A stretch of 44,301 nucleotides of DNA. Source: Clostridia bacterium (lineage in GTDB: Bacteria > Bacillota > Clostridia > UMGS1840). Shown piece by piece: positions 1 to 44,301 of the stretch. Each line of letters begins with the position of its first letter. The stretch's first letter is position 1. Both the position numbers and the translations under genes were made by a program. The notes under the pieces are model-generated. The model was given only the letters and a program-made list of their open reading frames with translations. It was not told the origin of the DNA and ran no database searches. Location of the stretch: positions 1 to 44,301 of the forward strand of contig JAGAKI010000030.1 in NCBI GenBank assembly GCA_017625695.1, given 5' to 3'.

Positions 1-544
1 AAAATATGAACTTGAGGTTCAGGTATTTGGCGGCAAAGCTCCGTACACATATGAATGGCAGTACAAAGTTCGCAGAGATGCAGTAACAATCAAAAACGGA
101 GATTATGCAAAGGATGCTGACAGTGCTGCACTGGTTCTTTCAGTTGAAAAAGAAAACACTCTTCTCGGTCAGGGTATCTACTGTGTAATTACCGATGCAG
201 AAGGCACAAAGGTAACAACTGATACCGTTAAGGTTTACGGACCTTTCTCAATGCCCGTTGATGATTGGACTTTAGAATCCGGTAAAAATACTCTTATCGG
301 CAGAGTGGCAGACGGTATCCTTAAAAAAGGCGAAAAGGTTTCTGTTATAAGGGACGGTAAGGTTATTGCAATCGGTGTAGCTGAAGACTTGCAGATGTTT
401 AATAAGTCTATGGACGAAACTGTAAAAGGCGACAATGTGGGAATCGTGTTTAATAGAGAAAATGGTGTATTGCCATCTAAGGGCGATATCGTAGTTAAAT
501 ATCAACCATCACACGTTGTTGATACAAGCGATATTGTAAACTGA
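1..544 (+). CDS. Secreted Ig-like protein with C-terminal EF-Tu domain-2-like barrel (5' truncated)
   Basis: The reading frame is open from base 2 to the TGA at 542-544; the start lies outside the window, so only the last 180 residues are seen. The first ~78 residues read as an Ig/PKD-like beta-sandwich, with a YEWQYK strand and a GIYCVITDAEG strand as in bacterial Ig-like domains. The remaining ~100 residues closely follow domain 2 of elongation factor Tu: PFSMPVDDW aligns with PFLLPIEDV, LIGRVADGILKKGEKVSVI with VTGRVERGIIKVGEEVEIV, and KGDNVGIVF with AGENVGVLL. No GTPase domain is visible in the part present. The Ig-like part and the neighbouring lipoproteins suggest an exported protein, which is inference because the N-terminus is missing. 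It is the first visible gene of the plus-strand run. Confidence 0.8.
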   Translation, partial: KYELEVQVFGGKAPYTYEWQYKVRRDAVTIKNGDYAKDADSAALVLSVEKENTLLGQGIYCVITDAEGTKVTTDTVKVYGPFSMPVDDWTLESGKNTLIGRVADGILKKGEKVSVIRDGKVIAIGVAEDLQMFNKSMDETVKGDNVGIVFNRENGVLPSKGDIVVKYQPSHVVDTSDIVN

Positions 545-588
545 GTTAAAAATTTTAATTAGCATAAATATTTAGGGAGGTAAAGATT

Positions 589-1479
589 ATGGGACTCGGC
601 GATTTCTTTAAAAACATTTTCGGAAAGAAAACCTGTGCTTTCTGTGGCGGAGAGTGCGGAATGCTCAGCCGTACAAAAATCAAAGGAGATGAATACATTT
701 GCTCAAAATGTGATGATATGTGTTCATTCCATATCCAAAAGTACAGATTCACCAAAGATGAACTAAGAGGTCATATGGAGTATATGAAACGCTCTGACCG
801 CATCTATAAAGAGGTTATTTTGCCGAATATCCAAAAGCATGAGCGTTATCCGTCCGCAACAAACCGACAGGGCATTGAGTTTTTTGATGATTTTGGAATG
901 TTCCGCATTATAGACGGCTCAAAGGACAATAAAGAACAGTATCCGAAAGAACTTTTCCGCTATGACCAGGTGGCAAGCTATGAGCCGTATATCGAAGAAT
1001 CCGAGGAAACTGACGAAAACGGAAAAACCAGAACAGTGTTTGGCGAAGGCGGTATCAGAATCACTTTGGTTGGCGGCAGAGATGACACAACCACCATGAG
1101 AAAAGGACTTCGTGCTCATCCTTACATAACCGAAGAGATTACTGTTTGCTTTGCAACAAATGACAGAGAAAAAGAAGATTATCTTAAATATGCAGAGAAT
1201 GCAATTCATCACTTCAACTATATCTTCGGTGTAAATGATGACCAAAAGGGCTTGTTCAGCTTTGGTATGTCAACCAAAGAAAAACGTGACTTAAAAGCTG
1301 CTGTTGCCTTTACCAAAACAGCATTTGATGCAGTAAAGGTTGCAAAAGATGGCGGAGAAATTTCTGAAGAAAAGAAAGCTGAAATTATGGAAAATATGAA
1401 CGCTATTGATGATGCTCAGACCGGCGGACTTGCGAAGTACACAAGGGCAGCAGACGCAGCAGAAGCAAAAATCAATTAA
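589..1479 (+). CDS. DUF4428-type zinc-ribbon protein
   Basis: This is a 296-residue protein. The N-terminus holds a cysteine cluster (C16, C19, C23, C38, C41, C45; CAFCGGEC then CSKCDDMC) that matches the DUF4428 treble-clef/zinc-ribbon module found in many Bacillota cytoplasmic proteins. Residues ~75-215 look like a beta-rich domain of the kind that follows such ribbons (FDDFGMFRIIDGSKD, FRYDQVASYEPYI). The tail from ~220 is helical and charged. There is no signal peptide, so a cytoplasmic location is likely. The ATG is preceded by AGGGAGG with 8 bases of spacing, and the next gene follows after 14 bases, which indicates co-transcription. The exact biochemical role is unknown; the nearby SPFH gene with its own zinc ribbons suggests a shared stress or membrane-associated job. 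Confidence 0.85.
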   Translation: MGLGDFFKNIFGKKTCAFCGGECGMLSRTKIKGDEYICSKCDDMCSFHIQKYRFTKDELRGHMEYMKRSDRIYKEVILPNIQKHERYPSATNRQGIEFFDDFGMFRIIDGSKDNKEQYPKELFRYDQVASYEPYIEESEETDENGKTRTVFGEGGIRITLVGGRDDTTTMRKGLRAHPYITEEITVCFATNDREKEDYLKYAENAIHHFNYIFGVNDDQKGLFSFGMSTKEKRDLKAAVAFTKTAFDAVKVAKDGGEISEEKKAEIMENMNAIDDAQTGGLAKYTRAADAAEAKIN

Positions 1480-1493
1480 GGAGGATTGAAAAA

Positions 1494-2027
1494 GTGAAAA
1501 AGATTTTATCAGTTTTGCTTACAGGAATTATGATTTTATCTCTTGCAGCCTGTGGCGGTGGCAACAACGCAAACACTTTGACACTTACACAAATTTGCGA
1601 TGATGACGAAACCATGAGTGCCACCGTTACCGTTGGATATCAAAACGGCACCACTCTTTCTGAAACAGATACAGACGAGGCGGAGCTTATCAACGAAGAA
1701 AAGGATTTTTCTGTAGAATTTTATCTTTATTTCGATAATGGCCTTGATTACTTTGTAGACGATGCCAAAACCCAAGAAACCTACAAAGAAGTAAAATATT
1801 CCGGATTTGACGGCTATCTGTATCAGTGTGATGATTACGAGTATGAACTTTGCCTGTATCTTGACGAAAAAGATGATTACGATGTTTATCTTTTCGCCTA
1901 TGTGGCACCGGGCAGTGACCTCATTGATACCGAAACCACCAACATGGAAGCAATTTTCAACCAGGCAGAAGTTCAGGATATCCTGAATTCTGTTAAATAC
2001 AAAGGCATAGAAAACAGTTCTAAATAA
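1494..2027 (+). CDS. Putative lipoprotein, unknown function
   Basis: This is a 177-residue protein with a typical lipoprotein signal: MKK, a hydrophobic stretch, then the lipobox LAAC (C20 as lipidation site) followed by a GGGN linker. The start is GTG, chosen because AAGGAGG at 1478-1484 lies 9 bases upstream and overlaps the stop codon of the preceding gene; this arrangement suggests translational coupling. The mature part is very acidic (many D/E) and has alternating short beta-strand patterns with tyrosines (DYEYELCLYLDEKDDYDVYLFAY). I recognise no named domain. It pairs with the next gene, which has a nearly identical signal peptide, so the two may be diverged paralogues. Confidence 0.85.
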   Translation: MKKILSVLLTGIMILSLAACGGGNNANTLTLTQICDDDETMSATVTVGYQNGTTLSETDTDEAELINEEKDFSVEFYLYFDNGLDYFVDDAKTQETYKEVKYSGFDGYLYQCDDYEYELCLYLDEKDDYDVYLFAYVAPGSDLIDTETTNMEAIFNQAEVQDILNSVKYKGIENSSK

Positions 2028-2044
2028 AACGGAGGTATGTTGAA

Positions 2045-2662
2045 ATGAAAAAATTATTCGCATTATTATTAGCAGGAATTATGGTATTTTCTTTCGTAGG
2101 TTGTGGGGATACGGAAGCTCCGGAGGAACCGGACAATTTAGGATATTCTGAAGAATTCGATGAAGCCGAAGACGTAGTAGAGAAAATCAATATGACATAC
2201 GGCGATGACGAAACAAAGATTACACTTTATAAGCCCAATGGTGCCTTTTTCTCAGTTGATGCAGAGGATGCTCTTGATGCAGGTGACATTGTAATCATGT
2301 TAGCTGATGATTATTCCTGGGATGCAGAAATTATGGGATATCAGCATTTCGAGGGAATCAGCAGCAACGAGCCATTTGTAGAGTATTATTTTGATGGTGC
2401 AGCATCGGATGACTATACATTCTATGAACAGGAAGCAACCGACCTTGGTATTGAATACGAAGGAAAGCCTGTAAAACTGATCAGATACACCTACAAAGAG
2501 GTTGATGACGAAGAAGAATACAAAGCGTGCTTTGTAGGCTTTGAATACAAAGGTACAGAAGATAGCGGTCTGTTCGGACTGAAAATCGGATCATTTGAAG
2601 AAGAACTTTCAGATAATTACATAAAAGGTTTATTCAACCAGATTTTCCGCCTTGAAAAATAA
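2045..2662 (+). CDS. Putative lipoprotein, unknown function
   Basis: This is a 205-residue protein. The signal peptide is like that of the gene before it (AGIMVFSF versus TGIMILSL) and ends in the lipobox FVGC with C20 as lipidation site, followed by an acidic, proline-containing linker (GDTEAPEEPD). The mature part is acidic and beta-rich, with pairs such as YTFYEQEATDLGIEYEGKPVKLIRYTY. No named family is recognised. GGAGG at 2031-2035 precedes the ATG by 9 bases, and the gap to the previous gene is 17 bases. Two hairpins follow the stop codon, so transcription may be partly terminated or the message processed here. Confidence 0.85.
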   Translation: MKKLFALLLAGIMVFSFVGCGDTEAPEEPDNLGYSEEFDEAEDVVEKINMTYGDDETKITLYKPNGAFFSVDAEDALDAGDIVIMLADDYSWDAEIMGYQHFEGISSNEPFVEYYFDGAASDDYTFYEQEATDLGIEYEGKPVKLIRYTYKEVDDEEEYKACFVGFEYKGTEDSGLFGLKIGSFEEELSDNYIKGLFNQIFRLEK

Positions 2663-2675
2663 TTTGCAAGCGATT

Positions 2676-2741
2676 GAAGGGAGCTTTCGCTCCCTTCTTC
2701 TCAAAGCCCTTCAAATAAAGGTTGAAGGGCTTTGAGAAGAA
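2676..2741 (+). promoter_or_regulatory. Two overlapping hairpins between lipoprotein genes
   Basis: A perfect 9-bp stem (GAAGGGAGC 2676-2684, loop TTTC, GCTCCCTTC 2689-2697) overlaps by three bases a perfect 20-bp inverted repeat (left arm 2695-2714, 7-base loop, right arm 2722-2741). Because bases 2695-2697 belong to both stems, the two cannot both be complete at once. There is no long T tract, so this is not a canonical intrinsic terminator. It ends ~17 bases before the ribosome site of the next gene, fitting an RNA-processing or attenuation signal inside the operon. Confidence 0.7.
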
Positions 2742-2773
2742 GAATTTCTTCGCGTGAAAGGAGGTCCGCTTTT

Positions 2774-4306
2774 ATGAAAAAAAGAACACTATGTATCGGA
2801 ATGGTGGTTTGTATCTTGCTTTCCCTTTGCTCTTGTAAAAAAGCACCAAACAACATTGTGAATGAAGCTCCCGAAGAGGATATATCCTTCATTTCGGTAA
2901 TGCTTGGAGAAAAAAACATTGAGGAATGGAACGAAAATAATGTCATTTGTAATGTGGCATGGGACAAACTGAAACTTTCCGAAGATGATGAAACAAAATT
3001 CCCTGAGCTGAAAAAGACCTTTGATAAGCTAAACAACGAAGCAGTCAAAGATGCAAAAGCATTGATGTATGAACTCTCGGGTGCTGCCAAGGAGTTAGAG
3101 GGCGATGAATACAATCCCCTTTATCTTGAGGGAGAGTCAAAAGTATATTTGCAAAGAGCTGATACCAAAATTATCAGCTATGTAGAGGATGTATTCGTAC
3201 ATTCCGGCGGCGTACATCCAGATTATCATTACATAACCTCCAATTTTAATCCGCAAACGGGAGAAGAACTTGTTTTGACCGATGTCATGCCAAGCATCAA
3301 GGGCTTGCCCGATATTCTGGAAGGTGAACTGAGTATCAAATACGATTATCTCAATTTCGGAGAGAATCAGTTATGGACGATTTTCAAAGAGTATTCTCCG
3401 GAGGATTATAACTGGACACTTGATTATCAGGGCATCACATTCTGGTTCAGTCCTTATGATATAGCCGCCTATGCGGCAGGTCCTCTTTCAATAAAAATCT
3501 ATTTTGAGGAAGAACCCTATATTTTCAACGAAGAGTATACGAAAGCACCTTCTGAGAGCTACGCTGTGATGCTTCCAATGCGGCAAAAGATTGATTTTGA
3601 CAGGAATGCAAATGATGATAAAAAAGATTACATCGAAGTAGATACAATGTCAGATCAATATGGTTCCTACAATATGCTTTCGGTTACCGTAAACGGAAAA
3701 TCCGTTACCGATGAAATCAACTATGCATATGGTTTTGATGTTTATTTAGCCCATATTGGCGATAAAAACTATATTTATTCCGATTCGTTCTCGGACAATG
3801 ACTACCATATGTTCTGTACCTGGGATATAAATGGCGATACTCCCACGATTTTGCATCAGCTTTCCGATACACAACTTGATTATGAATATATAGAGGAAGG
3901 CTTTGAGGATGGCACGGTATATAAAAAAGCGTTTAATAATCCTGAATTTTTAAGACTTCAAACAAGGTTTGAACTATTAGGAACTCGCGGAGCTACGGCA
4001 ACCTACAAATTAAGCGAAACAGACGGAACGCCTGAAATGACCGATGAAGCCTACACCTTTCATTACGGTCACGATGTCATAACAGCAATACCTCTTGATG
4101 CAGAACTTCTGCCTGAAATGGAAAAAACGAAGCTTCCTGCCGGTACATCGCTGACGCCATATCAGACAGACGGAAAAAGCTATATTGACCTAAAAACAGA
4201 AAATGGCTCGGTTGTAAGGCTTAATATGGATGTCTCCGATTGGCCGAGAAAAGTAAACGGTATTCCGGAGGATGAATGCTTCCAAGAATTATTATATGCG
4301 GGGTGA
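2774..4306 (+). CDS. Lipoprotein with RsiV/DUF3298-like domain
   Basis: This is a 510-residue protein. ATG 2774 is chosen over an in-frame upstream ATG at 2732 because AAAGGAGG (2757-2764) lies 9 bases ahead and the protein then begins with a lipoprotein signal (MKKRTLC..., lipobox LCSC, C21). Residues ~135-175 carry the pattern of the DUF3298/RsiV C-terminal domain: a VHSGGVHPDYHY strand-turn, then SNFNPQTGEELVLTDV. In RsiV this fold is the extracytoplasmic sensor that binds lysozyme; in PdaC-like enzymes it is an accessory domain. The rest (~250-510) is beta-rich and not recognised. There is no cytoplasmic anti-sigma segment, so it is not itself an RsiV-type anti-sigma factor. The next gene starts 4 bases after its stop. 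Confidence 0.82.
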   Translation: MKKRTLCIGMVVCILLSLCSCKKAPNNIVNEAPEEDISFISVMLGEKNIEEWNENNVICNVAWDKLKLSEDDETKFPELKKTFDKLNNEAVKDAKALMYELSGAAKELEGDEYNPLYLEGESKVYLQRADTKIISYVEDVFVHSGGVHPDYHYITSNFNPQTGEELVLTDVMPSIKGLPDILEGELSIKYDYLNFGENQLWTIFKEYSPEDYNWTLDYQGITFWFSPYDIAAYAAGPLSIKIYFEEEPYIFNEEYTKAPSESYAVMLPMRQKIDFDRNANDDKKDYIEVDTMSDQYGSYNMLSVTVNGKSVTDEINYAYGFDVYLAHIGDKNYIYSDSFSDNDYHMFCTWDINGDTPTILHQLSDTQLDYEYIEEGFEDGTVYKKAFNNPEFLRLQTRFELLGTRGATATYKLSETDGTPEMTDEAYTFHYGHDVITAIPLDAELLPEMEKTKLPAGTSLTPYQTDGKSYIDLKTENGSVVRLNMDVSDWPRKVNGIPEDECFQELLYAG

Positions 4307-4310
4307 TTTT

Positions 4311-4901
4311 ATGAGGATGGTGAAAAACAGTATGAAATTTATGGCTCTTTTTGCAGCTATTGCGGCTTTATTCGGATGTACCCCCAAAGAGCCGCAGATA
4401 CTTGACGGACCGGGGATGGTGTATCAGGACTCAGATTACCGGACTCCATATGCAAATGTCTTCGACTTTGATCATTACGACGGGCAGCCGATGTTTGCAG
4501 TGGCATTTTTAGGCTATGGGGACAGAATGGATTTTCGGCATACCTATGTAGAAGGAATTTTTAAAGAATTAGGCGATGTTGCCATAGAGCAAATTGGTCA
4601 TATAGATTATGATGGTGATGAATGGTACTTAATCGTGCCGAGATATAACGAGGATGTTGATATAACAAATCTTGACACAGGCGAAGTCCACACCATATAT
4701 AACGGTGAAGCATTTACCGTGAAATGTAACTTGTCTGATTTACATTCAAATATTGAAATCAGCACAGAGTTGAATTTAAGCGGACACAAATTCTCTCCTC
4801 AAATCGGTGGTGATGGAAAGCTTGTTCCAAATCCCGATGTGTGGGATGTCACGGATTATACCGTAATGGATGAAAATTTATATGATCAGAAAGGAGAATA
4901 A
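4311..4901 (+). CDS. Putative lipoprotein, unknown function
   Basis: This is a 196-residue protein. The start is taken at ATG 4311, 4 bases after the preceding stop; an earlier in-frame ATG at 4272 would overlap the previous gene and put charged residues before the signal, and ATG 4317 is also possible. The signal sequence ends in the lipobox ALFGC (C23), followed by TPKEPQ. The mature part contains TYVEGIFKELGDVAIEQIGHIDYDG and WYLIVPRYNEDVDI segments without a family match known to me. The ribosome site is weak (GGGGTG), and the tight spacing suggests translational coupling. The ribosome site of the SPFH gene downstream lies inside this gene's last codons. Confidence 0.78.
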   Translation: MRMVKNSMKFMALFAAIAALFGCTPKEPQILDGPGMVYQDSDYRTPYANVFDFDHYDGQPMFAVAFLGYGDRMDFRHTYVEGIFKELGDVAIEQIGHIDYDGDEWYLIVPRYNEDVDITNLDTGEVHTIYNGEAFTVKCNLSDLHSNIEISTELNLSGHKFSPQIGGDGKLVPNPDVWDVTDYTVMDENLYDQKGE

Positions 4902-4904
4902 ATT

Positions 4905-6236
4905 ATGGGATTATTAAAAGCAGGGTTAGGTGCTATGGGCGGCGTTTTGGCTGACCAGTGGCGTGATTATTTCTATTGCGACAGCTTAGATGCAGACGTC
5001 CTTGTTCAGAAGGGCGAAAAAAGAGTTGGAGGACGTTCCTCCAACAAGAAGGGAACCGACAATATTATTTCAAACGGTTCTATTATCAACGTAAATGATG
5101 GTCAGTGTATGATGATCGTGGAAAGCGGAAAGGTTGTTGAAATTTGTGCAGACCCCGGCGAATTTGTGTACGATACTGGAACAGAGCCGAGTATTTTCTA
5201 CGGAAGTCTTGGCGAAAACATCAAAAAGAGCTTTGCAGAGGTTGGCAAGCGCTTCACCTTTGGCGGTGAACCTGCAAAGGATCAGAGAGTTTACTACTTT
5301 AACACAAAGGAAATTATGGGTAACAAATACGGTACTCCTTCTCCGATTCCTTTCAGAATTATGGATCAGGCTATCGGATTCCCGCTTGATATTAAAATCC
5401 GTTGTCACGGTGAATATTCTTACAGAATCACAAATCCGATGCTTTTCTACACAAATGTTTGTGCAAATGTAGAGGACCATTTCACCCGTGATGAAATTGA
5501 CGGACAGTTAAAATCCGAGCTTTTAACAGCTCTTCAACCTGCAATGTTCAAGATTTCGCAGAACAACATCTACTATGCGGCAATTCCTGCATACACCATG
5601 CAGCTTGCGGACGAACTCAACGAGCTTCTTTCTTCCAAGTGGAGAGACAGACGAGGCGTTGAAATCGTAGAATTCGGTGTATCGTCCGTCAGTGCAAGCG
5701 AAGAAGACGAAGCAAGAATCCAGGAATATCAGCGTTCTACTGCTATGGGCAGAGATGCAAATATGCTTCGTGGTCATATGGCGGGTGCAACCGCTCAGGC
5801 TATGGGAACTGCTGCTGCTAATCCTAACGGTGCTATGGCAGGCTTTATGGGAATGAATATGGCAGGTAATATGATGGGTGGTATGTCAGGCTTTATGCAG
5901 GGCGCAAACAATAGCCAGAACACTATGGTTAATCAGCAAGTAGGCGGTGCTGCTCCGGCACAGGGTGGCTGGAAATGCGAATGCGGTACGGATAACACAG
6001 GCAAATTCTGTCAGAACTGCGGTAAGCCCCAGCCTGCACCTGCTCCGGCAGACGGATGGGCTTGTGAGTGCGGTACAACCAATCAGGGCAAATTCTGTCA
6101 GAATTGCGGAAGTCCGAAACCTGCAGGTGCACCGCTTTACAAGTGCGACAAGTGCGGATGGACTCCTGAAGACCCGGCGAATCCTCCGAAATTCTGTCCG
6201 GAATGCGGCGATATTTTTGACGAAAACGATCAATAA
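4905..6236 (+). CDS. SPFH-domain 'virion core' (YdjI-like) protein with three C-terminal zinc ribbons
   Basis: This is a 443-residue protein. The N-terminal ~285 residues match the SPFH/band-7 subfamily often annotated as virion core protein (COG4260, B. subtilis YdjI): MGLLKAGLGAMGGVLADQWR, then VLVQKGEKR, IVESGKVVEICADPGEFVYDT and the RCHGEYSYRI strand. A Gly/Met/Ala-rich linker (~285-345) follows. Three zinc ribbons end the protein: WKCECG...CQNCG (~354-371), WACECG...CQNCG (~385-402) and YKCDKCGW...CPECG (~412-435). SPFH proteins form membrane-bound oligomers; YdjI belongs to an operon with a PspA homologue in B. subtilis. AAAGGAG sits 8 bases upstream of the ATG, within the end of the previous gene. 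A role in envelope stress or membrane scaffolding is inferred. Confidence 0.9.
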   Translation: MGLLKAGLGAMGGVLADQWRDYFYCDSLDADVLVQKGEKRVGGRSSNKKGTDNIISNGSIINVNDGQCMMIVESGKVVEICADPGEFVYDTGTEPSIFYGSLGENIKKSFAEVGKRFTFGGEPAKDQRVYYFNTKEIMGNKYGTPSPIPFRIMDQAIGFPLDIKIRCHGEYSYRITNPMLFYTNVCANVEDHFTRDEIDGQLKSELLTALQPAMFKISQNNIYYAAIPAYTMQLADELNELLSSKWRDRRGVEIVEFGVSSVSASEEDEARIQEYQRSTAMGRDANMLRGHMAGATAQAMGTAAANPNGAMAGFMGMNMAGNMMGGMSGFMQGANNSQNTMVNQQVGGAAPAQGGWKCECGTDNTGKFCQNCGKPQPAPAPADGWACECGTTNQGKFCQNCGSPKPAGAPLYKCDKCGWTPEDPANPPKFCPECGDIFDENDQ

Positions 6237-6279
6237 ATTTGCGTTTATCCACCTATTTCACTATAGAGGGGGTTTTTAT

Positions 6280-9033
6280 ATGAAAAAAATGATTTCTCTG
6301 TTCATTAGTCTCATAATATTTTTTAGTTTTGCACCGATGGCGTGTGCAGCAACGGCAGTGGAAGCTGAAAGCACGGTAATTGGCGTTTCCACATGGAAAG
6401 AGTTCTATGAGGCTTTCCGGCAAACCTGTGCAGATGCTTCGGCTGAATCCTATGTCATCAAGCTTGAAAGCGATCTCACAATGGATTTGACCACAGCATC
6501 CGCCGAAAAACAGAGCTATCTGGATGTTTCGTGCTATGGCTTTGTGACCTTTGATTTGAACGGTTATACACTTTCTTGTACAGACATTGACCCCAAATCA
6601 GAGTTTAATCCAACAAAACCACGAAAGGATTTTATTACAATCACACTTCTTCCCATCGACGACGAGATGGGCTCAGAGCTTCTGATCACCGACTCTGTGG
6701 GTGACGGTGGTATCACGATGGAAGCCTACCGTGATACAGATTCGGAGATTTCGGCTTTGTGTATTCAGGAAGCGACGATCAATAGGATGAAGGTTCCTTA
6801 CACTCTATGTACTACTCCCGTTTGTAAGCTTACGATCGACGGAGGAACCTATTCCCTTAGATCCCGTATTCGTCAAGTGGGTATGGGTACAGATGACAGA
6901 ACTAACAATTATCGCGGCACAGTCATCGCTGACCGCGTGGGTACCATTGAAATCAACGGCGGTTCCTTCTGGGCCTATGACCTTGGCTTTGATTACGGAA
7001 TGCCGGGAGATGAATGGGGAACTTACGGTGTCAGTGACAGAGAGCTTACAGCTTTCGGAACTTGCTGTTACATCGGTAGCGCCACGGTTGGCGTAAGTCC
7101 TATGAATCTTACCATCAACGGCGGTCTGTTTAATTCTTCAGGCTATTCCATTCATCATTTTTTCAGCGCTTTGAGTGAGGCTTATGCCGGTCAAGATGTG
7201 ATTGAAAAGCTGACCTTCCCCACCATCAACGGCGGTGTGTTTGAAGGTGCAATCGGATATATCGGCAGAAGCGGTGTGGAATGTGCATTCGGCAACCCTA
7301 TCGAGGAGCTTGAGGAAAGAACACTTGACACAATTATTAGCGAAGACTCTTTTGTTCATATTGCCATTGATGACGGCTACCATAACTATATTCTTAAGCC
7401 GGATAATGTAACTTTTAGCGAAGCAAACTGCCATGACTTCTGGATGATGGTAATTGGAGAAAAGCTGATTAACCTTGAAACAACACCGGCTACCGACGGA
7501 CAAACAACATATCTTACCCGCAATACCAGTCAGATTGATAACTTCACAGTAACCTACACCATTCCCGACTATCTCGGCACCAGGATTTATATTAATCCTT
7601 TTATTTACGTTGGTGAGGATATGTATGCCGGATACGGGCAGGACTACGTGGAGGTCTACTATGGTAACTATCTCGACCAGACTGTTTCGGTCCAAGCGGG
7701 AATTGAGGTAATCAGCATTGATGACACCCGTTTGGGTATGACTTTCTATAACACCTATGAAATTACAGTCGAAGCGCTTAAACCACCGTCAATTGTGACC
7801 CGACCTGCCACCACCGTCAGAGCAGAGCCGGGGGAATGGGCAGAAATGACGGTGAAGGCCAATCACGCCGAATCCTATCAGTGGTATATGATAGATGATA
7901 CCTTTGGGAGAATCCCCTTCGGAGATAATGTATTTACGTCAATGATTGACGGAATCGAAGGTTATCATTCCGAAACTTTAAGGATTATGATGAATGACCC
8001 TTGCCGTCTGAGGCTGTACTGTGTAATCACAGGCATAGACGGCACAACACAAACGACGGCAACAAGAACTATGTATTTCGGAGGTTTTCCGAGCGTTCGC
8101 GTCTTTAGCGGCGGAGAATATGAAGAGGGCGGCGATGCCACCTTTACCATCTGGGCAGACTACGCGGATCGACTCACCTGGATGGTAGCAGACAGAGGAA
8201 GCGGCAGTGCAAGCTTTTATAACCTCGAAGACTTTGCAGAAGAATCGGGATTCACCTACACAGAGACTCATCAGAAGATGCCTTCGGGAATTTATAAAGC
8301 AACCGTTACCTTCCATAATGTTACCCAAGCAAGCGTAAATAAAATTTCTGTGGGCTATGAAATGAGCAACGCCATAGGTACAACGGAATTCAATCCGGAA
8401 AATGTGCTTCCGTTTACCTTAAAGGAGATAAAGCCTGAAATCACAAAAGAGCTGGAACCCGCAAGCTGCATAGAGGGCGACAGCCTGACATATACCATTC
8501 AGGCAATGAATATGACAGATGCGGAATGGCGCTTTGAAAAGCCTGACGAGGACGGAATTGCGATAGCTTATGGCATAGACGAACTGCGCGAAGCGTTTCC
8601 GGAATCCTCGTTCATCCCGTCCTTTGAAACAGACAGCGAAACCGGGGAAAGTACAGCTACTCTTGTTATCCAAAACGCAAGATGTGAGATGTTTGATTAC
8701 ACTCTTTACGCCTATTCAAAATCTTCCAGCGGAATCTATCTTACAGGTTATGCACAGCTGGAGGTAATCCCTGTCAAGGATTTTGAAATTACCGACTGTC
8801 AGAACTCTGGCAGCTATATTACCGTGTGCTGTCCCGAAGCGGGGGATTACACCTTGTATATTGCAGGCTACGATTCGTTTGGAAAGCTGGAAGCTGTGGA
8901 GATTGCACCGTTACATTTCACCAGAGGAAAAGCAAGCTACAACACACAAAAGCCATTGGCAGATTATCCGGATATCAGGGTAATGCTTTGGGACAATCTT
9001 ATCAGCCCGCTATGTTCTTTATACCAAAAATAA
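6280..9033 (+). CDS. Large secreted protein, beta-helix-like N-terminal half with Ig-like modules
   Basis: This is a 917-residue protein. ATG 6280 follows GAGGGGG at 6266-6272 and opens a Sec signal peptide (MKKMISLFISLIIFFSF...ACA). The frame is open much further upstream, but that part overlaps the SPFH gene and has no ribosome site. Residues ~180-330 hold recurrent right-handed beta-helix turns (LTIDGGTYS, IEINGGSFW, LTINGGLFN, PTINGGVFE), as in pectin-lyase-like surface proteins. From ~500 there are Ig-like sandwiches (NHAESYQWY, SLTYTIQAMNMTDAEWRF). The C-terminus ends in a small beta module (AGYDSFGKL...DIRVMLWDNLISPLC) common at the ends of clostridial surface proteins. No SLH, LPXTG or transmembrane anchor is present, so it is probably secreted or held by partners such as the SLH protein next to it. 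Confidence 0.85.
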   Translation: MKKMISLFISLIIFFSFAPMACAATAVEAESTVIGVSTWKEFYEAFRQTCADASAESYVIKLESDLTMDLTTASAEKQSYLDVSCYGFVTFDLNGYTLSCTDIDPKSEFNPTKPRKDFITITLLPIDDEMGSELLITDSVGDGGITMEAYRDTDSEISALCIQEATINRMKVPYTLCTTPVCKLTIDGGTYSLRSRIRQVGMGTDDRTNNYRGTVIADRVGTIEINGGSFWAYDLGFDYGMPGDEWGTYGVSDRELTAFGTCCYIGSATVGVSPMNLTINGGLFNSSGYSIHHFFSALSEAYAGQDVIEKLTFPTINGGVFEGAIGYIGRSGVECAFGNPIEELEERTLDTIISEDSFVHIAIDDGYHNYILKPDNVTFSEANCHDFWMMVIGEKLINLETTPATDGQTTYLTRNTSQIDNFTVTYTIPDYLGTRIYINPFIYVGEDMYAGYGQDYVEVYYGNYLDQTVSVQAGIEVISIDDTRLGMTFYNTYEITVEALKPPSIVTRPATTVRAEPGEWAEMTVKANHAESYQWYMIDDTFGRIPFGDNVFTSMIDGIEGYHSETLRIMMNDPCRLRLYCVITGIDGTTQTTATRTMYFGGFPSVRVFSGGEYEEGGDATFTIWADYADRLTWMVADRGSGSASFYNLEDFAEESGFTYTETHQKMPSGIYKATVTFHNVTQASVNKISVGYEMSNAIGTTEFNPENVLPFTLKEIKPEITKELEPASCIEGDSLTYTIQAMNMTDAEWRFEKPDEDGIAIAYGIDELREAFPESSFIPSFETDSETGESTATLVIQNARCEMFDYTLYAYSKSSSGIYLTGYAQLEVIPVKDFEITDCQNSGSYITVCCPEAGDYTLYIAGYDSFGKLEAVEIAPLHFTRGKASYNTQKPLADYPDIRVMLWDNLISPLCSLYQK

Positions 9034-9046
9034 TCAGGTGGTAATG

Positions 9047-11458
9047 ATGAAAATGAAAAAAATTGCAACTGTTTTATTAAGCTTAATAATGATAACATCA
9101 ATAATTCCTACAGCTGTTTTTGCGACAGATTATATCCGTGAGGTATATGTTACAAATGTCCTGGAGCCGATTGCAGGGATCAAGTGGGAAAGTCAATGGG
9201 ATAAGTCTGAAATGACGTATGATAATTCATCTTACGCAGTATTTCAACAGCCTGAGTGGTATGATGAAACAGAAAAGAGATTTCTGGAGAGCAACGAAGT
9301 TTTTAAGGAAGGTCATAGCTACACCGTTCAGGTGTGGGTTGAAGCAAATGACGGCTATGAATTTGATGCCTCGACTACTGCCTACAACATGAAAGGATAC
9401 ATAAACGAAAAAGAGGCGAAGCTCAGCAAAGCGTTTGAGTATCAAAGATGGGCTATGGTAGTTGTTTCTTATACCTTTCCACAGGTTAAGAACAACAAAA
9501 AAATCACAAATGTTTCTGTTACCGACATTGTAGAACCTAAAATAGGTAAGCAGTCCATTGCCCGCCCCCATTATCTTAAATACAGCGAAGGTGTAGAAGG
9601 GTATCGGGCTTCGTGGTACGAAAATTACCACGCCGGTGCAGAGAAATTTACCGGGGTATTTGCCGAAGAAAAAACCTATACATTTGAGGTCATAATGGAA
9701 GCCAAAGAGGGCTACGAATTTGCACGCAAAGGGACCGAAGCCGATGTGACTGTCACCTTCAATGGGATAGCTACAGATGTGGTAGCCTTTGATGGTGCTG
9801 GCAGACTGTGCGTACGCTTTGAATATGAAAATCTCGGTGTTGCAAAAGAGAAGGTTATGGGCGCAATTACCTATAAAATCAAGGAGCCTGTAATTGGTGA
9901 GAACCCGTCTTACGAGGCAGAAAATCAGCGTGATGATAACCTGTATGTAATTGATACAAAGCACAGCGGCACTGTAAACGGAATTGTATGGGAAGAAGGC
10001 ATCAGCGACAACAGCCGTGTAATGAATCCTGAAGATACCTTCAAAGCCGGTGAATATTATCATGTTACTATATGGGTAAAACCTGCGGAAGGGTATTTGT
10101 TCGATCAAGACAGAAACGATGATTTTATGTTGATAGGTGCTATCAACAGTGAATATGCTATCTGTGGCGGAACTGACGAAAGTGCTTTTGTAGGATATAC
10201 ATTTGATAAGTTAGAGGAGGAAAAGCGCACAATAATATCCGAAATTGAAGCAACCTCAAACTACCCTGCCATTTGCTATATGTACGGTGGGAACTATAGC
10301 CCCAGGTTTACGATAACAAAAGGCAGTCCTGCCACAATTCATTTTACAGACTGGGAAGTAAAATATGGCAATAAGGACTGGGAGAAGCTTGCATCAAACA
10401 GAAACTTTTCGGGCGGTCTTGCAAGAATATCTGCACAAATAAGAATTGACGGAGAGGCAGCCAAAGAATATGTGCTCTCAAATGACACCAAAGTAAAGGT
10501 AAATGGCGAGGAATGGACAGTAAGCGGTGTTCGGGTGGAAGACGGAACTTCTTACGGTCATATACAATCGCCACAGATAGTTCCTGTTCCCGTAGAAGAG
10601 GCAACCACATTTACCGTAACCTTTGACAGCAAGGGCGGAAGCAAAGTAGAGCCTGTAACAGGTAGCTATTATGCTTACGGCGTAGCTGAATTTGATGATC
10701 CTGTTCGCAGCGGATATAAATTTGACGGTTGGTATAAAGACGAACAATACAGCGATAAGTTTATTTTTATAAATGATACAAATGATGTAGTAGGTGGATA
10801 TGATAGAGTTTATGAAGATATCACCCTTTATGCAAAGTGGGAGAAAAGCTCCAAAGAAGAACAGGAAGCTCCAAGTCAGACTGAAAAGCCAACCGAAATA
10901 GATGCACCACAGGAAACTCCAAAATCAGCATTTGTTGATGTTGCAAAGGGTGAGTATTACTATGATGCAGTTATGTGGGCAGCGAATGAAGGAATCACGG
11001 GCGGTACAAGTGCAACTACATTCTCTCCGGATGCTAACTGCACAAGAGCGCAGGTTGTTACCTTCCTGCACAGGATGATAGCTTCTCCTGAGCCGGCAGC
11101 AATCAGCATGCCGTTTGCGGATGTTAAAACAAGCGACTATTTCTACAAACCTGTAAAATGGGCATTCGGCAGTAAAATAACCGGCGGTACAAGCGATACT
11201 ACATTCAGTCCGGATGCTAACTGCACCAGAGCACAGGTTGTTACTTTCTTGTGGCGAACTGCAGGTCAGCCAGAACCCAGTGGAAAGAGCAATCCTTTTA
11301 CAGACGTGAAAGCAGACAGCTACTATTATGATGCTGTGCTTTGGGCAGTTGAAAACGGAATTACAGGTGGAACAAGTGCAACCACATTCAGTCCTGACAG
11401 CAACTGCACAAGGGCGCAGGTGGTAACATTCCTTTATCGATTCATAAACGCCGGGTAA
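9047..11458 (+). CDS. SLH-anchored surface protein with Listeria-Bacteroides repeat
   Basis: This is an ~803-residue protein. Several starts are possible (GTG 9038, ATG 9044, 9047, 9053); 9047 is preferred because AGGTGG at 9036-9041 lies 5 bases ahead. A signal peptide (MKMKKIATVLLSLIMITSI...VFA) leads into three related ~120-residue beta modules (ITNVSVTDIVEPKIG, ITYKIKEPVIGENP). Residues ~521-600 form a Listeria-Bacteroides (Flg_new) repeat (FTVTFDSKGGSKVEP...GYKFDGWYKD...TLYAKWEK). After a Glu/Pro-rich linker, three SLH domains end the protein (~627-803), each with TFSPD.NCTRAQVVTFL. SLH domains bind pyruvylated secondary wall polymer, so this protein is expected on the cell surface. It starts 13 bases after the preceding gene and ends 15 bases before the next. 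Confidence 0.92.
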   Translation: MKMKKIATVLLSLIMITSIIPTAVFATDYIREVYVTNVLEPIAGIKWESQWDKSEMTYDNSSYAVFQQPEWYDETEKRFLESNEVFKEGHSYTVQVWVEANDGYEFDASTTAYNMKGYINEKEAKLSKAFEYQRWAMVVVSYTFPQVKNNKKITNVSVTDIVEPKIGKQSIARPHYLKYSEGVEGYRASWYENYHAGAEKFTGVFAEEKTYTFEVIMEAKEGYEFARKGTEADVTVTFNGIATDVVAFDGAGRLCVRFEYENLGVAKEKVMGAITYKIKEPVIGENPSYEAENQRDDNLYVIDTKHSGTVNGIVWEEGISDNSRVMNPEDTFKAGEYYHVTIWVKPAEGYLFDQDRNDDFMLIGAINSEYAICGGTDESAFVGYTFDKLEEEKRTIISEIEATSNYPAICYMYGGNYSPRFTITKGSPATIHFTDWEVKYGNKDWEKLASNRNFSGGLARISAQIRIDGEAAKEYVLSNDTKVKVNGEEWTVSGVRVEDGTSYGHIQSPQIVPVPVEEATTFTVTFDSKGGSKVEPVTGSYYAYGVAEFDDPVRSGYKFDGWYKDEQYSDKFIFINDTNDVVGGYDRVYEDITLYAKWEKSSKEEQEAPSQTEKPTEIDAPQETPKSAFVDVAKGEYYYDAVMWAANEGITGGTSATTFSPDANCTRAQVVTFLHRMIASPEPAAISMPFADVKTSDYFYKPVKWAFGSKITGGTSDTTFSPDANCTRAQVVTFLWRTAGQPEPSGKSNPFTDVKADSYYYDAVLWAVENGITGGTSATTFSPDSNCTRAQVVTFLYRFINAG

Positions 11459-11473
11459 ATGAGAGGTGTTAAT

Positions 11474-12031
11474 ATGTCACGCATTATAACAAGCATCCTC
11501 CTTCTTATGACAATGGGGTTTAGCGGATGCGGTCTCTCCCGATATGATACGGATGATATTGATGGTGGAGTGAAAACATATCACAGCGGTGAAGATTCGC
11601 CAAAGGTTATAGAGTCAACAGAAATGATAAGCTTTGAATTTGAGGTTTCGCTTTATAACATTGTTTTGGAAGAAGAAAGCGAGCTTGTCGGAAGGAATTA
11701 TAAGCTGAGTGCTGGTTTAGAAGATGGAGCTGTGAAATCTAAAATCAAATGGCGTGACAGAACAGGTGCCGGAGAAGAACACGATTTCACAGCAGATGCA
11801 TCATTTCTGACAAGCCTTCAGGAAATCGTATCGAAATATAATTTTGCACAATATAACGGCTATATCAGCAAGGTAAGCGGACTCCCTGATATGTACGGTG
11901 CAAAGATTGATATAAAATACGCTTCCGGTGAATCTATATATGCTCATGATAACCAAGACGGTTTCCTTCAAACGGAAGCTGTGGTAGAGTTGATAGAGCT
12001 ATTTTCTTCCTTTAATAATATAATTGAATAG
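11474..12031 (+). CDS. Putative lipoprotein, last gene of the envelope cluster
   Basis: This is a 185-residue protein. The ATG at 11474 is chosen because GAGAGGTG (11461-11468) precedes it; an ATG directly abutting the previous stop (11459) lacks a ribosome site. A lipoprotein signal with lipobox FSGC (C19) is present. The mature part includes ISFEFEVSLYNIVLEEESELVGRNYKLSAGLEDG and a C-terminal helix with VVELIELFSSF. Its length and pattern are common among small clostridial lipoproteins, but I can name no family. It is the last plus-strand gene before a gene-poor stretch that ends in tRNA genes. Confidence 0.82.
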   Translation: MSRIITSILLLMTMGFSGCGLSRYDTDDIDGGVKTYHSGEDSPKVIESTEMISFEFEVSLYNIVLEEESELVGRNYKLSAGLEDGAVKSKIKWRDRTGAGEEHDFTADASFLTSLQEIVSKYNFAQYNGYISKVSGLPDMYGAKIDIKYASGESIYAHDNQDGFLQTEAVVELIELFSSFNNIIE

Positions 12032-12063
12032 AATCACATATTTTAGAATTTTCCCCAAAGCAC

Positions 12064-12092
12064 TTGAAATCTTTTGGGATTTGTGGTATCAT
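12064..12092 (+). promoter_or_regulatory. Possible promoter with no clear target gene
   Basis: TTGAAA (12064-12069) and TATCAT (12087-12092) are 17 bases apart, with TGTGG before the -10. The only downstream reading frame is a 19-codon ORF at 12184-12243 (MEIREEIHAKIHKLLNKSV) without a good ribosome site. It may be a remnant of a lost gene or drive a short RNA that ends at the 12295-12327 hairpin. Confidence 0.3.
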
Positions 12093-12128
12093 TATAAGCG
12101 TTAAGTAAACGATATTTGACTTATCGGT

Positions 12129-12158
12129 TGATACTTAGCGTGATACTACAATGATACT
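12129..12158 (+). repeat. Three TGATACT direct repeats
   Basis: TGATACT occurs at 12129, 12141 and 12152, with 12- and 11-base periods that put the copies on about the same face of the helix. Short direct repeats beside a tRNA gene can be integrase arm sites or remnants of one, but no integrase gene is present here. A related string (ACTTAG then TGATACTACAA) recurs near 43832-43849. Confidence 0.4.
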
Positions 12159-12294
12159 AAAAAGTCGAGCAAAGTAAAATAATATGGAGATTAGAGAAGA
12201 AATACACGCTAAAATCCATAAATTACTAAATAAATCAGTTTAGTATTAGAAAAACTTTATCGAGTGGGAATAAGCTTAACAAAATTAAGAAAAC

Positions 12295-12327
12295 AAACCC
12301 ACAGCAGGATTTTCTTGCTGTGGGTTT
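12295..12327. terminator. Intrinsic terminator-like hairpin
   Basis: A perfect 12-bp stem is formed by AAACCCACAGCA (12295-12306) and TGCTGTGGGTTT (12316-12327) with a 9-base loop. A T-rich run follows on each strand, so it can stop transcription from the right (the tRNA direction) or from the left. Confidence 0.75.
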
Positions 12328-12357
12328 CAATTTTGATAAGGAGATGGATACTCCGCC

Positions 12358-12477
12358 GTCCGATTGCCGTTGGCACTCGGCAGCTCCGACGAACCACCCT
12401 TCGATGGTTCTCATCCATTTTGATAATACAAAAAAGCACCGACAGTCGTCGATGCTTTTTGGTGGAGGGAGATGGAT
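12358..12477. repeat. 120-bp direct repeat, distal copy, with tRNA-Tyr 3' end and terminator
   Basis: This block matches 12549-12668 with one mismatch in 120 bases. On the minus strand it starts with the tRNA-Tyr 3' terminal sequence (ATCCATCTCCCTCCACCA), followed by a terminator hairpin (12432-12459) and an imperfect GAACCA/TGGTTC hairpin. The tRNA body is absent, so the tRNA part is only a 3' fragment. A shorter third echo of the same tRNA end (GGAGATGGATACTC) lies at 12340-12353. Confidence 0.9.
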
Positions 12478-12548
12478 ACTCTGCGCTGCTTGATTTTTCG
12501 ACCGCCCTTGGCGGTTAGCGAAAACTCTTCGCTGCTCGAGACTTCGCA

Positions 12549-12668
12549 GTCCGATTGCCGTTGGCACTCGGCAGCTCCGACGAACCATCCTTCGATGGTT
12601 CTCATCCATTTTGATAATACAAAAAAGCACCGACAGTCGTCGATGCTTTTTGGTGGAGGGAGATGGAT
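12549..12668. repeat. 120-bp direct repeat, proximal copy, overlapping the intact tRNA-Tyr 3' end
   Basis: This is the partner of the 12358-12477 copy, with starts 191 bases apart. Its right end (12651-12668) is the last 18 bases of the intact tRNA-Tyr gene. Between the copies lies 71 bp of unique sequence. Such a tRNA-end duplication can be left by integration and loss of a mobile element, or by simple tandem duplication. Confidence 0.9.
12621..12650 (-). terminator. Terminator of the tRNA-Thr/tRNA-Tyr transcript
   Basis: Read on the minus strand, directly after the tRNA CCA end, AAAAGCATCGAC and GTCGGTGCTTTT form a 12-bp stem (one G-T pair) around a GACT loop, followed by a T run. It is duplicated in the distal repeat copy. 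Confidence 0.85.
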
Positions 12669-12735
12669 TCGAACCATCGAAGCAAGATGCAACAGATTTA
12701 CAGTCTGCCCCCTTTGGCCACTCGGGAACCCCTCC
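12651..12735 (-). tRNA. tRNA-Tyr (anticodon GTA)
   Basis: This is an 85-base class II tRNA with a long variable arm and encoded CCA. The acceptor stem pairs GGAGGGG with TCCCTCC, the anticodon stem-loop reads CAGACTGTAAATCTG, and the T arm is ATGGTTCGAATCCAT. It is transcribed after tRNA-Thr, 17 bases downstream, from one promoter. Confidence 0.97.
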
Positions 12736-12752
12736 ATATTCAACTGAAAAAG

Positions 12753-12828
12753 TGGAGCTGGTGATGGGACTCGAACCCGCAACCTGCTGATTACAAATCA
12801 GCTGCTCTGCCAATTGAGCTACACCAGC
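12753..12828 (-). tRNA. tRNA-Thr (anticodon TGT)
   Basis: This is a 76-base cloverleaf with encoded CCA. The acceptor stem is GCTGGTG/CACCAGC, the anticodon stem-loop is CTGATTTGTAATCAG giving anticodon TGT, and the T arm carries GGTTCGAGTCC. It is the first gene of a two-tRNA unit. Confidence 0.97.
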
Positions 12829-12870
12829 ATAGGTGTGGGAAAAAGTTCAATCATCAATTTCACCTTAGTG

Positions 12871-12899
12871 ATTATAACACAAGCAACACCGTTTGTCAA
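12871..12899 (-). promoter_or_regulatory. Consensus promoter of the tRNA unit
   Basis: On the minus strand TTGACA (12894-12899) and TATAAT (12871-12876) are perfect sigma-A hexamers with a 17-base spacer, placed ~40 bases upstream of tRNA-Thr. This strength is typical of stable-RNA genes. Confidence 0.93.
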
Positions 12900-13020
12900 G
12901 CATTTTTTTTATTTTTCCGAGAAAAAGTTCCGAATGTCTGAAAACAGGCGGTTTTTTGGTGGAAATTTTCTGTTTCCGATGAAAAACAGATGCCATATTT
13001 CGACAAAATAGAATTTTACA

Positions 13021-13049
13021 TTGTTTTTTTGGATTACTTATGATATAAT
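13021..13049 (+). promoter_or_regulatory. Probable promoter of the TIR-NACHT gene
   Basis: TTGTTT (13021-13026) and a perfect TATAAT (13044-13049) are 17 bases apart. Transcription would start near 13056, inside the first hairpin of the array, giving a leader of ~230 bases before ATG 13284. A second TATAAT at 13227 lacks a recognisable -35. Confidence 0.6.
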
Positions 13050-13194
13050 GAATTCAACAAAGTTGAATTCAGCTAAATTCGCCAGAAGGCGAGCTAAATG
13101 TGCTAACGCACGCTAAATTACTTCGTAGCTAAATTGACCTATGGTCAGCTAATGGCGAATTTAATTTAGCTGTTTCGATAGAAACAATTTAGCT
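13050..13194 (+). repeat. Array of short hairpins separated by the octamer AGCTAAAT
   Basis: Six perfect small stem-loops of unrelated stem sequence lie in a row: GAATTCAAC/GTTGAATTC (13050-13070), TCGCC/GGCGA (13079-13092), GTGC/GCAC (13100-13111), TAC/GTA (13119-13127), TGACC/GGTCA (13135-13147) and TGTTTC/GAAACA (13171-13186). The first five are separated by AGCTAAAT or a one-base variant (13071, 13092, 13111, 13127, 13147). Two inverted copies, ATTTAGCT, flank the last hairpin (13164-13171, 13187-13194). GGCGAAT (13154-13160) can also pair back to ATTCGCC (13077-13083). No coding capacity is seen. It may be a structured leader RNA or a small palindromic mobile element. Confidence 0.85.
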
Positions 13195-13283
13195 AAAAGA
13201 GTGGCATCTAAATCGTTCGCTGATTTTATAATAATTTTATGCGATTGTCAATGAGCTGAACTATGGATTCGGAGGAACCGTCT

Positions 13284-16200
13284 ATGAATCACATCAATGA
13301 TTTTTTCATATCTCACCTGAGCGAAGATGGCGTTCTTGCCAATGCTCTGGCAGACTTGCTGCATACCATCAATCCCGACTGGCGGGTGTTTTTGGATTGC
13401 AGTGAAGAGCATCCTTTGGAGTCTCATGAGGATTGGTGTGCCCGTATGCTTCAGGAAGTGGCGTATTCCCGCTACCTTATTTTTGTGGCTTCCTCTGCGG
13501 AATATTTAAAAGACGGCAATGGCTGGCTCTATGAAGAGGTTTCCGCTTTTCAGAAATTGAAAGCTACCCGAAACCGACGGAATGCGGGAGACAGAACCTT
13601 AGGCTATTTTGGGATTTTGTTCGGAAAAATTGACTTTGAGCGGGAATTGTATTCTCATCCCAAATTAGGCAGTGACTACCGCAGAATCTATGACCAGCCG
13701 GAGCATCTGGTGTTAGAGGAAGGCGATACCATTTCTTCTGCGGCAGAGCGTATCCGAAACAAGATCAGAATTCTGACCGAATCTTCCGATTTGGGAACTG
13801 CGGCGGAACTTCTGGACAAGACCCGTCAGTTTGCGGAAGAAAAAAGACAGCAAGACCCTATGTTTGACGGGGCAGCTATTTGCGATGAGCTGTTACCCTT
13901 TTTAAAGGATGAGGACCATCGTCTGCTTCAGTTTTCTGATGTTTGCGATGCCATAGCGCATGGACACGTTGCCATTTTGGGCAACGAAGGGGGAAGCGGA
14001 AAAACTACTTTACTGACCAAACTGTTTTATCACTTTTCAGACAGCATCAATCTGAAACGAAATGGACCTTCTGACTGGATTCCCTTTTATGTGGATGCCA
14101 AAAACCTGGCAGCGGATAACTATTTGATTTTGCGGTATCTTGCCCGTCATTTATACGGAGACCGTACCGCTATGACCGACCGTTTTACCGGGGAGTCCAT
14201 TGGTGTTTTGGACCGTGAGTTTTCCATGGAAACCGAAAGCCCCAGATATCTTTTGTTAATTGACGGCTATAATGAAATTCCCCAGTTTTCTCTGGAGCTG
14301 TTTAACCGGGAATTGGAAGAATTTCTGCCCGGTGGTCGATACAAAAATGTCAGGGTAGTGATTGCAGGACGATATCTCAACGAAAACCTACTCCCCGAAC
14401 ATTTTTATACCCTGCGTCTGAATGAATTAAAAGAAGAAGTTATTATTGAATATCTTTCTGCCAACGGAGTCAATGTTCAGAAGTTAAGCCCGGCACTTTC
14501 CAAAATTCTGTCCATCCCTATGTATTTAAGACTGTATGCACAGACTGCGGCAGACCGTCAGATTCAGACTAAGGGAGAATTGCTTGGTCAGTTTGTGACC
14601 TGGCAACACGAAAAAGATACCTCCGGTGCCGAAAATGACGAACAAAAGGCACTGTTTGGCATATTGTTTCATCATCTTCTGCCCTTTGTGGCACATCGGA
14701 TGGTGATGACCGCCCAAACCCGTTCCGATTTTGTGATTACTGCACAGGAATTGGAAGACATCTTCTGTGATGTTCCCAAATTGTTTGGGGATACGGAATA
14801 TAAGCGATACTATGGAAAAGATTACCGGGACGCCTTGCGGTTGAGTCGTATGTTAGATTATGACGAGTTGGATTTATCCGATTTGGCAAGCGAATATTTT
14901 GTGCATACCTGTAAGCTGTTCCGAAAAAATGCAGAAAATGGTTACGAATTTATTCATCAGATTTACCGTGACTTTTTCTGTGCAAAATTTGTGGCAGAAG
15001 AGCTTTGCCGTGCGGCTTCTTCACAGGGGTGTCCCCATTCGCTGGAGCAAACCCGTCTGGAAGATGCGGTCAAAGAATTTGTTTGCGAACTGTTGCAGGA
15101 GGGAAGACCGTTCTTTGATGATAAAACCCTTTTGTGGGACTATTCCTGTAACGACACTTCCGTGTTGTTTCAGTTGCCTCATCTGATTCGTGCCCACCAA
15201 TGCGGGGACAACGGAATTCTGGTCTCCAATGCGGTGGAGCTGTTAAAATATGCCCGTCAGAACGATTTTTCCTCTGTGGATTTTTCGTATCTCAATCTGA
15301 CGGAGAGTAATCTGGTAACGGGAATCTTTTTCCGTCAGGACCAAAACGGCAGATATTCCGCCAATTTTCACGGAGCTACCATCCATCGGAACAATCTGTT
15401 TTCTGAGCATCATTTTGCACAGTTTCGTGGAGGTGCCGTAAAGGACGGAACCCTTGCGGTGATTGATGCCGACGGCATCTTAAAATTCTGGCAAAAAGAA
15501 GCCTATGCTATGGTTCCCAAAAAAGTGATTACCGGTGTGGATTACGAGGTTTCCCAGCTGTTGTTTTCCCGGTCAGGGGATGTGATATATGCCAGAACAG
15601 CACACGAAATTTTAGAAATTCCCATCCCGCAGGAGGCATACAGCAATGCCCGTCCCAAGCTTCTGTATGAAACCACCAAACGGCTTCGGAATATCCGCTT
15701 GGGAGAGGACGGAGAGATTTATTTTACCACTGCGTTTAACGCCTTTAACGAAAAACCTGTTTCCAATCCGGATGCACCGGATATTGTGGATTTTTATGGA
15801 CTGAATTCTGCGGCGGCAGTCAACAGTCAGCAAACCCGTCTTGCCTATGGAAATATTACCGGTTATCCCGGCTTGAAGCTGTATGATTTGAATCCCGAAA
15901 CCAAGGAATGGGAAGACCGGCGGATTGGCTTTTCCCGTCTGTTGGATTTGTTTATGAAAGAGTTTGAAGGGGCACTTCGGAAATTTAAGCTGTATATGAT
16001 ATTCCCGCATGATAATGCCCGAACCGCCAAACGGATTGAAACCCGTCGCAGCTATTTTAATCATCTGCAGCTCCGGTTTGAAAGTACCACCCACGACCAG
16101 GAGAAGGTACCGGAAAAAATTGCGGTACATGTGCTTCGTGACCTTACCGGATTCGGCATTGAGCTTCGGAACTATCAGCAGAAAAAGCTGGATTCCATTG

Positions 16201-18089
16201 TGAAAAAATATGAGGGGATTATCTTAAAAGAAAAAGCGGAAAATTTTCTTTTGTTCTTTTTGTCAGGCAGAAAAATCACGGCGTTGGATTTCAAACCCGG
16301 CACCGATACGCTGCTGGTGTCCTGTATGAATCAGTTTGTGGACGATACCTACGCTCACAGTTTGGTATTGGAATTGGATACCAATACCCTTGCGACCCGT
16401 TTTGTGACTCGTTTTTCCGGTCACTTGCAGCCACACGCCTTTTATTCCGACGGAAAAATTGTTGTCAACGGAGATGTTGCTATGACCGTTTCCGACGAGC
16501 ATAACAGTAACCTGATGAGGGTGGACTGTTATCCCAATAAAGTGGAAAAATTTCTGCATCAGAAAGGGACCGACTTTTTCTATGCCATAGCACCTCACGT
16601 GATTTACAGTTTTTCGGAAAACGGATGCTGCACAGGCAGTGTCAACAACTTTTTCCGAACCGTTGAATTGTATTTTTGTGTGGATGATCAGGAACATCCC
16701 TATCTGATTCGCCGGACGGATTATCTTCGTACCCGAAATCAGCCGGATAACCTCAAATATGTACTGGATATGGTTTCCTTGGAGTACCGAAGAATTTCCG
16801 GTCCGCTGTTTAAACGTGCCAATTTCTTAAATACGGTAGTCATTGGCGACAAATCCTTTAAAATGTGTACCGACAAGTTGACCACCTTCTGCCGGGAACT
16901 GCGGACGGATTCTTTGGAAATTTGCTATAAGCTGTTTGTCTGCGGTTGCGATTTTCGTGAGGTAAAAGGGAACATCCAAAATTCCCGTGACCTGCGTCTG
17001 CTGTCCCGCTTTGGGGGTCTGACGGAGGACTATACGGCAGAGGAATGTTTGGTATTGCCGGAGATTGGCTCGTTTGTTCCCTCCGAAGTTTTGTTTGCGG
17101 TGTTAGAAGAGGAAGAATGCCATTCCCTGTTTTCCCACGTCCCCGATACCCGCCTGACCCTTGCCAATCTTTATAAGGAAGCACAGGGCGGCGACAATAT
17201 GTATTCCATTAAAATCTGGCGCAAGATCCATATGGATTCTTATTCCAAACAGGGATTGGAAGCAGCCGACTATTCGATTCTGGAATGGGTGAACCGGCTG
17301 ATGTTTGCCACTCCGAAGATGATTACCAACTTAATTACGGCAGGCCTGATTGAAGCACCTGCAAGCTACGGAGCAGGAGAAAAGAACATCGAAAAACGGA
17401 TGTTCAAAGTTCTTCACGCTTCTTACCGGCTTCTGTGCCGGTATGTTTTCTACCATATTCCTACCAAAGTTCAGCATGGGACGATTTATACCACCTCAAA
17501 AACCTTCGGGGCAAATCTTCTGAGAAAAACCACCGATGAAGAGGTGTTTGTTCAGGAAAACTATGCGGCATTGGATACGGTGGAAACCAACCGGATTCTC
17601 AGCTTGAATCAATGGCTTTGCACCGAGCTTGCCCGCTATGGAAAACCGCCGTTCCGCTATGGACTCAGAACCCGTTTTGATGCGGCAAATCACTTTAACG
17701 GCAGAGCCAAAATTCACGGATATCTGAAATTCGGGGAACAGGCACTTTTCGCACAGTCTTTCCGTCTTGGGGATTCGGATTCCAACGAAGCGGATATTGC
17801 GGAAAAAGTGAGCAGAATGGCGTTGGTTGCCACACATTATCAGCATTTGACCCGTGACGGAATGATTCCCGAACCGCTGGAGCGTCCACCGGTGCTGGTT
17901 CTCATCGGGGAATCCTGTGAGCATTGTTTTGCCATTGCCCGTCTGGTAGAAGCGGTGGCACCCCATATCCGGAAGCTGTTTACCTATGACACGTTGCTGA
18001 CTGACCCGGAAGCTGCCGGGGACGGCAACTACTTTGAACTGGTCAGCGGGGAACCCCGGCGTGTCCGTTTATCCGATATCATTTCATAA
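13284..18089 (+). CDS. TIR-NACHT (STAND, NLR-like) protein, probable anti-phage sensor
   Basis: This is a 1601-residue protein. ATG 13284 is chosen because GGAGG (13271-13275) lies 8 bases upstream. Residues 1-~140 form a TIR domain (NDFFISHLSEDG, WRVFLDCS, YLIFVASSAEYL, WLYEEVSAF with the probable catalytic Glu at 84 or 85). A NACHT-type NTPase follows: Walker A GNEGGSGKTT (233-242, K240), Walker B YLLLIDGYNEIP (322-333), VRVVIAGRY, and the helical-domain motif FIHQIYRDFF (~556). Residues ~665-700 resemble pentapeptide repeats and ~700-1300 a degenerate beta-propeller, the likely sensor. The last ~290 residues look like a winged helix (DYSILEWVNRLMFATPKMITNLI) plus an alpha/beta domain (VLVLIGESCEHCF). 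TIR domains of this class degrade or cyclise NAD+; NACHT proteins oligomerise on sensing phage. The system seems to be one gene, next to tRNA genes. Confidence 0.9.
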   Translation: MNHINDFFISHLSEDGVLANALADLLHTINPDWRVFLDCSEEHPLESHEDWCARMLQEVAYSRYLIFVASSAEYLKDGNGWLYEEVSAFQKLKATRNRRNAGDRTLGYFGILFGKIDFERELYSHPKLGSDYRRIYDQPEHLVLEEGDTISSAAERIRNKIRILTESSDLGTAAELLDKTRQFAEEKRQQDPMFDGAAICDELLPFLKDEDHRLLQFSDVCDAIAHGHVAILGNEGGSGKTTLLTKLFYHFSDSINLKRNGPSDWIPFYVDAKNLAADNYLILRYLARHLYGDRTAMTDRFTGESIGVLDREFSMETESPRYLLLIDGYNEIPQFSLELFNRELEEFLPGGRYKNVRVVIAGRYLNENLLPEHFYTLRLNELKEEVIIEYLSANGVNVQKLSPALSKILSIPMYLRLYAQTAADRQIQTKGELLGQFVTWQHEKDTSGAENDEQKALFGILFHHLLPFVAHRMVMTAQTRSDFVITAQELEDIFCDVPKLFGDTEYKRYYGKDYRDALRLSRMLDYDELDLSDLASEYFVHTCKLFRKNAENGYEFIHQIYRDFFCAKFVAEELCRAASSQGCPHSLEQTRLEDAVKEFVCELLQEGRPFFDDKTLLWDYSCNDTSVLFQLPHLIRAHQCGDNGILVSNAVELLKYARQNDFSSVDFSYLNLTESNLVTGIFFRQDQNGRYSANFHGATIHRNNLFSEHHFAQFRGGAVKDGTLAVIDADGILKFWQKEAYAMVPKKVITGVDYEVSQLLFSRSGDVIYARTAHEILEIPIPQEAYSNARPKLLYETTKRLRNIRLGEDGEIYFTTAFNAFNEKPVSNPDAPDIVDFYGLNSAAAVNSQQTRLAYGNITGYPGLKLYDLNPETKEWEDRRIGFSRLLDLFMKEFEGALRKFKLYMIFPHDNARTAKRIETRRSYFNHLQLRFESTTHDQEKVPEKIAVHVLRDLTGFGIELRNYQQKKLDSIVKKYEGIILKEKAENFLLFFLSGRKITALDFKPGTDTLLVSCMNQFVDDTYAHSLVLELDTNTLATRFVTRFSGHLQPHAFYSDGKIVVNGDVAMTVSDEHNSNLMRVDCYPNKVEKFLHQKGTDFFYAIAPHVIYSFSENGCCTGSVNNFFRTVELYFCVDDQEHPYLIRRTDYLRTRNQPDNLKYVLDMVSLEYRRISGPLFKRANFLNTVVIGDKSFKMCTDKLTTFCRELRTDSLEICYKLFVCGCDFREVKGNIQNSRDLRLLSRFGGLTEDYTAEECLVLPEIGSFVPSEVLFAVLEEEECHSLFSHVPDTRLTLANLYKEAQGGDNMYSIKIWRKIHMDSYSKQGLEAADYSILEWVNRLMFATPKMITNLITAGLIEAPASYGAGEKNIEKRMFKVLHASYRLLCRYVFYHIPTKVQHGTIYTTSKTFGANLLRKTTDEEVFVQENYAALDTVETNRILSLNQWLCTELARYGKPPFRYGLRTRFDAANHFNGRAKIHGYLKFGEQALFAQSFRLGDSDSNEADIAEKVSRMALVATHYQHLTRDGMIPEPLERPPVLVLIGESCEHCFAIARLVEAVAPHIRKLFTYDTLLTDPEAAGDGNYFELVSGEPRRVRLSDIIS

Positions 18090-18187
18090 TTTTTGATCAA
18101 AAATCCGATTCTTTTGTTGTTTGGGTTATATCCGGCACTGTTACGGGACAGAATAATAAGACAACGTTCAGAAAAGAGAATCGGAAT

Positions 18188-19093
18188 ATGAGTGTTACAA
18201 CATTTTGGCGAGTGATGGTAAGGCTGTTTGGGGCAGCACTTTGTATGGCTGCTGTGCTGTTGGGTGTTAAAATGGCGTATTGGTATATCAATCCTGAGGA
18301 AATCATCGCCTCTGCAGGTATGGATACGGTGGTGGGCGGCAGAATCAATGTTCTGCTTCTGGCAACCGATGAAAGCGGATTGCTGACCGACACGATGATG
18401 CTTGCTTCTTGCGACAGCGACCGAAGGATGATCAATCTGATGTCCTTTCCCAGAGACACCCGTGTGAAATACGGCAAAGGCTACCAGAAGCTGAACGCCA
18501 TCTATGCATTGGGAACCGAAGGCTCCCGTCACGAAAATACCATTTCTTATATCCGTGAACTCAGTGGATTGCCTATTCACTATTATGTGGTAGTCCGTCC
18601 TGAGGGGTTCCGCAATATCATTGATACCTTAGGCGGTGTATGGATCGATGTTCCCATCCGGATGTATTACTCCGACCCGGAGCAGGACCTCTATATTGAC
18701 CTGCAGCCGGGCTTTCAGCTGTTGGACGGCAACAAAGCCGAACAGTTTACCCGATTCCGTTCCGGTTATGCCAATGCGGACCTGGGGAGAATTGAGGCTC
18801 AGCAAAATTTTGTCAAAGAATTGTTCAGGCAGAAGCTAAAACCCCAATATCTGATGCGGGCGGGAGAAATCTATCAGCAGGTGGCAAAAGATACCGATAC
18901 CAATTTTGGTGTATCGGATTTGCCTGTTTTGGTCAAGATTCTAAAAAGTCTCAAAGGGGACAGCATCCATACCTATGAAATGCCTCTTTGCACCGAAACC
19001 ATCAACGGTACTTCCTATGTGATCTGCGATGTAGAAAAAACCAAAGAGCTGATTCAAACCGTCTTTTTGGGACAGTCAGAAGAACCAAAATAA
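18188..19093 (+). CDS. LytR-CpsA-Psr (LCP) family protein
   Basis: This is a 301-residue protein with one N-terminal membrane segment (~10-30) and an extracellular LCP domain. Visible motifs are NVLLLATDESGLLTDTMML, the MSFPRDTRV core, LGGVWIDVP and FTRFRSGYANADLGRIEAQQNF with the conserved arginines. LCP proteins transfer undecaprenyl-linked glycopolymers such as teichoic or capsular polymers to peptidoglycan. It is at the short end for the family because it lacks a C-terminal extension. The ATG lies 98 bases after the TIR-NACHT gene with only a weak ribosome site, so it may have its own promoter. A strong terminator follows. Confidence 0.88.
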   Translation: MSVTTFWRVMVRLFGAALCMAAVLLGVKMAYWYINPEEIIASAGMDTVVGGRINVLLLATDESGLLTDTMMLASCDSDRRMINLMSFPRDTRVKYGKGYQKLNAIYALGTEGSRHENTISYIRELSGLPIHYYVVVRPEGFRNIIDTLGGVWIDVPIRMYYSDPEQDLYIDLQPGFQLLDGNKAEQFTRFRSGYANADLGRIEAQQNFVKELFRQKLKPQYLMRAGEIYQQVAKDTDTNFGVSDLPVLVKILKSLKGDSIHTYEMPLCTETINGTSYVICDVEKTKELIQTVFLGQSEEPK

Positions 19094-19095
19094 AG

Positions 19096-19134
19096 AAAAA
19101 GTCCTCAGAATCGTAACAGATTCGAGGACTTTTT
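19096..19134. terminator. Bidirectional intrinsic terminator
   Basis: AAAAAGTCCTC-A-GAATC (19096-19112) pairs with GATTC-GAGGACTTTTT (19119-19134) around a GTAACA loop, with A runs on the left and T runs on the right. It serves the convergent LCP (plus) and WG-repeat (minus) genes. Confidence 0.9.
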
Positions 19135-19149
19135 TGGTATTTGTTAAAC

Positions 19150-20778
19150 TCAGCCGAAAAAACCAACGATGGAATCATATTCATCGGTAATCAGATTTCC
19201 GTTGATATCCATAATGCATTTTTTGTTGTCAGCAGTTGTATGAATGAGATATCCGTCTTCATACACAATGTCATAGAATTTTCCCGTCGGAAGGTTTCCG
19301 CGTTTAGAACCGTCGGTATTGATATATCGCAGCTGTCCGTTTTCGTCTACCAGGGTGACTTTGGCAGCAAAGGGGTTTGCATTGTCTAAATATGGTTCTA
19401 CCACGTACTGTCCGTTTCGGTCGATATATCCATATTGTGCGGTGAAAAGACCGGCTTCTTCGTTGTAGCGGATCATGGAAACCAATGCCACACCGTTAGA
19501 AAAATCATCGGCATCATCAAACTGACAGGGAATCATAAGATTACCGGTTTTGTCAATGTAGCCATATTTTATGGTGTTGGAATTGCCATCCGGCTTGATT
19601 CCCACCCGTGCCAGACCTTCCGAGAAATCGGAACCCTTTGCAAACTGAGCTTCCACTGCAAATTCTCCCTTTTGGTTAATATATCCCCATTTACTGTCAT
19701 CGGGTAACGGACTTTGATCAACCGCTACCAATGCCAGACCTTCGCTGAAGTGATAGGCGTAATCAAATTGCAGAGGAATCACAACTTCTCCGTTTTTGTC
19801 GAGATAGCCGTATTTGCTGCCGCATCGGATATTGTCGCTGTTATATTGCTCGTTTTCCACCAAAGCCAACCCTTCAGAAAAAGAATGTGCATAATCAAAC
19901 TGCGGGATTACCACAAATTCTCCTTTTTGGTTAATATAACCGTACTTTCCGTCAACAGAAACAGCAGCTAAGCCTTCGCAAAAGTGATCGGCATCATCGA
20001 ATTGCGGGGGAATCACCAAGGTTCCGTTTTTGTTGATGTAACCCCATTTTCCATTGGTTTTGACAGCAGCTAAGCCTTGGGAAAATGGTTCCGCCCCGTC
20101 AAATAACTCTTCGGTGATTCGTTCCCCGGTCATATCGATATAAGAAAACCGGGGGAGTGAGTAGGGAAAATGAAGATCAGATGTTTCAACGTAGGAGTCT
20201 GTGATGACGGCTCTTTCTTCGTAAAAATTCTGAACTTCCGAAAACTGACAGGGGATCACCAGCTCTCCTTTTTTATTGACATATCCCCATTTGCCGTCTT
20301 GTTGCACCATCACTAAGCCGTTATGAAACAAGGGGTCCTCATATACGCCGTCATCCGAACCAATGGTGACGGTTCTTTTATCGCCAAACCAATCAACCGA
20401 AATACCAAAGGCTTCCGACACCCCACGAAGAGGAACCAAGGTTCTGTCATTTACGATACAAGCCGGGCTGTCCAGAGATACGGGGGTATCATTTACATAC
20501 ATAACAGCCTCATCCACCGTCAGACGGATGGTGATGTTTTCTTTGACAGCAGTTACGGTGCGGATTTCGTCCTTCCAGTCTACGTTAGCACCCAAAGCTT
20601 CAAAAATAACCCGTAAGGGAACCATTGTTCTGTCGTTGATCATTCTTGGCGGTACATCAAAGGCAATTTCCTGTCCGTTCAACAGCACCCGGATGGAATC
20701 TTCTGCCATTGCCGGGAGAGCAGAATTCATCAGCATTCCAATCAGAAAAAGCGAAACAATTTGTTTTACTTGTTTCAT
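19150..20778 (-). CDS. Secreted WG-repeat protein with copper-amine-oxidase-like N-terminal domain
   Basis: This is a 542-residue protein. ATG 20778 is chosen over an upstream in-frame start because GAAAGGAA precedes it and it opens a Sec signal peptide (MKQVKQIVSLFLIGMLMNSALPAMAE). Residues ~28-140 hold the stalk domain named after copper amine oxidase N-termini (IRVLLNGQEIAFDVPPRMIN, RTMVPLRVIFEALGANVDW, then a second half with RTLVPLRGVSEAFG). Eight WG-type repeats follow (WGYVNKKGELVIP, WGYINKNGTLVIP, YGYINQKG, YGYLDKNG, and so on; the last is degenerate). Both domain types are widespread in clostridial surface proteins and have no known enzymatic role. It lies 48 bases downstream of copA on the same strand; I see no evidence that it handles copper despite the domain name. 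Confidence 0.9.
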   Translation of the reverse strand: MKQVKQIVSLFLIGMLMNSALPAMAEDSIRVLLNGQEIAFDVPPRMINDRTMVPLRVIFEALGANVDWKDEIRTVTAVKENITIRLTVDEAVMYVNDTPVSLDSPACIVNDRTLVPLRGVSEAFGISVDWFGDKRTVTIGSDDGVYEDPLFHNGLVMVQQDGKWGYVNKKGELVIPCQFSEVQNFYEERAVITDSYVETSDLHFPYSLPRFSYIDMTGERITEELFDGAEPFSQGLAAVKTNGKWGYINKNGTLVIPPQFDDADHFCEGLAAVSVDGKYGYINQKGEFVVIPQFDYAHSFSEGLALVENEQYNSDNIRCGSKYGYLDKNGEVVIPLQFDYAYHFSEGLALVAVDQSPLPDDSKWGYINQKGEFAVEAQFAKGSDFSEGLARVGIKPDGNSNTIKYGYIDKTGNLMIPCQFDDADDFSNGVALVSMIRYNEEAGLFTAQYGYIDRNGQYVVEPYLDNANPFAAKVTLVDENGQLRYINTDGSKRGNLPTGKFYDIVYEDGYLIHTTADNKKCIMDINGNLITDEYDSIVGFFG

Positions 20779-20826
20779 TGTGCGTTCCTTTCTTCGTGAA
20801 AATTCTATCACCACGGTGGAAGGTTG

Positions 20827-22977
20827 TTATGGCTTTTTTGGAGATGCTTTTCCCAACCGCAGGGAATTGGTTACTACCGATACCGAGGACAAACTCATTG
20901 CCAATGCCCCAATCATAGGATTCATTAAAATGCCAAAAGGATATAATACACCTGCCGCCAGGGGAATTCCTAAGGTGTTGTAACAAAATGCCCAGAACAG
21001 ATTCTGACGGATGGTTTTCATTGTCTGACGGCTGAGTAAAATGGCTTCTGCCACAGATTCCGGATTGCCTTTTACCAAAATGACGTCAGCACTGTCTATG
21101 GCGATGTCGGTACCGTTTCCCAAGGCAATGCCGATATGGGCAGCCGTCAAAGCAGGGGCATCGTTAATGCCGTCACCTACCATAGCAACCGTTTTTCCTG
21201 CAGCTTTTAAAGCTTCGATTTTTTCCATTTTTTCGTGGGGACGCACCTCTGCTATCACCTGACGGATTTGGCAGACCTTTCCGATGGCATCGGCAGTTTT
21301 TCGGTTATCTCCCGTTAACATCACCGTTTCAATGCCCATTTCATTTAAGGCTTTTATCGCTTTTTTGGAGGTTTGCTTGACGGTGTCTGCCACAGCGATA
21401 AATCCTTCGTACTTGCCGTCAACCGAAACAAACAGAACGGTTTTTCCCTCGATGGAAAGGCGGTCGGAAACCGAACGGTCCGGCACTTCGATCAATGAAT
21501 CGTTTCCGATTTTGATTTCTTTGGTTTCTACAATTCCCGAGATTCCGAATCCCGTCATAGACTCAAAATTTTCAACCTGTGGCAGAGGATTATCGCCCCA
21601 TTTTTTTAAGATGGCACGGCCCAAAGGATGCTCAGAGTAAGCTTCCAGTGCTGCCGTATTTCTTAACAACTCTTCTTCTGACTGAGATACAGAATACACA
21701 TCGGTCACCACAGGTTCTCCCACGGTGAGAGTGCCGGTTTTATCAAAGACAACGGTATCAATTTTGTGTGCCGTTTCCAATGCCGTTGCATTTTTAAACA
21801 AGATTCCTTCTTTGGCAGCTTTTCCCGTTCCCACAATAATAGCGGTGGGAGTGGCAAGTCCTAAGGCACAAGGACAGGCAATCACCAAAACAGATACAAA
21901 AATATTCAGGCAGAATGCAAAATCTTTTCCTAATAATGCCCAGATGACGGCACCAAGGAGTGCAATGGAAATGACAGCTGGCACAAAATACCCCGAAATT
22001 ACGTCTGCTAACCGGGCAATGGGTGCTTTGGTGCCGGAAGCATCCTCCACCAGACGGATAATCTGAGAAATCACGGTGGTATCGCCCACCTTGGTTGCTT
22101 CGATTTTTACATAACCATTCTGATTGGTGGTTCCGCTGTATACCATGTCGCCAACTGCTTTATCCACGGGTAGACTTTCTCCCGTCAGCATACTTTCATT
22201 GACCGAGGTTTGCCCAAAGAGAATGCTTCCGTCTACGGAGAAATTTTCGCCGGGTTTTACGATTACAATATCTCCAATTTTCACTTCTTCTGCCGGGATA
22301 ACGGTTTCTTCTCCATCACGAAGTACGGTTGCGTTTTTGGGGGATAACGCCATTAAAGAACGGATAGCATCTCCCGTTTTTCCACGGGAGCGATGCTCCA
22401 AAAACCGCCCCAGTAAAATGAGCGCAATAATAACCGCTGTGCTTTCATAATATAAGTGATGGGAAAAATGAGCTTTTCCCATCCACACCATTAGGGTGCC
22501 GTAAAAGCTATAGATAAAAGAGGCTAAGGTTCCCACTGCTACCAGGCTGTCCATATTTGGGGATAAGTGAAACAGCTTGGAAAACCCGATGGTGTAGAAT
22601 TTGTAGCCAACCCCCATTACGGGTAAGGTGAGGAGCAATTGCACGGTCACATTCCAGACGGGATCGGAAATCCCCGGAAGTCCAACCATAGGCCCCATAC
22701 AAAGGTAGAACAGAGGGACGGAAAACAGCAGTGCCACCAATAATTTTTCTTTTAAAAAACTTTTTTCTTCTGCTTCTATTACTTTGTATCCGCTTTTGAC
22801 TACGATTTTTTCAATCATTTGCAGGGTAACGGTGTCTGCATCGTACCAAACCTCTGCCTGGTGGGTGGCAATATTCACATTGGCACGGATGCCCGTCTGC
22901 TTGTTCAGTTGTTTTTGTAAATATGCTGAACAGGCACCGCAGGTCATTCCGCCGATTTTTAACACAACTTTTTCCAT
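20827..22977 (-). CDS. copA: Copper-translocating P1B-type ATPase
   Basis: This is a 716-residue protein. A single N-terminal heavy-metal domain (1-~68) carries GMTCGACS (C13, C16). Eight membrane segments follow, with the TGES actuator motif (MLTGESLPV), the membrane CPC metal site ([13 protein letters not shown]), the phosphorylation site [11 protein letters not shown], the P1B-specific HP pair ([10 protein letters not shown]) and the hinge [10 protein letters not shown]. The CPC type exports Cu(I) to the outside at the cost of ATP. The protein has one metal-binding domain where many homologues have two. AAAGGAG lies 8 bases before the ATG inside a short inverted repeat. No CsoR or CopY gene or copper chaperone is adjacent, so its regulation cannot be read from this window. 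Confidence 0.95.
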
Positions 22978-22990
22978 AGGAGGAACTCCT
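22978..22990 (-). promoter_or_regulatory. Ribosome site of copA within a small inverted repeat
   Basis: On the minus strand AGGAG-TTC-CTCCT forms a 5-bp hairpin that contains the Shine-Dalgarno sequence of copA and ends directly before the ATG. It could lower translation initiation. A 5-bp stem is short, so this may be chance. Confidence 0.4.
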
Positions 22991-23050
22991 TTCTCTAAGA
23001 ATTACAGAAATTGGCTTCCCCTCTTGCGTAAACACCGATTGCATCTTATT

Positions 23051-23121
23051 TTGTCATACTGAGAGAACAAAGAATCTCCCGTATTTTCGCGGGATTTTTC
23101 ACTTTCTCTCAGAATGATGTT
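23051..23121. repeat. Interspersed palindromic repeat (TGTCAT...CTGAGAG type)
   Basis: TCATACTGAGAGAA and TTCTCTCAGAATGA form 14-base imperfect terminal inverted arms around a central TCCCG/CGGGA hairpin. The family that starts TGTCATnCTGAG and ends CAGAATGAC is a common dispersed intergenic repeat in bacterial genomes; I recognise the pattern but only one copy is in this window. Confidence 0.7.
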
Positions 23122-23171
23122 CAAAAAAATGAACCAGTGTTTCCCGGAGCGGAAGTTTTTTTGATACAAAA

Positions 23172-23195
23172 GGAGTGACTTTTTTAAGTCACCCC
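23172..23195 (-). terminator. Terminator after dgkA
   Basis: On the minus strand GGGGTGACTT pairs with AAGTCACTCC (one mismatch) and is followed by TTTTG. It lies directly after the dgkA stop codon. A TATAAT at 23201-23206 (minus) could also contribute to a promoter for copA, but its -35 is poor. Confidence 0.65.
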
Positions 23196-23201
23196 AAGCA
23201 A

Positions 23202-23582
23202 TTATAACAAAGCTTGCAAAAAAACAAGCACTTTCGGTAAAAAAATCACAATTCCCACAACAAATGCACCAACAGCACAAACAAGTACCATTCCTGCGGA
23301 AATGTCTTTTACCACACGGATGGTTTCATTCTGGTTGGGTTCTGTTACATCGCACAGATTTTCAATGGCAGTATTGATCATTTCGGCAGCTAATACCGTT
23401 GTAATTACCAGAATCAAAACACACCATTCCCAAGGGGTAACGTGAAAAAACCAACCCAGAAGCAACGCAAGAACGGCCATCAGGGTATGCACTTTGAAAT
23501 TTTGTTCTTGTCGGAATACCTCTGTGACACCTTTTGCGGCATAAACAAAGCTTTTAAAAAATTTACGGAAGGAAAATTTCAT
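23202..23582 (-). CDS. dgkA: Diacylglycerol/undecaprenol kinase, DgkA family
   Basis: This is a 126-residue integral membrane protein, the usual length for Gram-positive DgkA. It starts with an amphipathic basic segment (FRKFFKSFVYAAKGVTEVFRQEQNFKVH) and has three membrane helices (~33-50, 52-68, 96-118). The family signature EMINTAIENLCD is present at ~68-79, with the Glu and Asn expected at the active site. Gram-positive members phosphorylate undecaprenol, feeding the lipid carrier used for wall and glycopolymer synthesis. The ATG has AGAGGA upstream. It lies 168 bases downstream of the ribonucleotide reductase, separated by a strong hairpin. Confidence 0.93.
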   Translation of the reverse strand: MKFSFRKFFKSFVYAAKGVTEVFRQEQNFKVHTLMAVLALLLGWFFHVTPWEWCVLILVITTVLAAEMINTAIENLCDVTEPNQNETIRVVKDISAGMVLVCAVGAFVVGIVIFLPKVLVFLQALL

Positions 23583-23658
23583 CGATTATATTCCTCTTTA
23601 CCAAAATGGGAATGACTACACCGAAAAAGTGCAGTCAGAAATTTTTTATGGGGGTTGT

Positions 23659-23695
23659 CCCCTCCTGACAGCGAATCGTTCACCATCAGGAGGGG
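23659..23695. repeat. 10-bp inverted repeat between nrdJ and dgkA
   Basis: CCCCTCCTGA (23659-23668) and TCAGGAGGGG (23686-23695) are perfect arms around a 17-base loop. There is no T run on the minus side, so it is not a classical terminator, although its position suggests 3'-end protection or processing of the reductase mRNA. Confidence 0.6.
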
Positions 23696-23750
23696 AAAAG
23701 AGAAAAAATATGAATTGTTCGGCTTTTCTCTAAACAATCAGAAGAACGAA

Positions 23751-26021
23751 TTAGTTACATTTGGTCCAGCCGCAGTTGTCGCAGGAGACACAGCCGCCTT
23801 CGTGTTTCAATCGGGTTTTACATTCGGGGCAAACGGTGGGGAATCTTGCGGTATCGCTTTCGTCTTCACAGGTGGTGATATCTGCTTTGGGTTCTTCTTT
23901 TTTGATAGAGGGATGTGCATTCATCGAGAAGAATCCGGATTCATATTCTTCCTGAAGTGCTTTTGCGATAATGTCGGGACAGCTCTGACCGTCCAGACGT
24001 TCTCCTTTGGTGCGGAGTCTTAAACAAGCGGGACAGGAAATGTTCTTTAACTGGTCAATGATTTCGCTCACCAGTACACCGCTTCTTAAGGACAGGGAAA
24101 TCATACGGTTGATCCCGTCAATGTTGGATTTACAGATACCGTTTTTGGAGGTGTTTACAAAGGATTCTACAATGTCGCCATCCTGGTTGCGGTTGATGGT
24201 AACAAACAGATTACCGCAGGCAGTCGTGTATTTGGAGGTGGTACCGTAAGTTTTTCCAATCTGAGAACGGGACATAGGTTTAATCGCATCAAAATGGGTT
24301 GCTTCCACTTCCGGAGCATTGGTATCGGTTTTGTTTAACAAAATACCGGTTCTTCTGCAGTTATCACGGTAAATGGTAACACCTTTTAAGCCCATTTTCC
24401 AGGCGTAGAGATATAAGTCTTCCACTTCTTCTTTGGTGAATTCCTCGGGCACGTTTACGGTAGAAGAAATCGATGCATCAATATGTTTCTGCCAGATGGA
24501 CTGCATATTGATACGTTCTCTGTAGTTTAAGGTCATTGCGGTTACAATGTAGTTGGGTAATTCTTCCCCTTCCGAAATTCCCATAGCATCCATTACTTCT
24601 TTTACGATGGGGGTATATACGGTGTAGAACCGTTCTTCTCCGTGTAAGGATTCTGTTTTTCTGGTGTAGGAAATATTGTAAATAGGTTCCAAGCCACCGG
24701 AAATACCCAGCATGGTAGAAATGGAGCCGGTGGGTGCAATGGTCAGAAGCTGACTGTTTCTGAGACCCACTTTTTTCACATAGTCACGGGTACGTTTGGA
24801 AGTGTTTTCCATAAAGTATGCACTTGCAAAAATTGCTTTTTCGTTATATTTGGGATAAGCCCCTTTTTCTTCTGCTAATTTTGCAGAGGTGTAGATTGCG
24901 GTATCTGCCATTCTGAAACCGATTTTATCACACATTTTAACAGAGGCAGTGGAGCCGTAACGGATGCCTAGTTTAATCAGACAGTCCCCTAAGCCCATAA
25001 TGCCAAGACCAATCTGTTTCCAGTCGTTTACGCTCTTTCTCTGCTCTTCTAAGGGATGCAGTTCCAAGCCTTCTTCCAACACTTCGTTTAAGTAAACAAC
25101 AGCTTTTTCCACAGCATCGGCGAATGCATCAAAATCAAATTCTGCTTTTTCGGTGTAGGGATTTAACACAAATTCAGATAAGTTGATGCTACCCAGCAGA
25201 CAGCTTCCGCCTGCGGGCAAGGGTTCTTCCGCACAGGGGTTAACGCCTGCGAATTGAAAGTTTTTATCTTCGCTTAACAGATTCCAGTTTTCGATTTTGT
25301 CCCAGAATAAGGCACCGGGTTCTGCCATATCCCAGTTGTTGTGTGCCAGTTTTTGAAACATTTCTCTTGCTTTTACGGTATTCACAATGGTTTCACCGGT
25401 TGCTTCACGGGTATAGGTCAGATCCCAGTCAGCATCCTCTTCCACAGCTTTCATAAAAGCATCACGGATTCTTACAGAGATGTTGGCTTTGGTAACTTTA
25501 TTCAGGTCATTTTTGATGTCAATAAAGCGGGGTAGGTCGGGATGGTTACATTCTAAGGAAATCATCAGAGCGCCACGGCGTCCGGATTGACCGATTAAGT
25601 CGGTTACCAGAGAATATAAGTCCATAAAGGACACGCTTCCGGTGGTTTCTTTTGCCGCGTTGTTGATTTTAGCACCTGCGGGAGACAGCTTAGAAATATC
25701 AATTCCGCAGCCACCGCCGTAGGAGTAGGTTCTTGCCAGTTTGGAGGCACATTCAAAAATGCCTTCAATGTTATCTTCCGGGGGAGAAATCACATAGCAG
25801 TTGGAGTATGTAATCTTTCTGCCTTCCTTTGCCAGTCCTCTGGATGCGATAATACGTCCGCCGGGGAGAAATTTTCTCTCTACCATCAGAGGAATAATGT
25901 CTTTGTTACCGCCGGAAATTCGTTCAAAAAATCCATCAATGGTTTCTCCGTTGTGGCGGTATTTTTTCTCCCAAATATCTTTTTGGAGTTGAGTTTTGAA
26001 AAAAGTGCTTTCCTGTTCCAT
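23751..26021 (-). CDS. nrdJ: Adenosylcobalamin-dependent (class II) ribonucleotide reductase
   Basis: This is a 756-residue protein. The frame is open ~69 codons further upstream, but that part crosses the promoter; ATG 26021 with AAGGGA ahead begins MEQESTFFKTQ. Visible family motifs are SGRRGALMISLECNHPD, NPCAEEPLPAGGSCLLGSINL with the active-site cysteine near residue 262, LRNSQLLTIAPTGSISTMLG, and a C-terminal cysteine-rich zinc-binding tail (CPECKTRL...CVSCDNCGWTKC). The enzyme reduces ribonucleotides to deoxyribonucleotides using coenzyme B12 to form the thiyl radical, and works with or without oxygen. There is no N-terminal ATP-cone. Two NrdR boxes cover its promoter, so repression by NrdR is expected. 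Confidence 0.95.
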   Translation of the reverse strand: MEQESTFFKTQLQKDIWEKKYRHNGETIDGFFERISGGNKDIIPLMVERKFLPGGRIIASRGLAKEGRKITYSNCYVISPPEDNIEGIFECASKLARTYSYGGGCGIDISKLSPAGAKINNAAKETTGSVSFMDLYSLVTDLIGQSGRRGALMISLECNHPDLPRFIDIKNDLNKVTKANISVRIRDAFMKAVEEDADWDLTYTREATGETIVNTVKAREMFQKLAHNNWDMAEPGALFWDKIENWNLLSEDKNFQFAGVNPCAEEPLPAGGSCLLGSINLSEFVLNPYTEKAEFDFDAFADAVEKAVVYLNEVLEEGLELHPLEEQRKSVNDWKQIGLGIMGLGDCLIKLGIRYGSTASVKMCDKIGFRMADTAIYTSAKLAEEKGAYPKYNEKAIFASAYFMENTSKRTRDYVKKVGLRNSQLLTIAPTGSISTMLGISGGLEPIYNISYTRKTESLHGEERFYTVYTPIVKEVMDAMGISEGEELPNYIVTAMTLNYRERINMQSIWQKHIDASISSTVNVPEEFTKEEVEDLYLYAWKMGLKGVTIYRDNCRRTGILLNKTDTNAPEVEATHFDAIKPMSRSQIGKTYGTTSKYTTACGNLFVTINRNQDGDIVESFVNTSKNGICKSNIDGINRMISLSLRSGVLVSEIIDQLKNISCPACLRLRTKGERLDGQSCPDIIAKALQEEYESGFFSMNAHPSIKKEEPKADITTCEDESDTARFPTVCPECKTRLKHEGGCVSCDNCGWTKCN

Positions 26022-26098
26022 AATCTGGTCCCTTCTTATTCTTATTTCGTAATTTATTGTGAAAAAGATATTGCGTAAAATTCCCCGAAGAGGGTGAA

Positions 26099-26133
26099 AA
26101 AAACGCTGATTTTCATTGATTTTCAGCGTTTTT
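26099..26133 (-). promoter_or_regulatory. Terminator-like hairpin in the nrdJ leader
   Basis: In the ~160-base minus-strand leader, AAAAACGCTGA pairs with TCAGCGTTTTT and a further T run follows. An alternative outer pairing (AAAATTCC upstream with GGAATTTT downstream) encloses it. This fits an attenuator. It is too small for a known cobalamin riboswitch. Confidence 0.6.
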
Positions 26134-26159
26134 CGGAATTTTGGGTATCTTGCTTTTTT

Positions 26160-26175
26160 ACACAATATCTTGTGT
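26160..26175. promoter_or_regulatory. NrdR box 1
   Basis: ACACAATATCTTGTGT resembles the NrdR operator consensus (acaCwATATaTwGtgt). It lies just downstream of the nrdJ -10. Confidence 0.85.
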
Positions 26176-26186
26176 TGACAAGTAGT

Positions 26187-26215
26187 ATCATACCATATAT
26201 CTTGTGTTTTGTAAA
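26187..26215 (-). promoter_or_regulatory. nrdJ promoter
   Basis: On the minus strand TTTACA (26210-26215) and TATGAT (26187-26192) are 17 bases apart. NrdR box 2 fills the spacer and box 1 lies just downstream, so NrdR binding would block polymerase. Confidence 0.8.
26192..26207. promoter_or_regulatory. NrdR box 2
   Basis: ACCATATATCTTGTGT is a second NrdR-type palindrome. Its start is 32 bases from box 1, about three helical turns, the spacing usual for NrdR box pairs. Confidence 0.85.
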
Positions 26216-26286
26216 GGGGTTTTTGCAAATTTCTTTAAATTTTTTATAAAAAAATAAAAAAGCCATAAAAAAATCGAAAAAAATAC

Positions 26287-26316
26287 TTGAAAAAACAGGC
26301 GTATTTATGCTATAAT
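26287..26316 (+). promoter_or_regulatory. Promoter of the gltX-glnS-asnA-glnA cluster
   Basis: TTGAAA (26287-26292) and TATAAT (26311-26316) are 18 bases apart, ~58 bases before the gltX ATG. It is divergent from the nrdJ promoter, with ~70 bases between them. Confidence 0.85.
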
Positions 26317-26373
26317 ATACAATGCTATATAACGGAAAAGAGTTTTTTACAAGAAATATAAAGGAGCAACACT

Positions 26374-28008
26374 ATGGATACCAAGTCTCTGGCAACACTT
26401 TTGTTTGATGATTCTCTTCCGACACTGGAAGAAATTACTGCTACCTATCCCCGTCGTGAGTTAAAAGAAGGGGAAAAGGTGACCCGTATGGCACCCTCTC
26501 CCACCGGCTTTATGCATCTGGGGAATCTGTATGCGGCACTGACATCGGAACGATTGGCGCATCTGTCCGGCGGTACCTTTTATCTCAGAATTGAAGATAC
26601 CGACCAGAAACGTGAAGTAGAAGGCGGTGTACAGGCGATTATCGACGGGCTGTCCCACTTTGGCTTAAACTTTGACGAAGGCGCACTGGTGGAAGGGGAA
26701 ACAGGCATTTACGGACCCTACCGACAGCGTCAGCGTGCCAAAATTTATCAGGCATTCGCTAAAGATTTGGTGGAAAAAGGAATGGCATATCCCTGCTTTT
26801 GTACGGAGGATGAGCTTGCCGATTTAAGAAGCCGTCAGGAAGCAGAAAAAGAAGATAACTTAGGCTATCGCGGTAAATGGGCAAAATGCCGTTCTTTGAC
26901 ATTGGACGAAATCAAAGAGAGATTATCAAAAAATATGCCTTGGGTACTTCGTTTTAAAAGCGAAGGCAGCATTGACAATAAATTCAAATTCACCGACTTG
27001 GTCAAAGGAGATTTGGAACTATCTGAAAACGATATGGATGTAGTCATTTTAAAGTCCGACGGAATTCCCACCTACCATTTTGCACACGTAGTAGATGATT
27101 ACCTGATGGGTACCACCCACGTAGTCCGTGGGGACGAATGGATTGCAACCTTGCCCATTCACCTGCAGCTATACCGTGCAGTCGGCTTGAAAGCTCCAAA
27201 ATATATGCATATCGCACCTTTGATGAAGATGGATGGTACTACCAAACGTAAACTTTCCAAACGAAAAGACCCCGAACTTGCTCTTGCTTTCTACAAGCAG
27301 GAAGGGTACGTGGTCAATTGCGTGATGGTGTATCTGATGACCTTATTAAACTCCAACTTTGAAGAGTGGTATGCAAAGAATCCCGACAAGTCTTACCGGG
27401 AGTTTCCCTTCTCGCCCAAGAAGATGTCTGTATCGGGTGCGCTGTTTGACTTGGTGAAACTAGACGACGTTTCCAAAAACGAATTAGCCAAACTTTCCAA
27501 TACGGAACTCTATGAGTTGCTGGAAACCTATACCAAAGAATATGATACAGAATTTTACGATATCATTACTGCACAAAAAGATAAAGTGCTGGAAATTTTA
27601 AACATCGGACGTGTAGGTCCCAAACCCAGAAAAGACATTGCAAAACTGTCTGAAATTAAGGACTACATTTCCTATTTCTTCCCGGAATTGTATCAGCCTG
27701 ACTATCAGTTCCCCGAAAATATTTCGGAAGAGGACAGAAACCTTCTGATTACCGAATACAAAGAAATCTACGACGAAAACGATACTCAGGACGAATGGTT
27801 CCAGAAAATCAAAGACCTGTCTGAAAAACACGGCTTCACGTCCAATATGAAAGAATACAAGAAAAATCCCGACGCCTTCAAAGGGAACGTTGCCCAGGTA
27901 TCTACCGTATTGCGTGTGCAGATTTGCGGACGTCAGAATACCCCCGATACCTATGAAGTATTCCGTGTGATGGGAAATGATTTAGTTAAGAAAAGACTCT
28001 CTTTATAG
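26374..28008 (+). CDS. gltX: Glutamyl-tRNA synthetase
   Basis: This is a 544-residue protein. It carries the class I HIGH motif as PSPTGFMHLGNL (41-52), FYLRIEDTDQKREVEGG, a zinc-region-like CFCTEDEL, GDEWIATLPIHLQLY and the KMSKS equivalent KLSKRK near 294-299. It charges tRNA-Glu with glutamate. An N-terminal extension of ~35 residues precedes the catalytic core, and the C-terminal anticodon-binding part is unlike the classical bacterial enzyme; this is a subtype I associate with clostridia that also encode GlnRS. AAGGAG precedes the ATG. It is first in a cluster with glnS, asnA and glutamine synthetase. Confidence 0.93.
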   Translation: MDTKSLATLLFDDSLPTLEEITATYPRRELKEGEKVTRMAPSPTGFMHLGNLYAALTSERLAHLSGGTFYLRIEDTDQKREVEGGVQAIIDGLSHFGLNFDEGALVEGETGIYGPYRQRQRAKIYQAFAKDLVEKGMAYPCFCTEDELADLRSRQEAEKEDNLGYRGKWAKCRSLTLDEIKERLSKNMPWVLRFKSEGSIDNKFKFTDLVKGDLELSENDMDVVILKSDGIPTYHFAHVVDDYLMGTTHVVRGDEWIATLPIHLQLYRAVGLKAPKYMHIAPLMKMDGTTKRKLSKRKDPELALAFYKQEGYVVNCVMVYLMTLLNSNFEEWYAKNPDKSYREFPFSPKKMSVSGALFDLVKLDDVSKNELAKLSNTELYELLETYTKEYDTEFYDIITAQKDKVLEILNIGRVGPKPRKDIAKLSEIKDYISYFFPELYQPDYQFPENISEEDRNLLITEYKEIYDENDTQDEWFQKIKDLSEKHGFTSNMKEYKKNPDAFKGNVAQVSTVLRVQICGRQNTPDTYEVFRVMGNDLVKKRLSL

Positions 28009-28133
28009 GGGCTTGAAAAACTGCGCATAATCCGTGAATCTCACCACTCGCTGTACACACGGTACAGCTTCGGGCTCGTCAAGGCGGTGCCTTGATTCGA
28101 TTTCCGAATTTTGCATCAGTTTTTCTGCACCTT
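28009..28133 (+). repeat. Structured interspersed element, copy 1
   Basis: The element begins at the base after the gltX stop. Outer arms GAAAAACTG (28015-28023) and CAGTTTTTC (28117-28125) pair. Inside are two hairpins: GCTGTAC/GTACAGC with loop ACACG (28050-28068) and TCAAGGC/GCCTTGA with loop GGT (28079-28095). CTCACCACTCGC, CTTCGGG and TTTTTCTGCACCTT are shared exactly with copy 2 at 33124-33250, whereas stem bases change in pairs. Confidence 0.88.
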
Positions 28134-28170
28134 ATTGAAAAAAAGCAGAGACTTAAAAAAGAAAAAACCA

Positions 28171-28227
28171 CAACCTGCCTCCCTTGCCTAAAGGGAGGGG
28201 GACCATCGAAGATGGTGGAGGGATTCT
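28171..28227. repeat. Interspersed two-hairpin intergenic repeat
   Basis: CCTCCCTT/AAGGGAGG (28178-28198) is followed by ACCATC/GATGGT (28202-28216) and GGAGGGATTC. I recognise this pattern as a dispersed intergenic repeat of clostridial genomes; it lies in the gltX-glnS gap, ~60 bases before glnS, and only one copy is in the window. Confidence 0.7.
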
Positions 28228-28284
28228 TACAGGTAATTTGCAAATCTGTTGGAATAATACCTCCCAAAAAAGGAGAATAAAACA

Positions 28285-29937
28285 ATGTCAGAAATTATGG
28301 AAAGCAATTTTATACACGAAATTATTGATAAAGACTTAGCGGAAGGTAAAGTGGAAAAAATCCATACCCGTTTTCCGCCCGAACCCAACGGATATCTTCA
28401 TATCGGTTCGGCAAAAGCAATCTGGATTAACTGGGGAACTGCCAAAAAATACGGCGGAAGCTTTAACCTGCGTTATGACGATACCAACCCTGCCAAAGAA
28501 GATGACGAATACGTGCAGGCAATCTATAAAGATCTGGAATGGTTAGGTGCCATTCCGGACGGCGGTGTGTTCTACGGCTCCGATTATTTTGATAAATGCT
28601 ATGAGTTCGCTTGTGAACTGATTAAAAAAGGCAAAGCATACGTTTGTGATTTGTCTGCCGAAGAAATGAGAGAATATCGCGGAACCTTAACCACTCCCGG
28701 TAAAAATTCTCCCTACCGTGACAGAAGCGTGGAAGAAAACTTAGACCTGTTTGAACGGATGAAAAACGGCGAATTCAAAGATGGCGAAAAAACGCTCCGT
28801 GCCAAAATCGATATGGCATCTTCCAACATGAATCTGCGTGACCCTGCCATTTACCGTATCGTGCATACCGACCATCATCGTCAGGGCAACAAATGGTGCA
28901 TTTATCCCTTATATGACTTTGCACATCCGCTCCAGGATGCGTTGGAGGGAATCACCCATTCCTTATGCTCCATTGAATTTGAAAATCACAGACCCTTATA
29001 TGACTGGGTTGTGGAAAATGTAGGCTTCCAGATGCCGCCTCATCAGTATGAATTTGCAAGACTTAACGTAACCAATACCGTAATGAGCAAACGTTATCTG
29101 CGTCAGTTGGTGGAAGAAGGCATCGTAGACGGTTGGGATGACCCCAGAATGCCCACCCTGTGCGGTTTAAGACGCCGTGGTTACACCCCCTCTTCCATTT
29201 TTGAATTTGTAAAACGTTCCGGTGTTGCCAAGGCAAACAGCTTAGTCGATATCGGACTGTTGGAATTCTGTATCCGTGATGAATTAAACACCACCGCAAA
29301 ACGCCGTGTGGCTGTGTTAGATCCGGTGAAAGTGGTATTAACCAACTATCCGGAAGATAAAGTAGAATATATCAAATTGCCCGACAATCCGCAGGACCCG
29401 GATACTACCTACCGCGAAGTTCCCATCACCCGTGAAATCTTCATCGAACGCTCTGATTTTGCGGAAGTTCCGCCACCGAAGTTCCACCGTTTAAAACCCG
29501 GCGGAGAAGTTCGTCTGATGGGTACCTATTTTATTCAGTATCAGGACGTGGTAAAAGACGAAAACGGCAATGTGACAGAAATCCATTGTACCTATGACCC
29601 CGAAACCTTCTCCGGCAATGCACCCGACGGCAGAAAAGTGAAAGGTACCATCCATTGGGTATCTGTAAAATACGGTGTGCAAAAAGAAGTACGTCTGTAT
29701 GACAGACTCTTCACATTGGAAAATATGAACGATATGCCCGAAGACAAAGGCTATGACGATTTTCTCAATAAAGATTCCGTTTCTATTTGTAATGCCATCT
29801 GCGAACCTTCCCTGAATGACGCTACGTTAGATGACAAATTCCAGTTTGTCCGAAACGGCTATTTCCGGAAGGACAGCAAATTCCAGGATACCTTTAACTT
29901 AATCGTCAACTTAAAAGACAGCTACAAACCCAATTAA
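28285..29937 (+). CDS. glnS: Glutaminyl-tRNA synthetase
   Basis: This is a 550-residue protein, the usual GlnRS length. The HIGH-type motif [16 protein letters not shown] lies at 31-46, [16 protein letters not shown] follows, the dimer-domain strand reads [32 protein letters not shown], and the KMSKS loop is VMSKRYL near 267. The C-terminal two beta-barrels (anticodon binding) are present. It charges tRNA-Gln directly, so this organism need not make Gln-tRNA by transamidation. AAGGAG lies ahead of the ATG. A 276-base gap with two repeat elements separates it from gltX. Confidence 0.96.
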
Positions 29938-29988
29938 TAGTTTTAGTATTTTTGATATTTTCTATCATAACAAAGGAGGAACCCACCC

Positions 29989-30996
29989 GTGAGTCAGACT
30001 ATCAAGCCTGTGTGGTATCCCAAAACATTAAATATTTACGAAACCCAGACCGCCATCGGAAAAACCAAACGGATTTTTCAGGATAAGCTGGCGGAGGTAT
30101 TAAACTTAAAACGTGTGACCGCTCCCTTATTCGTAGAATCCCGGATGGGCTTAAACGATAACTTAAACGGAGTAGAACGTGCCGTTACCTTTGATATCCC
30201 GGAAACCCAGGGAATGGCGGAAATCGTTCATTCTCTGGCAAAATGGAAACGTCTTGCTCTGTATCAGTACGGGTTCTCCCGGGGTGAGGGCATCTATACC
30301 GATATGAACGCCATTCGCAGAGACGAAACCATGGATAATCTCCATTCTATCTATGTGGACCAGTGGGATTGGGAATCGATTATCGGTAAAGAGGACAGAA
30401 CCGTTGATTTCTTAAAAGAAACCGTTCGTAAAATCGTGGGTGCCATCTGCGATACCTTAGACGAAATCAAAAAAGATTATCCCGGTATCACCATCACCTT
30501 AAACCGTGATGTGACCTTTGTTACTTCCCAGGAATTGGAAGATATGTATCCCGACCTCACCTCCAAGCAGAGAGAAAACGCAATCACCAAAGAACATAAA
30601 ACCGTATTCATCATCGGAATCGGTGATGTGCTAAAGTCCGGCAACAAGCATGACGGACGTGCACCCGACTACGATGACTGGAAATTAAATGGCGACTTAC
30701 TGTTCTATAATCCCATGCTGGATTCCGCATTGGAAATTTCCTCTATGGGCATCCGTGTAGACCGGGAATCCCTGGAAGAACAGCTTATGAAAGCAGATTG
30801 TGAAGACAGAAGAACCCTGCCGTTTCATCAGATGCTTTTAGACGGTACCCTGCCTCTTACCATGGGCGGCGGTATTGGTCAAAGCCGTCTTTGTATGTTG
30901 CTGTTGGAAAAAGCACACGTTGGCGAAGTGCAGGTATCCGTCTGGGATAAAAACACCCGCAAAGCGGCAGAAGAATACGGTATGAATCTGTTGTAA
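29989..30996 (+). CDS. asnA: Aspartate-ammonia ligase (asparagine synthetase A)
   Basis: This is a 335-residue protein, close to the 330 of E. coli AsnA. The start is GTG with AAGGAGGA 8 bases upstream. Recognised segments are the ALTLE-type AsnA core APLFVESRMGLNDNLNGVERAVTFD, HSLAKWKRLALYQYGFSRGEGIYTDMNAIRRDE, YVDQWDWE and LTMGGGIGQSRLCMLLL. It makes asparagine from aspartate, ammonia and ATP with a fold related to class II tRNA synthetases. It lies 51 bases after glnS and 42 bases before the glutamine synthetase, both of which concern amide nitrogen. Confidence 0.97.
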   Translation: MSQTIKPVWYPKTLNIYETQTAIGKTKRIFQDKLAEVLNLKRVTAPLFVESRMGLNDNLNGVERAVTFDIPETQGMAEIVHSLAKWKRLALYQYGFSRGEGIYTDMNAIRRDETMDNLHSIYVDQWDWESIIGKEDRTVDFLKETVRKIVGAICDTLDEIKKDYPGITITLNRDVTFVTSQELEDMYPDLTSKQRENAITKEHKTVFIIGIGDVLKSGNKHDGRAPDYDDWKLNGDLLFYNPMLDSALEISSMGIRVDRESLEEQLMKADCEDRRTLPFHQMLLDGTLPLTMGGGIGQSRLCMLLLEKAHVGEVQVSVWDKNTRKAAEEYGMNLL

Positions 30997-31038
30997 TTAT
31001 TTAATCTTTAGACTCTTTTAGAAAAGGAAGAACTTTTT

Positions 31039-33123
31039 ATGGCTAATATTCCGGAATTATTTGGCAGTTTTGTATTTAACGATACCGAAATGCAGGCTCG
31101 TCTGCCCAAAGAGGTGTATGAGGCGTTAAAGCATACCATTGATGATGGGGAAGCCCTGGACTTAAATGTTGCCAATGAGGTAGCTGCTGCCATGAAAGAC
31201 TGGGCAGTGGAACACGGTGCAACACATTATACTCACTGGTTTCAGCCGATGACAGGCATTACTGCTGAAAAACACGACAGCTTTATTGTGCCAACCGCTG
31301 ACGGTAAGGTTCTGATGGAATTTTCCGGGAAAGAGCTGATCAAAGGGGAACCGGATGCGTCAAGCTTCCCGTCGGGCGGACTTCGTTCCACCTTTGAAGC
31401 CAGAGGGTATACCTCCTGGGACCCCACTTCTTACGCCTTCATTAAAGATGGCTCCTTATGCATCCCAACCGCATTTTATTCCTACAGCGGTGAGGTATTG
31501 GATAAAAAAACCCCTTTGCTTCGCTCCATGAAAGTAATCAGTCACCAGGCGGGCAGAATTTTAAAACTGTTTGGCGAAGACCTGGATGCTACTGTTACTA
31601 CTACCGTGGGTGCGGAACAGGAATATTTTTTAATTGATAAAGATATCTATGAGAAACGTCCTGACCTTATTTTTACCGGCAGAACCTTATTCGGTTGCAA
31701 GCCCCCCAAAGGTCAGGAATTGGAAGACCATTATTTTGGTGCTATTAAAACCCGTGTTTCTGCTTATATGAAAGAGCTGGACGAAGAACTCTGGAAACTG
31801 GGAGTTTTGGCAAAAACCAAGCACAACGAAGCCGCTCCCTCTCAGCACGAGCTGGCTCCTATTTTTGCCACTACCAATATTGCTACCGACCACAATCAGC
31901 TCACGATGGAAGTGATGAAAAAAGTGGCAGAACGGCATAATTTAGTCTGTTTGCTCCATGAGAAACCTTTTTTAGGAGTCAACGGTAGCGGGAAACATAA
32001 TAACTGGTCCATTTCCACCAATACCGGTGTGAATCTGTTGAATCCCGGTAAATATCCGGAAAACAATCTGCGATTCTTGCTGTTTTTGGCGGCAGTCATC
32101 AAAGCAGTGGATGAACATCAGGATTTACTGCGTATTTCCGCTGCATCTGCGGGAAACGACCATCGTCTGGGTGCAAGCGAGGCACCGCCTGCCATTATGT
32201 CTGTTTTCTTGGGGGATGAACTGACTGCCATTTTAGAAGCCATCGAAACCGACACCCCCTATCAGAAAATCAAAAAAGAAAAAATGGATGGCGGGGTAGA
32301 CGTATTGCCCCAGTTCAGAAAAGATACCACCGACCGGAACCGTACCTCTCCCTTTGCATTTACAGGGAATAAGTTTGAGTTCCGTATGCTGGGTTCTGCA
32401 TTCTCCATTTCCTGTTCCAACATTATTTTAAATACCATTGTTGCCGATGTTCTCTGCGATTTTGCCGACCGTCTGGAAAACTCGTCCGATTTTGAAAACG
32501 ATGTGATGACAATTATCAAAGAAACCGTAACCAAGCATAAACGGATTATTTTTAACGGCAATAACTACTCCGACGAGTGGGTAGAAGAAGCAAAAGAACG
32601 TGGCCTTTTAAATTTGAAAACCACTCCCGAAGCATTGCCGCACTACATATCCGAAGAGAATATTGCACTCTTTGGCAAACATAAAATCTATAGTCGTAGC
32701 GAAATGGAATCCCGTCTGGAAGTGCTTTTGGAAAGCTATTCCAAAGTTATTAACATCGAAGCACTTACCATGCTGGAAATGGTTCGTAAGGAAATTCTGC
32801 CTGCCTGCTCCCGTTTTGCAAGTGATTTGTGTGTTGCGATTCAGAATAAAGCGGCAACCGTAGGCGCAGGTGCCTATGAAATGGAGCTTGCTAAAAAAGT
32901 GACCGTTTTAACCGACGAACTCTACCATACCATTCACCGTCTGGACGAAAACCTGCAAGGTGTCAAACAGTTAACTGACGGTGCCGAAATTGCACAGTAT
33001 TACTGTGATCATGTACTGTCTGTTATGAATGAGGCACGTTTGGTTGCCGATCAGCTGGAAGAAGTGACTGACAAGACATATTGGCCGTATCCTTCTTACG
33101 GCGACCTCCTCTTCAGCGTATAG
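31039..33123 (+). CDS. glnA: Type III glutamine synthetase
   Basis: This is a 694-residue protein, the length of GSIII (GlnN) rather than the ~450 of GSI. Diagnostic segments are [94 protein letters not shown] and [18 protein letters not shown], which hold the metal, ammonium and nucleotide sites. It makes glutamine from glutamate, ammonia and ATP. AAAAGGAAG precedes the ATG. It closes the Glu/Gln/Asn cluster, and a structured element begins at the base after its stop codon. The symbol glnN is also used. Confidence 0.97.
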
Positions 33124-33250
33124 GACGGCTTGAAAAATTGGCTCAAATGAATGAACCTCACCACTCGCCGTACACACGGTACGGCTTCGGGTACTATCGA
33201 AACAAGTTTCGATTCGGTTTCTCCATTTTAGCCGAATTTTTCTGCACCTT
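33124..33250 (+). repeat. Structured interspersed element, copy 2
   Basis: The element begins at the base after the glutamine synthetase stop. The outer stem is GAAAAATTGGCT with AGCC-G-AATTTTTC. The first hairpin is GCCGTAC/GTACGGC with loop ACACG (33167-33185), where the T-A pair of copy 1 is a C-G pair. The second is ATCGAAAC/GTTTCGAT (33196-33213), a wholly different stem in the same place. A partial third start (GACGGCTTGAAAAA) follows at 33255-33268, and a GACGGTG/CACCGTC hairpin lies at 33385-33402. Confidence 0.88.
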
Positions 33251-33323
33251 GGGTGACGGCTTGAAAAAGAACCCAGACCGCAAAAGGCATAGGATTTTGC
33301 TTCCCCTTAGATGACGAACAATG

Positions 33324-33357
33324 AAAAAGACGAAATTCTCACGAATTTCGTCTTTTT
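33324..33357. terminator. Bidirectional intrinsic terminator
   Basis: A perfect 15-bp stem (AAAAAGACGAAATTC 33324-33338, loop TCAC, GAATTTCGTCTTTTT 33343-33357) with A and T runs ends both the glnA cluster and the convergent minus-strand operon. Confidence 0.95.
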
Positions 33358-33418
33358 GTTTGGGATGAAACTGTTTTTGCAGGGGACGGTGCCCACACCG
33401 TCGTGAATTGTAGTATAT

Positions 33419-34327
33419 TCATTCTAACACTCGCATCATATTTTTGTAAAAAATCTTTTCCATCAGGCTTTGACTGTATCCTCGCCGTTTCATTTCGGAT
33501 AAGATGGCTTCATAAGAAGAAAAATCTGTAATTCCGTAGGGTAAGCAGTCTACGCCGTCAAAATCGGACCCGAAGCCCACGTGATTTTCACCGCCCAGCA
33601 TAAGAAAATGCTCCATATGAGAAAAAATGGTTTCCAAAGAAGCCTCTTCTCCCAGAAACGGGGGATAAAAATTGATGCCAAGAACGCCTTTGTTTTCCAT
33701 TAACGCCCGAAACATATCATCGGTAATATTTCGGGGGTGATTGCAAAGAGCACGGGAATTGGAATGGGATACCAACACCGGTCTGGTTGTTTTTTGTAAG
33801 ACATCCCAAAAGGTTTTATCCGAGGCATGGGACAGGTCTGCCACCATTTTGGAATCATTCATTTTGCGAAGCACTTCACATCCAAAAGAGGAAAGCCCAC
33901 CCGAATCTCCCGATGCTGCAGAGGTTGCCAGTCGGTTGGAATCGTTCCAGGTCAGGGTAATTACTTTAAATTGTTTTTCCAAAAGGTAGTCAACCAACTC
34001 CAACGAATCAATCAGACTGCCTCCCTCTAAGGTAAGCATCGCCTGGTTGGTATTGGATAACAAAAAATCTTTGGAAGAACGGGTGAATTGTAAGATCTGG
34101 GAGTTTTTCCGGAGTTCTTTGGAAAAATTCTCATAAATCGCAGAAAAATAGTCTAAGGGTGTGGAAAATTCCTGGAGTTTTTCCGGGTCCATAAAGATAG
34201 CAAAAAGCAAAAGAGTACGAAAACTCTTTTGCTTTTGTAAGTCAATTTGCAAATTGTTTGTATCAAGAGGTTGCTTTTCAAAATACATCCGATAGGCTGT
34301 GTCGTTATGGGCGTCTATCAGAAACAT
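33419..34327 (-). CDS. Membrane-dipeptidase family (M19) peptidase
   Basis: This is a 302-residue protein. It shows the renal dipeptidase (M19) metal motifs: DAHNDT at 5-10, a LTLEGG strand with the bridging Glu, VADLSHAS, VLVSHSNSRALCNHPRN and GFGSDFDG. The family hydrolyses dipeptides, including D-amino-acid containing ones, with two zinc ions. There is no signal peptide, so the enzyme is cytoplasmic. It is the last gene of a four-gene minus-strand operon, starting 3 bases after the glycosyltransferase stop, which suggests translational coupling. Confidence 0.95.
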   Translation of the reverse strand: MFLIDAHNDTAYRMYFEKQPLDTNNLQIDLQKQKSFRTLLLFAIFMDPEKLQEFSTPLDYFSAIYENFSKELRKNSQILQFTRSSKDFLLSNTNQAMLTLEGGSLIDSLELVDYLLEKQFKVITLTWNDSNRLATSAASGDSGGLSSFGCEVLRKMNDSKMVADLSHASDKTFWDVLQKTTRPVLVSHSNSRALCNHPRNITDDMFRALMENKGVLGINFYPPFLGEEASLETIFSHMEHFLMLGGENHVGFGSDFDGVDCLPYGITDFSSYEAILSEMKRRGYSQSLMEKIFYKNMMRVLE

Positions 34328-34330
34328 TTG

Positions 34331-35314
34331 TTACATCTCCTTCGGGAGTCCCGCCTCTTTTTCAATCAGATAGGGGGGACGCGCTTTGGTTTCTAAGTAA
34401 ATCTTACCGATATATTCTCCGATTAAACCAATGGAAAGAAGCTGAAGACCACCCAAGAACCAAATGGATATGAGCAGTGAAGTCCAACCGGGCATTACCT
34501 GACCGAAGATTAAACTGACCAATGCGTACAATACTGCCAGAACACTTGCGGCAGATACAAGAAATCCGGTTGCGGTAATTAAGCGGATGGGAGAAATGCT
34601 GAAAGAAGAAATTCCCTGAAATGCAAAGGCAAGCATTTTTTTTAAGGGATACTTACTTTCTCCTGCAAACCGTTCATTACGTTTGTAGTACACCACATCG
34701 GTTTTGTATCCCAAATCGCTGACAATTCCCCGTAAAAACAGGTTGACTTCCTTATATTGCATCAAAGAATCCAACGCCCGGCGGCTCATCAGACGGTAAT
34801 CCGCATGGTTATAAATCACATCCACACCCATCCATTGCATCAGCTTATAGAAGCCCTGTGCAGTGGTGCGTTTAAAGAAAGTATCGGTTTTTCGTTCAGA
34901 ACGGACACCAAATACCACATCGCAGTGGTCATTTTTATATTTTTCTACCATTTCGTAGATGGCGTGGATATCATCCTGCAAATCTGCATCAATGGAAACC
35001 ACAATGTCAGCGTGTTTTCTTGCGGTGTTAAGACCGGCAAGCAGAGCATTCTGATGTCCCCGGTTTTTGGCAAGAGAGATTCCGGAAAACACAGGTGAAC
35101 TATTGGAATATTTTTCAATGAATTCCCAGGTTCTGTCTTTACTTCCGTCGTTGACAAACAGAATCTTGCTGTTTGTGGAAATCATTTGTTTTTCCATCAT
35201 ATCGGAAAGTGCCAGATAAAACTGTTTGGCAGATTCGGGTAATACTTCTTCTTCATTGTAGCAGGGAACCACGATGTATAAAACAGGACATTGACTGAAA
35301 TTTGCTTCTGTCAT
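34331..35314 (-). CDS. Family 2 glycosyltransferase, DPM1/GtrB-like, membrane bound
   Basis: This is a 327-residue protein. The GT-A domain (1-~235) has YIVVPCYNEEEVLPES, LFVNDGSKDRTWEFI and the DXD-type SIDADLQDD, plus the family tail motif NERFAGESKYPLKKM. Two C-terminal membrane helices (~240-265 and ~275-300) follow, as in GtrB/ArnC/DPM-type enzymes that move a sugar from a nucleotide donor to undecaprenyl phosphate. The product is a lipid-linked sugar for wall or polymer decoration. It starts 19 bases after the methyltransferase stop and overlaps nothing. Confidence 0.95.
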   Translation of the reverse strand: MTEANFSQCPVLYIVVPCYNEEEVLPESAKQFYLALSDMMEKQMISTNSKILFVNDGSKDRTWEFIEKYSNSSPVFSGISLAKNRGHQNALLAGLNTARKHADIVVSIDADLQDDIHAIYEMVEKYKNDHCDVVFGVRSERKTDTFFKRTTAQGFYKLMQWMGVDVIYNHADYRLMSRRALDSLMQYKEVNLFLRGIVSDLGYKTDVVYYKRNERFAGESKYPLKKMLAFAFQGISSFSISPIRLITATGFLVSAASVLAVLYALVSLIFGQVMPGWTSLLISIWFLGGLQLLSIGLIGEYIGKIYLETKARPPYLIEKEAGLPKEM

Positions 35315-35333
35315 AACGTTGCTTCCTTTCTAT

Positions 35334-36497
35334 TTATATGCGCCAGGCACCGGTATAATACCGATTGACCAGGGTTAAAATTGCCTCATTTTCAGTATCG
35401 AAAAATATCGGTGTGGTAATCATTTGTTCAATATTTTTAATGAATTCTTCTGCTTTTTGGGTGGCTTCTTCCGTTTGGGCAAAGGTTAAATGAATTACAT
35501 CACACGCTGCATCCTGCAAATCGTAGCAGAAATCCATGGGGTCGGATTCCCCGGTGAAATGGAATGCCGAAAAGTTTGTTTCCTCCCCTAAAAACACGGT
35601 TTTTCTCCGAGAAGAAACAAAGGAGAACTCCTTTTTTCTGACGGGCATCACAGGGATTTTTAATTCTGCAATTTCTTTGATGTACTCCGGTGAGGTTCCG
35701 CAACAACCGCCCACGATGTCAGCACCGTGTTCCATCAGTAACCGGACATATTTTTTAAATTCTTTTGGTTTCATGGAGAACACCGTTTCGCCGTTTTCTT
35801 CTTTGGGGAGACCCGCATTGGGTTTGGTAATAAGCGGGATTGAAGCATAGGGGACAATTTCGTCCAGCAGAGGAATCATTTTATCCGGTCCTGTAGAACA
35901 GTTGAATCCGAACGCATCGGCACCGTAATGCTCTGCTAAAAGCAGTGCAGTCACCGGGTCAGCACCCGTCAGCAGTTTGCCGGATTCTTCTAAGGTTACG
36001 GTAACAAATACGGGCGGTTTATTCTCGCCGTATACTTCGTTCACAGCAGAAATGGCACATTTGACTTCCGCCATATCCATCATCGTTTCAATGACGATAA
36101 AATCGACACCAAAATCAGAAAACGCCTGTACCTGTTCTTGATATACTTCCCTAAGCTCGTCTGCTGTCATCATTCCCATAGGATATAACAGTTCTCCCGT
36201 GGGAGACATATCTCCGCCGATGAACACATCGGTTCCCACCGCTTCCCGACAAAGTTCCAGAAGCTTTTTGTTAGTTTCATACACATCCATATGGGAGGGG
36301 AGCTTTTTGCGGTTTGCACCGAAGGTAGGAGCATATACTGCATCACTTCCCGCATTTTTGTACGCTGCCTGTATGGATTTTATGGCATCAGGATGAGATA
36401 AAATCCATTCTTCGGGACAAACTCCGGGGGGCAATCCCAATTGATGCAACTGGGTGCCGGTAGCACCGTCTAATATTAAAATCTTGTTGTTATTCAT
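35334..36497 (-). CDS. Homocysteine S-methyltransferase domain protein
   Basis: This is a 387-residue protein. ATG 36497 is preferred to an upstream TTG that would overlap the preceding gene; the ribosome site AAAGGTG is ~12 bases away. The N-terminal ~285 residues form a homocysteine methyltransferase barrel: DGATGTQLHQLG, YAPTFGANR, ETMMDMAEVKCAI, AFGFNCSTGPD (C200) and IVGGCCGTSPEYI (C265, C266), the three zinc-binding cysteines. It would move a methyl group to homocysteine to make methionine. The ~100-residue C-terminal part is not the folate or B12 domain of MetH and I do not recognise it. The methyl donor is therefore uncertain. Confidence 0.88.
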   Translation of the reverse strand: MNNNKILILDGATGTQLHQLGLPPGVCPEEWILSHPDAIKSIQAAYKNAGSDAVYAPTFGANRKKLPSHMDVYETNKKLLELCREAVGTDVFIGGDMSPTGELLYPMGMMTADELREVYQEQVQAFSDFGVDFIVIETMMDMAEVKCAISAVNEVYGENKPPVFVTVTLEESGKLLTGADPVTALLLAEHYGADAFGFNCSTGPDKMIPLLDEIVPYASIPLITKPNAGLPKEENGETVFSMKPKEFKKYVRLLMEHGADIVGGCCGTSPEYIKEIAELKIPVMPVRKKEFSFVSSRRKTVFLGEETNFSAFHFTGESDPMDFCYDLQDAACDVIHLTFAQTEEATQKAEEFIKNIEQMITTPIFFDTENEAILTLVNRYYTGAWRI

Positions 36498-36520
36498 AAG
36501 CGGCGTTATCACCTTTCTTA

Positions 36521-37105
36521 TTATTTGTCGTTCCAATAGTCGATCAATTGCTGACTGGTGGTAAAATCAGATTCAAAATCGTGACGTTTTACTCTGGTGA
36601 CCATAATGGCATCCCGCTCAGCAAGAGCAGTTCCTTCAAAAAACGGAGAATCTTTTGTTTCTACACAAAGGGTATCCTTGTCTAACAGCTCCTGCCCGTC
36701 ATACAGTTGGAACAACTGACGGTCCAGCACATAAATATGCTGCTCTCCCGTTGCAAATTGCATCTGCATCTGATGATTGGACGCAGCGGTGGTTTCATCT
36801 GTTTTTTCTGAATCCAACAGCAGAGGGATTTCCACAAACTGTACCATAATCTGCCCGTCGTTGTTAATGTCGGAAATTGCTTGTTGACAACGGGATTTTA
36901 AAAGGTCCCGATCCTCGTCAGACAACACATAATCTCCCGAAAACAACAGGTAGATATCCGGCTCTACACGGGTTGCCATATCAATCACGGTTCCCACAAT
37001 CAGCACGATTGCAATCAGGGCAATCAGCGTATGCCATTTGTAGTAGAAAAAATAGTTTTTCCACCATTCTTTTGAGAACCGTTTCAAGTCTTTCATAGAT
37101 TTCAT
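36521..37105 (-). CDS. Small membrane protein with extracytoplasmic domain, unknown function
   Basis: This is a 194-residue protein and the first gene of the minus-strand operon. ATG 37105 follows AAAGGAA. A basic N-terminus (MKSMKDLKRFSKEWWKNYFFYYKWH) leads into one membrane helix (~25-45), after which ~145 residues lie outside the cell (inside-positive rule). The outer part contains VEPDIYLLFSGDYVLSDEDRDLL and QHIYVLDRQLFQLYDG. The pattern is common in clostridia, but the function is not known to me. Confidence 0.82.
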   Translation of the reverse strand: MKSMKDLKRFSKEWWKNYFFYYKWHTLIALIAIVLIVGTVIDMATRVEPDIYLLFSGDYVLSDEDRDLLKSRCQQAISDINNDGQIMVQFVEIPLLLDSEKTDETTAASNHQMQMQFATGEQHIYVLDRQLFQLYDGQELLDKDTLCVETKDSPFFEGTALAERDAIMVTRVKRHDFESDFTTSQQLIDYWNDK

Positions 37106-37129
37106 TTCGCTGTTTCCTTTCTTTTTTCC

Positions 37130-37196
37130 TTCACAGGACAAGAAAAGTTCTTCCCTGTGAACATAAGATCAGAAAGTAAGAAGTTGTTTCTTACTT
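37130..37196 (-). promoter_or_regulatory. Two leader hairpins of the minus-strand operon
   Basis: Between promoter and first gene, AAGTAAGAA/TTCTTACTT (37174-37196, loop of 5) and TTCACAGG/CCTGTGAA (37130-37161) are perfect stems. Neither carries a T run. They may stabilise or regulate the transcript. Confidence 0.55.
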
Positions 37197-37198
37197 CC

Positions 37199-37227
37199 AT
37201 TATAACACATCGGTCAACATAAATCAA
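37199..37227 (-). promoter_or_regulatory. Promoter of the four-gene minus-strand operon
   Basis: On the minus strand TTGATT (37222-37227) and TATAAT (37199-37204) are separated by 17 bases, giving a leader of ~90 bases. Confidence 0.85.
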
Positions 37228-37360
37228 GTTTTTTCTTTCTTATAGCACAGCTTTGTGTCTGTTTGGTGAAAGAAAAATTTCGTGTTATAATTTGGCTATT
37301 TTGCCTAATTACAAACAACAAAATTTGTAACAATTTTGTAATAAAAAACTTGTAATTTGC

Positions 37361-37389
37361 TTGACTTTCCCCCGAAAAAGTGCTAAAAC
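37361..37389 (+). promoter_or_regulatory. Probable promoter of the giant repeat protein
   Basis: TTGACT (37361-37366) is followed after 17 bases by TAAAAC (37384-37389), a weak -10; TATAAT-like strings occur ~8 bases further on. The paralogue at 44131 has the same -35 hexamer with a perfect -10, supporting the assignment. Confidence 0.45.
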
Positions 37390-37420
37390 ATTTTATATAA
37401 TATACTATTATATATTGAGG

Positions 37421-37445
37421 CGATGTCTTTTGGGGCATCGTTTTT
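37421..37445 (+). promoter_or_regulatory. Terminator-like hairpin in the leader of the giant repeat protein
   Basis: CGATGTC (37421-37427) pairs with GGCATCG (37434-37440) and TTTTT follows, ~60 bases before the start codon. This fits an attenuator. The rest of the 37228-37507 gap is AT-rich without other features. Confidence 0.6.
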
Positions 37446-37507
37446 CGTCTACTTCTGCAAAAAAAATAATATATAAAACAAAAACAAAAAGAAAGGAAGT
37501 GTCATAC

Positions 37508-40500
37508 GTGAAAAGATTTTTAAGTCTTCTTCTCGCAATGACCATGTTGGCAAGCATGTTTACCGCCTTTGCAGCGTTTGCAATGGATGGAACCATTGTG
37601 TTCTACAATGCGGCAGACAATAGTATCGCAACTCAGTTAGATGGTGTAGACAGCCTGTATGCCAACGTAACCTTCACCGCAAACAAAACCGGTACTGCAA
37701 GCGTAATGGCAGCACATTACGATGTTGAAACCGGAAACCTCCTTAAAATGGAATTGATCAATTCCGTTACAACGACTGCAGGAGTAGTAGCAGATTACAA
37801 CACGCCTGCAATTTCGGTAGCCGATACCGATGTATTAAAAGTGTTCGCATGGGATGCTGAAACATTAGCACCCTTAACCAATGCGGGCATCATAGAACGT
37901 GACTTATTAGAAGAACTACCCACAGCAACCGTTACTGCAATCAAAGCGGATGCAGACTTTGCATTGAACTTTGTTGCAGATGAAGTAACCGACGAACAGT
38001 TGGCGTTCTACGGCGACTGGGAAGCAGACTTTGTATTCACTGCAAACAAAGCTGCAACCTTCAATGCTAACGGAAGCAAAGACGGTTACTTAGTTGGTCA
38101 GTATGATGAATTCGGTCCGGAATTTGTAAAAATTCCTGCAACCGACCTGACTGTTAGTGCAGGTGCACCCGTATCCATTATGGAGGCAGCCGGCTTAACG
38201 GTAACCTACCGTGACGTAGTGGAAACCGTAAAAGATTTTGACTGCGGCGTAGACTATAGCGATGCTTACTTAAAAGCAAACAACGGTTTAGAAGTTTCTA
38301 TCGCTCTGGTATTGGTAAATCCTGAAAACGGCAATACCTACACCGTTGCTGAAAAAGCATTTGACTTTAATATGCCTACTGCAACTGTTACCGACATCAA
38401 AGTAGCAGAAGCAGATTTTGCATTAAACTTCAAAGCAGACGAAGTAACCGAATCTCAGGTAGCAACCTTCGGCGACTGGGCTGCAGACTATGTGGTAACC
38501 CTCTCCAAAGATGCAACCTTTAATGCAAACGGAGAAAAAGACGGTTATCTGTTAGGACAGTATGACGAATTTGGTGCAGAATGGGTAAAAATCCCCGCAG
38601 CTGATTTGGCAATTACCGCAGGTGCTCCCGTAAAAGTATTAGAAACAGCGGGAATGAGCGCAACCTATCGTGATGTTGTTGAAACCGTAAAAGATTTCGA
38701 TTGCGGTATCAAATTTGCAGAAAGTTTCTTAAAAGCAAACGATGGCGTATCCGCTACCGTGGAACTGCGAATTTACAATCCCTTAAATCCTGCTGAATCC
38801 TACGTGATCGGAGACAGCATCACCAGAACCTGGAAAAAGCCCACAGCAACCGTTACAGAATTGGATGTAGAAGCAATCAAAGATGTGGATTTAACCTTCG
38901 CATTAAACTTCAAAGCAGATGAATCCACGCAGGAACAGCTTCTGATGTTCGGTGATTGGTATGCAGATTATGAATTAACCGTAAATAAAACTGCAACCTT
39001 CAATGCAAACGGAGGAGCAGACGGTTTCCTGTCCGGTCAGTATGACGCATGGAGCAAAAACTGGGTATCCGTTCCCTTTGAAGATGCAACCTTAGAAGCA
39101 AATACTCCGGTAAGAGTAATGGAAACTGCAGCAGCGCTGATGGGTCAGAGCGGTCTGAAACTGACTTATGCAGACGTGTATAATTCTGTAAAAGACTTTA
39201 ACTGCGGTCTGGCATTCACTCCCGAATTCTTAGTTGCTAACCCCGACTTAGAAGTAACTCTGGCACTGAAGATGTATAACCCGAAAAATGAAAACGAATC
39301 TTACGTAGTTGGTCAGGTGTATACCTTCACTCCGGAAACAATCCCCTCTATCGATAAATTTATCGGTAAGGATGTGACCTATACTCACACCTTAGAAACC
39401 GTGGAAGCAAATACCGTAACCTATGACTTTGCTGATCTGTTCACCGTAATCGACGGCGTTCCTGTAAAAATGGAAGACATTACCGTAACCGGTGCAACTT
39501 ACAAAGACGGCAAAATCACCGTAGAAGGTTTCGGCGAAAAAGTGATCACCGTAACCGATAACTACTATTGTAACGAAGCAACCGCAACCGTTACCGTAAA
39601 TGAACCTGCAAATGTAGATAAGTTTACCGGTAACACCGTAACTTATACTCACACCTTAGATACCATCGAAGGTAACACTGTAACCTTTGACTTCGCTGAA
39701 CTGTTCACCAATAACGGTTATGATGTAAAAGACATTACCGTAACCGGTGCAACTTATGCAGACGGTAAAGTAACTGTAGAAGGTTTAGGTACCTTCACGA
39801 TTACCGCAACTGATAACTTCTACTGTAATGAAGCAACTGCAACCGTTGTTGTAAATGCTCCTGATGCAGTAGATAAATGGAGCGGTAAAGCAATTACCTT
39901 AACCCATACTTTAGACACCATCGAAGGTGGCAAAGTAACAGCGGCTTTAACCGATCTGTTTGAAGCAATCGGTCCTGTTATCATGAGCCAGGATGTTGTT
40001 GTAACTGTTGAAGGTGCAACGGTAAACAAAGTAGCATCTGACTGGACTCAGACTACCGTAGACTTCACCACTCCCGGTGAATATACCGTAACCATTACCG
40101 ATAACTACTACTGTAACATTGCAACCGCAACCGTAACTGTAAATGAACCTGCAAATGTAGACAAATTCGTAGGAAAAGATATCGAAGTAACCCATACTTT
40201 AGATACTATCGAATCCAACGTTTATACCGTAAACTTTGCAGACCTGTTTGATACCAACGGTTATGCAGTAAAAGATATTACCGTAACCGGTGCAACTTAT
40301 GCAGACGGTAAAGTAACTGTAGAAGGCTTAGGAACCATCACCGTTACCGCAACTGACAACTTCTACTGTAACGTAGCAACCGCAACCGTTACCGTAAACG
40401 AACCTGCAAATGTAGATAAATTTGTAGGAAAAGATATCGAAGTAACTCATACTTTAGATACTATCGAATCCAATGTTTACACCGTTGATTTTGCAGACCT

Positions 40501-43500
40501 GTTTGATACCAACGGCTATGCAGTAAAAGATATTACTGTAACCGGAGGTACCTACGCAGACGGTAAAGTAACCGTAGAAGGTTTAGGAACCATCACCGTT
40601 ACCGCAACCGATAATTTCTACTGTAACGTAGCAACTGCTACCATTACCGTAAACGAACCTGCAAACGTTGACAAATGGACTGCAACTAACAAAACTATTG
40701 ACTTAACTGTTAATACTGTTGGTGTAGCACAGACTGTAGACTTTGCAGAACTGTTTACCGCAGTGGAAGGTGCAATCATCAAAACGGCAGAAGTTACCGT
40801 TGATGGCGGTATCTATGCTGACGGCGTTATCACCGTTCCCGGCGTAGCTGGTACCTACACCGTTACCGTAACCGATAACTTCTACTGCAACACTGCAACT
40901 GCTACTATCACCGTGAACGATGCTGCAAACGTAGATAAATTCGTAGGTAAAGCAGTAACATACACTCATACATTAGATACCATCGAAGCAAACACCGTAA
41001 CTTACAATTTTGCAGACCTGTTTGATACCAACACGGAATATGTTGTAAAAGACATTACCGTAACCGGTGCAACTTATGCAGACGGCAAAATCACCGTTAC
41101 CGGTATCGGTACCTTTACCATTACCGCAACTGATAACTTCTACTGTAATGAAGCAACTGCAACCGTTACCGTAAAAGAACCTGCAAATGTTGACAAATGG
41201 ACCGGCAAAACCGTTTCCAAAAAATTAGCATACGGTGAAAATACCGTAACCGCAACCTTAGATGAACTGTTTACTAATAACGGTTATACCACCAAAGCTG
41301 CTGTTGTAGGCGGCGATGGTGTTTACGAAAACGGCGTTGTTACCTTCACCGGTGCAGGTACTTATACTGTTACTATTACCGATAACTTCTACTGTAACAC
41401 TGCAACTGCAACCGTTATCGTGGCAAAAGCAGATTCGATCAATAAATTTACCGCTAAGAACCCGACTGTTCAGCATACCTTAGCTACTATGGATGCAAAA
41501 GCAATCGATGTTAAACTTGGCGATATCTTCTCCGGAACCAACGTAGTAACCGGTAACATCACCGTTACTATTGCAGGTAAAGCTACCACCGTTACCGCAG
41601 CTGATTGGGCAAATGCAACTGTTACCATCCCCGGAACTACCGGCGATGTAACCGTTACCATTAACGACAATTACTACTGTAACACCGCAACCGGTAAAGT
41701 TATCTTAACTGCTCCGGCTAACGTAACCAAATGGACTGCAACTAACAAAACTATTGACTTAACTGTTAATACTGTTGGTCAGAATCAGACCTTCAACTTC
41801 GCTGATTTATTTACTGCTGTGAATGGTGCGTACATCAAATCTGCAACTGTTACCGTAAATAACGGCGGAAGCTTTGCAGACGGCGTAATCACCGTACCCG
41901 GTAAAGCAGGTACTTACACTGTTACCGTAACCGATAACTTCTATTGTAATGCTACCACCGCTACCATTACCGTAAACGATGCTGCTAACGTAGATAAATT
42001 TACCGGCAAGACTGTAACTTACACTCATACTTTAGATACCATCGATTCCAACAGCGTAACCTACAATTTTGCTGATTTGTTCACCACCAACAGTGCATAT
42101 CCTGTAAAAACTATCACTGTAACCGGCGGCACCTATGCAAACGGCAAGATTACCATTACCGGAACCGGTACCAAGACGATTACCGCAACCGATAACTACT
42201 ACTGTAACACCGCAACTGCAACCGTTACCATCAAAGCTCCGGCTAATGTAACCAAATGGACTGCAAAATCCGGCTTAGCTTATGAAACCGATGCAGGCGT
42301 TGCAGTAACCAAAACCTTAGGTGAACTGTTTAGTGCAAATGGCAACAAGATTAAAGATGCAAACGTATCTGTAACCGGTGCGACCTCCTTCACTAAGGGC
42401 GCAACCTGGGATAAAGGTACTGTCACCTTTAACGGCGCAGGCACTTACACCGTTACCATTACTGATGGATTCTACTGTACTGCAACTTCTGCTACCGTAA
42501 CCGTTGCTGAAAAAGCTCCGGCATTCGGTTGGGCAGGTGTTGAACAGCATCCGGATGCAAACGGCGCAATTAACCCGATCGAAGGCGTTTCCTCTGCTTT
42601 AGCAGTTGGAACTTCTGCACAAACCATCACTGTAAACGCTCCTTATACAGGTGTATATCTGATAAACGTTAACACTACAGCATCCGCTGCAACTACCTTA
42701 ACTGTTGAAAACCAGACCGAACACTATGCAACCTTCGATGTTGCTGCAGGTAGCAACAAATGGGCATTAAGCGGTACCAACTACAAATACATTCTGTTAA
42801 TTAAAGGTGAAAACACCCTTACCGTAACTGCAGGTGCAAATGCAACCTTAAACAATGTTACCTTAGTAGCATTAAAAGGTCAGGGTATCGGCGGTGCAAA
42901 CGGACAGTATACCGATTACAGAAGCCAGCTGACTTATAACACATTCGAATGTGCTGCTACTACCAGAATCTCTAATAATCATAATACTAGTGCTCTTGGT
43001 GCAGGAAAATCTATTACTTACACAGTTGATATTCCGGAAGGTTACTACGCCATCAGATGGACCAATGGTATGGTAAACGCAGCAAACAACACTACTTTGG
43101 AAGTAACAGCTGATACCGGCTTCTATCGTGAACTGATAAACTCACAGAACGGTTGGACTCAAGGCACCGCTAGTGACGGAAAAATAGCGGGTATCTACTT
43201 CCGTGGCGGTTCCACAACCGTAACCATTACCAATACCGGTAGTAAGCCGGTGGGAGTGTACGAGTTCCGTTTCTATCCCACTTCTTCCGACTATTTTGTA
43301 GATATGGATTGTGTACACATTGCAATTGATTCCACTATTCCGGAAGGAAATGTAGGCGGCGGAACCGTAACACCTACTCCCACACCTACTCCTACTCCGG
43401 ATGTTGGAAGTGAACCCACTGCACCTGCAGAATTAACCGGTGCAAGCTTTGCTTCTGCCATCATTAATCCTACCAATATGAACGTTGGTTCTGAAAAAGC

Positions 43501-43804
43501 TGAATTCGGGTATAAGAAGAGTGCAAGTATGACTGTGAAGATGGGTGTTCCGGCAAACGGTACTTATCAGTTATCTGCACAGTTCAGCTCTAACGCAAAC
43601 TACGTTTCAAACAGTGAAATTACCAAAGTATTTGTGGATGGCGTAGAAGTTACCTCCTTCCCGCAGTCAAACAAAGTGAACCCGAACTGGTCACCTGCAA
43701 GCGACACTATCCAGTTGACCAAGGGCGACCACGAAATTACCTTGACCATAACTACCTCCTGGAACTTACTGTACATCCACGGTTTGAAACTGGAAGCGAA
43801 ATAA
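37508..43804 (+). CDS. Giant secreted repeat protein with one cysteine per repeat
   Basis: This is a 2098-residue protein. GTG 37508 follows AAAGGAAG and opens a signal peptide (VKRFLSLLLAMTMLASMFTAFAAFA). A short FN3-like module (to ~135; DVLKVFAWDAETLAPL) comes first. Three ~150-residue repeats follow (~139-613), each with ATFNANG, a GQYD segment and VKDF(D/N)CG. Twelve ~85-residue repeats (~614-1670) begin (V/I)(D/N/T)K(F/W) and each carries TDNFYCN or a close variant with the only cysteine of the repeat. The C-terminal ~430 residues hold two carbohydrate-binding-like beta-sandwiches split by a TPTPTPTPTP linker. No SLH, LPXTG or membrane anchor is seen. It is probably a surface-layer or matrix protein. 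Confidence 0.92.
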   Translation: MKRFLSLLLAMTMLASMFTAFAAFAMDGTIVFYNAADNSIATQLDGVDSLYANVTFTANKTGTASVMAAHYDVETGNLLKMELINSVTTTAGVVADYNTPAISVADTDVLKVFAWDAETLAPLTNAGIIERDLLEELPTATVTAIKADADFALNFVADEVTDEQLAFYGDWEADFVFTANKAATFNANGSKDGYLVGQYDEFGPEFVKIPATDLTVSAGAPVSIMEAAGLTVTYRDVVETVKDFDCGVDYSDAYLKANNGLEVSIALVLVNPENGNTYTVAEKAFDFNMPTATVTDIKVAEADFALNFKADEVTESQVATFGDWAADYVVTLSKDATFNANGEKDGYLLGQYDEFGAEWVKIPAADLAITAGAPVKVLETAGMSATYRDVVETVKDFDCGIKFAESFLKANDGVSATVELRIYNPLNPAESYVIGDSITRTWKKPTATVTELDVEAIKDVDLTFALNFKADESTQEQLLMFGDWYADYELTVNKTATFNANGGADGFLSGQYDAWSKNWVSVPFEDATLEANTPVRVMETAAALMGQSGLKLTYADVYNSVKDFNCGLAFTPEFLVANPDLEVTLALKMYNPKNENESYVVGQVYTFTPETIPSIDKFIGKDVTYTHTLETVEANTVTYDFADLFTVIDGVPVKMEDITVTGATYKDGKITVEGFGEKVITVTDNYYCNEATATVTVNEPANVDKFTGNTVTYTHTLDTIEGNTVTFDFAELFTNNGYDVKDITVTGATYADGKVTVEGLGTFTITATDNFYCNEATATVVVNAPDAVDKWSGKAITLTHTLDTIEGGKVTAALTDLFEAIGPVIMSQDVVVTVEGATVNKVASDWTQTTVDFTTPGEYTVTITDNYYCNIATATVTVNEPANVDKFVGKDIEVTHTLDTIESNVYTVNFADLFDTNGYAVKDITVTGATYADGKVTVEGLGTITVTATDNFYCNVATATVTVNEPANVDKFVGKDIEVTHTLDTIESNVYTVDFADLFDTNGYAVKDITVTGGTYADGKVTVEGLGTITVTATDNFYCNVATATITVNEPANVDKWTATNKTIDLTVNTVGVAQTVDFAELFTAVEGAIIKTAEVTVDGGIYADGVITVPGVAGTYTVTVTDNFYCNTATATITVNDAANVDKFVGKAVTYTHTLDTIEANTVTYNFADLFDTNTEYVVKDITVTGATYADGKITVTGIGTFTITATDNFYCNEATATVTVKEPANVDKWTGKTVSKKLAYGENTVTATLDELFTNNGYTTKAAVVGGDGVYENGVVTFTGAGTYTVTITDNFYCNTATATVIVAKADSINKFTAKNPTVQHTLATMDAKAIDVKLGDIFSGTNVVTGNITVTIAGKATTVTAADWANATVTIPGTTGDVTVTINDNYYCNTATGKVILTAPANVTKWTATNKTIDLTVNTVGQNQTFNFADLFTAVNGAYIKSATVTVNNGGSFADGVITVPGKAGTYTVTVTDNFYCNATTATITVNDAANVDKFTGKTVTYTHTLDTIDSNSVTYNFADLFTTNSAYPVKTITVTGGTYANGKITITGTGTKTITATDNYYCNTATATVTIKAPANVTKWTAKSGLAYETDAGVAVTKTLGELFSANGNKIKDANVSVTGATSFTKGATWDKGTVTFNGAGTYTVTITDGFYCTATSATVTVAEKAPAFGWAGVEQHPDANGAINPIEGVSSALAVGTSAQTITVNAPYTGVYLINVNTTASAATTLTVENQTEHYATFDVAAGSNKWALSGTNYKYILLIKGENTLTVTAGANATLNNVTLVALKGQGIGGANGQYTDYRSQLTYNTFECAATTRISNNHNTSALGAGKSITYTVDIPEGYYAIRWTNGMVNAANNTTLEVTADTGFYRELINSQNGWTQGTASDGKIAGIYFRGGSTTVTITNTGSKPVGVYEFRFYPTSSDYFVDMDCVHIAIDSTIPEGNVGGGTVTPTPTPTPTPDVGSEPTAPAELTGASFASAIINPTNMNVGSEKAEFGYKKSASMTVKMGVPANGTYQLSAQFSSNANYVSNSEITKVFVDGVEVTSFPQSNKVNPNWSPASDTIQLTKGDHEITLTITTSWNLLYIHGLKLEAK
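39347..42525 (+). repeat. Twelve tandem ~255-bp coding repeats
   Basis: The repeats encode the ~85-residue modules of the giant protein. Neighbouring copies at ~40157 and ~40412 are nearly identical at the DNA level, with a 255-base period. A 51-base stretch is exactly identical between 40673-40723 and 41729-41779, 1056 bases apart, which points to recent gene conversion or block duplication rather than old divergence. Confidence 0.9.
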
Positions 43805-43847
43805 TCGGTCAAGTATTTCGGTTCTATTGAAAACTTAGTGATACTAC

Positions 43848-43878
43848 AAAACGGACTGTCTTTTTGACAGTCCGTTTT
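43848..43878 (+). terminator. Strong intrinsic terminator
   Basis: A perfect 13-bp stem (AAAACGGACTGTC 43848-43860, loop TTTTT, GACAGTCCGTTTT 43866-43878) and a T run end the giant gene. The rest of the 43805-44130 gap holds only the promoter of the next gene and a small GTTTC/GAAAC hairpin near 44071. Confidence 0.95.
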
Positions 43879-44002
43879 TGTATGCCGTCAAACAGTTCAT
43901 CCGGAAGAATTCAGGGTGGATTTTTTGGTTGGTGATTCTTTGTTTTTTCCGATCGAACGTCTCCGTTTTGGTTGTCAAAATTTGATGGAAAAAAGTTTTT
44001 TC

Positions 44003-44031
44003 TTGACTTTTTTTGAAAAAAACTATATAAT
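44003..44031 (+). promoter_or_regulatory. Promoter of the paralogous secreted protein
   Basis: TTGACT (44003-44008) and a perfect TATAAT (44026-44031) are 17 bases apart, giving a leader of ~95 bases. Confidence 0.88.
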
Positions 44032-44130
44032 AAAAATGTATAAGAGTAAAATAGGGGTTTTTCGTTTCTCATGAAACCTTTGTGAATAAAAATTATCATA
44101 TATTATGAAAGCATGAAAGGAACGCTACGA

Positions 44131-44301
44131 ATGAAAAGATTTTTAAGTCTTCTTCTCACGCTGACCCTTGTGGTTAGTATGATGTCTGGACTCGCTGTAT
44201 CCGCAGCTGTAAACACTACTGTGTTCTACAATGCATCGACCGACGAACAGATTACTTCACTTGATGGCGTAGACAGCATTTATGCAACCACAACCTTCAC
44301 A
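44131..44301 (+). CDS. Paralogue of the giant secreted protein (3' truncated by window end)
   Basis: Only the first 57 codons are in the window. ATG 44131 follows GAAAGGAA. The signal peptide starts with the same residues as the giant protein (KRFLSLLL), and 24 bases of DNA from the second codon are identical. The mature start VFYNASTDEQITSLDGVDSIYA corresponds to VFYNAADNSIATQLDGVDSLYA of the giant protein. The two genes are therefore tandem paralogues, each with its own promoter. What follows the N-terminal module cannot be seen. Confidence 0.88.
   Translation, partial: MKRFLSLLLTLTLVVSMMSGLAVSAAVNTTVFYNASTDEQITSLDGVDSIYATTTFT

Follow-up and report, generated by a model that had tools for sequence, protein, structure and literature searches.

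Introduction

Several groups of small bacterial elements resemble the locus described here. Among them are the 23S rRNA intervening sequences, small elements located in a stable RNA gene and bearing a gene of the PF05635 type; no function is on record for the S23/IVP protein family, and in Coxiella burnetii three GACAGAT heptamers precede such a gene (PMC4990558). REP/REPIN elements with their RAYT transposases are dispersed, non-autonomous, intergenic and hairpin-forming, and are likely mobilised in trans (PMC3116915). Integron gene cassettes carry single passenger genes with a shared end sequence and are stacked in order behind a fixed site and a promoter. Streptococcus BOX elements are modular, dispersed, intergenic and structured, with few long modules of fixed sequence. 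The SDR repeats of Nostoc, which Elhai and colleagues reportedly described in 2008, are said to be tiny mobile repeats of 21-27 nt with a single hairpin and compensated stems, often lying within heptamer repeats.

We analysed an array of hairpins in a window of 44,301 nt, the whole stretch of DNA under study, on contig JAGAKI010000030.1 of a Clostridia bacterium (GCA_017625695.1). Comparison between species indicates that the array is very probably a short, non-autonomous copy in a family of mobile cassettes. This family shares a small size and a PF05635-type gene with the 23S rRNA intervening sequences, but those lie inside rRNA and are cut out by RNase III, whereas the cassettes here stand behind promoters or tRNA ends and have a hairpin array, passenger genes and many short copies without a gene. 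The family was not assigned to the intervening sequences, since its copies follow promoters, tRNAs and other genes, outside the 23S rRNA helix. The traits of REPINs listed above are shared, but a REPIN has two REP palindromes per unit and lacks a linker-hairpin array, a PF05635 gene and targeting of promoters or tRNA ends, and Y1 transposase was inconsistent among the array-bearing genomes here. Single passengers, a shared end, ordered stacking and the position behind a promoter recall integron cassettes; however, the cassettes here have many separate target sites per genome and a large structure on the 5' side, and their shared end is not the structured part. No integron integrase gene was seen in those flanks of copies that were read. 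SDR repeats are likewise tiny and mobile with compensated stems, but no gene or passenger is described in them, and BOX elements, similar in their modular and dispersed nature, have neither the linker-hairpin design nor a linked PF05635 gene. A search of open-licence papers found no description of the element, and in that literature the class of tiny mobile elements to which it belongs is apparently undescribed.

Results

The array in the window

Direct reading confirmed the window array, with six stem-loops at 13049-13186 whose stems, perfect as the initial annotation had stated, measure 3 to 10 bp. Its folding energy was -55.1 kcal/mol, compared with -34.4 +/- 3.5 in shuffles (z = -5.95), and 0/200 shuffles folded as well. 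The array is real, and a chance fold is ruled out.

All features of the copy lie on the forward strand. The promoter at 13021..13050 has a -35 hexamer TTGTTT (13021-13026), a 17-bp spacer and an extended -10 element, TGATATAAT, which ends at 13049 and is followed by G at 13050; we read this promoter as a probable target site, outside the element proper. Hairpin 0 (13049..13071, 10-bp stem) is the first structure of the element and overlaps the TATAAT box (13044-13049) by its last base; this hairpin is also present behind other promoters. It is followed by linker 1 (13072..13078), which is GCTAAAT and invariant in 32 copies, and by hairpin 1 (13079..13092; TCGCC-AGAA-GGCGA, 5 bp). Linkers 2 (13093..13099), 3 (13112..13118) and 4 (13128..13134), also GCTAAAT, each precede a hairpin with double changes between copies: hairpin 2 (13100..13111; GTGC-TAAC-GCAC, 4 bp) in 4/4 pairs, hairpin 3 (13119..13127; TAC-TTC-GTA, 3 bp) in 2/3 pairs and hairpin 4 (13135..13147; TGACC-TAT-GGTCA, 5 bp) in 3/5 pairs. 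Five linker copies had been annotated; those at 13072, 13093, 13112 and 13128 are exact, but at 13148 only GCTAA is present. This begins the centre (13148..13163), continues as TGGCGAATTTA and forms an inverted repeat with 13074-13084, that is, linker 1 and the 5' arm of hairpin 1. Both inverted linkers noted at the array end were found again: ATTTAGC at 13164..13170, a partner of a left linker in the consensus fold, and ATTTAGCT at 13187..13194, which contains ATTTAGC at 13187. Between them lies hairpin 5 (13171..13186; TGTTTC-GATA-GAAACA, 6 bp), with double changes in 4/6 pairs.

The feature extends past 13194 to 13232, because GGCATCTAAATCGTTCGCTGATTTTATAAT at 13203..13232 is the conserved 3' end common to other copies of the promoter type; it stands behind arrays and passenger genes in several genomes, and the reversed control gave none. 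Compared with alignment A1, the window copy does not have hairpins 6 and 7 of complete copies, nor does it have a PF05635 gene.

The window copy sits between the promoter and a neighbouring gene (13263..18089, forward strand, 1608 aa) that is outside the element. This gene had been annotated as TIR-NACHT; we found no more than a TIR_2 match below threshold and, by eye, a Walker A motif, leaving NACHT unconfirmed, and PADLOC gave no match for it. A 3' end of the element was looked for behind this gene and none was found. In four genomes of the same genus a LytR-family gene comes after the tRNA pair, and in the own genome the stretch 12917-18187, with promoter, array and 1608-aa gene, lies between the two; the four congeners have neither array nor gene, the whole 5.3-kb stretch being missing. 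Beside the tRNA pair, at window positions 12356-12660, a stretch of about 200 bp is partly repeated (GATGGATACTC...GATTGCCGTTGGCACTCGGCAGCTCCGACGAACCA) and resembles copied tRNA surroundings.

Copies in the genome and in the class

The initial annotation had proposed a search of the genome and its relatives for further arrays, and such arrays were found. In the own assembly (1.97 Mb, 84 contigs) a DNA search gave 16 matches at E <= 0.001, two of which, both on contig C21, were parts of one array; there are about 16 dispersed copies in this genome. The pattern GCTAAAT-N(4-34)-GCTAAAT-N(4-34)-GCTAAAT matched the genome 35 times, compared with 0 for the reversed control. Among relatives, 10/60 matched, and a covariance model built from the copies found the family in 42/391 genomes of the class, or in 22/318 when only the better assemblies were counted. 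By their records, the relatives carrying the gene are Clostridia and Oscillospiraceae, and most come from herbivore guts. In Rfam release 15 no family covered the array (best match 25.1 bits, threshold 45), and gathering thresholds were reached by the two tRNAs only. Phage records searched with the array DNA gave no match; one human-gut phage contig has a tRNA, a related array and a PF05635 gene.

Fold, covariation and exchange of hairpins

In complete copies a centre separates two arms: the left one has four hairpins and GCTAAAT linkers, the right one three hairpins and ATTTAGC linkers. Across 32 distinct full copies the stems were 95.8% paired, and 18 pairs had changes on both sides (192 cells, compared with 71.5 in shuffles); the stems are therefore under selection. 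The covariation score was 0.443, compared with at most 0.121 when the partners were slid. Pairing was thus maintained through double changes between homologous arrays, as the proposed check of stem covariation had sought. With further arrays present and their stems still paired, both results that were to refute the initial annotation failed to appear. In the unconstrained consensus fold the arms nest, with linker 1 paired to the last inverted linker and linkers 2 and 3 to the inner ones, and the hairpins branch off; the linkers and their inverted copies would thereby pair into a branched rod. The linker pairing lies outside the covariation evidence because the linkers hardly vary.

The hairpins had been described as unrelated in sequence. 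This holds inside a single copy, but between copies they are homologous hairpin for hairpin and are exchanged as modules, for example GTGCTAACGCAC versus TGAACAAGTTCA at position 2. The centre complements linker 1 and the 5' arm of hairpin 1, and, read by eye, it tracks the differing hairpin 1 in other families (L067, L072, L106, L122). Watson-Crick pairs filled 977/1015 stem cells; the exceptions included 17 G-T and 11 A-C cells, and since these are nearly equal, no selection for one RNA strand is visible. Hairpin 6 retains a G/A-rich internal loop. In this hairpin (A1 columns 131-150), GCGAAGC, known as an unusually stable DNA mini-hairpin, is often held inside conserved G/A mismatches.

Target sites and unoccupied junctions

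Target sites were counted for 65 distinct GCTAAAT arrays with enough left flank. The arrays stood behind TGNTANAAT with a -35 hexamer starting TTG in 23/65 cases, and the spacer was exactly 17 bp at 23/23 of these sites, under a rule that allowed 16 to 18; a looser promoter rule was passed by 8/400 random positions. A further 13/65 lay 33-50 nt behind a tRNA, the gap being hairpin 0. By the automatic rule 29/65 fell in neither class, some of which were seen by eye to follow tmRNA, 5S rRNA, terminators or stop codons. At four loci (L019, L021, L045, L050) we noted a third type of site, in which there is no -10 box and a GC-rich hairpin 0 lies no more than about 10 nt behind TTGACA.

The cassettes have a fixed orientation, directly behind the extended -10 box or the CCA end of the tRNA. 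In copies of the tRNA type, hairpin 0 resembles a terminator stem and is nearly identical behind tRNA-Pro, tRNA-Met and tRNA-Lys; it therefore belongs to the element. At the tRNA-Pro junction the own genome reads GACCA-element-AAGTCA-CAAAAAAAGCGTACTG, and the related genome G002 reads GACCA-AACAAAAAAGCGTACTG, unoccupied. At tRNA-Met, the GGACACC...GGTGT terminator directly follows CCA in G002, and its counterpart in the own genome stands behind the element. The promoter on contig C21 is followed by a GCTAAAT array in the own genome, in G001 by a GCGATAT array whose 3' end is of the same kind, and by no array in G003 and G004, where the promoter is present; the downstream genes differ between species, and this is therefore a shared promoter and not a strict empty site. 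Tandem stacks occur at one tRNA (L160, and L164 with passenger genes). TATAAT or CCA recurs at the element ends; the left and right versions often differ, for which reason a model of target-site duplication was set aside.

Gene-bearing copies and conserved 3' ends

In long copies an ORF of about 119 aa lies no more than about 30 nt downstream of the array. It matches PF05635 (E 3.5e-29), the 23S rRNA intervening-sequence protein, a four-helix bundle; among solved structures its nearest chains are 2rld (5e-32) and, with a weak match, 2gsc (0.0026). The own genome has one such copy, on contig C61. Under a strict rule, at least three linker-bounded hairpins lay directly upstream of 46/72 PF05635 loci in Clostridia, compared with 1/613 controls. 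After the PF05635 gene comes a variable passenger ORF (NUDIX, DUF4288, others without a match, and in another case a pyrophosphatase-like ORF just below the cut-off), and then a conserved 3' end of about 30 nt. Short copies consist of the array and the 3' end only. As in elements of the MITE type, the array and 3' end of the short copy are common to gene-bearing copies, and the short copies resemble long ones that have lost their interior.

There are two recurrent 3' ends, GGCATCTAAATCGTTCACTGATTYTATAAT and YTGCATCTATTATGAACGTGAAAGCCA. They are also found after passenger genes and after arrays built on other linkers (GCGATAT, ATGAAAT, GTTATATT/GTTATGA, AATTCAT). It is these ends, more than the linker, that define the mobile unit. 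The GCGATAT array family occurs in the same genus with the same promoters, tRNAs and kind of 3' end (L155, L149, right flank of L013). At L166 (genome G004, contig C9) a tRNA-linked element with a different, larger fold terminates in the same TTGCATCTATTATGAACGTGAAAGCCA. A small contig that appears foreign to its genome (G000, contig C15, L137) has two PF05635 genes; a hairpin array with the linker CTTCAC/GTGAAG precedes each of them, in one case directly after tRNA-Ser.

Discussion

The window array is most likely a site-specific mobile element. The initial annotation had offered a hairpin-rich mobile element as its alternative reading, and dispersed copies in many genomes, unoccupied junctions and tandem stacking now bear this out. 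We suggest a process in which the array would fold as a single strand into the branched rod, the rod would be recognised by the four-helix-bundle protein or by a mobilising machinery, and short copies would be mobilised in trans. The terminator-like 5' hairpin of the tRNA type, together with 3' ends that repeat TATAAT or CCA, would allow insertion to spare the host gene. We lean slightly towards DNA as the folded form, although the balance with RNA is close.

None of the copies was found to contain a recombinase or transposase. Among 15 array-bearing genomes checked (one of which, G003, had related sequences and no GCTAAAT array by the covariance model), RVT_1 was not found in 11, including G006 at 98% completeness, and Y1_Tnp was not found in 4, among which G577 and G647 each have at least seven copies. 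Both are inconsistent, and therefore neither is obligate unless it was missed or lost. A diversity-generating retroelement was rejected on the same absence of RVT_1 from 11/15 genomes and because none stood beside the arrays read. A MITE of a DDE transposon was also rejected, since the two ends differ and the TATAAT/CCA repeats are often unequal on the left and right.

The nearest competing explanation, which we hold to be possible though clearly the less probable, is a retro-cassette in which the array RNA is the leader of the four-helix-bundle mRNA and a scaffold for an Avd-related protein, with a reverse transcriptase acting in trans. PF05635 proteins are considered homologues of Avd, which serves diversity-generating retroelements as an accessory protein (PMC10053308). 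The array stands behind a promoter and directly upstream of the PF05635 gene, two reverse transcriptases are present in the own genome, and the G/A-rich internal loop of hairpin 6 is preserved. However, in addition to the genomes in which RVT_1 was not found, the near-equal G-T and A-C exceptions (17 and 11 in 1015 cells) give no sign of selection on one RNA strand, the 5' boundary immediately follows the -10 box, ahead of the position where the transcript should start, and we noted none of the 5'-truncated copies that are typical of reverse transcription.

Single-strand DNA transposition as in IS200/IS605 elements or REPINs, in which a Y1 transposase would act on the short copies in trans, would agree with the hairpins at the left end, the fixed target sequence in the left flank, the oriented insertion with no clear target duplication and the almost purely Watson-Crick stems (977/1015 cells). 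We consider this unlikely, since Y1_Tnp is missing in 4/15 array-bearing genomes, the 3' end of about 30 nt has no hairpin, the left end alone being so equipped, and the target is a whole promoter or tRNA end in place of a tetra- or pentanucleotide.

The initial annotation favoured a switchable leader of an immune-type gene. Such a leader would be an attenuator or phage sensor with alternative folds. The array does lie between a good promoter and the start codon of the TIR/P-loop gene, it could be part of a transcript, and there is more than one inverted partner for the left linkers. However, elsewhere copies stand before unrelated genes or after tRNAs, two of the seven hairpins are gone from the window copy, and the four congeners without both show no conserved pairing of array and gene. 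The tie to an immune gene is thus unsupported and a leader of this kind very unlikely; because other copies precede unrelated genes, the link of the array with the TIR/P-loop gene looks incidental. A CRISPR-like or other spacer-acquiring array can practically be dismissed, for although a short constant unit alternates with a variable one, each variable unit is a palindrome that is homologous to the corresponding hairpin of other genomes, the changes between them being compensated, and the constant unit is inverted in the right arm.

A site-specific mobile cassette, the reading we prefer, ties PF05635 (S23/IVP) to a mobile structured element with passengers and sharp target sites, and the function of S23/IVP therefore becomes testable. 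Such an element would place single genes under existing promoters or behind tRNAs with little harm to the host, and would account for many repeats in the genomes of gut Clostridia. Hairpin arrays might also pass as CRISPR arrays in automatic searches; a figure legend of a CRISPR discovery study names '23S rRNA IVP' among associated domains (PMC10910872).

PF05635 genes elsewhere in the phylum had no such hairpins where they were read; upstream short direct repeats or complementary flanks beyond those of shuffles were found for 21/28. Repeats and complements were also seen by eye in examples from Nostoc, Treponema and Monoglobus, and one Nostoc PF05635 gene is flanked by heptamer repeats. Repeats with complements at the ends could, we infer, unite PF05635 elements, and the hairpin array would then be their elaborated form. 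It is conceivable, if somewhat short of probable, that PF05635 proteins of gut Clostridia, other Bacillota, cyanobacteria and spirochaetes mark one large undescribed class of mobile cassettes, whose ends would be short repeats and complements, interleaved with hairpins in gut Clostridia, and which would enter the melting region of promoters and the ends of stable-RNA genes, carrying passengers. Some PF05635 genes have flanks that were read by eye as RNase P RNA (L196) or 23S rRNA (L187, L193, L198, L199). In genome G000, a phage-like region on contig C7 (L136, L138) has a diversity-generating retroelement, comprising a reverse transcriptase, a weak match to PF05635 (Avd type) and a target protein whose end is copied.
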